From: Orbaceae bacterium ESL0727
GTDB taxonomy: Bacteria > Pseudomonadota > Gammaproteobacteria > Enterobacterales > Orbaceae
Assembly: GCA_029433345.1 (NCBI GenBank)
Contig: JAQTHY010000002.1
Location: 62,001 to 126,000, forward strand
Length of the DNA: 64,000 bases
Reading direction: 5' to 3'
This document shows, piece by piece, positions 1-64,000 of this stretch. The notes under the pieces are model-generated. The model searched no databases, was not told the DNA's origin, and worked only from the letters and a program-made list of their open reading frames with translations. How positions within the stretch are numbered: the stretch's first letter is position 1; each line of letters starts with the position of its first letter. The translations under genes and the position numbers were made by a program.

Positions 1-1533
1 TGGTTAACGCCTATCTACCCGTCTCCTCAAGTCGATAATGGCTATGATGTTGCTGACTATATGGCGATCAATCCTGATTACGGTACCCTGGCCGATTTTG
101 ACAGGTTAGTCGAAAAGGCACATCAGTTAGATATTAAAATCATGATGGATATGGTTTTTAATCACACCTCGACTGAGCACCCTTGGTTTAAAGCATCGCC
201 TGATAAAACTACGCCTTTTCGATCGTTTTACATCTGGAAAGATGCCAATAGCGAAGGTAAAGAGCCCAATAATTGGCGATCAAAATTTGGCGGCAAAGCG
301 TGGCAGTGGGATGAGGCCTCAAAGCAATACTACCTACATCTGTTTGCCGTTGAGCAAGCTGATCTTAACTGGGAAAACCCAGCCGTGCGAGAAGAATTAA
401 AAAAGATCGGTCAATTTTGGGCGGATAAAGGCGTCGATGCGTTAAGGTTAGATGTGGTTAATTTGATCTCGAAACAGCAAGATTTTGCGGATGATGAAAA
501 TGGGGACGGGCGCCGTTTTTATACGGATGGACCAAGAGTGCATCAGTTTTTACAAGAGATGAATCGCGATCTCTTCACGCCTAACAATCTGATCACGGTG
601 GGCGAGATGTCCTCGACTTCACTCGCGCATTGCCAACAATATGCTTCGCTTGATGGGAAAGAGTTGACGATGACCTTCAATTTTCATCACTTAAAAGTGG
701 ATTATCCAAATGGTGAAAAATGGACATTAGCTAAACCTGATTTTGTTCAACTCAAACAGATTATAGGGCATTGGCAGCAAGGCATGCATAATCGAGCATG
801 GAATGCGCTGTTTTGGTGTAATCATGATCAGCCGCGCATTGTCTCCCGTTTTGGTAATACGACAAGGTACCATAATCAATCGGCCAAAATGCTGGCCATG
901 GCACTTTATGGTTTACAGGGTACGCCTTACCTTTATCAAGGGGAAGAGATTGGTATGACTAATCCCAATTTTACCGACATTACACAATATCGGGATATTG
1001 AAAGTCTCAATATGTTCAAAGAGATGCAACAAAACGGGATAGCGATTGACGAGATTATGGCGATATTAGCAACTAAATCTCGAGATAATAGCCGTACGCC
1101 CATGCAATGGAATGATTCAGCGAATGCGGGATTCACAACGGGTACGCCTTGGATTAGTGTTGCAAACAATTACCGCACCATTAATGTCGCATCGGCACTT
1201 GCCGATCCCAATTCTATCTTTTACTGTTACCAAAAATTAATTGCCCTGCGCAAACAGTACCTTATTTTTGCGTTAGGAGATTATCAAGATTTAGATCTAA
1301 ATAACGATAACGTGTGGATTTATGCACGCCATTATCATCATCAAACACTTTTAGTCATGGCTAATTTACACGATCAAACCTATTCGGTATCATTACCCAA
1401 AACAGTCACGGATCGCCCGTTCCAGCTATTGATGAATAACTATCCTAATGCATTCACATTATCCAAAAACGTTACACTTGCTCCTTATCAGGCGGTCTAT
1501 TTTTATGGTGATGATGATAATGATCTCAATTAA
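1..1533 (+). CDS. treC: Trehalose-6-phosphate hydrolase, 5' partial
   Basis: Cytoplasmic GH13 enzyme that hydrolyses trehalose 6-phosphate, the product of PTS import, to glucose and glucose 6-phosphate. The frame is open from base 1 (WLTPIYPSPQVDNGYDVADY), so the gene starts before the window; about 40 N-terminal residues are missing compared with the ~550-residue E. coli enzyme. The GH13 catalytic residues are visible: the Asp nucleophile in LRLDVV (about nt 451), the general acid Glu in TVGEMSS (about nt 604) and the transition-state Asp in CNHDQPR (about nt 826). Related oligo-1,6-glucosidases share the fold, but the overall sequence reads as TreC. The gene converges on hemN and their stop codons overlap by 4 bp, leaving no room for a separate terminator. 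A treB permease gene would be expected upstream, outside the window. Confidence 0.93.
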   Translation, partial: WLTPIYPSPQVDNGYDVADYMAINPDYGTLADFDRLVEKAHQLDIKIMMDMVFNHTSTEHPWFKASPDKTTPFRSFYIWKDANSEGKEPNNWRSKFGGKAWQWDEASKQYYLHLFAVEQADLNWENPAVREELKKIGQFWADKGVDALRLDVVNLISKQQDFADDENGDGRRFYTDGPRVHQFLQEMNRDLFTPNNLITVGEMSSTSLAHCQQYASLDGKELTMTFNFHHLKVDYPNGEKWTLAKPDFVQLKQIIGHWQQGMHNRAWNALFWCNHDQPRIVSRFGNTTRYHNQSAKMLAMALYGLQGTPYLYQGEEIGMTNPNFTDITQYRDIESLNMFKEMQQNGIAIDEIMAILATKSRDNSRTPMQWNDSANAGFTTGTPWISVANNYRTINVASALADPNSIFYCYQKLIALRKQYLIFALGDYQDLDLNNDNVWIYARHYHHQTLLVMANLHDQTYSVSLPKTVTDRPFQLLMNNYPNAFTLSKNVTLAPYQAVYFYGDDDNDLN

Positions 1534-2957
1534 ATCACGCGCGAAAATTGTTGTTGGCGTGCCATTTTACGCATATAAATATCGAAACACATACAGATAT
1601 TGCGAATCAATAAATGACCTTTAGGTTGCACACGAATTGTTTGTGCATTCAGTGTGACCAATCCGTCGTTTTCGAGTGGTGCGAGTAGTTTTAGATCGTC
1701 GGCAAAATAGTCATTAAACTGGATAGCGTAAGTGTCCTCAATCAGCTTTTTATCTAAATAAAAGTGGCAAATTAACTGTTTGATCACATCACGACGGATT
1801 TTATCATCTAAACTCATGGTAAAACCTTTACAAAGCGCATTGCCGGTTTGCTCAATTTGGGTTTGATAAAGCTTCAGTTCTTTCTGATTTTGCGCATAGC
1901 TATCGCCTAAAATACTGATTGCCGATACGCCAAGTCCTAATAAGTCAGCATCGCCATGGGTTGTGTAGCCTTGAAAGTTGCGGTGCAATTTACCTTGTTG
2001 TTGGGCGATGGCCAGTTCGTCGTTTGGTTTGGCAAAATGATCCATGCCGATATAGCGATAACCCGCCGCGGTTAATTTTTCGATGCAGGTTTGTAGAATC
2101 TGCAACTTCTGTTTCGCGGTAGGTAAGTCGGCATCTTTAATTTTGCGTTGCGCGGCAAAACGGCTAGGGAGATGGGCATAATTAAAAATACTTAAACGAT
2201 CTGGCGCAATATCGATCACTTTATTCAGTGTTTCGACAAAACTGGTTACGGTCTGTTTAGGTAAGCCATAAATAAGATCAAGACTAATTGAGTGAAAGTG
2301 ATCGTGGCGAGCTTGCTTAATCAGTGCCCGAATCAGATTTTCGTCTTGTTCACGATTAATTAAATGTTGGATTTCATGATTGAAATCTTGGATGCCCATG
2401 CTTAAACGATTAAAGCCCACTTCGGCTAAATGGTCGATGGTTTGGGGTGAAATTTCGCGCGGATCAATCTCAATGGACATCTCGGCCTTATCGGCAAAGT
2501 GAAAATGGTGTTTTAGCACCGTAATTAAGCGCGAAATTTCGGCATCGGTCAAAAAGGTCGGTGTACCGCCCCCCCAATGCATTTGGACGACGGTTCGATC
2601 GGCAAATAAGGGCGCACGGTTAGCGATTTCGTGTTCTAATCTATCTAAATACCGCGTGACTTTATCGGTTTGGCGCGTAACCAGTTTGTTGCAACCACAG
2701 AAATAACAGAGTTTATGACAAAATGGAATATGCACATAAAGCGATAAAGGGCGGTTAGGGTAAAGATTGGCCGCCGCGATAAAATCTTGCTCAGAAAAAT
2801 TTTCGTTAAATTCAAGGGCGGTCGGGTAAGAGGTATATCTTGGGCCTGAATAATTATATTTCTCAATTAACGCTTGATCCCAAATGGTGTGATCGATTGT
2901 GCTTTCAGTCGCGGTTGGGTTGGCAAGCTTATTTGCGTTTGGCTCGCTGTTTGACAT
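1530..2957 (-). CDS. hemN: Oxygen-independent coproporphyrinogen III oxidase
   Basis: Radical-SAM enzyme of anaerobic heme synthesis that decarboxylates coproporphyrinogen III to protoporphyrinogen IX. The [4Fe-4S] motif CxxxCxxC is seen in PFCHKLCYFCGCN, followed by GGGTPT; the N-terminal YNYSGPRYTSYPTA block is typical of true HemN rather than HemW. The start is ambiguous: in-frame ATGs lie at 2987, 2969 and 2957 because an 18-bp tandem duplication has copied the start region. 2957 (MSNSEP) is chosen because GGAAAA lies 7 nt upstream; the other two have poorer ribosome binding sites. From 2957 the product is 475 residues, about 18 longer than E. coli HemN (457), with the extra residues at the N-terminus. 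The next gene on the same strand is yihI, which also neighbours hemN in E. coli. Confidence 0.95.
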   Translation of the reverse strand: MSNSEPNANKLANPTATESTIDHTIWDQALIEKYNYSGPRYTSYPTALEFNENFSEQDFIAAANLYPNRPLSLYVHIPFCHKLCYFCGCNKLVTRQTDKVTRYLDRLEHEIANRAPLFADRTVVQMHWGGGTPTFLTDAEISRLITVLKHHFHFADKAEMSIEIDPREISPQTIDHLAEVGFNRLSMGIQDFNHEIQHLINREQDENLIRALIKQARHDHFHSISLDLIYGLPKQTVTSFVETLNKVIDIAPDRLSIFNYAHLPSRFAAQRKIKDADLPTAKQKLQILQTCIEKLTAAGYRYIGMDHFAKPNDELAIAQQQGKLHRNFQGYTTHGDADLLGLGVSAISILGDSYAQNQKELKLYQTQIEQTGNALCKGFTMSLDDKIRRDVIKQLICHFYLDKKLIEDTYAIQFNDYFADDLKLLAPLENDGLVTLNAQTIRVQPKGHLLIRNICMCFDIYMRKMARQQQFSRVI

Positions 2958-2958
2958 T

Positions 2959-2994
2959 GCTTTTTCCATAATTATTGTTTTTTCCATAATTATT
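2959..2994 (-). repeat. 18-bp tandem duplication at the hemN start
   Basis: Two adjacent 18-bp units (2959-2976 and 2977-2994) differ at one base and read, on the minus strand, AATAATTATGGAAAAAnC. Each contains an ATG in the hemN frame, so the duplication offers alternative start codons and ribosome binding sites. Confidence 0.8.
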
Positions 2995-3127
2995 GGTCAT
3001 TATTGCTGTTATTGCGTGTTTTTTTAATTTATGGCTTTTTTTTAGATATAACAGAACGCAAATGAATAATCCGCTGTATAAACTGATCATGATTAACATT
3101 AGCATTCTGTTTATGCCTATGGGTATT

Positions 3128-3676
3128 TTAGTAACGTTTTAATAAACTGACGATATCTTCTTTGGGCTCATCATAAGGATCATGATCACTATTATCGTCA
3201 TCGTCCAGATAACCTAATTGCCGCATTAACTGATCAATACGATCGAGTTTGTTATTCAAGTATTGTTGATCTTCATCGGTTAGCTTACTACCTTGTTCGA
3301 CGAAATCAAGCAGCTGCTCCAATTTTGGATCGTCATCAAGTTGCGCCAATTCTTGCTCTGGTGACAATTTTGTTTTAGGTTGCAATGATGATTTATGCTT
3401 CACGTTGCCAGTTGGTGCTGACGCTTTAGCATTCATCTGCTCTAATGCCGCACGGTTTGCTGTGATCGGTTGGGGGGCAATTAACGAAATCGGTTTTTTG
3501 CTGCCAATATGGGGATCGCGTGGTGGCTGATGAGTGGTACCGGTAGCGTGCTGCTCACCATTGTTAAAACGCGAACCGCTTGGTCGCCCTTTATGCTTAC
3601 GTTTACGTTTTAACTCCCACGAGGCGTCATTGATCTCTTGACGACTCTTTTTTGGTTTCGTCCTGTTTTTTAACAT
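3128..3676 (-). CDS. yihI: Der GTPase-activating protein YihI
   Basis: Small cytoplasmic protein that stimulates the ribosome-assembly GTPase Der and so modulates 50S maturation (known for the family). 182 residues against about 169 in E. coli. The N-terminus is strongly basic (KNRTKPKKSRQEIND, then KRKRKHKGRPSGSR), typical of YihI. A low-complexity linker follows, then an acidic helical C-terminal half (EQELAQLDDDPKLEQLLDFVEQG) and an Asp-rich tail. Position beside hemN matches E. coli. Recognised from the N-terminal signature and synteny; the middle is poorly conserved. Confidence 0.85.
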   Translation of the reverse strand: MLKNRTKPKKSRQEINDASWELKRKRKHKGRPSGSRFNNGEQHATGTTHQPPRDPHIGSKKPISLIAPQPITANRAALEQMNAKASAPTGNVKHKSSLQPKTKLSPEQELAQLDDDPKLEQLLDFVEQGSKLTDEDQQYLNNKLDRIDQLMRQLGYLDDDDNSDHDPYDEPKEDIVSLLKRY

Positions 3677-3812
3677 AGTGTTTCTATCTGCTCATTAATG
3701 AATAAGTATTTGTGTCATTTTAGCAGTAACTTATGCAGATAGCTATGCATACTCACGCTATCCTGTGCGCCTTGTCATGCTGATAAGCGGTCTGTGCGGC
3801 ATAAAATTGTGA

Positions 3813-3839
3813 TTGAAAAAAGCAAAATTTATGTATAAT
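3813..3839 (+). promoter_or_regulatory. Probable sigma-70 promoter of coaA
   Basis: A perfect TATAAT at 3834-3839 is preceded by TTGAAA at 3813-3818, a 15-bp spacer and so slightly short. It lies 37 bp before the coaA ATG. TTGTGA at 3807-3812 is a worse-spaced alternative -35 box. Confidence 0.5.
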
Positions 3840-3876
3840 CTGGGCGCCATGATCATTTAAAATAACAGATAACATT

Positions 3877-4812
3877 ATGAGTCATCATTTAAGCCCTTAT
3901 ATGCAATTTAATCGCCAAGAGTGGGCAAGTTTGCGTAATGCGGTGCCCATGACCTTAACCGCGAAAGATCTGCTGTCATTACAAGGTATTAATGAAGATC
4001 TATCCATCGACGAAGTCAGCGAAATTTATTTACCTCTTTCAAGATTACTGAATTACTACATCAGTAATAATCTTTCACGGCAAGTTATTTTGTCCAAATT
4101 CTTAGGAAAACGACACAAAACGCCTTATATCATCGGTATTGCGGGGAGTGTGGCTGTCGGCAAAAGTACCACCGCACGTGTGTTGCAAGCGTTATTAACC
4201 CGTTGGCCAGAGCACCGTAAAGTTGCTTTAGTTACAACGGATGGTTTTTTATATCCCAACCAGTACCTTGAAAAACATGGTTTGATGAATAAAAAAGGTT
4301 TTCCACAATCGTATGATATTAAAAAATTGCTTAAATTTGTGACCGATGTCAAATCAGGCCAGTCAGACGTTAAGGCGCCCGTTTATTCGCACTTGGTCTA
4401 TGATATTGTCGATGGTGAGGAGATCAACATTGATCACCCTGATATTTTGATTTTAGAAGGGTTGAATGTTTTGCAAGGTACGGCGAATTGTGCCCAAGCG
4501 ACTAACCGTGTTTTTATCTCTGATTATGTCGATTTTTCGATTTATGTCGATGCCGAAATACCGTTACTGCATGATTGGTATGTCAATCGCTTTTTGAAAT
4601 TCCGCGCAGGGGCGTTTATCGATCCTAACTCCTATTTTCACCATTATTCACAGCTCCCAGAGCAAGAAGCATTGGCGATTGCGAATCGGGTTTGGCGTGA
4701 TATTAATGAACTTAATTTAGTGGAAAATATTTTACCTACCCGAGAACGGGCAAGTCTAATTTTAACTAAAAAACAAGATCATAAAGTGGATTCTGTTCAG
4801 TTGCGAAAATGA
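3877..4812 (+). CDS. coaA: Type I pantothenate kinase
   Basis: Cytoplasmic enzyme that phosphorylates pantothenate, the first and feedback-regulated step of coenzyme A synthesis. 311 residues, close to the 316 of E. coli. The Walker A loop is GSVAVGKST near residue 90; TDGFLYPN and the [10 protein letters not shown] block typical of type I (bacterial PanK-I) kinases follow. The C-terminal YFHHYSQL region is also characteristic. The start at 3877 ([13 protein letters not shown]) matches the family N-terminus although the ribosome binding site is weak. Apparently monocistronic, with its own promoter about 40 bp upstream. Confidence 0.95.
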
Positions 4813-4874
4813 TTGAGTAGCTGCACCGCTAAGTGGCGATGATAACAAAAATAACAAATTTATAAGGAAATTGT

Positions 4875-5348
4875 ATGAAATCAATAACAAAAACTCAAAA
4901 AATAGTCGGTAAAAAAAGAGTCGGTAAATTGGCTGTGATGACATTGGTTGTTGCGCTATGTGGCACCGTTTATAGCGCGCAGGTTTACGCGGCTAACCAT
5001 GATCGATCAGAAGGCACGACCTGTGCTAACAAAAAACAGCTGCTACAAACTAAAATTGACGAAGCAAAACAGCACAATAACAGCTATCAAGTGGCAGGAT
5101 TAGAAAAGGCGCTATCAGATGTGAACAACTATTGTAAAGATAGCGATTTAGAAACAAAATACAAAAAGCAAGTGCAGGATAAAACGGACGAAGTTGCAGA
5201 ACGCATGAAAGAGTTAAAAGCGGCACAATTGAAAGGCGATGCCGAAAAAATGGCCAAGCAAGAGGCAAAATTATTGAAAGATAAAGCCGAATTGACCGAA
5301 GCACAATCAAAATTAGCGCAATATTATAAAGATCTCAAGGCAAATTAA
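4875..5348 (+). CDS. Periplasmic DUF1090 (YqjC-like) protein
   Basis: 157-residue exported protein of the DUF1090/YqjC family; function unknown. A basic N-terminus and hydrophobic stretch (LAVMTLVVALCGTVY) ending near AQVYAA form a signal peptide, so the mature protein should be periplasmic. The mature part has two cysteines (TTCANK and NNYCKD), spaced as in the family and likely disulfide-bonded, then a long charged helix predicted to be coiled coil (KYKKQVQDKTDEVAERMKEL). AAGGAAA precedes the ATG at a good distance. It follows coaA by 62 bp. Confidence 0.75.
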   Translation: MKSITKTQKIVGKKRVGKLAVMTLVVALCGTVYSAQVYAANHDRSEGTTCANKKQLLQTKIDEAKQHNNSYQVAGLEKALSDVNNYCKDSDLETKYKKQVQDKTDEVAERMKELKAAQLKGDAEKMAKQEAKLLKDKAELTEAQSKLAQYYKDLKAN

Positions 5349-5378
5349 TAAGCTGTTTAGCTAACTGATCGCCATCAC

Positions 5379-5400
5379 TCCGCTGATAATCATCAGCGGA
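5379..5400 (+). terminator. Hairpin downstream of the DUF1090 gene
   Basis: Perfect 9-bp stem TCCGCTGAT / ATCAGCGGA with an AATC loop, 30 bp after the stop codon. There is no following T-tract, so it may be a 3'-end stabilising hairpin rather than a strong terminator. Confidence 0.45.
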
Positions 5401-5468
5401 TCACGCATCGACCTATTCACCACTAATCCATTCTATTCTTTACACTTCTTTACAAAAATGGTGCGGCC

Positions 5469-6116
5469 GTGAGCGATGTGACTTACGAGGCAGAGCCAGC
5501 CAGTTCGGGGCTGCGTCTATCCATCACTGGGAGCGGCAATGTGGCAAAAGTGGCCTTGACCGGCCCAAGAGATGGGGCAACGTCTGAGCAAGCGGCGACC
5601 GCGGTACCAACCACCTTTACTTTATATGCCAATACCAATGGCAAAAGAACGAAACTTTATAGTTTTAAGCTGAGCAAATGGTTTATCGTTCGTTTTGGTT
5701 TTACAAGTAATGATGGCAATGGGGGTAATAGTGGTTATAATGCAAATTATTGTAGCCGTTATGGCGCGGGCTATCGCTTTCCAACTATTGCTGAACTGAC
5801 TAACGCTAATAGTGATGACTCCTACTATAGTTTTGCTTGGATAGGCAGTTTAGGAAGTCAAGGAACTAAGTTTTACACAAGGCAAATTGGCGGCGGGCTG
5901 TTTGCTGAGTGGGGGAATATGGCAATGCTCAGTAATGGCCGTGATTATTACCCCTATACTGATTTTTACAAGAACTCATCCTCGCGTATAAGTGTATGGC
6001 CAGCTGAACAACCTCTGTACCCCTCATATCTGGCTCAAATTAGGATTGACGATGGTCAAATTTATAAGTCGTATCTCTCTGCTGATTGGGTAACATTTAT
6101 CTGTGTTACTCCGTAA
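5469..6116 (+). CDS. C-terminal fragment of a surface adhesin-like protein
   Basis: A 215-residue frame with no signal peptide. It begins (GTG at 5469) inside what reads as an Ig-like repeat domain (VTYEAEPASSGLRLSITGSG...VAKVALTGP), continues through TTFTLYANTNGK...YSFKLSKWFIV and ends in a lectin-like or FISUMP-like domain (NYCSRYGAGYRFPTIAELTN ... VTFICVTP) with two cysteines. Such C-terminal modules terminate long intimin/invasin-type adhesins. The frame is open only from 5427 (TAA at 5424), with no ATG and no clear ribosome binding site, so the export and repeat regions are missing. Most likely a degraded remnant or silent cassette. The domain assignment is from visual similarity and is tentative. 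Confidence 0.5.
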   Translation: MSDVTYEAEPASSGLRLSITGSGNVAKVALTGPRDGATSEQAATAVPTTFTLYANTNGKRTKLYSFKLSKWFIVRFGFTSNDGNGGNSGYNANYCSRYGAGYRFPTIAELTNANSDDSYYSFAWIGSLGSQGTKFYTRQIGGGLFAEWGNMAMLSNGRDYYPYTDFYKNSSSRISVWPAEQPLYPSYLAQIRIDDGQIYKSYLSADWVTFICVTP

Positions 6117-6228
6117 TTTTGTTATGCCATTTGGTGAATATTTACTTAGTCAATAAGCGTTTAATAAACAACAGTGGCTAGCTAAACAGTTGGCCACTAC
6201 TGTTAGCGATGTATTTTAGCCATCATTT

Positions 6229-6270
6229 TTACCTTTCACTTTTGGGTAAAGGTTAGTTTTACCCCAAAAA
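6229..6270 (+). terminator. Possible terminator after the adhesin fragment
   Basis: Nested inverted repeats: ACCTTT/AAAGGT (6231-6236/6248-6253) followed by TAGTTTT, overlapping a longer TTTTGGGTAAA / TTTACCCCAAAA stem with a one-base bulge. Either could terminate transcription entering from the adhesin fragment before the queF leader. Confidence 0.4.
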
Positions 6271-6287
6271 CGGCAAATTATCTATTT

Positions 6288-6326
6288 GGATGTTTCAGAA
6301 CTATACGATGTTTATGTCAAAATTTT
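6288..6326 (-). repeat. Dispersed bipartite repeat, copy 1
   Basis: On the minus strand: AATTTTGACATAAAC, then a 10-base spacer, then TCTGAAACATCC. One of five copies in this window with the same ATAAAC-N10-TCTGAAACAT layout. It lies about 90 bp upstream of the preQ1 riboswitch. Confidence 0.8.
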
Positions 6327-6417
6327 ATATTCATCTGAGCAAATTACTTTCAATAAACGGGCTTTGAATCGGTATAGACTTTTGAAATAAAAACGTGTAT
6401 GGTAACGCCGCTTTACT

Positions 6418-6456
6418 GCGTGGTTCGTAACCTTCCCACGATAAAAAACTATGGAA
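6418..6456 (+). promoter_or_regulatory. preQ1-I riboswitch controlling queF
   Basis: The leader matches the class I preQ1 aptamer. P1 is CGTGG (6419-6423) paired with CCACG (6436-6440), closing a loop TTCGTAACCTTC. The A-rich tail ATAAAAAACTATGGA follows, in which GG (6453-6454) can pair with loop CC (6431-6432) to form the H-type pseudoknot. B. subtilis queC carries nearly the same tail (ATAAAAAACTAAGG). The pairing GG belongs to the Shine-Dalgarno of queF, whose ATG is at 6462, so preQ1 binding should block translation initiation. QueF makes preQ1, so this is product feedback. Confidence 0.88.
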
Positions 6457-6461
6457 CTGAT

Positions 6462-6935
6462 ATGAATAAAATAACATTACTTGGCGATCAATCTGTTCGC
6501 TACCCACAAACCTATTCACCTGCAATACTCGAGACATTTGATAACAAACATCCAGATAACGACTATTTTGTTAAATTCAATTGTCCCGAATTTACCTCTC
6601 TCTGCCCAATTACTGGGCAACCTGACTTTGCCACGTTGTACATTTCGTATGTACCTAATAGCAAAATGGTCGAAAGTAAATCCCTGAAGCTTTATCTGTT
6701 TAGCTTTCGTAATCATGGCGATTTCCATGAAGATTGTATCAATATCATCATGAAAGATCTGATTAAGTTGATGGAACCGAAATATATCGAAGTGTGGGGT
6801 AAGTTTACACCACGCGGCGGGATTTCGATTGATCCTTATGCTAATTACGGTCAAGCGGGTACCAAATGGCAGGACGTCGCGTTTGCGCGCTTAGCCAATC
6901 ATGATCTTTACCCCGAAAAAGTGGATAACCGTTAA
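6462..6935 (+). CDS. queF: NADPH-dependent preQ0 reductase, single-domain type
   Basis: Reduces 7-cyano-7-deazaguanine (preQ0) to 7-aminomethyl-7-deazaguanine (preQ1) in queuosine biosynthesis. 157 residues. The active-site Cys is in [10 protein letters not shown] (the B. subtilis-type motif), the substrate Glu/NADPH motif is [20 protein letters not shown], and the protein ends [12 protein letters not shown] as in YkvM. This is the short unimodular form; most gammaproteobacteria carry the ~280-residue bimodular form. A longer frame from 6399 is open, but its first 21 codons are the riboswitch, and the ATG at 6462 has GGAA 5 nt upstream. Gammaproteobacterial neighbours with a Firmicutes-like gene and leader suggest transfer of the riboswitch and gene together (inference). 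Confidence 0.93.
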
Positions 6936-7264
6936 TCATCACCCATGGTGACGATTTTATCGTATTGTTTATTGCGTTGTTTACTGCACTATTTATTGCA
7001 GTAAAGAGATCACGCTATTGCGCCGACAAACGCTATTAAGGCGCGCTATATCTGTTATTCCTAAAGATAGGTGTAAGCGGTAAAAATTATCGGGCAAATC
7101 TTATCGATGCTGCTTATGTTTTAGTTCGCTGTAGGTTGCCAACTGCATGATGCTGCCCTTTGGGTGCGTAATGGCGAGGGCGCTGTTTTTGGGTGAAAGA
7201 TTCGACGTGATAAGCATATCAACTATTTATTTGAATAATTATTGTTTTTAGAGGATTTTTGGTT
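6936..7264. other. queF-queC intergenic region
   Basis: 329 bp without a recognisable gene. It has a 9-bp hairpin, TTTACTGCA (6980-6988) / TGCAGTAAA (6997-7005), possibly the queF 3' end. A patch at about 7125-7200 looks richer in GC than the surrounding spacer DNA, with GCCCT (7155-7159) / AGGGC (7177-7181). No preQ1 aptamer is visible upstream of queC. The GC-rich patch might be a decayed gene piece; nothing in it is identified. Confidence 0.4.
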
Positions 7265-8005
7265 ATGTGTCAGACTGCTCATTCCCATGCCGATTTTGTT
7301 GGGCCGCAGCGAAATCGTCGTGCGTTAGTTATTTTTTCGGGTGGACAAGATTCCACTACCTGTTTATTGCAAGCCATCGCGGATTATGGTCAGCAACAGG
7401 TCGAAGCGATCAGCTTTTATTATGGACAACGCCATGCGATTGAATTAGAAAAAGCGCAATGGATCGCGAATGATCTCGGTATCAAACAAACTGTTATCGA
7501 TACTTCAGTGATTAAGCAAGTCACGAATAATGCTTTGATGGATGAATCGCAAGTGATCCAACCGGCGCATGTGACTTCGTCCAACCCATCGTCTGCAGCA
7601 AATCAAGCAAGTCAATACCCCAATACCTTTGTCGATGGGCGTAATGCATTATTTTTATTGTTGGCGGGCAGTTATGCCAAGTCACAAGGTATTCATGACA
7701 TTATTATGGGTGTCTGCGAGACCGATTTTAGCGGTTACCCTGATTGCCGTGATCGTTTTATTAAATCAATGAATGTGACGATGGATCTGTCCATGGATTA
7801 TGCATTTAATGTGAAAACACCATTGATGTATTTAACAAAAGCCGAAACCTGGGCATTAGCTGATCAATTAGGTTACCTTGAGTATGTCAAACAACATACC
7901 CATACCTGTTATTACGGTGTCGAAGGGGGCTGTGGTCAATGCCCAAGTTGCTTGTTACGCGACAAAGGACTCAATGAATATTTACAATCAAAGGAGGCAA
8001 AATAA
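7265..8005 (+). CDS. queC: 7-cyano-7-deazaguanine synthase
   Basis: ATP-dependent enzyme converting 7-carboxy-7-deazaguanine plus ammonia to preQ0, the substrate of QueF. The PP-loop ATP-binding motif is [10 protein letters not shown], and the C-terminal zinc site is [15 protein letters not shown] (four Cys). The SD AGAGGA at 7250-7255 fits ATG 7265 (9-nt spacing); TTG 7259 would also be in frame but is too close. The 246-residue product is a little longer than E. coli QueC (231), with about 18 extra N-terminal residues and a Ser/Asn/Gln-rich stretch around [12 protein letters not shown]. yhhQ follows after one base, so these form an operon. Confidence 0.95.
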
Positions 8006-8006
8006 G

Positions 8007-8702
8007 ATGCCACATTCTTTGCATACAACCGATACCACTACGGCGCATACGTTTACGCTGCCTAGCCAAACGAAAGCCTTAGGCTGGTTAGCTTTTTTCC
8101 ATATTTTAGTGATCTCTTCAAGTAATTATTTAGTACAAATTCCGTTTGAGATTTTTGGTTTTCATACGACGTGGGGCGCATTTACCTTTCCATTTATTTT
8201 TTTAACGACCGATTTAACGATTCGTATTTTTGGTGCGAGTCTGGCTCGGCGTATTATCTTTGTGGTGATGATACCGGCATTGCTGCTCTCTTACCTGATT
8301 TCGGTATTATTTTTTGATGGACATTGGATGGGATTTGCTGCGTTAGCGGATTTTAATCTGTTCATCTTCCGCATTGCGTTAGCCAGCTTTGCCGCTTATT
8401 TGGTTGGGCAGTTGATGGATATTACGGTATTTAACTATTTACGTCGAAATCAAAAATGGTGGGTTGCGCCGTCCGCGTCGGCGGTATTTGGTAATGCCAT
8501 TGATACGGTGCTCTTTTTCGCCATTGCATTTTATCACAGCAATGATGAATTTATGGCGACACATTGGTTAGAAATTGCCATGATGGATTATGGCTTTAAA
8601 ATTTTTATTTGTGGATTATTCTTTTTACCACTTTATGGGGTGATTTTGAATTTTTTACTGAAAAAATTGGTGACACCAAATCAACCCTGTGCATTGCAAT
8701 AA
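8007..8702 (+). CDS. yhhQ: Queuosine precursor (preQ0/preQ1) transporter
   Basis: Inner-membrane transporter of the YhhQ/VUT-1 family that imports deazaguanine precursors of queuosine. 231 residues with about six hydrophobic segments; family signature NYLVQIPFEIFGFHTTWGAFTFPFIFLTTDL near residues 35-65 and PSASAVFGNAIDTVLFF near 165. The ATG at 8007 has a strong AAGGAGG within the last codons of queC and starts one base after its stop; the longer frame back to 7878 simply overlaps queC. Together, queF, queC and yhhQ make and salvage preQ0/preQ1. No queD, queE, tgt or queA is in the window. Confidence 0.93.
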   Translation: MPHSLHTTDTTTAHTFTLPSQTKALGWLAFFHILVISSSNYLVQIPFEIFGFHTTWGAFTFPFIFLTTDLTIRIFGASLARRIIFVVMIPALLLSYLISVLFFDGHWMGFAALADFNLFIFRIALASFAAYLVGQLMDITVFNYLRRNQKWWVAPSASAVFGNAIDTVLFFAIAFYHSNDEFMATHWLEIAMMDYGFKIFICGLFFLPLYGVILNFLLKKLVTPNQPCALQ

Positions 8703-8842
8703 CGATTATTTTAACTGTCTGTTTCTTTTCAAACTTATTAAGTTTTCAGCCGATTAAAACATCTTTTGCTAAATCACTATAAGCAGTGCATAATGTGCCC
8801 ACATCCGTTATCTTCTATGTGAAGTAAGGTGACTTTTTTACA

Positions 8843-8866
8843 TTCCGCCGACGATCGTTGGCGGAA
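8843..8866. terminator. Long GC-rich hairpin before yfhM
   Basis: TTCCGCCGACG / CGTTGGCGGAA, an 11-bp stem with one G-T pair and a 2-base apex. It lies between yhhQ and yfhM. No T-tract follows on either strand, so its role as a yhhQ transcript end is only likely. Confidence 0.4.
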
Positions 8867-8954
8867 CCGTGTTCATCATCTATAAGATTAATGGGTATAG
8901 ATAGCACTATTAGACTCTAATAGTAGGGATTTTTTCAGTGAAAGTGAGACATAC

Positions 8955-11900
8955 ATGAGGCTATTTATTAAGCAATTAGTAGTGGTAAGTTTGTTGTTGG
9001 TTTTATTGGGTTGTGATGAAAAAAATAAGCCTGTAACTGCGCCAGAAAATGATAAACAGACCGTCGCAACTACAACGGATAACAAGAGCACCGATCAAGC
9101 CATTGATCAGCCGAGCAAATTTTCCCCCGATGCTGCGTTAATCAAAAAGTATCATGATACACCTTTCCGCGTAATTGATAGTTCTGAAGTGATGTTGGAT
9201 GGATCGAGCACGCTTGTGATCACTTTTTCGGTCCCCTTAAGTCCTAAACAAAATTTTGCCAATTTAGTTCGTTTAGTTGATAACGAAAGTGGTTATGTTG
9301 ATGGAGCATGGGAATTGTCTGATAATGGCTTAGAGCTCCGCTATCGTTATTTAGCCCCTAATCGTAAGCTGACCTTAACGGTTGATAAAATGTTATTAGC
9401 CATTAACGATAGTCGCTTAAAAAATCTTTATCAATCCGAAATTACGACACAAGATCGTCAACCAATGGTTGGTTTTGCTAGCAAAGGATTTTTATTACCG
9501 AAAAAATCGATGAGCGGTTTGCCGGTTGTCACCTTGAATGTCGATAAAGTCGATGTCAATTTTTTTAAAATCAAACCGGAAAAACTGACTGATTTTATGG
9601 CTGATTTTGGGATGATGAATCAAGTACAGACGTGGAATGCGAAAACCTTGAGCCGTTATATGGATTTGATTTATTCATCGCGCTTTGATCTTAATCCGCG
9701 CCGTAATGCACAAGAAACTGTGTTAATTAATTTAGCTTCGATTCAAGTCTTACAACAAGAAGGCGTCTATATAGCCGTGATGAATCAAGCGGGGAGCTAT
9801 AACTATTCTAATCCTGCCACACTGTTTTCTATTAGTAATATTGGTGTGGCAGCGCACCTTTATGAAAAAGATAAACTGTCGATATTAACGCATGCACTTG
9901 ATAATGGTGCCGTGTTACCTAATGTGCAATTATCCCTGTTTTGTAATAAAGCGATCCGTGATAGCAACTCGGTGAGTGACAATTCAATTAATAACAACTC
10001 GGTTAATAACAGTTCGTCTAATAATAGCTCGTCTAATAACAACAGTAATAAACAGAAACAGTGTAAGACAATCACGGTAAAAACGGATAAGCAAGGCTAT
10101 GCGGTTGTCAATCTCACCAAAGCAAGTGATTATGCCTTATTAACCGCGACTGACGGTCAACAGACATCGTTTGTCAATTTGGATCGTAATGCGTTAAATT
10201 TGAGCGAATTTAATCTTACCGGAAGCCGATATTATGCCAAACAGCTCTTTGCGTTTGGTCCACGTGATCTTTATCGACCTAACGAAACAGTTTATTTAAA
10301 TGCGCTATTACGTGATGCGGATGGCCGCCTTTTACCTGACCAACCGATCAAAGTCGATGTGATTTCGCCGGATGGGCAATCTGTAAAAGATTTTGTTTGG
10401 CAACCGGCAAATAATCAAAAGATCGTCAATCAACACGGTTTTTACCAAACCAAATATACTATTCCAAATGATGCGGCAACCGGGAAATGGGCATTTCGCT
10501 TTAATTTAGGTGATGATGATTACCGTTATTATAAATTTTCAGTTGAAGAATTTTTACCGGAACGCATGGCGATGGAAATCAATGTGCCTTCTAAAAATCC
10601 AATTTTGATGGATGATAGCATTGATTTTAATATCAAAGGTTGGTATCTGTATGGTGCGCCAGCATCTGACAATACCATACAGGGCAATGTATACCTTAAA
10701 AAGGTGGATGAGTTGCCTGAACTTGAAGGTTATAAAATCGGTGCCGTGACAGATACCGGCATTAATCATCAACTTGATGAAGTCGATCAACAGTTAGACA
10801 GTAATGGTGTCACCCAAGTGAGTGTGGACAGTCGCGATTGGCGTGATATACGTTCGCCAGTTAATGTGATTTTGCAAACGAGTCTGCTTGATGACGGTGG
10901 CCGCCCAGTGACACGGACGGCAAGTCAAATCGTGTGGCCAGCCGCGCAAATGCCGGCTATCCGAGCGCTATTTAGTGAATCGCCTTATTATGATTGGTCG
11001 TCTGATCGTTATGAGAATCGACCAACCATTGACCGTGGCAATGTCGCTGAATTTGAGGTCGCCTATATTAATAATGAAGGGCAAAAACTGGCCACCAATG
11101 CGTTAAAAGCGCGTATTGTTCGGGAACGTCATGATTCTTATTGGACATGGTCAGATGATGATGGCTGGGAAAGCCGACAGAATTTAAAAGAATTTACGCT
11201 CTCTGAAGAAAAACTTTCTATCCCTGATAAAGGGACGGCGAAAGTGAGTTATCTGCCCGATGACTATGGCTCTTACCGTATTGAAATTGTCGATACCAAA
11301 AATAATATTATCAGTAGTATTCGATTTTGGTGCGGTTACGATTGGGAAGATAATACGGGCGGTACTACAGCTGTTCGTCCTGATCAAGTGAAATTGAGTT
11401 TAGATAAAAGTTATTACAAAGCGGGCGATACTGCTAAGGTCCATGTCGAAGCGCCTGTTGCTGGTGCGGGCTATATTGCATTAGAAACCAATGATGGCAT
11501 GCTCTGGAAACAAGATATTACGGTTAGCGACACAGGCCTTGATGTCGAGATTCCAATCGAAAATTGGCAACGACATGATATCTATATTAGCACAATGATT
11601 ATTCGCCCATCGACAAATGCCGAAGTGCAGACAATTAAACGGGCGATTGGTTTGCTCTATTTACCGTTAGATACCACCGATAGACAGCTTGCGATTACGC
11701 TGGATGCCCCGAAAAAGACAGAACCCGAAAAAACAGTTGCGATCAAGGTGAAGTTGGATCCGAAAGCACTCAAGAAAGATCACAAAGTGACCGCGTTGGT
11801 TTCAGCCGTCGATGCGGGCGTATTAAATATTACCAATTTTGTGACACCGGATCCTTATAGCGCCTTCTTAGGACGTAAACGTTATGATGTTGATCTCTAT

Positions 11901-14111
11901 GATGTTTATGGTCGATTAATTGAAGGCAGTGGCCGCCAAGTTAAGATGAGCTTTGGTGGTGATGGTATGGATGTGTCCGGTGGTAAAAAACCATTAACGG
12001 TAGCCAATATTGTGGCTCAGCAATTAAAAACGATTGAATTAGATGATAAAGGGGAAGGCGTGGTCGAACTGGCGCTGCCCGATTTCAATGGTGAATTGCG
12101 ATTAATGGCGCAAGTATGGGATGATGACCGCTTTGGTAAAGCTGAACAATCCATGATAGTTGCGGCACCAATTGTGGCTGAGCTTTCTACACCACGATTT
12201 TTAGCCGGTGGCGATCACGCGATGTTGGCTTTAGAGCTGAATAATTTGAGTGGTAAACGCCAAAATATCCAGTTAGCGATTACCGCGTCAGGATTGGTCT
12301 CGCAAGATAAGATCAACACATCGATGTTGACTTTAGCGAACAATCAGCGACAAATTATTCAGATTCCGGTTGTGGCTGGTTATGGTTATGGACAAGGTAA
12401 TATTGATCTCACCATAAAAGGGGTTACGCTAGAAGATGGGAGCGATTATCGCTTATCGCGATCGTGGCAAATCGGAGTAAGGCCAGCGTATGCCGCGACA
12501 GTTAAGAACTATGCTGTGGCGCTGAAAGGGGGCGAAAAATGGACATTACCCGCCGCGGCAACCATTGATTTGATTGATAATACTATCAGCTCGAAATTGA
12601 TTGTTTCGAATCAACCGCCGCTCAATATTGCTCAATATATTACCACTCTTTTTGCTTATCCTTATGGCTGTTTGGAGCAGACAATTAGTGGACTCTATCC
12701 ATCTTTATATGCCAACCAAGAACAGCTGGCAGCATTAGGCATAAAAACGGATTCCGATGAGAAGCGTCGTGAAAAAGTGCAGTTAGGTATTGATCGTATT
12801 TTGTCAATGCAACGTGATAATGGTAGTTTTGGTTTATGGACCCGAGAAAGCAATGAAGAGTATTGGTTGACAGTTTATGCGACTGACTTTTTATTGCAGG
12901 CCAAAGAGCGCGGTTATCAAGTTAACAATAGTGCGTTAGAACAAGCGATGAAACGAATAGGCGAATATATTTACGATAATAGCGCTTTTTATAATATGCA
13001 AAGTTATTATGATAGCGAAGTCAATGATTATAGCCAATTTGCCACAAAGGCTTATGCTGCGATGATTTTAGTCAAACAGAATAAAATCACGCCAGCAATT
13101 CGTAACGAAATTAATCGCATGTATCAACAAGTGACAGCCAATAGCAAAGTGGTCAAATCGCCATTACCTTTAGTGCAACTGGCGTTAGCGGCTAAACTGG
13201 CAGGCTTTGAAAATCTGTTTGATAACCTGATGTCAATGTTACCAACGATTCACCGCGATGATCAATATTATTGGTTAGGTGATTATGGTAGTACGGTACG
13301 TGATCAAGCTTTAGTCTTAGCGCTTTTAATTGAAAATGATGTAGACGTTGATAAACAGAGCAGTTATTTATTTGGATTATCGGATTTATTAAATGATAAA
13401 CGCTATTTTTCAACGCAAGAATTAAATGCGCTCTTTATCGCGGGTTGGCTGATTGATCAGCATCGTGCCGCGCAACAGTTTGTCACTGAACTAAATGGTA
13501 ACACGATAAAAACCGATAAAGCGCTGGTGCGCACGTTTACATCGCCACAAGGGTTGACCATAGCCAATCCGCTAGGTAATAGTCCGTTATATATGAAGTT
13601 TTCGCTATCTGGCTATGCTAAAAAGGCGCCAGCACCGACAGCCAATAATAATATTTTGACTATCAAACGTTCTTATTACAATAACAAGGGTAAAGAGATT
13701 AAGCCTGATCAACTCAAAGTTGGCGATCTGGTATTAGTGTTACTGGATGTTAATTCACGAAAGATGATTAACGATGCGCTTATCATTGACTTTTTACCGG
13801 CAGGGCTTGAGTTAGAAAATCAAAATCTGATGAATAGCAGCATCAATTTATTAGAGATTCCTGGCTTGGCTAACTTATTGCAAAATGAAGATAATAGCGA
13901 TGTGAAATATCAAGAATATCGCGATGATCGTTATGTGGCGGCTGTTGCGATTAGTGATTATTATCATAAACGTGTGGCCTATTTAGCCAGAGCGGTGACC
14001 GCCGGGGATTATACGATTCCTTACCCTTATGTGGAATCTATGTATCACCCAGAATGGTTTGCGATTGGTAAGTCACCTGATATGATGTCGATTACTGAAC
14101 GAAAAAAATAA
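8955..14111 (+). CDS. yfhM: Bacterial alpha-2-macroglobulin lipoprotein
   Basis: Very large periplasmic lipoprotein that traps proteases through a thioester, a presumed defence partner of PBP1C. 1718 residues against 1653 in E. coli. The signal peptide ends in a lipobox, LLVLLGC, followed by Asp at +2, which is the inner-membrane retention signal. The thioester motif CLEQ occurs in YPYGCLEQTISGLYPSL (about nt 12670), with the TED helical domain after it and MG domains before it. Residues about 336-367 are a low-complexity Asn/Ser tract (nt 9960-10055) inside an N-terminal MG domain, absent from E. coli. pbpC follows, as in E. coli, with its own upstream region of about 200 bp. Confidence 0.93.
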   Translation: MRLFIKQLVVVSLLLVLLGCDEKNKPVTAPENDKQTVATTTDNKSTDQAIDQPSKFSPDAALIKKYHDTPFRVIDSSEVMLDGSSTLVITFSVPLSPKQNFANLVRLVDNESGYVDGAWELSDNGLELRYRYLAPNRKLTLTVDKMLLAINDSRLKNLYQSEITTQDRQPMVGFASKGFLLPKKSMSGLPVVTLNVDKVDVNFFKIKPEKLTDFMADFGMMNQVQTWNAKTLSRYMDLIYSSRFDLNPRRNAQETVLINLASIQVLQQEGVYIAVMNQAGSYNYSNPATLFSISNIGVAAHLYEKDKLSILTHALDNGAVLPNVQLSLFCNKAIRDSNSVSDNSINNNSVNNSSSNNSSSNNNSNKQKQCKTITVKTDKQGYAVVNLTKASDYALLTATDGQQTSFVNLDRNALNLSEFNLTGSRYYAKQLFAFGPRDLYRPNETVYLNALLRDADGRLLPDQPIKVDVISPDGQSVKDFVWQPANNQKIVNQHGFYQTKYTIPNDAATGKWAFRFNLGDDDYRYYKFSVEEFLPERMAMEINVPSKNPILMDDSIDFNIKGWYLYGAPASDNTIQGNVYLKKVDELPELEGYKIGAVTDTGINHQLDEVDQQLDSNGVTQVSVDSRDWRDIRSPVNVILQTSLLDDGGRPVTRTASQIVWPAAQMPAIRALFSESPYYDWSSDRYENRPTIDRGNVAEFEVAYINNEGQKLATNALKARIVRERHDSYWTWSDDDGWESRQNLKEFTLSEEKLSIPDKGTAKVSYLPDDYGSYRIEIVDTKNNIISSIRFWCGYDWEDNTGGTTAVRPDQVKLSLDKSYYKAGDTAKVHVEAPVAGAGYIALETNDGMLWKQDITVSDTGLDVEIPIENWQRHDIYISTMIIRPSTNAEVQTIKRAIGLLYLPLDTTDRQLAITLDAPKKTEPEKTVAIKVKLDPKALKKDHKVTALVSAVDAGVLNITNFVTPDPYSAFLGRKRYDVDLYDVYGRLIEGSGRQVKMSFGGDGMDVSGGKKPLTVANIVAQQLKTIELDDKGEGVVELALPDFNGELRLMAQVWDDDRFGKAEQSMIVAAPIVAELSTPRFLAGGDHAMLALELNNLSGKRQNIQLAITASGLVSQDKINTSMLTLANNQRQIIQIPVVAGYGYGQGNIDLTIKGVTLEDGSDYRLSRSWQIGVRPAYAATVKNYAVALKGGEKWTLPAAATIDLIDNTISSKLIVSNQPPLNIAQYITTLFAYPYGCLEQTISGLYPSLYANQEQLAALGIKTDSDEKRREKVQLGIDRILSMQRDNGSFGLWTRESNEEYWLTVYATDFLLQAKERGYQVNNSALEQAMKRIGEYIYDNSAFYNMQSYYDSEVNDYSQFATKAYAAMILVKQNKITPAIRNEINRMYQQVTANSKVVKSPLPLVQLALAAKLAGFENLFDNLMSMLPTIHRDDQYYWLGDYGSTVRDQALVLALLIENDVDVDKQSSYLFGLSDLLNDKRYFSTQELNALFIAGWLIDQHRAAQQFVTELNGNTIKTDKALVRTFTSPQGLTIANPLGNSPLYMKFSLSGYAKKAPAPTANNNILTIKRSYYNNKGKEIKPDQLKVGDLVLVLLDVNSRKMINDALIIDFLPAGLELENQNLMNSSINLLEIPGLANLLQNEDNSDVKYQEYRDDRYVAAVAISDYYHKRVAYLARAVTAGDYTIPYPYVESMYHPEWFAIGKSPDMMSITERKK

Positions 14112-14123
14112 CAGCGCGTTAAG

Positions 14124-14150
14124 GTGGCGTCTTATAAACGCCACTTTGCT
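14124..14150 (+). terminator. Terminator-like hairpin after yfhM
   Basis: GTGGCGT (14124-14130) / ACGCCAC (14138-14144) with a 7-base loop, followed by TTTGCT. It lies 12 bp after the yfhM stop; the T-run is short. Confidence 0.5.
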
Positions 14151-14158
14151 ACCGGATA

Positions 14159-14180
14159 TTCGCCAGCTGTCGCTGGCGAA
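14159..14180. repeat. Inverted repeat between yfhM and pbpC
   Basis: TTCGCCAGC / GCTGGCGAA, a 9-bp perfect stem with a TGTC loop. Similar in build to the hairpin at 8843, so the two stems flank yfhM. Could be a second transcript-end structure. Confidence 0.4.
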
Positions 14181-14277
14181 ATAGTTTGCTTGGGTAATTA
14201 GCATAGAATAGAAATGCATTAAGTGCGGGACGGATCAGTTGCTCTTTGTTAGTCTGCAGTACTTGGATCTACCCGCT

Positions 14278-14314
14278 AATTTTTTACATAAACGTATAGT
14301 GATTCTGAAACATC
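14278..14314 (+). repeat. Dispersed bipartite repeat, copy 2
   Basis: AATTTTTTACATAAACG, 10-base spacer, TCTGAAACATCG. It abuts the GTG start codon of pbpC at 14315, so the end of the repeat occupies the position where a ribosome binding site would be. Confidence 0.8.
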
Positions 14315-16630
14315 GTGATAAGCATAACGCGACGTATAGCTAAGCTGCTCATTGTCTTTTTACTGTTGTTGTCTAGTTTATTCGGCGTTTTTTGGCTGGC
14401 GGATTGTTTATTTCCATTAGCCATTAATCCTAGCCGGACAACACAAACTATTTTGGCGGATGATAATATACCCTTATGGCGGTTTGCCGATAATAAAGGG
14501 ATTTGGCGTTATTCGGTTAACCTAGATGAGGTGCCTGATTATTATTTTGATGCATTACTCAATTACGAGGATCGCTATTTTTATGATCATATGGGGATCA
14601 ATCCCTTAGCATTACTGCGTGCGGCTTGGCAAAATCTCACTAATGGTCGGATTATTTCGGGTGGCAGTACGCTTTCTATGCAGGTGGCCAGAATCTTGGA
14701 TCCTCATGATCGCACTGTAATGGGAAAATTGAAGCAGATTTTTCGGACGTTACAGTTAGAGTGGCATTATAGTAAACGCGATATTCTCACTTTTTATATC
14801 AATTATGCGCCTTATGGCGGTACCATTGAAGGCATTGGTGCAGCCAGTTGGTCCTATTTAGGTAAGCCACCAAATCAGATGACGCCGAGCGAAGCGGTAC
14901 TGATGGCGGTTTTACCCCAAGCACCAAGTCGTCTCCGACCGGATCGCTATCCTGAACGAGCTCAGCAAGCGAGAGATAAAGTGTTAGATCGTTTAGCCGC
15001 CAATCAGGTTTGGCCGGCTGAGATGATTGCACAAATTCGCCATGATGAGGTGTGGGCGTATCCGCGTAAAACGCCGCAGTTAGCGCCATTATTGGCAAGG
15101 CGATTAAGCCAGCAATATCCTAAGCAAATGCTAATTCATTCGACTATCGATCCTTCACTGCAATACACATTAGAAGATGCAGCGATGAATTGGAAGCATC
15201 AATTGCCGCCCAAAAATTCTTTAGCCATCATAGTGGTTGATCACACCACCATGGAAGTGAAGGGGTATGTGGGGTCGGTAGACTTTAATGATAGTGAGCG
15301 TTCGGGACAGGTCGATATGATAACGGCCTTGCGTTCGCCCGGCTCGACACTAAAACCGTTTATTTATGCTCTGGCCATTGATGAGGGGATGATTCATTCT
15401 GCTTCATTATTGCAAGATGTACCACGCGTTAATTCAAGTTATCGGCCAACCAATTTTGATGAGGGATTTTTTGGCCCCGTCAGTGCGACCGAAGCGTTGC
15501 AAAAATCATTAAATTTGCCGGCGGTACAGCTTATTGAGCTTTATGGACCAAAACGGTTTGCCAGTAAGTTGGCCAATGTTGGGTTGCCGTTAGTGTCAGC
15601 CGGTAATGATCCCAATATTTCCTATATTTTGGGTGGTACTTCGTTGCGGATGAATGATCTTGTGACCGCCTATAGTGCGTTTGCGCGGCAAGGTAATGTC
15701 AGTCCGTTACGGTTTACCCGTGAATCTATCTTAACCGAAAAGAGTTTATTGACTGCAGGCAGTGCTTGGATTACTAAGCAGATGCTGAGTAAGCAAAATA
15801 ATCTTTCTTATAAAACAGGGACCAGTTATGGTTATCGTGATGCATGGGCAATAGGTATTAATCCACGCTATTTGATCGGTATTTGGGTTGGGCGGCCAGA
15901 TGGTACCCCCGTCGTTGGTCAATATGGGATGGTAACGGCGGTGCCTATTTTACAACAAGTGAATGCCATTTTATTGAATAAAGAGCGTCGATTAAATCGC
16001 TTATTACCTATTGAGCCTCAACCTGATTCGGTCACATCGACATTGATTTGTTGGCCATCGGGGCAAAAACTAGTAGAGGGCGATGCCAATTGTCATCGGC
16101 AAAAACAGGCGTGGATTTTGGATAATATGATTCCACCGACTTTAGATTCTTTAGTGGTTTTGAATAATAATAGTTATCGCTCGGGTTGGTTGACCATTTG
16201 GCTTAATGATCAAGGTAAACGGACGGCAGCAGATTGTAGCCATGTTCATCCTAAACAGATCGCGCTGTGGCCAATTGCTTTAGAAAATTGGTTATTACCC
16301 AATGAGCGCCGAACCGCTTTGCTGCCACCGGTTGCTGAAGATTGCCCCGTATTTGGGCAAGATGTTTTTTTACCGCTGATGATTACCGGATTACGCGATC
16401 AGCAGGTGATAAAAGCGCTGCCAAATCAGCAAGAAGTGAGACTAAAACTGAATCATCAAGGTGGAATGGGGAATAAATGGTGGTTTTTAGATGGTCATTT
16501 AGTGGCACAATTAAATGATAATGAATCATTAGAACTGCCGTTATCGGCAAATACCCATAAAGGCTCACATAATGTATTATTGTTAGATGAGAGTGGGCAA
16601 ATCGCTCGCCTTACCTTTAGATTAGAATAA
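14315..16630 (+). CDS. pbpC: Penicillin-binding protein 1C
   Basis: Bifunctional inner-membrane peptidoglycan synthase homologue, 771 residues, as in E. coli. One N-terminal membrane anchor ([19 protein letters not shown]), a GT51 glycosyltransferase domain with the catalytic Glu in [10 protein letters not shown] and [11 protein letters not shown], a transpeptidase domain with SxxK in SPGSTLKPF and KTGTS in [13 protein letters not shown], and the C-terminal BiPBP_C domain (about residue 680 on). The start is taken as GTG 14315 (MISITRR), which gives the expected anchor, but no Shine-Dalgarno is visible because a dispersed repeat fills the leader. Gene order yfhM-pbpC-ndk is as in E. coli. Confidence 0.93.
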
Positions 16631-16641
16631 GAGGAACGATT

Positions 16642-17103
16642 ATGATGTCAAATGGTGCTGGATCGTCTTGCGATCAAACGTTACATGTGGAACGAACTTT
16701 TTCAATGATCAAACCCAATGCGGTCAGAAAAAATCTGCTTGGTACGATTGAATCGCGAATTATTCAGGCAAAGCTTAAGATTGTTGCTTTAAAGATGGTA
16801 CAACTTACCCAAAAACAAGCTGAAGGATTTTATGCTGAACATGCTGGGAAACCTTTTTTTGATGGATTGATTAAATTTATGACATCAGGTCCTATTGTTG
16901 TGCAAGTGTTAGCGGGGGAAAATGCGGTGTATCGTTATCGTGAATTAATGGGCGCAACTGATCCCGCTAAAGCATTAGCTGGAACATTGCGTTATGATTT
17001 TGCCGATAGTGTGACTGAAAATGCGGTACATGGTTCGGATTCATTATTGTCGGCAGAAAGAGAGATTGCCTATTTTTTTGTTGAGCAAGAAATTCTGGGT
17101 TAA
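16642..17103 (+). CDS. ndk: Nucleoside diphosphate kinase
   Basis: Transfers the gamma phosphate between nucleoside triphosphates and diphosphates through a phospho-histidine. The catalytic His is in ENAVHGSDS, with upstream signatures [12 protein letters not shown] and [18 protein letters not shown]. 153 residues, about 10 longer than E. coli because of an N-terminal extension ([16 protein letters not shown]). GAGGAA at 16631-16636 supports ATG 16642 or the adjacent ATG 16645. It starts 11 bp after pbpC and is probably cotranscribed with it. Confidence 0.95.
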
Positions 17104-17115
17104 TTCATATGCATA

Positions 17116-17139
17116 ATAAATAATCATTTGATTATTTAT
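17116..17139. terminator. AT-rich hairpin after ndk
   Basis: ATAAATAATCA / TGATTATTTAT, an 11-bp perfect stem with a 2-base apex starting 12 bp after the ndk stop. AT-rich and without a clean T-tract, so only a possible terminator. Confidence 0.4.
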
Positions 17140-17414
17140 CTCGCTAATATATTGATTATTTTATGTAAATAAATTTATATATTCATGAAATAAAGATGGT
17201 AAAAGATTAACTATCGCAGTATTCTTTGTTTTGTAAAGCGAGGGTGGTTTCCTTTTATCAAATAGATTTTTCCAAATTCAGTTCCCCACTATTTGGCTCG
17301 CGCTTACCGTGCTTTGTCTGACCAGCAAAGTTTGGTTCTGTGTTAATCTGCCTATTAATTCAGATTGTTATTCGATTTTTCTAAGTGATTATGCACTTTC
17401 TGAGGATCGCGTGG

Positions 17415-18518
17415 ATGTTTAATATTTTTAAATGGTTTCAAGTAGCGATGGCTACTCTCTTAGTTGTTTTCTCTTTTCTTTCTAATGCCGAAGATAAAAT
17501 AGTTTATATATATAACTGGTCATCTTATATTGCGCCAAATACGTTAGCTAATTTTGAGAAAAAAACCGGTATCAAAGTGGTTTATGATGTATTTGATTCG
17601 AATGAGGTTTTAGAAAGTAAATTAATGGCAGGTAATACAGGTTTTGATTTGGTGGTGCCGACGGACAGTTTTCTAGAACGGCAAGCACAAGCGGGGATTT
17701 TTGAGCCGTTAGATAAAAGCAAATTACCAAACTATCAGAATCTTGATCCAAATTTACTTAAAATGTTAGCCAATCATGATGCGGGCAATCGCTATGCTAT
17801 TCCTTATATGTGGTTAACTACCGGAATAGGTTATAACGTTGATAAAGTCAAAGCAGTGTTAGGGGGTGATGCCCCTGTTGATAGTTGGGATTTAGTCTTA
17901 AAGATTGACAATTTGCGTAAATTATCCAGTTGTGGTGTGGCATTTTTAGATGCCCCTAGCGAAATCTTTCCAACGGTATTGAATTATTTGGGCAAGAATC
18001 CAAATAGCCAAGATCCAGCAGATTATAAATTGGCCACTGATTTTATGCAGGAAGCAAGACCATATATTCGGTATTTTCATTCTTCGAAATTTATTAATGA
18101 TTTAGCTAATGGCGATATTTGTGTCGCAGTTGGTTGGTCGGGCGATATTATGCAGGGTATTCAAGCTGCGGTTGAAGCCAAAAATGGTGTGAACGTTAAT
18201 TATGTCATTCCAAAAGAAGGCGCAATTGCTTATTTTGATGTCTTTGCTATGCCAAAAGATGCTAAGCATAAAGAAGCGGCTTATGCGTTTCTCAATTATT
18301 TATTAGAACCTGATGTGATTGGCGATATTAGTAATCATGTTTTTTATGCGAATGCCATTCCGGCTTCAAAGCCATATTTAAATGATGAGATTAAGAATAA
18401 TCCCGCTATTTATCCATCTGAAGCAACAATGCAGAAGCTGTTTTCCTTACAAGTCATGCCACCAAAGGTGGATCGGATTATGACGCGTAATTGGACAAAA
18501 ATTATGACTGATCGTTAG
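17415..18518 (+). CDS. potF: Putrescine-binding periplasmic protein
   Basis: Solute-binding protein of a putrescine ABC importer. 367 residues, about the size of E. coli PotF (370), and very similar throughout: IYNWSSYIAPNTLANFEKKTGIKVVYD near the mature N-terminus, LMAGNTGFDLVVP, YAIPYMWLTTGIGYN, FLDAPSEIFPTVLNYLGK, SKFINDLANGDICVAVGWSGD and DHVFYANA-type SNHVFYANA. ATG 17415 has TGAGGA 8 nt upstream and gives a clean signal peptide (MFNIFKWFQVAMATLLVVF, cleavage near SNAED); the frame is open back to GTG 17385. No ATPase or permease genes (potGHI) adjoin it, so it must work with transporter parts encoded elsewhere or be a stand-alone paralogue. Confidence 0.92.
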   Translation: MFNIFKWFQVAMATLLVVFSFLSNAEDKIVYIYNWSSYIAPNTLANFEKKTGIKVVYDVFDSNEVLESKLMAGNTGFDLVVPTDSFLERQAQAGIFEPLDKSKLPNYQNLDPNLLKMLANHDAGNRYAIPYMWLTTGIGYNVDKVKAVLGGDAPVDSWDLVLKIDNLRKLSSCGVAFLDAPSEIFPTVLNYLGKNPNSQDPADYKLATDFMQEARPYIRYFHSSKFINDLANGDICVAVGWSGDIMQGIQAAVEAKNGVNVNYVIPKEGAIAYFDVFAMPKDAKHKEAAYAFLNYLLEPDVIGDISNHVFYANAIPASKPYLNDEIKNNPAIYPSEATMQKLFSLQVMPPKVDRIMTRNWTKIMTDR

Positions 18519-18542
18519 CTCTTAGCTGAGTTAGATCAGATT

Positions 18543-18568
18543 ATCCCACTGATGGCAGGCGGTGGGAT
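18543..18568 (+). terminator. Hairpin after potF
   Basis: ATCCCAC (18543-18549) / GTGGGAT (18562-18568), 24 bp after the potF stop. Followed by ATATTAGC, so the T-tract is poor. Confidence 0.4.
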
Positions 18569-18740
18569 ATATTAGCAAAGCGATTTTAGTGTACTTCACT
18601 CTATCATCTAGTTTTTATTATCTATTGTTAGTTTGGTTTATCAGAGAAAACTGATTGAAATGGGTAGTAGTTCTGAAAGTTATTAACAGTGTGTATTTTG
18701 TTTTCTGTTATCTTTTAGGAATAAGTACTAATACCTAAAC

Positions 18741-18877
18741 TTATCGACTAAGATAGATTCGTCATCAAGATATCTCGCCACTCAGCTATTTTAGTTACTA
18801 AGCTATTTCGCGCCACTAAACTATTTTAATTACTAAGATAGCCCGCCAATAAATTATTTTAGTCACCAAGATATTCC
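18741..18877. repeat. Imperfect ~34-bp tandem repeat, 3-4 units
   Basis: Three units begin CGCCACT or CGCCAAT at 18776, 18811 and 18844, each continuing as roughly CTATTTTAGTTACTAAGATA. A degraded fourth unit lies just before (18741-18775). This is the only structured part of the 543-bp gap 18519-19061 between potF and the minus-strand small membrane gene. No coding frame of note crosses it. Confidence 0.65.
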
Positions 18878-19061
18878 AGTTAGTCGATAGTCTAACCAGC
18901 GACTTATTGCTGTCGCCTGTTGATTATTGGATAGGCGCTATAATCCACTTACTTTGCACGCCCTATCATCAATCCTTATTCATGATCATTAGTAAGGATA
19001 ATTATCAATATAAGCATGGCTGGCATAGCATAAACGGTTATGAGGGATAATAGCGAATAGA

Positions 19062-19427
19062 TTAATAACTATTATCCATATGTGTATCATCTAAATTATG
19101 TTCTGATGAACCTGGTAAAGCTCGGGATCGTTCAATAGGAATATATGCACCACTTGGTGTTTCGATTTGGCATTCATTTAAGTAAAACGAATATTTGGTA
19201 TTAGCATGCATACTCACGCCCCGGAAATAACAGTGAGCTGAATTATATAAATGATGCCAACATAAAATGGCAATTAATAACCAAACCGCAAGCACGGTAC
19301 AGGCTACCCATTTTAGATATTTCCAGAGAAAGGCCCAAAAACCCTGTTTACGAAAACGGCAGTAGGCAAATATCAGCCCGAGTACTGCTGCTAATCCTAA
19401 GCATTCATATATCCAAAATAGCCACAT
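19062..19427 (-). CDS. Small two-helix membrane protein, unknown function
   Basis: 121 residues, not recognised. Two hydrophobic segments (about residues 2-22, LFWIYECLGLAAVLGLIFAY, and about 38-58, WVACTVLAVWLLIAILCW) are separated by a basic Trp/Phe-rich loop (RFRKQGFWAFLWKYLK). A hydrophilic C-terminal part with two Cys (SAHCYFRG, LNECQIETP) follows and is probably periplasmic. A strong AAGGAG ribosome binding site 9 nt before the ATG argues that it is a real gene. It lies alone between potF and lexA, transcribed toward the tandem repeat. Function cannot be inferred. Confidence 0.7.
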   Translation of the reverse strand: MWLFWIYECLGLAAVLGLIFAYCRFRKQGFWAFLWKYLKWVACTVLAVWLLIAILCWHHLYNSAHCYFRGVSMHANTKYSFYLNECQIETPSGAYIPIERSRALPGSSEHNLDDTHMDNSY

Positions 19428-19569
19428 AATTGATCGCTCCTTTTTATCAATGAGCTTGAGGATGGCGATTAGATAATCCGCTAACCACTCTCATTCTTGA
19501 CAATGATGGTGCTCATTATAAACTATAATTTGGATAAGTTATATTCTATTATCAACCTTAATTTGTCGC

Positions 19570-20208
19570 TTATTGCGTACCATTACGGATGATGCCGACT
19601 GCAATGCCTTCAATCGCAAAATCATGTTCATTTAAATCGACTTCGATAGGGGGAAAATCCTCATTCTCGGCAAGTAAAGTAACGTGCTTGCCATGACGGG
19701 ATAATCGTTTTACGGTGACTTCGTCATCAATACGGGCGATGACAACTTGGCCGTTTCTCACTTCTTCTGTTTTATGTACGGCTAATAAATCGCCATCTAA
19801 TATACCAATGTTTTTCATTGACATACCGCGTACGCGCAGCAAAAAGTCAGCACAAGGTTTGAATAAATGTGGATCGATATGGTAATGACGTTCAATATGT
19901 TCTTGTGCCAAAATCGGTGAGCCGGCAGCAACACGACCAATTAATGGCAAACCTTCGTCATTTGCGGATGCTTTTTGTTCTTTTTTATTGTTTTCTTCAA
20001 GGAGTAGACGAATACCGCGTGACGAACCGGCAATCATCTCAATCGCTCCTTTTCTGGCTAAGGCTTTTAAATGTTCTTCGGCAGCATTGGCAGAACGAAA
20101 ACCGAGCTGTTTAGCAATTTCAGCGCGAGTAGGTGGCATTCCGGTATCGATAATGTTTCTTCTAATTAAATCATAAATTTGCTGCTGACGATCCGTTAAC
20201 GGTCTCAT
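19570..20208 (-). CDS. lexA: LexA, SOS response repressor
   Basis: Represses DNA-damage genes and self-cleaves when RecA is activated. 212 residues against 202 in E. coli. N-terminal winged helix ([26 protein letters not shown]), Ala-Gly cleavage site in RVAAGSPI, catalytic Ser in RGMSMKNIG and Lys in DEVTVKRL. A linker of about 10 extra residues ([14 protein letters not shown]) joins the two domains. An SOS-box-like sequence lies about 29 bp upstream, consistent with autoregulation. A standalone gene here; dinF does not follow. Confidence 0.96.
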
Positions 20209-20236
20209 ATAGTCATCCTGTTTTTAATATTTATAC

Positions 20237-20252
20237 ATGTAATTATATACAG
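20237..20252 (-). promoter_or_regulatory. LexA box upstream of lexA
   Basis: Minus strand CTGT-ATATAATT-ACAT matches CTGT-N8-ACAG at 7 of 8 conserved positions, with the AT-rich core typical of SOS boxes. It is 29-44 bp upstream of the lexA ATG. Confidence 0.65.
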
Positions 20253-20402
20253 TTAATATAATAAAACCAGTTGTTTTTAGCATTATGGCTATGACTTGTG
20301 ACTATTTATTCAACGTACTGATTAAAAGTAGTGATCAGTCGTGATTAAAAGTACGTTAAGCCATTAATCATGATATGCTGACTCGCTTGCAAAATGGTGT
20401 GC

Positions 20403-21068
20403 TTAACTCTTGTCAGGGGACGGCAAACTTGATGAGCGATTTACCAATTCTCGACGGTAAAGATAATAGGCACCACGCGATACCATACGTAATTGAAAAA
20501 TTAATTCGGCAATCAAATCTTTTCGTTGTTTAGCATCGAGATCAATGGCGGCCGCACCAGCATTAAAAGCTATCGTCACCATCGCTTCGGCTTGTGCTTT
20601 ATTGTAATGATGTGGCATATTGTTGGCATTATCTAAATAATCGACCAGTTCGACAATAAAATGCTGGATTTCCCTTTCGATGGCAGAACGGAAAGCAGAA
20701 GATGTGCCTGCTTTTTCACGTAATAAGAGCAAAAAGACTTTAGGGTTTTTATCGATAAATTCAATAAAGGTGGTGACCGATGTCTGTAGAACACTGCCTC
20801 CTTTTTCGATACGTTTACGTGCTTTACGCATCAATTGACGCAATGTTAAGCCACTCTCATCAACCATGGCCAACCCCAATTCGTCCATATCGCGGAAATG
20901 GCGATAAAATGAAGTGGCGGCAATGCCGGCTTCGCGTGTTACTTCACGTAAACTTAAGCTTGCAAAACCTTGTTCAGCGTTTAATTGGTTGAATGCTGTA
21001 TCGATTAATGTTCGTCGCGTTTTTTCTTTTTGTTGGGCTCGAACCCCGCTTAATTTTATATTTTTCAT
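20403..21068 (-). CDS. fabR: FabR, TetR-family repressor of unsaturated fatty acid synthesis
   Basis: Represses fabA and fabB in response to the unsaturated/saturated acyl pool (family knowledge). The start region contains [19 protein letters not shown]; the helix-turn-helix is [30 protein letters not shown], nearly identical to E. coli FabR, and FVIEL-type ligand-domain helices with [16 protein letters not shown] follow. 221 residues, with a 6-residue N-terminal extension (MKNIKLS) if ATG 21068 is used. Its neighbour upstream is oxyR, as in E. coli, although the sthA gene that lies between them there is absent. Confidence 0.94.
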
Positions 21069-21166
21069 TTACAAACAAATCTTAATTGAAAAGGCAGTCG
21101 TTACTTGGTTATTTACTTAATTACTTATTTAGTTAGTTAGCTATTTTCTTGATTAACGATTGATTT

Positions 21167-22093
21167 TTAGCTGGCTGATTTTATTAATTTATCTTTTTCT
21201 TTAAAGACAGCTGGCATATGTTCACGGATCATTTTCGCAATGGTTTCATAACGTGAGCGGAGGGGGGAACCTGGCCTGTAAATGAGTGCGATACTCCGTA
21301 CCGGAACAGGATTGGTACACGGGATATAGCAGATGCGATCACGAACACGTTCATTGGGTGCAGCAAGTTCAGGAAAGAGGGTAATGCCTCGACCGGCAGA
21401 AATCATACTGCGTAATGTCTCAAGGCTGGTGGCTTTGAACTGTTTATCTTCATCAATACCGGCTTGGAAACAGTACCCCATAGCGTGTTCACGTAAACAG
21501 TGGCCATCTTCAAGCATGAGGAATTTATGACCTTTTAAGCTCGCCAGTTCGATACTTTTTTGGTTAGCCAATTCGTTATCAACGGGGACAGCTAAAAACA
21601 TGGGCTCATCAAATAAAGGTAATTCCATAAAAGGGGCAGTTTCTTTAACTTGTGCAATAATGGCACAATCCAATTTACCATTTTCGAGTTGAGAAACAAT
21701 ACTGGTTGTTTGTGCTTCATGCAGATAGAGATCTAATTGCGGATACGTTTCGTGCAGTAGGGTAATCACATGCGGTAATAAATAAGGGGCAATAGTAGGT
21801 ATTAGGCCAATATGCATTGGGCCAGACATATCTTCGCCTTGGCGGCTCGCCATCTCTTTTAGGATTTGAATATTACGCAGGATCTCTTTGGTTTGTTCAA
21901 CTAACATCATGCCAGTTTGGGTAAATAGTACTTTACGACTGGTGCGTTCTAATAACATAACGCCGAGTTCATCTTCCAATTTTCTGATTTGACCACTTAA
22001 TGTCGGTTGGCTCACGTTGCATGCATCAGCTGCTTTGCGAAAGTGACGATATTCAGCCAATGCAACAAAATATTCCAGATCACGAATATTCAT
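21167..22093 (-). CDS. oxyR: OxyR, peroxide-sensing LysR-type regulator
   Basis: Activates peroxide-defence genes when a disulfide forms between two cysteines. 308 residues. N-terminal LysR helix-turn-helix (MNIRDLEYFVALAEYRHFRKAADACNVSQPTLSGQIRKLE). The redox pair is in LEDGHCLREHAMGYCFQAG, matching C199 and C208 of E. coli OxyR. The effector domain is conserved (PHVITLLHETYPQLDLYLHEAQT). Transcribed toward fabR with a 98-bp gap. No peroxidase gene or recognisable OxyS RNA is adjacent; the upstream gap was inspected only by eye. Confidence 0.95.
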   Translation of the reverse strand: MNIRDLEYFVALAEYRHFRKAADACNVSQPTLSGQIRKLEDELGVMLLERTSRKVLFTQTGMMLVEQTKEILRNIQILKEMASRQGEDMSGPMHIGLIPTIAPYLLPHVITLLHETYPQLDLYLHEAQTTSIVSQLENGKLDCAIIAQVKETAPFMELPLFDEPMFLAVPVDNELANQKSIELASLKGHKFLMLEDGHCLREHAMGYCFQAGIDEDKQFKATSLETLRSMISAGRGITLFPELAAPNERVRDRICYIPCTNPVPVRSIALIYRPGSPLRSRYETIAKMIREHMPAVFKEKDKLIKSAS

Positions 22094-22767
22094 AATGTCC
22101 CCAATAAGTTATAAATTAATAATATCTATACATTACCCTTGAAGCTGAACGAAAATGCTTACATGTAATGGTCAACGGTCAAGCAATAATCGCCATCTAA
22201 AATAGGCAAGAATATCTATCAATGGAAGATTCAATGTGTGTTATTTTTTTCTTTCATTATGATATTTTGCTCGGTATTAGTATGAAAATTATCAAGAAAA
22301 AATTACCATACCACCGCTAATTCTCTATTTAGCATCAATATAATGAGATTATAATATAACGTTTTTTCAAAGTAGTATCTATTAATTCTATTATAGAAGA
22401 GATAATAAAAACAGATTTTTGGTAATTATAGATAAAATAGTAACTATTTTTAGATTCATGCTAGCGTGGCTTTGATGTTGACTGATGATGATTTTACGCG
22501 TTATCCTCAATCCGTGTGGAATCGCTCTCTTGATTATTCTGGGGCGATGAAATAGCGTAAGATAGCGAATGATTTAGGTGCGATCTGTTGCAAAATAGCC
22601 TGCCAGTAACAAACATGGAAAATGATCATGGGTTGCGTTATAATTTTCCCTTATTTATCGTGTTAGTTTATATGCTGGTTGCCTTTTTGCAGGGTAATGC
22701 GTGATTAAATATAGGCATTATTGTATAAGAATCAGTGTATAAGATTTTGATTATATAGAGGTGTATT
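22094..22767. other. Intergenic region between oxyR and pcnB
   Basis: 674 bp, AT-rich, bounded by divergently transcribed oxyR and pcnB. A TATAAT at 22639-22644 could serve pcnB, but no good -35 box is at the right distance. No ORF, repeat or known RNA is recognised. An oxyS-like RNA divergent from oxyR cannot be excluded by reading alone. Confidence 0.4.
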
Positions 22768-24189
22768 ATTTTTAAACAAGTTGCACGCTGGTACCATAAA
22801 ATACTTCCACGGAAAATATTTTTCCCAAGTGTACTTTCTAAGAGCGTATCTTCTCATAAAAATGTCAGTCAGCATGACGAGCCGAAAAAATCGGCTTATA
22901 TCACAATTCCCCGTGATCAGCATACAGTATCGCGGGCAAATATTAGTGAAAATGCGTTAAAAGTGCTTTATCGCTTAAATAAGCAAGGGTATGAAGCTTA
23001 TTTAGTTGGGGGATGTATTCGTGATCTTTTATTGGGCAATGTCCCTAAAGATTTTGATATTACCACAAATGCAACGCCAGAGCAGATTCAGAAAGTATTT
23101 CGCAATTGCCGTTTAGTAGGGCGCCGTTTTCGGTTAGCTCATATTTTGTTTGGTAAAGAGATTATCGAAGTGGCCACTTTTCGGGGTGAACATGAATCTG
23201 ACAATGTCAAAGTGAATGATAATCTGGCGCGTCGTTCACAATCTGGCATGCTGTTACGCGACAATGTTTATGGTACAGTAGAACAAGATGCGCTACGCCG
23301 TGATTTTACGATGAATGCCCTTTATTATAGTGCTAAAGATTTTACCATTCGTGACTATTGTCACGGTTTGCAAGATTTACAACAAAAAATTGTTCGTTTG
23401 ATTGGTGAGCCTGAAACGCGGTATCGCGAAGATCCGGTGCGAATGTTAAGAGCGATCCGGTTTGCAGCTAAATTGGACATGTCTATCGATCCGAAAACCG
23501 CAGAGCCGATCAAAAGTCTTGCGCCATTACTGAAAAATATTCCTGCCGCTAGATTATTTGATGAATCACTCAAATTGTTGCAAACCGGCCATGGCTATAC
23601 TACTTATCAATTATTACGCGAATATCACCTTTTTGAGCAACTCTTCCCGAATTTAGCTAAGTTTTTGGCGAAAAATAATTTCCATGCGGGAGCACACAAA
23701 GACTATATAGAACGCATTGTTGAGCAAGTGCTAAAAAATACAGACTATCGGATAGCCAATGCTCAGCGCGTCAATCCTGCCTTTATGTTTGCCGCCTTTT
23801 TTTGGTATCCGATAATGGAACAAGCGCAGATGATTACGCTGGAAAGTGGACTACAATTCAACGATTCGTTTTCTCTGGCAATTAATGATATTTTAGCGGA
23901 ACAATGCAAAATCACAGCGATTCCTCGCCGTTTAACAACGATTATGGGGGATATTTGGCGATTGCAAATTCGGATGCATAAACGTACTGGGAAACGTGCT
24001 TTTGCGATTTTAGAACATCCCAAATTTAGGGCCGCTTATGATTTACTCGAAATGCGTGCCGCCATTGAAAAAGGCGAGTTACTGATACTGGCTAAATGGT
24101 GGGATGAATTCCAATATACTTCGCCTGATAAGCGTGTTGCGATGGTTAAACAACTGGCTAAAGGTAGTAAACATAAAGCGAAACGTTAA
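22768..24189 (+). CDS. pcnB: Poly(A) polymerase I, probable AUU start
   Basis: Adds 3' poly(A) tails that speed RNA decay. Nucleotidyltransferase core: [12 protein letters not shown] and the metal-binding [14 protein letters not shown], then [16 protein letters not shown] and [17 protein letters not shown]. The conserved protein extends upstream of the first standard start (GTG 22963, internal to [13 protein letters not shown]): the frame is open to a TAG at 22756, and [14 protein letters not shown] matches E. coli. Between them there is no ATG, GTG or TTG. AGAGG (22757-22761) lies 6 nt before ATT 22768, giving (M)[12 protein letters not shown], like the E. coli N-terminus, whose pcnB also starts at AUU. 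The product would be 473 residues. folK does not follow. Confidence 0.9.
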
Positions 24190-24264
24190 TTTTTCGTTCG
24201 CACTTTTATAAATAATCGCTATAATGCTCCGATTAGAATAATCATAAATATTTGTTGATCATTG

Positions 24265-26706
24265 ATGAAAAAATTTGCCCCTTCACTCATTGCTATAGCG
24301 GTTACGCTTACTTTGTATAGTCATGTTGGCTATGCCAGTGACACGAGTAATGCTAGCAACAATAATTATGTTAATCAAAAATTGCCTAATTATTATACTA
24401 ATCAACAATGCCTTGTTGATGTCCCAACATTTGATAGGCCTTTAGTTAAAGGTGATATCAATACGTTACCTGTCAATGCCGAATCCAATCAATTCCAAGC
24501 GATGTATCCTAATCTTGCTATCTATCAAGGGGATGTTGTTATATCGCAAGGGAATCGTTCTATTCAAGCCAATAGAGTCGTGATTGATACAAAAGATAAT
24601 CGTGATCGTGAAGTGACGTTAGACGGTGATTTCGTCTATCAAGATAATCTTATCAAGATGAAGGGCAATAATGCGTCAATGAATCTGAATAATAACGATC
24701 TTCACGTCAATAAAAGTGAATATCAGTTAGTTGATCGGCTGGGCCGCGGTACAGCGGATGATATGCAAGTTGAGAAAAATCGTTATATTATCTTAAAAAA
24801 TGGTAATTTTACCTCTTGCCCAGTGAGTAATAATAGCTGGAATATTGAAGGCTCAACGATCATTCATGATAATCAAGAGCAGTTGCTTGAAGTGTGGAAT
24901 GCCGTCTTTCGAATTGGCAAAGTACCGGTTCTTTACTCTCCTTATTTACAACTCCCAACAGGTAATAAGCGCCGTTCAGGTTTATTAATCCCAGAGCTGA
25001 GTTATGATAATAATAATGGTATTGATTTTGCGCAGCCTGTTTATTGGAATATTGCGCCTAACTATGATGCAACATTCACGCCACGGGTATTACAGCGTCG
25101 TGGTGTGCAGATGCAGACAGAATTTCGTTACTTAAATGAGATAGGTCTTGGCACGACGGCATTTGATTGGTTGCAGCACGATTCTTTGTATAGCAAAGAT
25201 AATGATAAAAATGCTGATGATGAGAGCTATAGCTCCAATAAATCACGTTGGTTATTTCATTGGAAGAATGACGAGTTGATTAACTACAATTGGCGTTTTT
25301 ACGTCGATTCAACACGGGTGAGTGATAATCGTTATTTGACCGATTTAGATTCTAAATACGCATCCGAAACAGATGGCTATTTAACACAGTATTATAAAGT
25401 TGGGTATACTGACGAAAGTTGGGATATCGGATTAAATTATCGACATTTTCAATCCTTTAGACAAGAAATTAGGGATGATCTTTTCCGCACTGAACCTCAG
25501 TTAGATCTCAATTACTACAATTATGATTTTGGTCCGTTTAAATTTAAAACATTTGCGCAGGTTTCGCGGTTCGTTACCGCCAATCATAATAATCCTAAAA
25601 CGTGGCGTACCCATGTTGAGCCGACACTTGACTATACGTTAACCAATTCGTGGGCTTCATTAACTAATGAAGTGGGTATGATGGCGACACGCTACAATCA
25701 AGAATTACCTAGTAACTATCGAAATCTTAACAATAATAATTCGATACTTGATCGCAATGTTAGCCGTTTTGTTCCAAAATTTAGCAGTGATGGGAAAATT
25801 ATTTTCGAACGTGATACGGTTTTTTTACAAGGTTATACCCAAACCTTAGAGCCGCGAGTCAGGTATTTGTATATTCCTTATCGTAATCAATCCCATATTG
25901 GTAATTATGATTCGACCTTATTACAGTCTGACTATATTGGATTATTTAGAGATCAACCTTATAGCGGACTTGATCGCATTGCATCTGCAAATAAAGTCTC
26001 AACGGGTGTTACTACGCGATTTTATGATAGTAGTAAAATCGAACGTTTTAATTTTTCACTTGGTCAGATTAACTATTTTACCCAGTCAAAGACAGGTGAT
26101 CGTAATTCAACCTTAGATAAAAATAGAGATACAGGTAGTATCACGTGGGCGGCAGATAATTTTTGGCAGATAGCCGACGATTTTATTTTCCGTAGCGGTG
26201 TGCAATATGATACCCGTCTTAATACGGTGTCATTAGCGAGTACTACGTTTGAATATCGTCCAATCAGTGAAAAGTTAGTCCAGTTATCTTATCGTTATGC
26301 TAATCATAATTACATTGATTCGATTGGTGCATCGTATAACACGCCTTATAAACAAGATATTTCTCAAGCGGGTATCATGACTTCTTGGCCGCTAACGGCG
26401 ACAGTGAGTGCGGTTGGTTCTTACTATTATGATACTAAACTTAGACAAATGGCCGATGGTTTTGCCGGTTTACGTTATAGTAATTGTTGCTGGGCGATGT
26501 CGGTACAATATGGTAGAAAGCTTACCGATTGGGATCTGTTAAGTCGTGAAAGTAAGTATGAGAATAAGTTATCTGTTAATTTCGAATTACAAGGTTTAGG
26601 TCGTTATAATAATGCCATGGCGAAAATGTTGAATTTTGGTAAATTGCCTTATATAACCACCTTCGAAGAAAAAGCAACATTAGAACAAAATAATGGAACT
26701 AATTAA
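24265..26706 (+). CDS. lptD: LptD, outer-membrane LPS assembly protein
   Basis: Outer-membrane beta-barrel that, with LptE, inserts lipopolysaccharide into the outer leaflet. 813 residues (E. coli 784). A signal peptide ends near VGYASD. The OstA-type jellyroll (IYQGDVVISQGNRSIQANRVVIDTKDN) precedes the barrel. The disulfide cysteines are conserved: one near the mature N-terminus (NQQCLVD), one in FTSCPVS and the adjacent pair in YSNCCWAMS. ATG 24265 is preferred over TTG 24262; the ribosome binding site is weak. It heads an lptD-surA-rsmA-apaH run that matches E. coli apart from missing pdxA and apaG. Confidence 0.95.
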   Translation: MKKFAPSLIAIAVTLTLYSHVGYASDTSNASNNNYVNQKLPNYYTNQQCLVDVPTFDRPLVKGDINTLPVNAESNQFQAMYPNLAIYQGDVVISQGNRSIQANRVVIDTKDNRDREVTLDGDFVYQDNLIKMKGNNASMNLNNNDLHVNKSEYQLVDRLGRGTADDMQVEKNRYIILKNGNFTSCPVSNNSWNIEGSTIIHDNQEQLLEVWNAVFRIGKVPVLYSPYLQLPTGNKRRSGLLIPELSYDNNNGIDFAQPVYWNIAPNYDATFTPRVLQRRGVQMQTEFRYLNEIGLGTTAFDWLQHDSLYSKDNDKNADDESYSSNKSRWLFHWKNDELINYNWRFYVDSTRVSDNRYLTDLDSKYASETDGYLTQYYKVGYTDESWDIGLNYRHFQSFRQEIRDDLFRTEPQLDLNYYNYDFGPFKFKTFAQVSRFVTANHNNPKTWRTHVEPTLDYTLTNSWASLTNEVGMMATRYNQELPSNYRNLNNNNSILDRNVSRFVPKFSSDGKIIFERDTVFLQGYTQTLEPRVRYLYIPYRNQSHIGNYDSTLLQSDYIGLFRDQPYSGLDRIASANKVSTGVTTRFYDSSKIERFNFSLGQINYFTQSKTGDRNSTLDKNRDTGSITWAADNFWQIADDFIFRSGVQYDTRLNTVSLASTTFEYRPISEKLVQLSYRYANHNYIDSIGASYNTPYKQDISQAGIMTSWPLTATVSAVGSYYYDTKLRQMADGFAGLRYSNCCWAMSVQYGRKLTDWDLLSRESKYENKLSVNFELQGLGRYNNAMAKMLNFGKLPYITTFEEKATLEQNNGTN

Positions 26707-26923
26707 TTTTTTATTGGTCGAATAACAATATATATCTGTAATCTTTCAATATTGTGGTTTTATTTGCCAGCTGTGATTAATGGAAGAGCGTTGTTAATTG
26801 AATATAGAAAGAGAAAGAATTTACCCTATCCCATTTATTTTGGCTCACCCAAGGTCAATGAGTATAAAATAAATATGTTTTATGGTTGAACATAATGGTC
26901 ACCACAAAAAAAGTTGAGTGAAT

Positions 26924-28249
26924 ATGAAATTATCAAAACTACTGATTACATTAAATTTAAGTCTTAGCCTTGGTTTAGTTACCCCCTTCGTGCTATCAGC
27001 TGCGCCTCGCGTTGTTGAACAGGTGGCAGCGATTGTGAATAATAATGTCATTTTAGAAAATGATGTTAATGATATGCTTAATAGCGTAAAAGCAAGTTCC
27101 GATCCTAAAAACTTACCTGATGATAAAACCCTTAGACGCCAAATCCTTGATCGTTTAGTCATTGAAAATTTATTGCTACAAAAAGCAGCTAAAGCAAAAA
27201 TTACGGTGACTGATGATGATGTAACACAAGCAATAGGGCAGATCGCTACCGAAAATGGAATGACGATTGATGAATTACGGGCGAAATTATCTACAATGGG
27301 GATGAGCTATAATAGCTACCGTGATCGCATCCAAAATGATATGTTGATTGAACAAACTAAAATGAATGAAGTTAGGCATCGTATTAATATCTCGGATAAA
27401 GAAGTGGATAATTTAGCCAAGACGATAGCGCAGCAGCCAACAAAGAATATCGATGTGAATGTGAGCCATATCTTAATTGCGATTCCTGAAAATGCTTCAC
27501 CAAAACAGATCGAAGATGCCACCAATAAGGCGCGCGATATTGTTGATCGCGCCCAGAAAGGTGAAAATTTTGCAAAATTGGCGACATCTTATTCCAATGA
27601 TGATTTTGCCTTAAAAGGCGGTAATATGGGTTGGCGCCGTATCAATGAATTACCGACTATTTTTGAAGATAAATTAATTCGTGCACCAAAAGGTGCGATC
27701 ATTGGTCCTATCCGTTCAGGTGTGGGTTTCCATATTTTAAAAGTGAATGATAATCGTGCTGAAGCACCGAAAACGATTACCGCACAAGAAGTGAAAGCGC
27801 GTCATATCTTAATCAAGACCAATGTGTTGATGACCGATGACAAAGCGAAACAGAAACTTAATGAAATTCGTCAAGCTATTACCAGTGGTGCGACTACATT
27901 TGAATCGGCAGCAAGAACCTACTCTGAAGATCCTGGTTCGGCAGATAATGGTGGTGATTTAGGTTGGAGTATGCCTGATCGCTATGATCCTGCTTTTAAA
28001 AATGCCTTGTTAAAACTTAAAAAAGGTGAAATTAGTCAGCCAATTAAGTCTTCATTCGGTTGGCATTTAATCCAATTAGTTGATTCAAGACAAGTTGATC
28101 GCACAAATCTTGCTAAACGTGAACAAGCGTATCGAATTATTTTTAATCGTAAATTTACTGAAGAATCCCAAGTTTGGATACAAGAACTTAAAGGTGATGC
28201 TTACATAAAAATTATGGGCGATGACAGTAATGACAACAATAGTAAATAA
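26924..28249 (+). CDS. surA: SurA, periplasmic chaperone and peptidyl-prolyl isomerase
   Basis: Escorts outer-membrane proteins, LptD among them, through the periplasm. 441 residues (E. coli 428). Signal peptide ending near VLSAAP, N-terminal chaperone module (VVEQVAAIVNNNVILENDV), then two parvulin domains, each with the VSHILI/ARHILI strand and GG.(M/L)GW motif (about residues 185-280 and 295-395), and a C-terminal helix. ATG 26924 is used; GTG 26918 is also in frame. The 217-bp gap after lptD holds no gene. Confidence 0.95.
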   Translation: MKLSKLLITLNLSLSLGLVTPFVLSAAPRVVEQVAAIVNNNVILENDVNDMLNSVKASSDPKNLPDDKTLRRQILDRLVIENLLLQKAAKAKITVTDDDVTQAIGQIATENGMTIDELRAKLSTMGMSYNSYRDRIQNDMLIEQTKMNEVRHRINISDKEVDNLAKTIAQQPTKNIDVNVSHILIAIPENASPKQIEDATNKARDIVDRAQKGENFAKLATSYSNDDFALKGGNMGWRRINELPTIFEDKLIRAPKGAIIGPIRSGVGFHILKVNDNRAEAPKTITAQEVKARHILIKTNVLMTDDKAKQKLNEIRQAITSGATTFESAARTYSEDPGSADNGGDLGWSMPDRYDPAFKNALLKLKKGEISQPIKSSFGWHLIQLVDSRQVDRTNLAKREQAYRIIFNRKFTEESQVWIQELKGDAYIKIMGDDSNDNNSK

Positions 28250-28305
28250 AAATAGTGATAAATAACAATAATGGCAAACAACAACAATGGTAAAAGTAAC
28301 CCAAG

Positions 28306-29133
28306 ATGAATAGCCGCGTACATCAAGGTCATTTCGCCCGTAAACGGTTCGGGCAGAATTTTTTACATGATGAATTTATCATTGATAGTATTGTTGCGGC
28401 GATTCAACCTAAGCCCGATGAAGCGTTAGTCGAAATTGGTCCTGGATTAGCGGCACTTACAATTCCGGTAAGTAAAAAAGTTAAGCAGATGACGGTGATT
28501 GAGATTGATCGTGATTTAGCTAGCCGATTAATGGAAAATGCTCAGCTTAAAGATAAAATTACCGTTATTACGCAAGATGCGTTAACCGTTGATTTTCGCA
28601 CACTATCCGCTGAGTTAACTAAACCACTGCGCGTATTTGGTAATTTACCGTATAATATTTCAACGCCACTTATGTTTCATTTATTCCAGTATGCAGATGT
28701 TATTTCTGATATGTATTTTATGCTGCAAAAAGAGGTGGTTAAGCGGTTAGTGGCGGCACCAAATAGTAAAGACTATGGCCGTCTTAGCGTGATGGCGCAA
28801 TATTATTGTCAGATTATTCCTGTGCTTGAAGTTCCACCTTCATCCTTTAGACCTGCACCGAAAGTTGATTCGGCTGTGGTGAAATTGATTCCTTATAAAG
28901 AAAAACCGTATTTTGTTCGCGATGTAACGCTTTTATCGCGAATTGTGACTGAAGCATTTAATCAACGCCGTAAGACAATTCATAATAGTTTAAGTAATCT
29001 ATTTACGCTTGAACAACTAACAAAACTGAATATTGATCCTAATTTACGTGCTGAAAATCTTACTTTACAACAGTATTGCCTATTAACAGAAAACTATGTC
29101 GCGACAGATAATAGTGATTTGGAAAATGCGTGA
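28306..29133 (+). CDS. rsmA: 16S rRNA dimethyladenosine transferase
   Basis: KsgA/RsmA dimethylates two adjacent adenosines near the 3' end of 16S rRNA during 30S assembly. 275 residues. Motifs in order: [11 protein letters not shown], the SAM-binding [18 protein letters not shown], the catalytic NLPYNIS, and the C-terminal [12 protein letters not shown] and [12 protein letters not shown]. Follows surA directly; pdxA, which sits between them in E. coli, is absent. apaH follows 39 bp later. Confidence 0.96.
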
Positions 29134-29172
29134 TGCTTTTTGCAGTTGTACTCTTCTTATGGAAATACAATT

Positions 29173-30000
29173 ATGGCGAATTTGTTAATCGGTGATATTC
29201 ATGGTTGTTATGATGAATTTATGCGTTTGCTTGAAAAAGCCGGTTTTTCATCGAGTGATACGGTATGGTTGACAGGGGATCTTGTAGCGAGAGGTCCGAA
29301 ATCCCTAGAAGTACTGCGATTTGTAAAAGCAAACCAACAGCAGATTCGTTTAGTATTGGGTAATCATGATCTCCATCTATTAGCTATTTATGCCGGTGTG
29401 ACATCGGCCAATAAAAAAGATCATGTGAAGCAGATTTTCAAGGCACCTGATTGTGATGAATTAATCAATTGGTTACGTAAACAGCCTTTGCTTCAATTAG
29501 ATGAAAAATTAAAATTAGTGATGGCACATGCCGGCATTTCTCCACAGTGGGATTTAGATACTGCGGTAAAATGTGCCCATGATCTGAATGCGGTATTATC
29601 GAGTGATGCCTACCCATTATTTTTAGATAAAATGTATGGCAATTTCCCTGATTATTGGTCTGATGACTTGCAAGGTTTTGATCGCTTGCGATATATATCC
29701 AATGCGTTGACGCGTATGCGGTATTGTTATGAAGATGGTCGACTCGACTTTTATTGTAAAGATTCGCCTGACCAAGCACCGAGTAAACTCAAACCCTGGT
29801 TTATGTTACCCAGAAAAATTCCCGAAGATTATAGTATCGCTTTTGGACATTGGGCAGCTTTAAATGGCAAGGGAACCCCTGATAATATTTATGCTCTAGA
29901 TACAGGGTGTTGCTGGGGTGAAAAACTCACTTGCTTGCGTTTTGAAGATAAAAAATATTTTAAGAAAAGAAATATTGAAGCAAAACAAAATAAAAGCTAA
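29173..30000 (+). CDS. apaH: Symmetrical bis(5'-nucleosyl)-tetraphosphatase
   Basis: Hydrolyses Ap4A to two ADP; also implicated in decapping Np4-capped RNA. 275 residues (E. coli 280). Metallophosphatase motifs [14 protein letters not shown] and [10 protein letters not shown], then AHAGISPQW and [12 protein letters not shown] 29173 ([12 protein letters not shown]) matches the family; the longer frame from TTG 29140 adds an unlikely leader. apaG, which lies just before it in E. coli, is missing. Confidence 0.95.
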
Positions 30001-30128
30001 TCCAATAAAAATAAATAAAAACGAAATAAGTAAAATGATGTTTGCGGTTATGGTTCCTATTTCCCCTTTGTCGGCTCGGATAGTATCGCTGATGAAATAA
30101 AACGTTAATCAAATAAAAGGTTAAGATT

Positions 30129-32000
30129 ATGTTTGTTGTTCGCATCATGAAATATATTTGGAAAACACTCAATTTTGTTAGAGATGTCTGTTTTAATCTT
30201 ATTTTTTTGTTGATTATCTTATTAAGTATCAGTGGTTATTATGGGCTGAAATCCATGCAAAAGGAGACAGTCAAACCACAACGTGGTGCATTGATTGTCG
30301 ATCTTGAAGGAACGGTGGTTGATAATACATTGTATAATGATGAAATTTATCAGCTCCGTAATGAGCTTTATGGTAAAAAAATCGATAACTCACGTCAAAA
30401 TAGTCTTTTTGAATTAACCGAAAAAATTGCCCAAGCGACCGTCGATCCTAATATTACCAGTATGGTTCTTAAGTTAGATAATTTTACGGGGACCAGCTTA
30501 GAATCTCTCCAATATATTGGTAAATATCTGCATCTATTTAGTCAAGCAAATAAACCTATTTACGCGTTAGGTTCACATTTCAATCAAAGTCAATATTATT
30601 TAGCCAGTTATGCTGATAAAGTTTATTTAACGCCACAAGGATCGGTAAATCTTTATGGATTATCAGCGACAAATTTATATTATAAGACGTTATTTGATAA
30701 CCTAAAAATCAACACTCATGTGTTTCGCGTTGGGACCTATAAATCTGCAATAGAACCGTTTATTCGTGATGATATGTCTAAAGAGGCAAAAGAAAATACA
30801 ACACGGTGGTTATCATTGATGTGGTCTAACTATTTAACCGATGTGACTGAACAACGCAATAGAGTCGAAGATAAATCACCTAAACCTTTAGTTCCTGCTA
30901 CAGATGTACTGTTAGCGCGATTACAACAGGCTAAGGGGAGTATGACGCAATATGCGCTTGATAATGGATTAGTTGATGGGATTAAATCTGATTACCAGTT
31001 TGCTACAACATTAGAACAAGCGTTCAAACAACACGATCAAGTCAGTATTTATGATTATAAGTTAGCGAAGGATTTTGTATCAGATAGTGACAATATTTAT
31101 ACGGCGACCGATAAAAAACCATTGATTGCTGTTGTTTTTGTGAATGGTACCATCGCCGATGGTGAAACCAGTGATGGCGTGGCAGGTAGTCAAGATATTG
31201 TTGAACAGTTAAAAAATATTCGCCACAATCCATCTATTCAAGCGGTTGTTTTGCGCGTAAATAGTCCGGGTGGCAGTGTCACCGCCTCAGAAGCGATTCG
31301 TAGTGAATTAGAAGCATTAAGAGAGAATGCTATTCCGGTTGTCGTCTCTATGGGAGGAATGGCCGCATCAGGGGGCTATTGGATCTCAACTGCCTCGGAT
31401 TATATTGTCGCCAATGCTAATACCATTACCGGTTCGATTGGTATTTTTGGCATTATCCCCACTTTTGAGAAATCATTAGCCCATGTTGGCGTTTATAGCG
31501 ATGGCGTTACAACTTCACCGTTGGCGAAAAATAGCTTAACGGAAGATCTGCCTGATGAGATGAATAAATTGATGCAGATGAATATTGATGATGGCTATCA
31601 TTCTTTTATTTCGTTAGTGGCTGATTCGCGTAAAATGTCATTAGATCAAGTCAATAAAATTGCGCAAGGTCAAGTGTGGTTAGGGCAAGAAGCCAAACAG
31701 AATGGATTGGTCGATCAGCTAGGGGATTTTGATGATGCAGTCACGATGGCCGCAACATTAGCGAAATTATCTGATTACCGTATTGATTGGCAAAAACCGA
31801 AAACTACTTGGTTTAATGCGCTATTTTCAAATATGGTAACACTTTTACCAAAGACAATAGCGCTATCTGCGGTTGAGATTTTTTCTAATCAATTGCCTCA
31901 AGTGAAACAGCTACAACAAGGTGTTTCACTGTGGAATAAATTCGCAACCGATCCGCAAAATCGTTATATTTATTGTCTAAATTGTGCCGATGTGAAATAA
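30129..32000 (+). CDS. sppA: Signal peptide peptidase SppA, 67-kDa type
   Basis: Inner-membrane serine protease that degrades cleaved signal peptides. 623 residues (E. coli 618). One N-terminal membrane segment (LIFLLIILLSISGYYGL), then two tandem S49 domains. The catalytic Lys is in RVGTYKSAIEPF of the first domain and the Ser nucleophile in MGGMAASGGYW of the second, matching K209/S409 of E. coli. The C-terminus, DPQNRYIYCLNCADVK, is family-typical. AAGG lies 8 nt before ATG 30129. Monocistronic, and convergent with the yejM-like gene. Confidence 0.95.
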   Translation: MFVVRIMKYIWKTLNFVRDVCFNLIFLLIILLSISGYYGLKSMQKETVKPQRGALIVDLEGTVVDNTLYNDEIYQLRNELYGKKIDNSRQNSLFELTEKIAQATVDPNITSMVLKLDNFTGTSLESLQYIGKYLHLFSQANKPIYALGSHFNQSQYYLASYADKVYLTPQGSVNLYGLSATNLYYKTLFDNLKINTHVFRVGTYKSAIEPFIRDDMSKEAKENTTRWLSLMWSNYLTDVTEQRNRVEDKSPKPLVPATDVLLARLQQAKGSMTQYALDNGLVDGIKSDYQFATTLEQAFKQHDQVSIYDYKLAKDFVSDSDNIYTATDKKPLIAVVFVNGTIADGETSDGVAGSQDIVEQLKNIRHNPSIQAVVLRVNSPGGSVTASEAIRSELEALRENAIPVVVSMGGMAASGGYWISTASDYIVANANTITGSIGIFGIIPTFEKSLAHVGVYSDGVTTSPLAKNSLTEDLPDEMNKLMQMNIDDGYHSFISLVADSRKMSLDQVNKIAQGQVWLGQEAKQNGLVDQLGDFDDAVTMAATLAKLSDYRIDWQKPKTTWFNALFSNMVTLLPKTIALSAVEIFSNQLPQVKQLQQGVSLWNKFATDPQNRYIYCLNCADVK

Positions 32001-32033
32001 GTGTAGTACTATTCCGCTGCTGGTTTTACTCAT

Positions 32034-32052
32034 AAAAAAACCGTGCTCACGG
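32034..32052 (-). terminator. Intrinsic terminator of the yejM-like gene
   Basis: On the minus strand CCGTG-AG-CACGG is followed directly by seven T. It lies 32 bp after the stop of the minus-strand gene. Confidence 0.7.
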
Positions 32053-32083
32053 AACAGTATTTGCAAAACAGTGTGAATGTAGA

Positions 32084-33928
32084 TTATTGATGGTTATCTT
32101 TTGCTTCATAAAAATAACGCATTTGGTTCATGGCGTCATGAATGTATTGATAGTTAGGCGATTGAGACACATTATGATTATGTGCATCCATATAATGACT
32201 GACGCCAAGACGATTAACCAAATAGATATTATCTAACGTTCTTACCGCATATGAACTGTAATTAGACATCAATAACCAGTTGCGTTCAGGCATTGGGCTA
32301 AAGAGATCATAACCCGTCGCGTAATCACGGATATCGTTTTCGACATGCAAATAATGTTTCATGAGAGACGGTACAACATCTTCATGGCTCGTTAATTTAG
32401 TCGCATTTGCGGTTAACGATAAGGTATCTTTGGCTCCCACGATAATAAAAGGTACTTTAGTTTGCGCATCGGTATAGTTACCATTATGTCCCCAAAAGCC
32501 TAGTTTATTATCATTCATCTCTTGGCCATGATCACCAGTAATAATAATTAACGTATTGTCTAATGAGCCTGACGCGGCTAGTTCGTCATAAATATTCTGC
32601 AATAAATAATCATCATAATAGACACTTTGTTTATAACGATTAAATATAGGTTTGGGATCGGTCTCATTATTCAATGTCATGTAATTGAGATCGCCGACAG
32701 GTTGGAATTTTACGTCAAAATCTTTCGGGAAATCATAGCCATGTGGCGCATCATAAAATAGGAATGAAAAGGTTGGACGTTGTGTATCGCGTGCTCGATA
32801 CCAAGCTAGCCAATCATCGGTTAATGCTTTATCACGGCTTGATGCAGAGTCACCAGCGCTATTAATGCGGAGGTTTTCAATAGTGACAAAAGCGGTGCGA
32901 TCGAACTCAGGCGCAGAAACTTTGGCTGACGTGAAGATACCAATGTTATAGTTTTCTTTCTGCAACGTTGTGACAAAGAGTGAGGGAATACTATTACGTA
33001 AAAATGCATCCCAATAAGTACCCGGAATGCCATAAAATAGCCCAAAAATACCGGTACGAGTAGCGTTACCTGTCGAATAATGGTTATCAAATATTACACC
33101 ATTATTTTGTTTTACAAATTGATAAGTATTCGGTGATATTTTGGGCGAAAACGTATCATAACGCCAGGAATCTAAAACAATAAACAGGATATTTTGCGGT
33201 TTGTCCTGAGAAGGATTAATGACTAAGGGTTGTTTAGGGTAGTGGACATTACTATTTTTAGTGTCGTTGCTATAGACCACTTTGCGTTGACCTTCTTTAT
33301 CAATCATTTTCATAATCGTTGTTGACGTCAGCGGATAATAAAGGGGCACATATTCTTTCACTATCATAATAGGCGAATAAGCATAATAGAAGGCAACCAT
33401 ATGGCCAAATTGGCTAATGCAGAGTGTTAAAAATAGAAAGCAATTGGTTAGACAAAAAATAGAGATGCGTTTTTTCGTATTCGCTGTTTGTTTATTGCCG
33501 ATGCGGTTAGTTAAGATATAGATAATGGCGTATTCAAAACAACAGACGGCTAAAATCAATATTCCCATTAAGCAGTAAGTTGCCCAAGAAAAATCAACAA
33601 CTTGCCCAGAGAATATCATTGATAAAACAGATTGATTAATATGGAAGCGATACTGCTCGAAAACTAATGTATCGACATAAAGGATGATCTGCAATAAGCC
33701 AAAAATGATTGATAAAAGGGCGTAGCGAACAACGCGATTGATGAATAATAGGGGCAAGCAGACTAAAAAAAGCAGTAAATATAAAACAAAAAAGTTACTT
33801 AATATGGCGCAGACAGCAAAACTGGCCCCAAGAAAGGTAAACGATACGCCAGGTATTAAAAAATAGCGAATGGCAATCAGTGCAGAAATGAATAAATTGA
33901 TTAAAATAAATAGATATAATTTTCGCAT
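32084..33928 (-). CDS. yejM: YejM/PbgA-like inner-membrane protein with sulfatase-type domain
   Basis: 614 residues: five N-terminal hydrophobic segments (to about residue 180, DUF3413-like) and a C-terminal sulfatase/alkaline-phosphatase-fold domain. E. coli YejM (PbgA/LapC) senses LPS and controls LpxC turnover. STGNATRTGIFGLFYGIPGTYWDAFL closely resembles the YejM block. Unlike E. coli YejM, a full metal site seems present: Asp 253 (VLDSWR), Thr 290 (NATRTG), Asp 466-His 467 (TGDHGQE) and His 481 (WGHNG). It may therefore be an active phosphatase or transferase rather than only a sensor. An LtaS-like or EptA-like enzyme is the alternative, but length and topology fit YejM better. Confidence 0.78.
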   Translation of the reverse strand: MRKLYLFILINLFISALIAIRYFLIPGVSFTFLGASFAVCAILSNFFVLYLLLFLVCLPLLFINRVVRYALLSIIFGLLQIILYVDTLVFEQYRFHINQSVLSMIFSGQVVDFSWATYCLMGILILAVCCFEYAIIYILTNRIGNKQTANTKKRISIFCLTNCFLFLTLCISQFGHMVAFYYAYSPIMIVKEYVPLYYPLTSTTIMKMIDKEGQRKVVYSNDTKNSNVHYPKQPLVINPSQDKPQNILFIVLDSWRYDTFSPKISPNTYQFVKQNNGVIFDNHYSTGNATRTGIFGLFYGIPGTYWDAFLRNSIPSLFVTTLQKENYNIGIFTSAKVSAPEFDRTAFVTIENLRINSAGDSASSRDKALTDDWLAWYRARDTQRPTFSFLFYDAPHGYDFPKDFDVKFQPVGDLNYMTLNNETDPKPIFNRYKQSVYYDDYLLQNIYDELAASGSLDNTLIIITGDHGQEMNDNKLGFWGHNGNYTDAQTKVPFIIVGAKDTLSLTANATKLTSHEDVVPSLMKHYLHVENDIRDYATGYDLFSPMPERNWLLMSNYSSYAVRTLDNIYLVNRLGVSHYMDAHNHNVSQSPNYQYIHDAMNQMRYFYEAKDNHQ

Positions 33929-33971
33929 GACGCGTTATCCAGATAGAAAATTAATAATGAAATCGACCAAT

Positions 33972-34000
33972 AAAAAAAGATTCCAATGGAATCTTTTTTT
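33972..34000. terminator. Bidirectional intrinsic terminator
   Basis: AAAAAAAGATTCC-AAT-GGAATCTTTTTTT: a GC-containing stem with A-tract before and T-tract after, so it works on both strands. It follows the ybhL end on the minus strand. Confidence 0.75.
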
Positions 34001-34161
34001 ATACAGTGCTGAATCTGTCTCGGTTATCCCTAATTCTATTATCTTTAATACTGTCCTTAATATAGGGAATCCTTTATTTCATCAAGGGTTATTGACAAAA
34101 TAAAGGATAAAGACGGGACTTAGATTATAGCTTTATGTAACAGTGTTATTAATGACGGTTA

Positions 34162-34896
34162 TTAATTGCGACGATCGCCAAAAATTCTTAATAACATAAT
34201 GAATAGGTTGATAAAATCAAGATAAAGGGTTAATGCACCAAAAATAACAAAACGTCTAAATACATTACCATCATCTTGAGATAATTGATGACCAAATTCT
34301 TTTAATTTTTGGGTATCATAAGCAGTTAAGCCAGCAAAAACGAATACACCGATATACGTGATTGCCCACATAACAGGCTCGCTTTTCATAAAGATATTAA
34401 CAATTGAGGCGATAACGATACCAATCAAACCCATAAAGAGAAAACGTCCAAAACTGGATAAATCACGTTTCGTGGTATAACCATAAAAAGCTAATGCAGC
34501 AAACATACCCGCGGTAATAAAGAAAACGCTAGTAATTGATGATGCAGTATAGGCGATAAAAATAGAGGTTAATGTTAAGCCGTTTAATACAGAATAGAGC
34601 ATGAAAAGTGTTGTCATTGCACTACCAGATAATCGTTGAACCATTCCTGAGATAACAAAAACTAACCCTAATTCGGCAATAACTAATAACCATGAAAGCC
34701 CACTTAATGAAAGATAGCCTTGTGAATTAACGGTAAATAATGCCCGTAAAATAGCTGGGGTAGATGATGCATACCATGCAACAATTCCGGTTAAAATTAG
34801 ACCCACTGTCATCCAACCATAAACATGGCTCAAATACGTTTGTACTCGGCTGTTAGCCTGCTCAACAATTGAACCATTTAATGAATATTTTTCCAT
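34162..34896 (-). CDS. ybhL: Bax inhibitor-1 family membrane protein YbhL
   Basis: Seven-helix inner-membrane protein of the BI-1/TMBIM family; role in bacteria poorly known, possibly calcium or proton leak. 244 residues. Family signatures: SRVQTYLSHVYGWMTVGLILTGIVAWYA, TLFMLYSVLNGLTLTSIFIAYTASSI and the C-terminal TAYDTQKLKEFG and ALTLYLDFINLFIMLLRIFGDRR. ATG 34896 (MEKYSLNGSIVEQ) has AGAGG 6 nt upstream; the frame is open further but lacks support. It follows moaE, as in E. coli. Confidence 0.92.
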   Translation of the reverse strand: MEKYSLNGSIVEQANSRVQTYLSHVYGWMTVGLILTGIVAWYASSTPAILRALFTVNSQGYLSLSGLSWLLVIAELGLVFVISGMVQRLSGSAMTTLFMLYSVLNGLTLTSIFIAYTASSITSVFFITAGMFAALAFYGYTTKRDLSSFGRFLFMGLIGIVIASIVNIFMKSEPVMWAITYIGVFVFAGLTAYDTQKLKEFGHQLSQDDGNVFRRFVIFGALTLYLDFINLFIMLLRIFGDRRN

Positions 34897-35059
34897 CAAT
34901 AACCTCTCATTAGGATTAATTACATATTTTCTATCTATTATAGCGTAAATGGGGGTTAATGCCATTTTTTCAAACTGTTTTTAGCTGTTTTTTTTATTCG
35001 CCACTTTTTTTGTGATGAATGATTTATTACAATACAATTTTATTGGAATCAATGACAAG

Positions 35060-35551
35060 CTATTCTTGTTTGGATGATGACTTAGTCCACTTTTTCAACG
35101 CCATGACATCGGTTGGTTTCGCATCTACCCATTTGTCACCTTCAGACGTGCGCTCCTTTTTCCAAAAAGGTGCTTCGTTTTTCAGTACATCCATAATAAA
35201 TTCTGCTGCAGCAAAAGCGTTAGAACGGTGGGCACTGCTCACTCCCACAAAAACGATCTGTTCATTGGTATCAATATTTCCTACACGATGGATGACGACG
35301 ATGCGATTTAGCGCCCAACGATTACGCGCTTGTTGGGTAATTTTATTTAAAACTGCTTCGGTCATGCCTGCATAATGTTCCAAATAGAGACTAATTGGCT
35401 CATCTGTGAGTGAACGAACTTTACCAATAAATGTGACGATAGCACCATCTTGTGGTGAGCTTGATAACCATTTAGTTAAGGCATCAACATCAAAAGGGTG
35501 ATCGGTGACCTGTATGTCTGTCAGTTGTGTATCTAATTGCATGTTATTCAT
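35060..35551 (-). CDS. moaE: Molybdopterin synthase catalytic (large) subunit
   Basis: With MoaD, converts cyclic pyranopterin monophosphate to molybdopterin by inserting two sulfurs. 163 residues (E. coli 150). Signatures: GAIVTFIGKVR, LEHYAGMTE, HRVGNID, SSAHRSNAFAAAEFIMD and the catalytic KNEAPFWKKE. An N-terminal extension of about 12 residues precedes the family start. It starts 4 bp after moaD, so the two are translationally linked. Confidence 0.95.
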   Translation of the reverse strand: MNNMQLDTQLTDIQVTDHPFDVDALTKWLSSSPQDGAIVTFIGKVRSLTDEPISLYLEHYAGMTEAVLNKITQQARNRWALNRIVVIHRVGNIDTNEQIVFVGVSSAHRSNAFAAAEFIMDVLKNEAPFWKKERTSEGDKWVDAKPTDVMALKKWTKSSSKQE

Positions 35552-35555
35552 CTGA

Positions 35556-35801
35556 TTAACCGCCTGTTACCGGAGGAAAAAAAGCAATTTCATCTCCCGT
35601 TTTAATCGTATAATGATAATCAACTAAAGATTTATTGATCGCACATAAAACTGTATGTTCTTTTAATGCAAGTGACCATTTATCACCACGTTGACTTAAC
35701 TGCTCTAAAAGCATGGCGACAGTAAGATTGTGTGCATCAATAGAAAGTGTGTCAGTGCCGATTAGTTCACGGATTTGGGCAAAAAAAATGATTTTATTCA
35801 T
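35556..35801 (-). CDS. moaD: Molybdopterin synthase sulfur-carrier subunit
   Basis: Ubiquitin-fold carrier that delivers thiocarboxylate sulfur to MoaE. 81 residues ending in the required GG (FFPPVTGG), with the start MNKIIFFAQIRELIG typical of MoaD. Lies between moaC (80 bp upstream) and moaE (4 bp downstream). Confidence 0.95.
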   Translation of the reverse strand: MNKIIFFAQIRELIGTDTLSIDAHNLTVAMLLEQLSQRGDKWSLALKEHTVLCAINKSLVDYHYTIKTGDEIAFFPPVTGG

Positions 35802-35881
35802 GTGCGATTATGTGTGCTAAATGTTTTTTTCATAATAGTTAAGTTGTGATATTCATTATACTGTAAGTGTACAAAAAATGG

Positions 35882-36361
35882 TTATTGTGCAACAAATGTG
35901 CCTGATTTACCGCCGGTTTTGGTCAGTAATCTCACCTGTGTGATGACCATATCTCGTTGGACAGCTTTACACATATCATAGATAGTGAGCGCAGCTACCG
36001 ACGCGGCGACTAAGGCTTCCATTTCGACACCGGTTTGGCCAGTTAAGCGGCAGATTGATTCAATATGAACACGATGATTCGCCTCATCTGCTTCAATATT
36101 GACCTCAATTTTGCTGAGTAAAAGTGGATGGCATAGGGGAATGAGTTCCCATGTTCTTTTGGCAGCTTGAATACCGGCAATTCGGGCAGTCGCAAAAACA
36201 TCACCTTTATGATGTCGGCCTTCAATAATCATTGTTAATGTTTCTGGATTCATCAATACAAACGCTTCTGCTTTGGCTTCACGAACGGTTTGTTGTTTAC
36301 CCGATACATCTACCATGTGCGCATCTCCGCGACTATTGATATGAGAAAAAGTACTAGCCAT
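35882..36361 (-). CDS. moaC: Cyclic pyranopterin monophosphate synthase
   Basis: Second enzyme of molybdenum cofactor synthesis. 159 residues. Signatures: [41 protein letters not shown] and [23 protein letters not shown] with the active-site Lys-Ala-Val. ATG 36361 (MASTFSH) has AGAGG 11 nt upstream and matches the family; the longer frame to 36493 is an unsupported extension that runs into a dispersed repeat. moaA and moaB, which precede moaC in E. coli, are missing; nuoJ lies upstream on the other strand instead. Confidence 0.95.
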
Positions 36362-36459
36362 AACAGATTGCCTCTCATTGATTAAAACTAAAAAAGAGCA
36401 ATCAAGATAGCAAATTTTCACTCTTGATACCAGTATTCTATGGTGGAATGTAGAGGGGG

Positions 36460-36495
36460 AATTTGATATAAACGTAGTATAGTTCTGAAACATTC
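36460..36495 (+). repeat. Dispersed bipartite repeat, copy 3
   Basis: GAATTTGATATAAACG, 10-base spacer, TCTGAAACATTC. It lies in the 313-bp gap between divergent moaC and nuoJ, where both operons have lost their upstream genes. The rest of the gap (36362-36674) has no gene; TATACT near 36634 might be a nuoJ -10 box. Confidence 0.8.
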
Positions 36496-36674
36496 AATTA
36501 ACTTGTTGGCTGTCAATTTAACCTATTAGTTGAATAATCAGTAATTTTAGTTGCATGATTAGGCTAATAGGAAAAAGCGCATAGCGCTTTATGGGCGTAG
36601 TTATTTTTCCATTCACCTTCATAGGGAATAAGTATATACTACTACTCTTTATAAATAGAAGTTGGATGATTTAG

Positions 36675-37172
36675 ATGGTTGTTGTTTTTTATATTGCGTC
36701 TGTTATTGCAGTTTTCGCGAGTATAAAAGTAATTAGTTGTTCACGGATTGATAAAACTATCCTCTATTTTGTGCTATTGCTTTTAGCAACGGCTCTCATT
36801 TGTATCCTTCTAAATGCTTATTTTTCGACTATCTTGTCTATAATCTTATTTATTGGTGGGATTGCTATTTTGTTTTTGTATGTGGCCTCTTTTTTAAAAA
36901 TAACTGTCGATAATGTCGAAAATGGTCGACGTGGTATTAGTCCCAAAGTGTGGTTAGGTCCACTTATTTTGGCATTTATTTTATTGGTTCTGCTCATTTA
37001 TGGAATTGTCGATACTGATTATGAACAGATCGCAGATCCGCATAAATTACTGAGCGAAATGTCATTAGATGCTTATATTTTAATGAGCGAATTAGCCGGT
37101 TTTTTACTGTTGGGTACAGTGATTATTGCTTATCATTTTATGCGACGTCTTTTTACGGAGATGACAGGATGA
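36675..37172 (+). CDS. nuoJ: NADH-quinone oxidoreductase subunit J-like
   Basis: Membrane subunit next to the E-channel of complex I. 165 residues, five hydrophobic segments, aligned without gaps to E. coli NuoJ over the first 60 residues (FYIASVIAVFASIKVIS; then FIGGIAILFLYVASFLKI for the pi-bulge helix TM3). Two residues I recall as important in E. coli, Glu55 and Tyr59, are Ser55 and Phe59 here. The protein is about 20 residues shorter at the C-terminus. First gene of a J-K-L-M-N run; nuoA-I are not adjacent. It overlaps nuoK by 4 bp. Confidence 0.88.
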   Translation: MVVVFYIASVIAVFASIKVISCSRIDKTILYFVLLLLATALICILLNAYFSTILSIILFIGGIAILFLYVASFLKITVDNVENGRRGISPKVWLGPLILAFILLVLLIYGIVDTDYEQIADPHKLLSEMSLDAYILMSELAGFLLLGTVIIAYHFMRRLFTEMTG

Positions 37173-37471
37173 TCCCTCTTATGGATGGGCTGATTTTTGC
37201 CTCTTTTTTATTTGTCATTGGCTTACTAGGGGTGATGATTCGTCGCAACCTACTCTTTTTACTATTGAGTTTGGTTATTATGAATATGGGCGCTATCATT
37301 GCGCTAGTTGCTGCCGGTAGCCATTGGCAACAGTTTGATGGGCAGATGATTGCGATTTTAACGATGAGTACCACGCTTGCCGAATCGATTGTTGGCCTTA
37401 CGCTATTAATTAAAATATTTTTCCGTCGCAAAACGTTAAATATTGATTCATTGAGTGAAATGAAAGGATGA
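37169..37471 (+). CDS. nuoK: NADH-quinone oxidoreductase subunit K
   Basis: Small three-helix membrane subunit homologous to MrpC. 100 residues, the same length as E. coli NuoK, and similar end to end (MIPLMDGLIF, GVMIRRNLLFLL, NIDSLSEMKG). Of the two intramembrane glutamates, the Glu72 equivalent is kept (TLAESIVG) but the Glu36 equivalent is Val36 (SLVIMN). ATGA overlaps couple it to nuoJ and nuoL. The Glu36 loss would be expected to impair proton transfer in E. coli complex I. Confidence 0.93.
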   Translation: MIPLMDGLIFASFLFVIGLLGVMIRRNLLFLLLSLVIMNMGAIIALVAAGSHWQQFDGQMIAILTMSTTLAESIVGLTLLIKIFFRRKTLNIDSLSEMKG

Positions 37472-39315
37472 ATTTACTTTATTTAACCATTATTATTCCA
37501 TTGCTTTCCTTCCTTTTACTGGTTTGTATTGGTCGTTATATTCATGCCGAAAATGTCATTATTATCGGTATTGGTACCCTGTTAATTGTTTTGTTGTTAA
37601 CGATTTTTACCTGTATCGATTATGGTATGAATACCGTGCCTGATATGACGATGATCTATTCACGCACATTATGGGATTGGTTTTCGATTGATGATTTTGT
37701 TGTGCCAATCACACTTTCATTGGATGGATTATCGCTGATCTTTTTAGTGATTATTGTCCTTTTTGGCCTGCTTATTTATATTTTTGCGGCGTTATATTTA
37801 ACGTCTATAAAAGATATCTATACTTTTTATGCGTACAGTAATTTGCTTATCGCCAGCATTTTGACGCAAGTCTTAGTCGATAATTTACTCGTGATGTTGA
37901 TCGGTTGGGAAGGGATTAGTATTAGTACTTATTTGTTAATTGGAATTTACTACAATCAACTCCGTAATGGTTATGCGGCAGTAAAAGCGTTTGTGACGAT
38001 GCATTTAACTGATCTTTTTTTATTAGTCGGAATTTTCATTCTTTATCAGGAAGTGGGCACCCTCAATATTCGTGAGTTATTAACAGCGGTACACGATAAT
38101 TTGGCTGTTGATTCGGATGTTATCTTCTGGATAACTGTCATGTTATTTTTAGGTGCAATTAGCAAATCTGCACTCTTCCCTATGCAGACATGGTTTATTG
38201 AAACAACGTTAGCGCCAATGCCTGCCGTCGCTTTAATGCAATCATCCACTGTTATTTTAGCAGGCGTATATTTGATATTGCGACTAAGTAGCCTATTTAT
38301 GATGTCAAGCGACATTATGGCGGTGATGATGGTACTTGCTGCCATTGCGGTCATTTTCTCAAGCACGATTTCATTAGCTCAATATGATATTAAGCGAATT
38401 ATTACTTATATCAATTTAAGTCAAATTAGTTATCTATTTTGGGCATTTTCGACACAAAATTGGAGTTTAGCGCTTAACTTTTTGATTATTTATGCCGTAA
38501 CCAGTGCATTATTAATCTTATCTTCCGCTATTTTAATTAAAATGTGTCACGGTGAGCGTGATATTAGTAAATTAGGTGGTTTAGTCACACAAGCACCGAT
38601 CCTTTATGGCTGTTTTTTATTTAGTGCGCTTTCTTTAAGTGCGATGCCATGGTTATCATCTGCGTTTTATGTGAAAGGCGATATTATTTGGGGCTTGATG
38701 TCTCAGGGTAATTTAGTTGCTGGTACTATCGGATTACTCGGTATTTTATTATCATCCTTGAGTATTTTACGGTTAATCTTTATCGTTTTTCATCATAAAC
38801 GGAAAATTCACGATATTGTCACAATTAAATTGCGCGAGTATATCCCTTTATTTATCTTGGCACTATTTACCACAGCGCTGTTTATCTATTTCCCATTGCC
38901 AACACAAGGTGTGGTGCCGATAGTTGATCTCAATACGGATGGACGATTACCGTTCCAATTGTTGTTAGCTGCGGTGACATTATTGAGTTTCTTAATCGCG
39001 TATATCTTTTATGCACACCCTAATAGTGAGATCCAGGAAATTATTAATACACCAATGATCAAATTGTGTATAAATTTATTTACCAATGAGTGGCGATTTG
39101 ATTATTTCGTGAAGAAGGGCATTGTAAGACCTTATCTCTATTTGGCTGATTTAGTGAAAAAAGATCCTTTAGCTAAATGGGATAACTGGGTTCTTTGGAG
39201 CGTGAAAAAGATCAACTCCCATTTGGTAAATTTAGAAAATGGCCGCTTACGTTGGTATATGATGTCGATTGTTATGGGTAGCATTATTGTTTTAATGTTA
39301 CTGGTTTTTGTTTAA
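37468..39315 (+). CDS. nuoL: NADH-quinone oxidoreductase subunit L
   Basis: Distal antiporter-like subunit, 615 residues (E. coli 613), with the long lateral helix at the C-terminus (DYFVKKGIVRPYLYLADLVKKDPLAKW). With a constant +4 offset from E. coli, Glu148 (GWEGIS), Lys233 (SKSAL) and Lys403 (YVKGD) match E144, K229 and K399. The positions of H254, H334, H338, K342 and D400 hold Gln258, Phe338, Tyr342, Ser346 and Gly404. The central hydrophilic axis is therefore largely lost. Overlaps nuoK by 4 bp; nuoM follows after 18 bp. Confidence 0.92.
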   Translation: MNLLYLTIIIPLLSFLLLVCIGRYIHAENVIIIGIGTLLIVLLLTIFTCIDYGMNTVPDMTMIYSRTLWDWFSIDDFVVPITLSLDGLSLIFLVIIVLFGLLIYIFAALYLTSIKDIYTFYAYSNLLIASILTQVLVDNLLVMLIGWEGISISTYLLIGIYYNQLRNGYAAVKAFVTMHLTDLFLLVGIFILYQEVGTLNIRELLTAVHDNLAVDSDVIFWITVMLFLGAISKSALFPMQTWFIETTLAPMPAVALMQSSTVILAGVYLILRLSSLFMMSSDIMAVMMVLAAIAVIFSSTISLAQYDIKRIITYINLSQISYLFWAFSTQNWSLALNFLIIYAVTSALLILSSAILIKMCHGERDISKLGGLVTQAPILYGCFLFSALSLSAMPWLSSAFYVKGDIIWGLMSQGNLVAGTIGLLGILLSSLSILRLIFIVFHHKRKIHDIVTIKLREYIPLFILALFTTALFIYFPLPTQGVVPIVDLNTDGRLPFQLLLAAVTLLSFLIAYIFYAHPNSEIQEIINTPMIKLCINLFTNEWRFDYFVKKGIVRPYLYLADLVKKDPLAKWDNWVLWSVKKINSHLVNLENGRLRWYMMSIVMGSIIVLMLLVFV

Positions 39316-39333
39316 AAAAGGATAAGCGTTATT

Positions 39334-40911
39334 ATGTTGCTGTGGCTGATTTTCCTTCCCATAACAGGGGGAATTTTTGGATGGTTATCGCATATTTGTG
39401 TGCAACATTTGTCATCAAAAAGTTGTGCCATGCCAATGCGCAGCCCGTTTTTTCTCCGCACAATGCCGATCTGGGTAGCCGCAATAACCGTTGTGCTGGC
39501 ATTAATGATTGCCTTATTACTCTGGCATGATGCTATTTCGACCTTAAGAGAAGGTAATGATTGGCGATTGGAAGTCGATAATGCATGGATTCCCCTGCTA
39601 GGTATTCGTTTCCATCTGTTACTCGACGGTTTTTCACTGGTGATGATTACCACCACACTTTTTATTGTGTTACTCACGATTGGTTATTCCTGTAAAGAAA
39701 ATCCAAGCAATATGGGGCTGTTTTATCTCTGTATCTTATTTATGACTACAGCGATAGCGATGCTATTTGTTGTGACGGATCTCTTTTTATGGTTTTTCCT
39801 GTGGGAAGCGGTTGCGATTCCGCTCTATTTTTTGATCTCTTTATGGGGAAGGCGTGATTCGAGTGCACAATTACGATTTAATGGGGCGAGTAAGTTTCTG
39901 ATTTATACTCAAATCAGCAGCTTATTAATGTTGATTTCGATTGTCTCTTTAGCATTAATCAATTGGAGTTTGACTGATCACTGGACCTTTGATTATCAGA
40001 TCCTGACCAAAACACCAATTTCGAGTAATGTCGAATTCTTATTAATGCTCGGTTTTTTGGCGGCCTTTGCGGTCCGTATTCCTTTTGTTCCTCTGCATGG
40101 CTGGTTTATTGAAGCGCATATTGAATCATCGACCACTGGTTCTATGATGATAAGCGGATTACTACTCGGTACCGCAACATATGGTTTATTGCGATTTGTG
40201 ATCCCAATGTTTCCGAATGCTTCGGTTATGATTATGCCGATCATTTTAATTTTATCTTTGCTCACTTTATTGTATTCAGGGTTAGTTGCATTTAATCAAA
40301 CAGATATCAAAAAGTTAATTGCGTATGTCCATATTGCTTTAATGGGATTTGTGACAGCAATTATTTATAGCGGCTCACTTTTAGCTTACCAAGGGGTCGT
40401 CATTCAAAGTATTGCGATAAACTTATCTATTGTTGGTATGTTTATGATTAGTGGATTATTGGTGGAATGTTATTGGACGCGTAATATTAATCAATTTACC
40501 GGATTAAAAGAACATGTCTGTTATCTGTCTACCTTTACATTATTCTTTATGTTAGCGGTATTAGGTGTGCCAGGTACCGCTAATTTTGTCGGTAATTATA
40601 TGATGTTGCTAGGCAGTTATGATGTCTTTTCTTATTATACGATTATATTAGCGATGGGATTATTGTTAGTTTCAATTGCTTTAATTATTCGTATGCAGCC
40701 GATCTTTTACGGCGTAGTGGATAAGCAACTGTTTAATAAGATGGGGACGAAGAGAATGTCTTTAACAAAAACAGATATTGTTTTGCTCGTCTCACTATTA
40801 GCCGTTTTGATGTTTATTGGTTTATATCCGCAAATTATCCTTGATATGTCTTATTCAGTGATTAATCAAATTACACAGCATTTAACAACGTCGAGCACAG
40901 GAGATTTATAA
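39334..40911 (+). CDS. nuoM: NADH-quinone oxidoreductase subunit M
   Basis: Middle antiporter-like subunit, 525 residues (E. coli 509). With a constant +14 offset from E. coli, Glu158 (FLWEAVAIP) matches E144, but K234 is Arg248 (AVRIPFVPLHGW), K265 is Gly279 (LLLGTATYG), H322 is Leu336, H348 is Ile362 and E407 is Asn421 (NFVGNYMML). Most of the proton path known from E. coli is thus changed, while the fold-defining stretches (PLHGWFIEAH, AFNQTDIKKLIAYVHIALMGF, GVPGTANFVGN) remain. nuoN starts 3 bp after its stop. Confidence 0.92.
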   Translation: MLLWLIFLPITGGIFGWLSHICVQHLSSKSCAMPMRSPFFLRTMPIWVAAITVVLALMIALLLWHDAISTLREGNDWRLEVDNAWIPLLGIRFHLLLDGFSLVMITTTLFIVLLTIGYSCKENPSNMGLFYLCILFMTTAIAMLFVVTDLFLWFFLWEAVAIPLYFLISLWGRRDSSAQLRFNGASKFLIYTQISSLLMLISIVSLALINWSLTDHWTFDYQILTKTPISSNVEFLLMLGFLAAFAVRIPFVPLHGWFIEAHIESSTTGSMMISGLLLGTATYGLLRFVIPMFPNASVMIMPIILILSLLTLLYSGLVAFNQTDIKKLIAYVHIALMGFVTAIIYSGSLLAYQGVVIQSIAINLSIVGMFMISGLLVECYWTRNINQFTGLKEHVCYLSTFTLFFMLAVLGVPGTANFVGNYMMLLGSYDVFSYYTIILAMGLLLVSIALIIRMQPIFYGVVDKQLFNKMGTKRMSLTKTDIVLLVSLLAVLMFIGLYPQIILDMSYSVINQITQHLTTSSTGDL

Positions 40912-40914
40912 TCT

Positions 40915-42693
40915 ATGATCACTTTGTCTCCTATTTTTATCTTAAGTATAGCGGCAATTGTGTTACTTTTTTTGCTGTTTGTTGTAAAGTTAAATACCAA
41001 ATGGTGTGCTTTATTTACAGTATTAAGTCTAGCATTGGCTTTGTCGGTTTCTTCGTTTATTGGCTATCAAATTGCCATGCACTCAGAGACGATTACCGAT
41101 ATCAGTAGTGACAATATGCAGATTGTCACACCTACGGCACCGGCGGATGTGCAGTCACCTAATCAAGCGACAACAGAGAGTTCTGAAGATGCCACTAATC
41201 CAAATGCGCAAGATAATACTAATGATAATGTGAGTGACGAAGCGGAAAATAGTGAAAAAGAAAAGGCCAAAAATGAGGAAAAGCAGCAGGAGAATGATAA
41301 AACTGCAGCGACAACTACAACTACAACTACAACTACAGCAGAACCTCAATCTAAAATAACGGCTAATGAAAATGTTGCATCATTATGGCAAGCAGGGTAT
41401 GTGACGGCATTATTTACCTGTGATGGCTATGGATTACTGTATACCAGCCTAATTTTGATTATCTCTATGATTGTTTGTTGTTTTGCTTATCAATGGTTTA
41501 AACAAGAACAGACCAATCATGGCCTATTTTATGTGATTTTGTTATTTACCACATTAGGTGGCGTCACGCTGGTTTATGCAAGCCATTTAATCTCGCTTTT
41601 TTTAGGCATTGAGCTTTTATCTATTCCGTTTGTGGGGCTGATTGGTTATCAATACACACAAACGCATTCGCTCGAAGCGGCTATCAAATATATGGTGCTT
41701 TCTGCAGTAGCCAGTGCATTTTTATTGATGGGAATTGCTTTTTATTATGCCGCAACCGGTGAGCTCACATTTAGTGGCTTGAGCTATCAGTTATCAACCG
41801 TATCTTATCCTAGCACTTTATTATTAATGGGTGTCTGTTTAATGTTAGTTGGAATCGGCTTTAAATTATCGCTGGTGCCTTTCCAATTATGGTTACCTGA
41901 TGTATATCAAGGTGCACCGACAGCCGTTTCATTATTATTCTCGACCATTGGTAAAGTGGCGATATTTTGTGCTATTGCGCGACTGTTTTTATTAGCGCCT
42001 ATCGTCAATAACGATACGATTCGTACAATTTTAGTCATAATGGCATTTTGTTCTATTTTATGGGGTAACTTTTTTGCCTTAATGCAGAGCAATGTAAAAC
42101 GGTTACTTGCCTATTCATCGATTGCCCATTTTGGTTATTTATTAACAGCGTTGATTGCTGTGCAATACCAAGTATTAGCGTTAGAAACGATAGGTGTTTA
42201 TCTGATCGGCTATATTTTAGCTAATATCTGTCTATTAGGTGGGGTGAGTTTAGAGTCTCATTCTAATGAACGACAAGATCATGAAAATGATGTCGACTTA
42301 TCCGGTTTATTTTGGCGACGTCCAGTTTTAGCTTTATCAATGGGTGTTGGATTATTATCGTTGGCTGGTGTTCCCCTAACAGTCGGCTTTATCGGCCGTT
42401 TCTTATTAGTCTTATTAGGCGTAACCGCTGAATTATGGTGGTTAGTTGGCGCAATTGTTGTCGGGAGTGCATTAGGGCTTTATTTCTATGCGAGATTAAT
42501 CATTAATTTGTATATGAAACCGATGCATTGCAGCGATCAAAAATTTGCCAATACGATAGTTAAGTTAAAGTTTAATCAGCTTAGCTTGAGTGAATTCATC
42601 ATTGCTTTATCCGCCTTCTTAATTTTACTGTGTGGCGTTTATCCTAAATGGTTATTTAACTTAGTGAGCATGGCACAATATTTAATACCATAA
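40915..42693 (+). CDS. nuoN: NADH-quinone oxidoreductase subunit N with hydrophilic insert
   Basis: Proximal antiporter-like subunit, 592 residues against 485 in E. coli. The excess is a hydrophilic stretch of about 90 residues after TM2 (about 60-150), rich in Asn, Glu, Lys and Thr and including nine consecutive Thr encoded by ACAACT repeats (41311-41337). After it, the protein follows E. coli NuoN at a constant +100 offset. Glu233, Lys258, Lys317, Lys347 and His405 match E133, K158, K217, K247 and H305, and only K395 is a conservative Arg495. So NuoN, unlike NuoL and NuoM here, keeps its proton path. CAGGAG lies 11 nt before the ATG. Confidence 0.93.
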   Translation: MITLSPIFILSIAAIVLLFLLFVVKLNTKWCALFTVLSLALALSVSSFIGYQIAMHSETITDISSDNMQIVTPTAPADVQSPNQATTESSEDATNPNAQDNTNDNVSDEAENSEKEKAKNEEKQQENDKTAATTTTTTTTTAEPQSKITANENVASLWQAGYVTALFTCDGYGLLYTSLILIISMIVCCFAYQWFKQEQTNHGLFYVILLFTTLGGVTLVYASHLISLFLGIELLSIPFVGLIGYQYTQTHSLEAAIKYMVLSAVASAFLLMGIAFYYAATGELTFSGLSYQLSTVSYPSTLLLMGVCLMLVGIGFKLSLVPFQLWLPDVYQGAPTAVSLLFSTIGKVAIFCAIARLFLLAPIVNNDTIRTILVIMAFCSILWGNFFALMQSNVKRLLAYSSIAHFGYLLTALIAVQYQVLALETIGVYLIGYILANICLLGGVSLESHSNERQDHENDVDLSGLFWRRPVLALSMGVGLLSLAGVPLTVGFIGRFLLVLLGVTAELWWLVGAIVVGSALGLYFYARLIINLYMKPMHCSDQKFANTIVKLKFNQLSLSEFIIALSAFLILLCGVYPKWLFNLVSMAQYLIP

Positions 42694-42870
42694 ATTAAGC
42701 AACGTTGTATGTACATATAACAAGAGACATAGAATAGGACACCTAATCGATCCTATCACCATTTTGAGTAGTAACAGAGATAAGCGTCATGCTTATTTAG
42801 CTCTAGGCAAAGTTGAAATATTGTGGAGTGCGTTCACGTGATAAATAGTTAATATGATATCTATTTCTTG

Positions 42871-42879
42871 TGTTATAAT
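42871..42879 (+). promoter_or_regulatory. Extended -10 promoter of yajC-secDF
   Basis: TGTTATAAT is a perfect extended -10 element 68 bp before the yajC ATG; no clear -35 box. In E. coli yajC-secDF is transcribed with tgt; here tgt is absent, so a local promoter is expected. Confidence 0.55.
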
Positions 42880-42946
42880 CCTCCGCTTACAATGTTTCGT
42901 TTACGAAGTAGAGTTTATAAAATAAATTTGAATCAAGAGGAAAAGT

Positions 42947-43279
42947 ATGGACTTTTTTATTTCTAAAGCATATGCCGATGCAGGGCAAGCATCTGATGCA
43001 AATCCTTATTTCTTACCGATTATGTTAGTTGTATTTGGACTATTTTTCTATTTTATGATTATGCGTCCACAACAAAAACGCGCTAAAGCACATCGTAATT
43101 TGATGGCCTCTATCACTAAAGGTGATGAAGTGCTAACCAATGGTGGCTTAATTGGTCGTGTTTCTAAAGTCAATGACAACGGTTATATCGCATTAGAACT
43201 GAATGATACAACCGAAGTTGTGATTAAACGTGACTTTATCACATCTGTTCTACCAAAAGGTACAATGAAATCACTATAA
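42947..43279 (+). CDS. yajC: Sec translocase accessory subunit YajC
   Basis: Single-span inner-membrane protein of the SecDF-YajC subcomplex. 110 residues, identical in length to E. coli. N-terminal FFISKAYADA, membrane helix FLPIMLVVFGLFFYFMI followed by MRPQQKRAKAH, then the cytoplasmic KGDEVLTNGGLIGRV domain. AGAGGAAAAGT precedes the ATG. queA and tgt, the usual upstream neighbours, are missing. Confidence 0.96.
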   Translation: MDFFISKAYADAGQASDANPYFLPIMLVVFGLFFYFMIMRPQQKRAKAHRNLMASITKGDEVLTNGGLIGRVSKVNDNGYIALELNDTTEVVIKRDFITSVLPKGTMKSL

Positions 43280-43370
43280 GTTATTTTTAATTTATTATTT
43301 CATTTATTAAAAAGACTATTTAGCGATCATTCATTCATATTAATTATCCAATTCCACAAGAGAATACGTC

Positions 43371-45227
43371 GTGTTAAACCGTTATCCTTTGTGGAAGTAC
43401 ATCATGTTGGTCGTCGTTATCTGCGTCGGCCTTCTTTATGCACTTCCAAATATTTATGGGGAAGATCCCGCCATTCAGATTTCAGGCTCACGTGGTGCTG
43501 AAGTCACTGTAGCTACACAAGATAAAGTTAAAAAACTGTTAGATGATAATCAGATCAATGCTAAATCATTAGTATTTGAGAATAACTCTATTTTGATTCG
43601 TGTTGGCGATAATGATACACAACTTAAGGCCAAAGAGTTGATCGCAACTATGTTGGGCGAAAATTATGTTGTGGCACTTAACTTAGCGCCGGCGACACCT
43701 GCATGGTTATCTGTATTAGGTGCTGAACCGATGAAACTGGGGTTAGATCTCCGTGGTGGAGTGCACTTTTTGATGGAAGTCGATATGACAACGGCCTTAA
43801 ATAAACTCGTTGATCAGTCGGTCGAAAATTTAAAAGTTGAGCTAACCAATAGTAAATTGCCTTATAGCTCTATTGCCAAAGAGGGTAATCAGCAGATTGC
43901 GTTGCAATTTTCCAATACTGATGAACGTAATATGGCGTTAACAAAAATTAAAGGATTGCAAGATTTTAAATTAGTTTCTCAAGCAAATAATTCTTTTATT
44001 GTAACGATTAGTGAACAACGCTTACAGCAAGCAAAAACAGATGCCGTCCAACAAAATACCACTATTTTACGTAATCGTGTCAACCAATTAGGTGTTGCTG
44101 AGCCTATCGTACAACGGCAAGGTGCGGATCGTATTGTCGTTGAACTTCCTGGTATTCAAGATACCGCATTGGCAAAACGTATTTTAGGTGCAACCGCGAC
44201 ACTTGAATTTAGACAAGTCAATGAAGAAGGTAGTGCTAATTTAGCGGCAATAGTCAATGGACAATCTCGGGTACCTTATGGTTCTGAAATTCAATATATG
44301 ACTAATGGTCGCCCTGTTCTCCTATATAAACGTACTGTTTTAACCGGTGATCATATTACTGACTCTTCATTTAGAGCCAATGAATATGGGCAACCCGAAG
44401 TATCGATTACGCTGGATAATGCGGGCGGTAAAACCATGCTCGATTTTACCCAAAAAAATCTTAAGAAACCGATGGCGACATTGTTTGTTGAATATAAAGA
44501 TTCTGGAAAACAAGATGAATCAGGTAAGCCAATTCTTGAAAAACATGAAGAAGTGATTAATGTTGCCACCATCCAAGGTATCTTTAGTGATCGTTTCCAA
44601 GTGACCGGCATTAGTAATATTGATGAAGCAAAAAACTTATCATTATTATTACGTGCAGGCGCATTAATTGCACCTATCCAAATTATTGAAGAACGCACTG
44701 TTGGGCCATCAATGGGGCAAGAAAACATTACGCAAGGTTTAGAATCCTGTGTATGGGGCTTGTTAGTTTCGGTTATCTTTATGCTCTTGATGTATCGCCT
44801 ATTTGGTCTTTTTGCGAGCTTGGCCTTAGTTGCAAACTTAATTTTAATTGTCGGTGCAATGTCCTTATTACCCGGCGCGACACTGAGTATGCCAGGTATT
44901 GCCGGTATTGTATTAACGGTTGGTATGGCGGTGGATGCGAACGTATTAATTAATGAACGTATCAAAGAAGAGTTGAGTAATGGCCGCAATGTGCAGCTCG
45001 CCATTAGTGAAGGTTATGCGGGTGCATGGAGTAGTATTTTTGATGCGAATCTTACCACACTAATTACCGCCGTGATTTTATATGCCGTTGGTACAGGTTC
45101 TATCAAAGGTTTTGCTATTACGTTAGGTATCGGTATTGTGACATCTATGTTTACATCCATTGTTGGTACAAGAGCATTAGCAAATCTTGTTTACGGCGGT
45201 CGCCGAGTGAATAAGTTATCAATTTAG
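43371..45227 (+). CDS. secD: Protein translocase subunit SecD
   Basis: Proton-driven subunit that helps pull proteins through SecYEG from the periplasmic side. 618 residues (E. coli 615). GTG start (MLNRYPLWKYIMLVVVICVG matches E. coli). The large periplasmic P1 region contains GLDLRGGVHFLMEVD, and the RND-type membrane half has the PGIAGIVLTVGMAVDANVLINERIKEE block with conserved Asp. secF follows in the same operon. Confidence 0.96.
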   Translation: MLNRYPLWKYIMLVVVICVGLLYALPNIYGEDPAIQISGSRGAEVTVATQDKVKKLLDDNQINAKSLVFENNSILIRVGDNDTQLKAKELIATMLGENYVVALNLAPATPAWLSVLGAEPMKLGLDLRGGVHFLMEVDMTTALNKLVDQSVENLKVELTNSKLPYSSIAKEGNQQIALQFSNTDERNMALTKIKGLQDFKLVSQANNSFIVTISEQRLQQAKTDAVQQNTTILRNRVNQLGVAEPIVQRQGADRIVVELPGIQDTALAKRILGATATLEFRQVNEEGSANLAAIVNGQSRVPYGSEIQYMTNGRPVLLYKRTVLTGDHITDSSFRANEYGQPEVSITLDNAGGKTMLDFTQKNLKKPMATLFVEYKDSGKQDESGKPILEKHEEVINVATIQGIFSDRFQVTGISNIDEAKNLSLLLRAGALIAPIQIIEERTVGPSMGQENITQGLESCVWGLLVSVIFMLLMYRLFGLFASLALVANLILIVGAMSLLPGATLSMPGIAGIVLTVGMAVDANVLINERIKEELSNGRNVQLAISEGYAGAWSSIFDANLTTLITAVILYAVGTGSIKGFAITLGIGIVTSMFTSIVGTRALANLVYGGRRVNKLSI

Positions 45228-45235
45228 AGGTGATT

Positions 45236-46288
45236 GTGATTAATAATAATACAGTTAATAAAGTCGAAACAGAGGCTACAACTGATCAAAAAATGGATCG
45301 CAAGGATCGTTATGATGTTCGAGAACTGAATCATGGTCGCCGAGTTATTGACTTTTTACGGTTTGGATTTATTGCTTTTATTATTTCTATGATTTTGGTG
45401 GTCGTTTCGTTTGTGGCGATGTTTACTAAAGGTTTTAATTTAGGGCAAGATTTTACAGGTGGTACAACTGTTGAAATCACCGTCACAAAAGCGGTCAATC
45501 TTGATGATATTCGTGATAGCTTACGCTCAGCCGGTTACCATGAACCGATTGTGCAATATTATGGTAGCAGTAAAGATATCATGATTAGGCTACCGTTAAT
45601 CAAGCAAGATACAACCAATGCGGCAACTGCGGTTGATAATACATTGGGTGTGATTATTGCTGATCTAATGCATAAGCATATCGATCCTAATGCAGCGATT
45701 AAGCGTGTTGAGTTTGTCGGTCCAACGGTAGGTGCAGAACTTGCGCAAGATGGTATTTTGGCTATCTGTGCTGCGTTAATTTGTATCTTAATTTATATTG
45801 CATTTCGTTTTGAATGGCGCTTTGGGACAGGTGCTGTTGTAGCCTTAGCCCATGACGTTGTGATCACAGCAGGTTATCTTTCTATTTTTGATCGTGAACT
45901 TGACTTAACTATCATTGCAGCAATGTTATCCATCATCGGTTATTCCCTGAATGATACTATTGTTGTGTTTGATCGTATTCGTGAAAACTTCCGTAAAATT
46001 CGCCGTGCATCACCTTATGATGTGATTAATATCTCGTTGACACAAACATTACACCGAACATTGATGACTTCAGGTACTACATTGGCTGTGGTTGTCATTT
46101 TATATATTTTCGGGGGTAGTATGCTAAAAGGCTTCTCTGAAACATTAGGTGTGGGGATTTTATTAGGTACGGTTTCTTCTATTTATGTAGCCGCTTATAT
46201 GTCCTTAAAGTTAGGAATTAAACGTGAATATTTTATTCCTAAAAAAGTCGAAGCAGAAGGTGCAGACCAGCCGTCAATATTACGTTAA
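45236..46288 (+). CDS. secF: Protein translocase subunit SecF
   Basis: Partner of SecD, six membrane spans. 350 residues (E. coli 323). Signatures: GFNLGQDFTGGTTVEI, VEFVGPTVGAELAQDG, ALAHDVVITAGYLSI and MLSIIGYSLNDTIVVFDRIREN. GTG 45236 is chosen because AGAGG (45226-45230) sits 5 nt upstream; GTG 45230 overlaps that site. The N-terminus has an extra hydrophilic stretch of about 35 residues before the first membrane segment. Confidence 0.95.
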   Translation: MINNNTVNKVETEATTDQKMDRKDRYDVRELNHGRRVIDFLRFGFIAFIISMILVVVSFVAMFTKGFNLGQDFTGGTTVEITVTKAVNLDDIRDSLRSAGYHEPIVQYYGSSKDIMIRLPLIKQDTTNAATAVDNTLGVIIADLMHKHIDPNAAIKRVEFVGPTVGAELAQDGILAICAALICILIYIAFRFEWRFGTGAVVALAHDVVITAGYLSIFDRELDLTIIAAMLSIIGYSLNDTIVVFDRIRENFRKIRRASPYDVINISLTQTLHRTLMTSGTTLAVVVILYIFGGSMLKGFSETLGVGILLGTVSSIYVAAYMSLKLGIKREYFIPKKVEAEGADQPSILR

Positions 46289-46325
46289 TTAGAAATTTCT
46301 TTCTTTTAACGACAACCAAGGGAAG

Positions 46326-46371
46326 CAGTTTATAGCGTTAATAACTATAAACTGTCTCCTTATTTTTTTAT
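46326..46371 (+). terminator. Intrinsic terminator after secF
   Basis: CAGTTTATAG (46326-46335) / CTATAAACTG (46345-46354), a 10-bp perfect stem, followed by TCTCCTTATTTTTTT. Ends the yajC-secD-secF operon. The DNA from 46372 to the tRNA promoter is AT-rich with nothing recognised. Confidence 0.8.
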
Positions 46372-46704
46372 CTGTAGAACTGAAAAATTAGCAAGTTAGC
46401 ATACAGATTAGAATAGCACGCCAAAATTTCTTCCAATTTTAGAACCATAATCAATATGATCGACAAAGTTTATATGCAATTTCTTTTTTTCGTCTATCTT
46501 GATCATAGAACAAAGAACAATAAAAGAGGAAAGATAATGATTAATCGATGGCGTGATCTGTAGGATAAAAATCAGATAGTGTAAAATTCCCTTCTTAACT
46601 TAAATTTTGCATCTCATAAATACCGATTTGTGAAATAAATTGCTGAATTTATACGCAACCAATTGCAAAAAAGTGGTTGAAGATAAAAACTATGAGTAAA
46701 GCAG

Positions 46705-46733
46705 TTGACACCTAGCGGCGAGTTGCATATTAT
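46705..46733 (+). promoter_or_regulatory. Sigma-70 promoter of tRNA-Ala
   Basis: TTGACA (46705-46710), 17-bp spacer, TATTAT (46728-46733). The following GTCGCC is a GC-rich discriminator typical of stringently controlled stable-RNA promoters. It lies 25 bp before the tRNA. Confidence 0.8.
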
Positions 46734-46758
46734 GTCGCCTAGATTTTTCGTCCTACTT

Positions 46759-46834
46759 GGGGCCATAGCTCAGCTGGGAGAGCGCAACGCTGGCAGCGTT
46801 GAGGTCAGGGGTTCGATCCCCCTTGGCTCCACCA
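46759..46834 (+). tRNA. tRNA-Ala (GGC)
   Basis: 76-nt cloverleaf with encoded CCA. Acceptor GGGGCCA / TGGCTCC, D arm GCTC...GAGC, anticodon stem CAACG/CGTTG around loop CTGGCAG (anticodon GGC), T arm with GGTTCGATCCC. Very close to E. coli alaW/alaX. A single gene, with no tRNA neighbours. Confidence 0.97.
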
Positions 46835-47059
46835 ATCCACTATTTAGCAACGTTCAGCTAAATCCATTAAAACACACCAAATCAAGCAACCACAAGTATT
46901 TAGAGCCAATTTAGCACCCTGTAGTCATCAGTAAGATATATTAAAATCAAAAGGTGAGTTAGATTTTAGCTGTTTAGTTTATTTTGCAATTTCATTTTAT
47001 TCTTAGAAATAAAAGAATGCTATCGTTGTAAATATTGTCAATATTTCGAATATACCTAT

Positions 47060-47763
47060 TTACCTTAATGATTTTTTTAATAATACGAATCCAAAAATGA
47101 TATCTAAAAGGCAAAGGGATATTAATACTAGAAAAGAGGTTAATACTCCACCTGTAAGGCTTAACGTAAATAGATATGGATATCCAAACACACCGATAAA
47201 ATAACTCAAACTAAAAGTCGTTAAGTATATGCTTCTCTTTTCAGGCGCTATACCCTTGACCATCTGAGTTTGTATTAAAGGATAAACAAGACCATAACTT
47301 ATTCCTAATAAAGATGAAGGCAAAATATAGAAAATATTATTCGTGGTTATAAAGAATAAAGCCAAAGAGATCAACATCATTAAAAGCAAGGCTATAATCG
47401 CTAAGGGTGGTGATATTTTTAAAATAAACTTGGCTAGATAAAATCTTGCAAGTAATAATGAAAGAGTATAAGAAATATAGAAAAGTTTAAGTTATTATCT
47501 TTAGCAATAATGAATTGAAAGTTCATCATTGAGATGTAAATACATGCGCCTAAAAAAACCATTATTAAAGGAATAATAGCCGTTGAAGTTAAAATAGCTC
47601 GAATAACGGGTAAAATAGGTAATGTACGGCTAGCTTTATTTTTCGTCACTTTTAAACTAAAAAATATCAGGCTAGCAAAAAAGCTGAGCAGGGCTGCAAA
47701 AATAAACATTTTTTCAATTGCAATATTTTGATCTATCTTAAATAATTTTTTGTTGTTCATCAT
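47060..47763 (-). pseudogene. MFS transporter remnant, frameshifted and N-terminally truncated
   Basis: Two adjacent 109-residue frames on the minus strand (47434-47763 and 47060-47389) read as one protein if a single frameshift at about 47434-47485 is corrected: the first frame runs ...LNFSIFLI then stops, while the other continues SYTLSLLLARFYLAKFILK into the second. Joined, they give about 235 residues with six or seven hydrophobic segments, equal to the C-terminal half of a major facilitator (GISYGLVYPLIQTQMVKGIAPEKRS is a typical loop). The N-terminal six helices are absent. Substrate unknown. Strong AT bias in codon use. Confidence 0.65.
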
Positions 47764-47934
47764 CTTATCCCGATCAGTTTAGTAAGAACATCACTGTCAA
47801 CAAAAGGTAAGCAAAATTCTTCAAGATTTACTGCTGTATTCGTTATGCAATGATTTTAAAAAGTTGAAAATATCAAGATTTTATAGTAAAAACATGATGA
47901 TAACAATTGTGATTGATAATAAGGTAACTCAAAT

Positions 47935-48447
47935 ATGCTTTATGCGAATAAACAGCAATTAGTGGATGAGATCAATAAAACCGCCAAGTTATTTATTGAT
48001 GAGTTTGTGACTATTCCTGAACAACAAAAAGATAGCTTAATTGAAGGTGTAGATAGAACACCGGCACAAATGATTGCCTATCAGCTCGGTTGGCTAAAAT
48101 TGGTTAAATCGTGGGATGATGATGAACTGCACGGTAAATCCCCCGTTTTACCTTGTGAAGGATATAAATGGAATCGGTTAGGTGAATTATATCAAACCTT
48201 TTATGTTGCTTATCAAGATTATACGTTAGTAGAATTAATCCAATTATTTAAAAATGAATTATTGATTTGGAACAGTTGGATTACGTCGTTATCTGATGAG
48301 GTTCTTTTTATCAAAGATAAACGCAGTTGGACTAAGCCTTTTCCCGAAAGTTGGACGGTGGCTCGATTTATCCATATTAATTCTGTCGCACCATTTAAAA
48401 CATTTCGCGCCAAAATTAGAAAGTGGAAAAAATTAAAGCAACTGTGA
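47935..48447 (+). CDS. ClbS/DfsB family protein
   Basis: 170 residues, the same length as ClbS of the E. coli colibactin island, and similar in layout: LIEGVDRTPAQMIAYQLGWLKLVKSW, then EGYKWNRLGELYQTFY (ClbS has EGFKWNELG), and the C-terminal SWTVARFIHINSVAPFKTF (ClbS: KWTRGRMIQFNTASPYKN). ClbS is a cyclopropane hydrolase that opens the colibactin warhead and protects the producer; other members (DfsB/DUF1706) have no known role. A DinB-like four-helix bundle is expected. No colibactin synthesis genes are in the window. It lies between a transporter remnant and pntB and ends with its own terminator. Confidence 0.82.
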   Translation: MLYANKQQLVDEINKTAKLFIDEFVTIPEQQKDSLIEGVDRTPAQMIAYQLGWLKLVKSWDDDELHGKSPVLPCEGYKWNRLGELYQTFYVAYQDYTLVELIQLFKNELLIWNSWITSLSDEVLFIKDKRSWTKPFPESWTVARFIHINSVAPFKTFRAKIRKWKKLKQL

Positions 48448-48499
48448 TGATCTTTATTAGGGTAAATCGTTATAGTAGAGAATAGTAATGAGGATAAAT

Positions 48500-48537
48500 A
48501 ACAACGGTGATAGATTGCCACCGTTGTTATTTTTTTA
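48500..48537. terminator. Strong terminator between clbS-like gene and pntB
   Basis: AACAACGGTG (48500-48509) / CACCGTTGTT (48519-48528), a 10-bp perfect stem, followed by ATTTTTTT. Placed between convergent genes; it serves the plus-strand gene and perhaps pntB in reverse. Confidence 0.85.
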
Positions 48538-48545
48538 GATGGATA

Positions 48546-49946
48546 TTACAGATTCTGTAATACTTTCTCAACACTATCCTTAGCATCGCCAAATAACATA
48601 TAGCTATTTTCTTTAAAGAATAGTGGATTTTGTACACCAGCGTAACCGGTATTCATTGAACGTTTAGAAATGATCACATTTTTCGCTTTCCAAACTTCAA
48701 GAACAGGCATACCTGCGATAGGGCTATTTGGATCTTCCGCAGCAGCTGGATTAACGGTATCATTCGCACCAATAACCCAAACAACATCGGTCTCAGGGAA
48801 ATCGTCGTTAATTTCGTCCATTTCCAGTACGATATCATAAGGTACTTTTGCTTCGGCTAACAATACGTTCATATGACCGGGTAAACGTCCAGCCACAGGG
48901 TGAATACCAAAACGGACTTCGACACCCATTGAACGGAGTTTTTCAGTAATATTGCTTACCGCAGCTTGTGCCTGTGCAACTGCCATACCGTAACCTGGAA
49001 CGATGATAACAGAACGCGCATCTTTTAGAATTTGCGCAACTTCAGCGGGTTGTAATTCACGATATTCACCTTGTTCTTCATCTTCTGAGCTAGCGCTTTT
49101 ACTTTTATTACCAAAACCACCGGCAATAACACTAATAAATGAGCGATTCATCGCTTTACACATAATGTATGAAAGAATAGCACCAGATGAACCAACTAAC
49201 GCACCTGTTACGATTAGAAGATCATTACTCAACATAAAGCCCGCAGCGGCAGCAGCCCACCCTGAATAAGAGTTTAGCATTGAGATAACCACCGGCATAT
49301 CCGCACCACCAATCGATGCAACAAGGTGTAGACCAAATACCAAAGCAATGGCTGTCATCACGAGTAAGCAAATTAGTGCTAGGGTATAGTCATCAGTATT
49401 GACAAAAACAAACATCAGAATAATAGAAACCACAATGGCAGCTAAGTTCCAATAATGTTTATAAGGAATCGATAACGCTTTTGAGCTAATTCGACCGTTT
49501 AATTTTCCGAAGGCAACGATTGAACCCGAGAAAGTGACTGCACCAATAAAGATACCGACAAAAATTTCGATTAAATGTACGGTCACTTCATGTGATGGAA
49601 GACTCAGAACAAATGACGTTAACGGTAAAAAGCTATTAAATCCAACCAAGACAGCTGCCATACCAACAAAGCTGTGGAGTAGCGCAACCAGTTCTGGCAT
49701 TTGGGTCATTTCGACTTTTTTAGCCAGGTAAAGACCAATTGCCGCACCAATAACCATGGCAATAATGACCCAATGTAAACCACCATTAAGGGTTGCAATC
49801 GTCGCGATTAACGCTATCGCCATCCCAATCATACCGTAAATATTCCCGGTTTTGGCTGATTCTTGATTAGACAGTCCACGTAGACTAAAAATAAAGAGTA
49901 ATGCAGCAATAACGTAGGCTGCTTGAATGATTCCATGACTTAACAT
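48546..49946 (-). CDS. pntB: Transhydrogenase subunit beta
   Basis: Membrane and NADP(H)-binding subunit of the proton-translocating transhydrogenase that makes NADPH from NADH. 466 residues (E. coli 462). The N-terminal half has about nine membrane segments; domain III binds NADP through [15 protein letters not shown], with [23 protein letters not shown] and [20 protein letters not shown] following. A short acidic linker ([16 protein letters not shown]) joins them. Its ATG overlaps the pntA stop by one base. Confidence 0.97.
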
Positions 49947-51493
49947 TATTTAGATTCTCCTTTATTACCACGTTGGAACATTTTTAGCATTCTCTGGGTA
50001 ACACAGAATCCACCAAAAATATTGATACTTGCGATTAAAATAGCGATAAAGGCGATAGCGGTAATTAAGCCGTTATCATCACCTACTTGTAGGATTGCAC
50101 CCACTAAAATAATCCCTGAAATCGCATTGGTTACTGACATGAGTGGTGTATGCAGTGAATGGGTAACATTCCAAACAACGTAATAACCGACAACACAAGA
50201 TAAGGCAAAGACAGTGAAATGGCCTAAAAAGCTTTCTGGCACAGAATTGGCTAACCAGAAGAAGGCGATAATCAAAATGGCTAAAATACCATATTTTTTA
50301 CGCGGATCCATTGGTTTAGGTTCTGGCTTAACAATAGGTGCTGCCGCTTTCTTTTGTGGCTGAGCGGACACTTTAATTGGCGGTGCTGGCCACGTAATTT
50401 CTTTATCTTTGACAACGGTGACACCACGAATGACGACATCATCGAAGTTGATATCAATCGTACCATCTTTATGTTTAGCAAGTAATTTCAAAAGATTAAG
50501 AATATTAGTACCATAGAGTTGTGAAGCTTGTGATGGCATGCGATTGGCGAGATCGGTATAACCGACGATCTTAACTTCATTATCGGTTGTATACACTTCG
50601 CCCGGTTTGGTTAATTCGCAGTTACCGCCAGTTAATGCAGCCAAATCGACAATTACGCTGCCCGGTTTCATTGACTCAACCATCTCTTTAGAGATCAGTT
50701 TTGGTGCTGGTTTACCTGGGATTAGTGCTGTGGTGATAATAATATCAACATCTTTAGCTTGGGCAGCAAAAAGCGCCATTTCGGCTTCAATAAATGCGGC
50801 TGACATCTGTTTAGCATAACCATCACCTGAGCCTGCTTCTTCTTTAAAATCAAGTTCTAAAAAGTCAGCGCCCATACTGTTGATCTGTTCAGCAACTTCT
50901 GGGCGGGTATCAAATGCACGAACGATCGCACCTAAGCTTACTGCGGCACCGATAGCCGCTAGTCCAGCTACACCGGCACCAATGACTAATACTTTGGCAG
51001 GTGGCACTTTACCTGCGGCAGTCACTTGACCGGTAAAGAAACGACCAAATTGATTAGCTGCTTCAATGACAGATCGGTAACCGGCAATATTTGACATGGA
51101 GCTTAATGCATCAAGAGATTGGGCACGTGAAATACGTGGTACACAGTCCATCGCCATGACAGTAATATTTTTGGCCGCTAATTGGTCAAGCAGTGCTTTA
51201 TGTTGCGCTGGGTAGATATAGCTGATGAGTGTCGAACCTTCCTTCATTAAAGGAATTTCTTCCTCTAATGGGGCATGAAGTTTTAAAATGAGATCATTTT
51301 GCCAAATATCATGCGTATTTTGAATAGTTGCTCCAGCATCAATAAATGCCTTGTCATCGAAATAAGCCGCGTGGCCTGCACCTTCCTCGACTGAAACTGT
51401 AAAACCCAGTTTTAACAGTTGTGTCACTGTTTGCGGTGTGGCTGCAACTCTTGCTTCATTGGCTAACCGCTCTTTAGGTATACCGATATGCAT
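49946..51493 (-). CDS. pntA: Transhydrogenase subunit alpha
   Basis: NAD(H)-binding subunit, 515 residues (E. coli 510). Starts [20 protein letters not shown]. The dinucleotide fold is [30 protein letters not shown], and the RQD-type loop region [15 protein letters not shown] is conserved. A Pro/Lys-rich linker (about 375-395) leads to four C-terminal membrane helices. Operon with pntB, divergent from mukF across a 451-bp gap. Confidence 0.97.
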
Positions 51494-51944
51494 AGCATTA
51501 AGTCCTTATATAAAAGTTAAAAATAAATACTGCTCGATTCTAGCACAAATTGCGTGCAGTGTTAGCGCCAATTTATTACCTTATGGTAATTATTTTGATA
51601 GTCTAATACAATCACTTGCTCAATATGACAGCAATCATTTTTAACTTTTTGACTAAAGATAATCGATAATATATCTAGCGTTAAAAAAATTCAGCCTAAA
51701 AAATTTTACATAAACGTAGGGTAACTCTGAAACATCGTTATGAAATTTGTCTGTTAATTTTTTCCTAATAACAGCCTAACAATTATCATACAAATTCCCT
51801 ACAATTTGTTATATAATCGAGGCATTTCTGCGTGCAAAATAGCTTATTTTTTATACAGAAGATCGGTATGACTTAGCGCGCTTTCAAATAAAGTATCGTA
51901 TTTACGTGATAAGGTGATTATTCAGCCTTGATTAAGGAATCTAT
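51494..51944. other. Divergent pntA-mukF intergenic region
   Basis: 451 bp containing dispersed repeat copy 4 (51701-51736). A TATAAT at 51812-51817 could be the mukF -10 box, but the matching -35 is poor. No gene is seen. smtA, which precedes mukF in E. coli, is absent. Confidence 0.5.
51701..51736 (+). repeat. Dispersed bipartite repeat, copy 4
   Basis: AAATTTTACATAAACG, 10-base spacer, TCTGAAACATCG. Located 208 bp before mukF. Copy 5, in the opposite orientation, lies just after mukB, so the muk operon is bracketed by inverted copies. Confidence 0.8.
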
Positions 51945-53267
51945 ATGATGGATTTTTCCCAATCAGTACCGGAATTGGTCTCTTGGGCAAAAAAAAGTGA
52001 TTTTTCGATAGCCTTACCAACCGAAAGACTTGCCTTTTTGTTGGCAATTGCGGCGTTAAATGGTGAGCGCTTTGATGGCGAAATGACGGAAAGTGAGTTG
52101 GTCGATGCCTTTCGACATGTGTCACAAATTTTTGCGCAAAGCGAAGAGACTATTACCGTACGTGCCAATAATGCCATTAACGATTTAGTTCGTCAGCGAT
52201 TAATCACGCGTTTTACCAGCGAAATGAGTGATGGTTATGCGATTTATCGTTTAACGCCTCTTGGTATGGGGATTACGGATTATTATATTCGGCAACGTGA
52301 ATTTTCGACTTTGCGTCTTTCTATGCAGCTTTCTATTGTTGCGCAAGAACTTAAACGGGCGGCTGATGCGGCACAAGAAGATGGTGATGACCTGCATTGG
52401 CATCGTAACGTATTTGCGCCATTAAAGTATTCGGTCGCAGAAATCTTTGACAGCATTGATATCACGCAACGGGTGATGGATGAGCAGCAAGCTGAAGTCA
52501 AACAAAATATCTCTTCACTGTTAAGTCAAGATTGGCAAGCAGCAATTAATAGTTGTGAAGGTTTGCTATTTGAAACATCAAAAACGCTACGCGAGCTGCA
52601 AGATACGTTAGCGGCTGCCGGCGATAAATTACAAGCGAGTTTACTGTTAATTCAAGATGCGACATTAGGTAAACCCGATCTCGACAAGATTAATAATGTA
52701 GTGATCGATCTACAAAATAAGCTCGATCGCATTATTGGCTGGGGGCAACAAGCTATTGATCTGTGGATTGGCTATGATCGTCATGTCCATAAATTTATTC
52801 GTACAGCTATTGATCTCGATAAAAACCGTATCTTTTCGCAACGGTTGCGTAAATCGATACAAACCTATTTTGAGTTACCTTGGTCACTCACATTTGTTAC
52901 CGCTGACCGCTTATTGGATATGCGTGATGAAGAGTTAGCCTTACAGGAAGCGGAAGTGACCGGCGAATTGCCATCTGCACTCGAATTCGAAATGGTCGAA
53001 GAGATTCAAAAACATATCATTGCCCATATTGAACAAAATCTTGCTATTTTTAAGCAAAATAATAGACCGTTGAATATGAGCGAGGCGATGTACAACTATT
53101 TAAAACAGTTCCCACGTGAGCAACATTTTGATATTGCAAGGCTATTTATCGATCAAGCTATTCGTTTAGGCATTGCCAACGATGACTTACTAGGCCTCCC
53201 GGCTAAATGGAAACCGATTAACGATTATGGAGCTAAGGTACAAGCACATGTCATCAATATATACTAA
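51945..53267 (+). CDS. mukF: Kleisin subunit of the MukBEF condensin
   Basis: Bridges MukB heads and recruits MukE. 440 residues, the same length as E. coli MukF. N-terminal winged-helix dimerisation region ([30 protein letters not shown]), middle helical domain, C-terminal winged helix ending near [27 protein letters not shown] precedes ATG 51945 (and ATG 51948). mukE begins inside its last codons. Confidence 0.96.
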
Positions 53268-54117
53268 AGATCTGGATAAAGATGTTTTTGATACAGATCG
53301 GTTTAATACCGATCGATCCAATACCACTAGTACAGACAGTCAAGAAGCGGAGCCACTTTCGGATGTGATGGATCGCATTGCGGCAAGTTCTAAAGCTTCA
53401 TTAGATAAATATATGCCGATTAAATTGGCGCAAGCCATTGCATCGCCGATTTTCCCTGAGCTTGATAGTCAGCTCCGTTCAGGTCGCCATATTGGTATTG
53501 ACGAATTAGATAACCACGCTTTTTTGATGGATTTTCAGCGCGAACTGGAACAGTTTTATCAACGTTATAATGTCGAATTAATTCGTGCGCCTGAAGGCTT
53601 CTTTTATCTCCGTCCGCGCTCTACAACGCTAATTCCACGATCAGTATTATCTGAATTGGATATGCTAGTTGGTAAAGTGCTGTGCTACCTTTATTTGAGT
53701 CCAGAACGGTTGGCCCATGAAGGCATTTTTACCTTACAAGAATTATTTGACGAATTACTCTCGCTAGCGGACGAAACGAAATTACTCAAATTAGTGAATC
53801 AACGCTCAACAGGATCAGATTTAGATCGTCAAAAACTGTTTGATAAAGTCAAAACAGCGGTTAACCGTTTGCGCCGATTAGGCATGCTCTTTTTTATCGT
53901 GGGTAATGACGGCCGATCTGATAGTAGTCGTTATGACAATAACCGTTTCCGCATTAATGAAGCAATTTTCCGCTTTGGCGCAGATGTGCGTAGTAGCGAT
54001 GATGCAAAAGAAGCACAATTACGCCTGATTCGTGATGGTGAAGCGATTAAGATCGAATCCTCACTCAGTTTGGATGATGCACCACAAGATGATGATGCGA
54101 ATGAGGAGACAGAATAA
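53248..54117 (+). CDS. mukE: MukE, condensin accessory subunit
   Basis: Binds MukF and regulates the MukB ATPase cycle. 289 residues against 234 in E. coli. The core is highly conserved ([66 protein letters not shown]). An N-terminal extension of about 40 residues, Asp/Thr/Ser-rich ([20 protein letters not shown]), precedes [10 protein letters not shown] small Asp/Ser/Asn insert sits near [17 protein letters not shown] 53248 has TAAGGT 8 nt upstream; it overlaps mukF by 20 bp. An acidic tail leads into mukB. Confidence 0.95.
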
Positions 54118-54118
54118 G

Positions 54119-57100
54119 ATGGTAGAACAAACGATGCCCGAAGATAATGTAATTGTGCCAGACGAGATGGATATTAAGCGTGTTGAGCAACCTGCACAAC
54201 GCAATGATAAATTGGATCAAGAAGTGAGTCCTAAACAGACGAGTGAACCGTATGGCGAATTTGAAAATGGACAAGATGATGAAGATGGTGCAGCTAAACA
54301 GGCAATGACTATGTTGGATAACCATACCGCAACTGTTCATGCTCCGACTATGATTGATCATGGTAAATTGATCGATCATGGTAAATTTCACTCATTAACC
54401 TTAATTAATTGGAACGGTTTTTTTGCCCGTACATTTGATCTCGATCATCTGGTCACAACGTTATCGGGTGGTAATGGTGCTGGTAAATCAACAACCATGG
54501 CCGCTTTTGTCACAGCCTTAATTCCTGATTTGACCTTATTGCATTTCCGAAATACAACTGAAGCGGGTGCGACGTCGGGATCACGTGATAAAGGCTTACA
54601 TGGCAAATTAAAACCGGGTGTCTGTTATTCGCTACTGGATGTGGTTAATTCGCGTAACCAACGCATCATCTGTGGTGTTCGTTTACAGCAAGTGGCCGGG
54701 CGAGATAAAAAAGTAGATATCAAACCTTTTTTTATTCAAGGATTATCGGTCAATATTACGCCAACTGAAATTGTCACTGAAAGAATCAATGAAAAACAAG
54801 TCCGTATTTTATCACTTACTGAGCTGAAAGATAAACTAGATACGATAGATGGTATTGTCTTTAAACAATTTAATTCGATTACCGATTATCACGCTGTAAT
54901 GTTTGATTTCGGTATTTTACCGAAACGGTTGCGATCGGCATCTGATCGCAGTAAATATTATCGCCTGCTAGAAGCCTCACTTTATGGTGGTATTTCCAGT
55001 GCCATTACGCGCTCTTTGCGGGACTATTTGTTACCCGAAAATAGCGGTGTGCGAAAAGCGTTCCAAGATATGGAATCCGCACTGCGTGAAAATCGGATGA
55101 CATTAGAAGCGATTCGGGTAACCCAGTCTGATCGGGATCTCTTTAAACATCTCATCACGCAATCGACTGACTATGTTGCTGCTGATTATATGCGTCATGC
55201 GAATGAAAGACGTGTAAACATTGAAGCGGTGCTAGGATTACGGCGTGATCTGTTTAAAACGCAAGAACAACTATTGGGCAACCAGTATCGCCAAGTCGAT
55301 ATGTCTAAAGCGTTGCAAGAATATCAAGAGTCTCAAAGTGGTTTAGAAACCGATCTGCAAGCAGCGAGTGATCATCTTAATTTAGTGCAGACCGCATTGC
55401 GCGAACAAGAAAAAATCGGTCGTTATCAAGCTGATCTCGATGAATTGAGCATTAAGCTTGAAGAACAGAATGAAGTGGTACTCGAAGCCCAAGAACAGTA
55501 TCAAGCTTGTCGTGAAAAAGCGCAAGAAACAGAACAAGAAGTCGACGAGATCAAAACGCAGCTTGCCAATTATCAGCAAGCGCTTGATGTACAGCAAACT
55601 CGCGCTATCCAATATCAGCAAGCTTTACAAGCATTAAAAAATGCCCAAACGCTTTGTCAACTACCTGATCTAAGTGTTGCAAATATAGAAGAGTATGTGG
55701 CCGATTTTACTAAACGGCAACAGACTATTACCGAACAAGTGTTAGCGTTAGAACAGACATTAAGTGTTGCGGATGCTGCTGCTCATCAGTTCGATCGGGC
55801 TTATCAATTAGTGGTTAAATTAGTGGGCGATGTTGCGCGCAGTGAAGCGTGGCAATCAGCTAAAGACGCACTGCGCGAATGGCCGTCACACTGTTATCAA
55901 GCTGAAAAAGCGGCACAGTTACAACTGCAACTTGATGAACTCGAACAACGCTTGTTAGAACAAAAAGATGCGCAATCATTACTTAATCAATTTTGTAAAC
56001 GCATTGGTCGCCATATCGATTATGATGAGTTAGACGATTTACAACAAGAATTAGAACTCAAGTTAGATGAAAGTGCACAAAGTGCCGCAGAATCAAGTGA
56101 AAAACGGATTGTATCGCGTCAAGAACTGGAACAAATTCAGGCGAAAATAGCCGAATGTCGTCAAAAAGCACCGCAATGGCTTAAAGCGCAAGATGCGTTA
56201 ACAACATTACAGGATCAATCAGGCGAAAACTTCAACGATAGCCAAATGGTGACGCGCTATATGCAGAAGTTACTTGAGCAGGAGAGGGGATTAACCACTG
56301 AGCGCGATAAAATTAGTGTGAGACGTAGTCAGCTTGATCAACAGATCGAACAACTAAACCAACCTAGTGGTGTTGATGATGGTCGATTATCGTCATTAGC
56401 TGAGCGTTTTAATGGTGTATTACTTTCTGAAATTTATGAAGATGTGACCATTGATGATGCGCCTTACTTTTCGGCACTTTATGGTCCAGCACGGCAAGCT
56501 ATTGTGGTTCCCGATTTAGCACAGGTCAAAGCGCAATTAGAAACGCTAACCAATAGTGACGAGGATTATCCTGAAGATATCTATTTTATTGAAGGTGATC
56601 CCTCATCATTCGATGACAGTGTGTTTGATTGTGAAGAGCTTAATAAAGCTGTTCTCGTCAAAACGGGTGATCGGCAGTGGCGATTTTCACATTTCCCTGC
56701 AGTACCTTTATTTGGGCGCGCCGCACGCGAACAACATTTAGAAAAACTATCTGCAGAACGGGATATTCTACACGAACGCTATGCGACACTCTCGTTTGAT
56801 CTACAAAAATTACAACGATTAGAACAGAATCTTAGCCAGTTTATTGGGCAGTTTTTATCAATTGCCTTTGATGCCGATCCTGAAACGCAAGCACAACAAT
56901 TAGCTGTAAGACGTAGCGAAATTGAGCGGCTGTTAAGTTCCCAAGAAGGCATTGATACACAAAATCAGCAGCAGGTTGCCAATTGTAAAGATCAATTAAA
57001 CATGGTCAATAAGCTGATTGCTCAGTTGCATCTCTTGGCTGATGACGATCTGGCTAATCGGGTTGATGATTTGCGCGAACAGACTACTGTCGCACAAGAA

Positions 57101-58801
57101 TCTGCACAATATGTGAATCGTAATCGCCATGTGATCAGTGAACTCGAACCGATTTTGTCGGTATTACAAAGTGATCCGGAACAAATCGATGTCACACGTG
57201 AACATTATGATGAGATAAAAAAATCACAACAAACTATTCGCAGTCAGTTATTTGCATTAACGGAAGTGATACAGCGACGTGCACATTTTAGTTATGCTGA
57301 TTCGGCCAATATGTGGTCCGAAGATGGTTCATCTAAAAATGGTGATCTCAATGAACAATTGCGGACGAGATTAACGCTTGTTGAAGCAGAACGTGCGCAG
57401 GCGCGGGCGCAAATGCAGCAATATCAGGATAAATATAATCAATATAATCAAACGCTCGCGTCATTGAAAAGTGCGTATGATACTAAACATGACATGCTTA
57501 CTGAATTGCATAAAGAAATAGAACAGATTGGTGTGAAAGCGGATGCGGCTACCGAAGAACGTGCACGCATACGTCGCGATGAGATGCATCAAAAACTGAA
57601 TGATAATCGTCAACAATGTTCATCATTAGATAAACAGATTATGATGTGCGAAAACGAAGTTGCCCAGTTGCAAAAACGACTCACACAAACATTGCGCGAT
57701 TATAAACAGGTTCGCAAGCAAGTTGTGCAAGCAAAAGCGGGCTGGTGCTTGGTTATGCGCTTAGTCAAAGATAATAGTGTTGAACGCCGTGTGCATCGTC
57801 GCGAACTTGCCTATTTGAGTGCGGATGAATTGCGATCAATGTCAGATAAAGCACTCGGTTCATTAAGATTGGCGGTTGCTGATAATGAACATTTACGTGA
57901 TGTATTACGGTTGTCGGAAGATCCAAAACGACCAGAACGGAAAATTCAATTTTACATTGCTGTTTATCAACATCTGCGTGAACGAATTCGCCAAGATATT
58001 GTTAAAACGGATGATCCAATTGAAGCGATTGAACAGATGGAAATCGAATTATCGCGGCTGACCGAAGAGTTAACTGCACGAGAACAGCAACTGGCGATCA
58101 GCGCCAAAAGTGTTGCGAACATTATTCGTAAAACGATTCAACGTGAACAAAACCGTATCCGTATGTTAAATCAAGGTTTACAAGCGGTAGCATTTGGTCA
58201 AGTTAATGGTGTGCGTTTAAATGTTAATGTCCGCGAAGCGCACGCGTCGTTATTGACTGCATTGGCGGATGACCAAAATGAGCATCAAGATCTGTTTGCA
58301 AATAATCAGATGACTTTCTCAGAAGCGTTAGCTAAGCTTTATCAAAGACTCAATCCGCATATCGATATGGGACAACGCACAGCACAAAATGTGGGTGAAG
58401 AGTTGCTTGATTATCGTAATTATCTCGAAATGGGCGTTGAAGTCAATCGAGGTGCCGATGGTTGGTTGCGTGCCGAAAGTGGTGCACTGTCAACTGGGGA
58501 AGCAATTGGTACTGGGATGTCTATTTTATTAATGGTAATCCAGAGTTGGGAAGAAGAGTCAAAACGGTTACGTAATAAAGAGATTTCGCCATGTCGTTTG
58601 CTCTTTTTAGATGAAGCTGCGCGTTTGGATGCGAAATCGATAGCAACACTATTTGAGCTGTGCGAAAAACTCGAAATGCAACTGATTATTGCCGCGCCAG
58701 AAAATATTAGTCCTGAAAAAGGAACGACCTATAAATTAGTACGTAAAGTTATCAATAACCAAGAATATGTGCATGTTGTAGGCTTGAAAGGTTTTGCTTG
58801 A
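54119..58801 (+). CDS. mukB: MukB, SMC-like chromosome condensin ATPase
   Basis: 1560 residues against 1486 in E. coli. Walker A is [15 protein letters not shown]; long coiled-coil arms flank a hinge near [39 protein letters not shown]; the C-terminal head has the signature [20 protein letters not shown] and Walker [14 protein letters not shown]. The E. coli protein starts MIERGKFRSLTL; here an acidic extension of about 77 residues comes first, then [18 protein letters not shown] with an 18-bp tandem duplication at the core start. ATG 54119 has GAGGAGA 9 nt upstream; the internal ATG 54350 has none. The C-terminus stops at GLKGFA, about 20 residues short of E. coli. Confidence 0.95.
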
Positions 58802-58826
58802 TAAAGCGTTTTTGCGAAAAAATTAT

Positions 58827-58860
58827 CACCAACTGAATAGTCAGTTGGTGTAGTTTTATT
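58827..58860 (+). terminator. Intrinsic terminator of mukFEB
   Basis: CACCAACTGA (58827-58836) / TCAGTTGGTG (58841-58850) with an ATAG loop, followed by TAGTTTTATT. 26 bp after the mukB stop. Confidence 0.8.
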
Positions 58861-59346
58861 GGCCTAACTGGGTTATTTTTCCCGGCTATCTTCTCCAGTC
58901 TCTTCTTCTTTATTTTCCTCATTATTTTCGTCTATCTTTTCTGCTATCAAAAATAAAAATATAAAAACGTTTATTGGATGTTTCAGAACTAGTATACGTT
59001 TATGTCAAATTTTTAAAATTTGCGACAAAATAAAAATTAAAATAATGGATAAAATTGGGTATCTAATATGACTATCTATTATTTTTTGTTATTCTTAAAT
59101 ATTAGTTAAAAACATAACTTTACTGCTGTGCAAAATCTTTAAAAGTGATTGTTTTATTTGGATTATTGTTAGGGTGATTAGAGAAGTGAAAGCATGACTT
59201 TGCTGAAGCTGGTGGCTATATTCGTAAATAGTTATTAAGAATTAGTGTAAAATATTATACAATAACCCCATCTATGCTCATTACTAGGCAAAGTTAATGA
59301 GCGTGCACACATTAGTAGTCAACAGCATGACAGTGAGAGATAAATA
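58861..59346. other. mukB-accD intergenic region
   Basis: About 490 bp between the muk terminator and accD, very AT-rich. Contains a pyrimidine-rich run (about 58885-58945) and repeat copy 5. No supported gene is seen. AccD is probably transcribed from a promoter within the last 150 bp; none stands out. Confidence 0.45.
58976..59014 (-). repeat. Dispersed bipartite repeat, copy 5
   Basis: Minus strand: AAAAATTTGACATAAACG, 10-base spacer, TCTGAAACATCC. Inverted relative to copy 4, the two lying on either side of mukFEB. Confidence 0.8.
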
Positions 59347-60237
59347 ATGAGCTGGATTGAAAAAATTTTGAATAAAAATAATATCTCGTCAGATCATAAA
59401 AAGGCGAATATTCCGGGTGGCGTTTGGACTAAATGTAATAGTTGTGGTCAAGTGATTTATCAAGTCGAACTTGAACGCAATTTACAAGTCTGCCCAAAAT
59501 GTGATCACCACATGCATATTCCTGCACGAGTACGTTTATATCGTTTTTTAGATGAAGGATCTGACAGTGAAATCGGTGCGGATTTAGCACCTAAAGATAT
59601 CCTTAAATTCAAAGATACTAAAAAATATAAAGATCGCCTGCTTTCTGCACAAAAAGAGACGCATGAAAAAGATGCGATGGTGGTGATGAAAGGCACCTTA
59701 ATGGGAATCCCTGTTGTTACTGCTGCATTTGAATTTGCGTTTATTGGTGGTTCGATGTCGTCAGTGGTGGGGGCATTATTTGTCCGTGCTGCAGAACAAG
59801 CAATTGCAGATAAATGTCCGCTAATCTGTTTTTCAACTAGTGGCGGTGCCCGTATGCAAGAGGCACTTTTTTCATTAATGCAGATGGCTAAAACCAGTGC
59901 GATTTTAGCTAAAATGCAAGATGAAGGTTTACCTTATATTTCGGTGATGACGGATCCAACCATGGGCGGCGTATCCGCTAGTCTAGCCATGTTAGGGGAT
60001 ATTAATATTGCTGAACCCAAAGCATTAATTGGTTTTGCCGGACCGCGCGTGATTGAACAGACAGTACGCGAAACATTACCAGAAGGCTTCCAACGCAGTG
60101 AATTTTTATTAGAAAAAGGGGCGTTAGATATGATTGTTCATCGTAAAGATCTTCGTCCGAAAATCGCCAGTTTATTGGCAAAATTAATGAAATTACCCGA
60201 TCCTTTTAATGAAATTGTGATCGATGAAACGGCTTAA
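59347..60237 (+). CDS. accD: Acetyl-CoA carboxylase carboxyltransferase subunit beta
   Basis: With AccA, transfers the carboxyl group from biotin to acetyl-CoA, the committed step of fatty acid synthesis. 296 residues (E. coli 304). N-terminal zinc ribbon with four Cys ([15 protein letters not shown]), then the crotonase-like core ([63 protein letters not shown]). First gene of accD-folC-dedD-cvpA-purF, in E. coli order. Confidence 0.97.
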
Positions 60238-60273
60238 TTAACCCTATAGCAACTAAGTATGTGAACGCCAAGT

Positions 60274-61593
60274 ATGCAAAAAACACGTGTACAACCACAC
60301 AATATTCCCAATGCCATGTCAGATCTAAACAGATGGCTTTGTTATTTAGAGCGAATTCATCCCACTACGATTGAATTAGGGCTAGCGCGAGTCAAAAAAG
60401 TGGCAGAGCGGATGGATCTTTTACAACCAGCACCTTATGTTTTTACTGTTGCTGGTACGAATGGTAAAGGTACAACTTGCCGTACGATTGAGATGATCCT
60501 TTTAGCGGCGGGATATCGCGTTGGTGTATACAGTTCGCCGCATTTATTGCGTTTTACAGAACGGGTGCGTATTAATAATTGTGAATCTACCGAACTGGCA
60601 ACAGTCAAATCATTTGACGCAATTGAACAACAACGTGGTGATATTTCGCTAACCTATTTTGAATATGGCACCTTATCGGCCCTTTATCAATTTAAGCAAG
60701 CCAATTTAGATGTTGTGATTTTAGAAGTCGGGCTTGGTGGGCGTTTAGATGCGACAAATATTGTAGATGAAAATATTGCGGTCATCACAACCATCGGTAT
60801 TGATCATATCGAATATTTAGGTAATACACGAGAAAGTATTGGTCGCGAAAAAGCGGGTATTTTCAAACCGAATTGTATTGCGGTGGTAGGGGAACCTGAT
60901 ATACCCGATACCATTTTAGCGACAGCTAAAGCAGTTAATTGTCCACTTTATGCGGTAAATCGTGATTGGTCATACCATGTTTGTGCCGGTGCTATTGCTA
61001 CACCAAATGAAACTGCACAACAGTGGGATTTCACAGCGGCCAATAAAACATACTATCATTTACCTATGCCACATTTACCCATTGGCAATGCCGCGACGGC
61101 ATTAGCTGCGCTAACTTACTCATCATTGACTATTTCACAAATGGCAATTGTCGCAGGCTTGCAGCAAGCAAGTTTGCCGGGTCGTTTACAACAGATAGGC
61201 GAAAACCCGTTAGTGATTCTAGATGTTGCTCATAATCCACATGCGGCGACCTACTTAAGCAATCAGCTAGCACGATTAAAAAAAGAGCAAAAATTAAAGA
61301 CAAGTCGAATAGGGCTGGTTCGGATTGTGATCGGGATGCTGAAAGATAAAGATATTAAATCGACACTTTCTATATTACATAGCGATATGTGGTATTGTGC
61401 GTCATTATATGGTGAACGTGGTTGTGATGCGCAAGTTTTAGTTGATATATTACTTGATCAAGGTGTAACACAAGTCCAACAGTTTACTGATGTGCCAGCT
61501 GCTTTAGCTAAAGCAAAATTAGATGCTCAACCCGATGATATTATTGTCGTGTGTGGTTCATTCCATACGGTATCTGCCGTGCTGGGAAACTAA
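60274..61593 (+). CDS. folC: Dihydrofolate synthase / folylpolyglutamate synthase
   Basis: Adds glutamate to dihydropteroate and to folates. 439 residues (E. coli 422). P-loop VAGTNGKGTTCRT, YSSPHLLRFTERVR, GLGGRLDATNIVD, GREKAGIFKP, and the C-terminal LDVAHNPHAATYL and VVCGSFHTVSAVL. The N-terminus is about 8 residues longer than E. coli, and an extra basic segment lies at RLKKEQKLKTSR. Follows accD by 36 bp. Confidence 0.95.
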   Translation: MQKTRVQPHNIPNAMSDLNRWLCYLERIHPTTIELGLARVKKVAERMDLLQPAPYVFTVAGTNGKGTTCRTIEMILLAAGYRVGVYSSPHLLRFTERVRINNCESTELATVKSFDAIEQQRGDISLTYFEYGTLSALYQFKQANLDVVILEVGLGGRLDATNIVDENIAVITTIGIDHIEYLGNTRESIGREKAGIFKPNCIAVVGEPDIPDTILATAKAVNCPLYAVNRDWSYHVCAGAIATPNETAQQWDFTAANKTYYHLPMPHLPIGNAATALAALTYSSLTISQMAIVAGLQQASLPGRLQQIGENPLVILDVAHNPHAATYLSNQLARLKKEQKLKTSRIGLVRIVIGMLKDKDIKSTLSILHSDMWYCASLYGERGCDAQVLVDILLDQGVTQVQQFTDVPAALAKAKLDAQPDDIIVVCGSFHTVSAVLGN

Positions 61594-61633
61594 AATTATC
61601 ATCTTAAGAAAGATAAAATAAACTATACCTAAT

Positions 61634-62257
61634 ATGCCAAATGTATCAAAAGTCACAAAAGTCACCAATCAACCAGTACGCAATAATAAAACTCGCAACC
61701 AGCTGGTTGGTTTAGCGACGTTACTATTTATTATTGCGGCTGTTTCGCCTTGGGTTGTGACAGATAAATCAAAACTACGCACACCCACAACACCTATTTT
61801 AACGCCGTCTGTGATGAATGCACAAAATCAGCATGGCATAGCTGATAATGAAAATCATAATCACAACAGTAATAGTAATAATATCGCTAGCAGTAGTCCC
61901 CCTGATTCAGATATTCCTTATATTCCTAATACGGATGAGGGCGAGACACTTACCAACACCACTGTAGATCCTGAAGTTGCAGCTGCGTCGACCAGTAATA
62001 ACAATACCTTGCCAGTAGCTGATGGTAAAACCTATCTTATTCAGCTGGTTGCGTTAAAGAATCGACAAAAAATAGAAGAGCTGGTCGCCTTATTGCGCTT
62101 AAATAGTTACGATGTTAAATTAATGCCCAAAAATCCTGCACCTGATCAGCTTGTTAAGTTGGTCATTGGTCCTTATGCGAAAAAAGAACAGGCAGAACAG
62201 GTAATTATTGATTTAAATAATTTAACTAAATTAAAAGGCATTATTGTGGCTAATTAA
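61634..62257 (+). CDS. dedD: DedD, SPOR-domain cell division protein
   Basis: Inner-membrane protein that binds denuded septal peptidoglycan. 207 residues. Short cytoplasmic part, one membrane helix (QLVGLATLLFIIAAVSPWVV), a long Asn/Ser/Thr/Pro linker (about 55-130) and a C-terminal SPOR domain (TYLIQLVALKNRQKIEELVALLRLNSYDVKLMP). The linker is unusually Asn-rich. Position between folC and cvpA matches E. coli. Confidence 0.92.
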   Translation: MPNVSKVTKVTNQPVRNNKTRNQLVGLATLLFIIAAVSPWVVTDKSKLRTPTTPILTPSVMNAQNQHGIADNENHNHNSNSNNIASSSPPDSDIPYIPNTDEGETLTNTTVDPEVAAASTSNNNTLPVADGKTYLIQLVALKNRQKIEELVALLRLNSYDVKLMPKNPAPDQLVKLVIGPYAKKEQAEQVIIDLNNLTKLKGIIVAN

Positions 62258-62303
62258 CATGTATAGCTAAATAAAGATAATTAACTAATGACGGGCATTG
62301 ATA

Positions 62304-62789
62304 ATGAATTGGGTTGATTTTACTATTATTGGCGTAATTGCTTTTTCAGCGTTAGCGAGTATCGTACGGGGATTTGTCAAAGAAGCCTTGTCTCTCATCA
62401 GTTGGATCTTGGCCTTTTTTGTCGCCAGTCACTTTTATTATCGTATTACCACTTATTTAACCTATTTTGATAGCGAACTTGTACGCAATGCTGCCGCAAT
62501 GGCGATTTTATTTATTGCAACGTTGTTAGTCGGTTCGATTGTGAACTATGTTATTGGCGAGCTCGTGCAAAAAACAGGATTATCGGGTACTGATAGGGTA
62601 TTAGGGGTCTGTTTCGGAATTTTAAGGGGTATTTTAGTCGTCGCTGCAGTACTTTTCTTTGTGGATACTTTTACTCCTTTATCCAAAAGTCAATCGTGGG
62701 CAGATTCAAAACTGATTCCCCATTTCCATTTCTTGATTAGCTGGTTTTTTGATTATTTACAAAGTACCTCTTCATTTTTAATGCACTAA
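62304..62789 (+). CDS. cvpA: CvpA, colicin V production-associated membrane protein
   Basis: Inner-membrane protein with four helices, needed for colicin V export in E. coli and linked to envelope homeostasis. 161 residues, essentially collinear with E. coli: SIVRGFVKEALSLISWILAFFVASH, ELVRNAAAMAILFIATLLVGSIVNYVIGELVQKTGLSGTDRVLGVCFG, WFFDYLQSTSSFL. ATG 62304 (MNWVDF) matches the E. coli start; TTG 62298 is in frame but unneeded. purF follows 60 bp later. Confidence 0.95.
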   Translation: MNWVDFTIIGVIAFSALASIVRGFVKEALSLISWILAFFVASHFYYRITTYLTYFDSELVRNAAAMAILFIATLLVGSIVNYVIGELVQKTGLSGTDRVLGVCFGILRGILVVAAVLFFVDTFTPLSKSQSWADSKLIPHFHFLISWFFDYLQSTSSFLMH

Positions 62790-62809
62790 TCGGTGCATTA
62801 ATTCTTTTT
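62779..62809 (+). terminator. Terminator or attenuator between cvpA and purF
   Basis: TAATGCAC (62779-62786) / GTGCATTA (62793-62800), followed by ATTCTTTTT. The cvpA stop codon lies in the loop, so ribosomes finishing cvpA could affect folding and read-through into purF. Confidence 0.6.
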
Positions 62810-62849
62810 GGACCATGTATTAGTGGTGTGATCAAATTTGGAGTAAGTT

Positions 62850-64000
62850 ATGTGTGGTGTAGTTGGAATTGTTGGGTGTGATGCGGTTAATCAATCAATC
62901 TATGATGCATTAACTGTTTTACAGCATCGTGGCCAAGATGCAGCAGGTATTGTCACGATTGATAAACAAAATTACTTTCGTTTGCGAAAAGCGAATGGAT
63001 TAGTGAAAGATGTTTTTCAAGATCACCATATGCAACGCTTGCAAGGTAATTTAGGTATCGGTCATGTTCGCTACCCAACGGCAGGCAGTTCTAGTCCATC
63101 TGAAGCACAACCTTTTTATGTCAATTCACCTTATGGTATCGCACTTGCGCATAATGGTAATTTAACGAATACCGAATATTTGCGTAATGAAATTTTTAAA
63201 CATGCACGTCGCCATGTGAACACGCGTTCCGATTCAGAAGTATTACTAAATATTTTTGCCAGTGAACTGGATAAATTTCCTACCTATCCATTAACCGCGG
63301 AAAATATCTTTGCAGCAGTACACAACGTACATAAAATGATTCATGGCGCTTATGCATGCGTAGCCATGATTATTGGCCATGGATTGGTCGCTTTCCGTGA
63401 TCCATTTGGTATTCGTCCATTGGTTATTGGTAAACGTGTGGTAAATGATCCAATAACCGGTGAAGCTAAAACTGAATATATGGTCGCTTCAGAAAGTGTC
63501 GCACTTGATATTTTAGATTTTGAATTGATACGTGATATTGCACCTGGCGAAGCTGTTTATATTACGCAATCGGGTGAGTTTTATTCGAGTCAATGTGCGG
63601 ATAATCCAAAAAATTATCCTTGTATTTTTGAATATGTCTATTTTGCGCGTCCAGATTCATTTATGAATGGTGTATCTGTCTATCAAGCTCGCATTTTAAT
63701 GGGGCAAAAACTTGGGAAAAAAATTGCCCGTGAATGGCATGATATTGATATCGATGTTGTCATTCCGATTCCGGAAACATCTTGCGATGCTGCGTTAGAA
63801 ATCGCCCGCATTTTGAATAAACCGTATCGCCAAGGATTTGTAAAAAATCGCTATATTGGTCGTACCTTTATTATGCCCGGACAAAGTGCGCGTAAACGTT
63901 CTGTACGTCGAAAATTAAATGCCAATCGGATTGAATTTGCGGGTAAGAATGTTTTATTGGTTGATGATTCGATTGTAAGGGGAACCACATCCCAAGAAAT
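62850..64000 (+). CDS. purF: Amidophosphoribosyltransferase, 3' partial
   Basis: First enzyme of de novo purine synthesis: PRPP plus glutamine gives phosphoribosylamine. The N-terminal Cys nucleophile is exposed after Met removal (MCGVVGIVG), followed by [20 protein letters not shown] and the HNGNLTN and TRSDSEVLL motifs of the Ntn glutaminase. The PRPP-binding loop [16 protein letters not shown] is at the window end. About 383 of an expected ~505 residues are present; the gene runs off the right edge. TTTGGAG lies before the ATG. Expected to be under PurR control, but no PurR box was identified by eye. Confidence 0.96.

Follow-up and report, generated by a model that had tools for sequence, protein, structure and literature searches.

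Among the open questions about respiratory complex I (NDH-1) are how electron transfer drives its distant antiporter-like subunits, and whether these subunits can move ions alone. Formate hydrogenlyase and group 4 hydrogenases share antiporter-like subunits. Mrp-type Na+(K+)/H+ antiporters have no redox part, and counterparts in them have been named for five complex I membrane subunits: NuoL corresponds to MrpA-N, NuoM and NuoN to MrpD, NuoK to MrpC and NuoJ to MrpA-C (PMC7419157). Another close system is the orphan nuoJKLMN of Gilliamella, already known from 95 of 95 genomes of that genus and regarded, together with frdCD, as a possible remnant of genome reduction (PMC11325843). The genes described here are the same five, from the same family; residue changes, selection, an insert in NuoN and a promoter-like box were not seen in that paper's account of nuoJKLMN, and a literature search by titles and the beginnings of abstracts returned no published selection test or residue analysis of the Orbaceae genes.

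The nuoJKLMN locus and the search for its redox arm

The window (the whole 64,000-nucleotide stretch of DNA that was analysed) lies on contig C2 of a genome of 2,151,441 bases (99.96% complete) that belongs to Orbaceae, near Gilliamella; the closest named relatives found were Orbaceae bacterium ESL0721 and Gilliamella. It contains five contiguous complex I membrane genes in the order J-K-L-M-N, with all frames open on the plus strand, at 36675-42693:

36612-36641, plus strand: promoter-like element of nuoJ (TTCACC, 17 nt, TATACT), with the conserved box TATATACTA at 36633-36641
36675-37172, plus strand: nuoJ, 165 aa; E55S and Y59F relative to E. coli
37169-37471, plus strand: nuoK, 100 aa; E36V, with E72 retained
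37468-39315, plus strand: nuoL, 615 aa; E144, D178, K229, K305 and K399 retained, H254Q, H334F, H338Y, K342S and D400G
39334-40911, plus strand: nuoM, 525 aa; central axis altered (K234R, K265G, H322L, H348I, E407N), E144 retained, and E, H and R gained at E. coli positions 250, 319 and 439
40915-42693, plus strand: nuoN, 592 aa; E133, K158, K217, K247 and H305 retained, K395R, H224Q and E104L
41080-41370, plus strand: insert in NuoN, approximately residues 56-152 (about 97 aa), after the second helix; low-complexity, net charge -14

All five proteins scored above Pfam cut-offs, and each was assigned to its own subunit by Pfam and NCBIfam (by NCBIfam's own cut-offs, NuoJ and NuoL fell below and NuoK, NuoM and NuoN lay above at least one), with identities to the E. 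coli subunits of 34-55%. The preliminary description of this DNA had thus correctly recognized an intact five-gene set, but its claim that the genes are coupled by 4-bp overlaps holds at only two of the four junctions (J/K and K/L), the L/M and M/N junctions being gaps of 18 bp and 3 bp. Upstream of nuoJ lies a divergent moaC, identified by Pfam, along with what we take to be moaD and moaE, and the genes downstream of nuoN are presumably yajC, secD and secF.

Whereas the membrane-arm subunits J, K, L, M and N are all present in this genome, in which Proton_antipo_M matched NuoL, NuoM and NuoN only, profile searches of the same genome found neither NuoH (PF00146) nor NuoD (PF00346), the latter sought within the family in the window genome alone. 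NuoF (PF01512) was absent from all 44 Orbaceae genomes, the window genome included, and Nqr/Rnf (PF03116) likewise had no match in any of the 44. The NuoH, NuoD and NuoF profiles all gave matches in E. coli and other controls. PF01512 presumably covers RnfC as well; two matches to it were seen in many genomes of the order. These absences concern NuoH and NuoD in the window genome and NuoF in 44 genomes, three of the nine families of nuoA-I.

HycD/NuoH-type and HycE/NuoD-type subunits of group 4 hydrogenases and formate hydrogenlyase are also absent from the window genome. PF00146, the NuoH/HycD family, was found in five of the 44 Orbaceae genomes, in each case away from nuoJ-N. Two of these five proteins (L060 and L062) were compared with solved structures, and both are HycD-like, their best match being formate hydrogenlyase subunit 4 (3.5e-95 and 2.3e-95); none of the five reached 1e-30 against NCBIfam, a library that may contain no NuoH model.

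The rest of the order presents a different picture: NuoN was found at 1e-40 in 71 of 197 sampled genomes, 12 of them Orbaceae, and all 59 of the others possess PF01512, no more than 15 kb away from nuoN in 54 of them. In the remaining five, PF01512 was not on the contig with NuoN, and these assemblies are split into approximately 270-670 contigs. Across the phylum, NuoD was present in 78 of 80 tested genomes, drawn from at least 199 with NuoN outside the order (95% or more complete). Two genomes of the window's class (G368 and G440) have NuoN matches of about 1e-42 without NuoD; Mrp-type genes or other orphan arms may account for them.

Retention, origin and selection across Orbaceae

Full-length NuoL occurs in 42 of the 44 Orbaceae genomes, and the two genomes without it are 59% and 74% complete. 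The five proteins were taken from 45 Orbaceae loci, one of them the window, and reduced to 42 distinct sets, a number equal to that of the NuoL-bearing genomes, though not necessarily one to one; all five frames are open in every set. In a tree of the concatenated proteins, Orbaceae are monophyletic (support 1.0), with a stem of 0.64 and a mean crown depth of 0.63. Horizontal acquisition was considered as the origin of the genes and set aside: Orbaceae group next to the complex I sequences of the rest of the order with a support of 1.0, in a tree panel drawn from this order only. Among the matches listed for the phylum sample, the nine best non-own NuoN matches (48-51% identity) all came from one family of the order (f19), as did the other two of the eleven same-order matches (46% and 41%), and no genome outside the order exceeded 46%. 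Stops within the weak NuoL-query matches of two genomes (G031 and G011) were considered as signs of broken genes and rejected, being read-through past nuoN, whose frame is open in both (L077 and L041).

Upstream of nuoJ there is a moaC-like gene in the window and in L045, and a gene of about 880 aa, presumably ppc, in ten of 15 listed loci, and because these upstream neighbors vary, gene order was discarded as a pointer to a partner. Downstream, a yajC-like frame begins 63-338 bp past nuoN in 14 of the 15 loci; in the rearranged locus L083 (G004), nuoJKLMN is intact, and the yajC-like gene has moved upstream onto the opposite strand. About 6 kb past nuoN in the window, on the minus strand at 48546-51493, are what we take to be pntB- and pntA-like transhydrogenase genes; a pntB match appeared in one of the 42 sets, whose loci may not all reach that far.

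Selection was gauged by pairwise dN/dS (Nei-Gojobori), with pairs binned by NuoL dS. For J, K, L, M and N, respectively, the medians were 0.106, 0.078, 0.095, 0.050 and 0.131 at dS 0.05-0.4 (13 pairs); 0.125, 0.090, 0.111, 0.084 and 0.109 at dS 0.4-0.8 (29 pairs); and 0.150, 0.092, 0.110, 0.098 and 0.111 at dS 0.8-1.3 (176 pairs, 174 for K), the pairs being non-independent through common ancestry and dS being high in the last bin. Medians of 0.05-0.15 denote purifying selection, and the highest single value for any nuo gene was 0.453, in nuoJ. The control genes secD, secF and yajC gave medians of 0.034-0.117 (9 to 160 pairs per bin), with secD and secF below all five nuo genes in every bin.

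The box TATATACTA was found no more than 140 bp upstream from the NuoJ FY codon in all 33 loci of the same genus and in none of nine from other genera (33 of 42 for the family), against an expectation of 0.22 of 42 loci from mononucleotide shuffles; the surrounding sequence aligns poorly among loci, and shared descent still contributes to conservation of the box. In the window, it overlaps the promoter-like pair, which is a consensus match with no mapped start, in a region (36400-43100) that shows no excess of promoter-like sites (22, versus 27.9 in shuffles). No FNR-type box was found upstream of nuoJ in the 40 of 42 loci that were scanned. Open frames in all 42 sets, low dN/dS, newly fixed residues and a conserved promoter-like box strongly support the view, already held in the preliminary description, that nuoJKLMN is not undergoing simple decay.

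Residue changes in the membrane arm

Residues were compared with E. coli MG1655 and 13 (J, K) or 14 (L, M, N) relatives from the order whose genomes possess PF01512. The substitutions given above for NuoJ, NuoK, NuoL and NuoM had all been proposed beforehand, as had K395R and the retention of E133, K158, K217, K247 and H305 in NuoN; every one agrees with the alignment to E. coli K-12 and these relatives, and no register shift accounts for them. The residues retained in NuoL, E144 and the three gains in NuoM, and H224Q, E104L and the insert in NuoN had no place in the preliminary description. NuoM is altered throughout the family: K234R, H322L and E407N are present in all 42 sets, K265 and H348 are lost in all 42, and the gained residues are nearly as uniform (E at 250 in 42, H at 319 in 41, R at 439 in 42). 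NuoK has lost E36 in every set, with position 72 being E in 25 and Q in 17, and NuoJ has Y59F in every set and retains E55 in two, a position that also varies within the reference panel (Q in L119).

NuoL has a mixed record. H338Y and the loss of H334, K342 and D400 (G in 41) are found in all 42 sets, and H254Q in 39, with the histidine retained in L074-L076, which make up one of the tree's two basal branches. Its core is largely kept (E144 in 39, D178 in 42, K229 in 40, K399 in 41 of 42), the exceptions being three losses of E144, two cases of K229R and one of K399E. NuoN retains E133, K158, K217 and K247 in 42 of 42 sets and H305 in 38, and has K395R in 41. Along the subunits K-N-M-L, the charged central axis is thus kept in N, mostly kept in L, and interrupted in M as well as at NuoK E36. 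Among columns conserved in the panel, Orbaceae have replaced 12 of 34 in J, 4 of 26 in K, 76 of 192 in L, 51 of 183 in M and 18 of 121 in N, the last being the lowest fraction among the three antiporter-like subunits; one fixed new residue occupies 2, 1, 13, 18 and 7 of these columns, respectively, so the majority of replaced columns are not fixed. An AlphaFold2 model of NuoM, built with 17 sequences, had a mean pLDDT of 58.4 and was set aside.

Mutants studied in other species indicate that no single substitution proves a loss of function. Single changes in Paracoccus NuoM are reported to show that charged central-axis residues are essential for catalysis while pumping stoichiometry is conserved: a TMH8 lysine variant had 18% activity, below what the stoichiometry measurement needs, and two histidine variants, one an identical His-to-Leu change, had approximately 57% and 78% (PMC9802314). 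Pumping persists in E. coli NuoM E407K, at about 1.5 H+/e- (PMC9271201), and when NuoL replaced MrpA, K229A made no difference, and growth was slower with E144Q and with H254A (PMC4938563). Five changes within one NuoM, fixed across a family, would probably weigh more than any single one.

NuoN also carries a low-complexity, mostly acidic insert between its second and third helices in all 42 family sequences, of 58-198 aa by its rough borders and with a net charge that has a median of -14 and runs from 0 to -26. The counterpart of E. coli D70 lies at position 131-271 in Orbaceae NuoN, as opposed to 67-74 in 13 of 14 order relatives, which have no insert; in the other relative (L120), it is at 95, the protein being 25 residues longer there. 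By the positive-inside rule, the insert is predicted to be periplasmic. Its length varies strongly among species, and it contains a run of nine threonines in the window and is repeat-like in L082.

Possible functions of an orphan membrane arm

The Orbaceae module shares with complex I its homologous J-K-L-M-N subunits in the same order, with NuoN and most of the NuoL core common to both, and differs from it in the lack of any NuoH, NuoD or NuoF that we could find, in the loss of the NuoM axis and of NuoK E36, and in the NuoN insert. It resembles Mrp-type antiporters in having no redox part and in that the subunits kept are those with Mrp counterparts (PMC7419157). Unlike Mrp, it has two MrpD-like subunits. 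Among the Mrp genes, the search covered MrpA and MrpD, and both are absent from the window genome, where Proton_antipo_M matched NuoL, NuoM and NuoN only. MrpC has two histidines (PMC7419157) and the window NuoK has one, H52, as read directly from the sequence.

Our leading reading, which we hold tentatively and at somewhat less than an even chance, is that Orbaceae nuoJKLMN is a membrane arm of which only the Mrp-homologous core is left, now serving as a redox-free proton/cation translocator; it might then represent, with the same slightly-below-even confidence, a new class of ion transporter that has five subunits, the middle one rewired, works independently of redox chemistry and is kept across a whole bacterial family. 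Conservation, selection, the residue pattern and, within the searches made, the absence of NuoH, NuoD and NuoF are observed; beyond them, we infer assembly, transport, driving force and ion identity as follows. An Orbaceae ancestor would have lost the redox part of complex I and retained the five subunits with named Mrp counterparts, and the arm would have been rewired before the family diversified and held under purifying selection ever since. The likeliest product is a membrane complex of J-K-L-M-N without a redox part, in which ion gradients would drive the movement of protons, probably exchanged against a monovalent cation. NuoN would be the best conserved channel and NuoL a second, partly conserved one, while NuoM, being rewired, would act as a spacer or modulator; as for the relay that leads to the quinone site at NuoK E36, its loss would follow from the loss of that site.

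Retention across a family in which NuoF is missing and no Nqr/Rnf was found in 44 genomes favors a translocator, as do the scarcity of NuoH-family genes (five of 44, both of the two compared being of formate hydrogenlyase type), the open frames, the low dN/dS, the monophyly of Orbaceae in the tree, the newly fixed residues, the low fraction of columns replaced in NuoN, the promoter-like box and the homology to Mrp subunits; drift in the NuoL core, Q at NuoK position 72 in 17 sets, the absence of MrpA and MrpD genes, and faster evolution of the nuo genes than of secD and secF count against it. Moreover, the E. coli operon ends at its 3' side with J-N, such that the loss of the 5' part in a single event could by chance have left just these genes, and the composition of the set could reflect one deletion and not selection for an Mrp-like core. 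The role of NuoN as the channel is weakened by findings from E. coli, where E133A has wild-type activity, K217A is milder, and K247A and K395A are severe (PMC13073174), and by one study's suggestion that NuoN may fall short of full function as a proton translocator (PMC3046159).

Purifying selection would be compatible with a structural role too, and a membrane scaffold, structural or regulatory and without transport, that works, for example, with the adjacent yajC-secDF is an unlikely alternative but the strongest of those we considered. It would accommodate the lost NuoM axis, the drifting NuoL core of a few lineages and the yajC-, secD- and secF-like genes after nuoN in 14 of 15 listed loci. 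However, four charged NuoN residues conserved in every set are difficult to account for if no ions move, and L083, where a different neighbor follows nuoN, still has all five genes intact.

Slightly less probable again is recruitment to another partner, also raised in the preliminary description; here a new redox or quinone protein would stand in for NuoH and the hydrophilic arm, and orphan FrdCD is one candidate. The FrdC family is kept in 43 of 44 Orbaceae genomes, and FrdC and FrdD are fused in the window genome (187 aa) and in G029 (185 aa), with no frdAB-like frame adjoining by eye; frdCD is described as conserved across Orbaceae, with all four frd genes in Zophobihabitans entericus only (PMC11325843). 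Yet frdCD does not adjoin nuoJ-N in any of the five loci read, leaving no physical link, and the alteration of NuoK E36 and NuoJ Y59 in all 42 sets speaks against an E-channel-type relay. No partner was found, and a redox-free translocator would need fewer assumptions than such a partner.

That the genes are remnants of genome reduction en route to loss, as proposed in PMC11325843 and in earlier work that it cites, appears very improbable: the redox subunits are gone and the nuo genes evolve faster than secD and secF, but open frames, dN/dS near 0.1, newly fixed residues and the conserved promoter-like box all run counter to decay. The preliminary description had also entertained a complex I with a reduced pumping stoichiometry, which would be complete if nuoA-I lay elsewhere. 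Its probability is negligible: three of the nine missing subunits were sought singly, and the absence of NuoH and NuoD from the window genome and of NuoF from 44 of 44 genomes, in searches with positive controls, refutes it as far as those three subunits go and excludes it as far as tested.

An insect-gut bacterial family has guarded and rewired five membrane parts of complex I, apparently without the fuel-burning ones, probably for a new ion-transport job. If the translocator reading is true, Orbaceae offer a natural experiment on the complex I membrane arm without its redox engine. Purification of an arm that evolution has separated, rewired and kept could then allow ion movement to be assayed without electron transfer. 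It would also correct the published suggestion of remnants for Orbaceae nuoJKLMN, and bears on membrane energy management in bee-gut symbionts with a short respiratory chain.

The arrangement of the frd genes themselves differs among Orbaceae. The FrdC-FrdD fusion lies at 4963-5526 of L134 (contig C1 of the window genome) and at 5178-5735 of L135 (G029), with only part of the FrdC profile matched; in L136 (G043), the frames preceding frdCD are presumably frdA and frdB, and in L137 and L138, FrdC and FrdD are encoded by separate frames.
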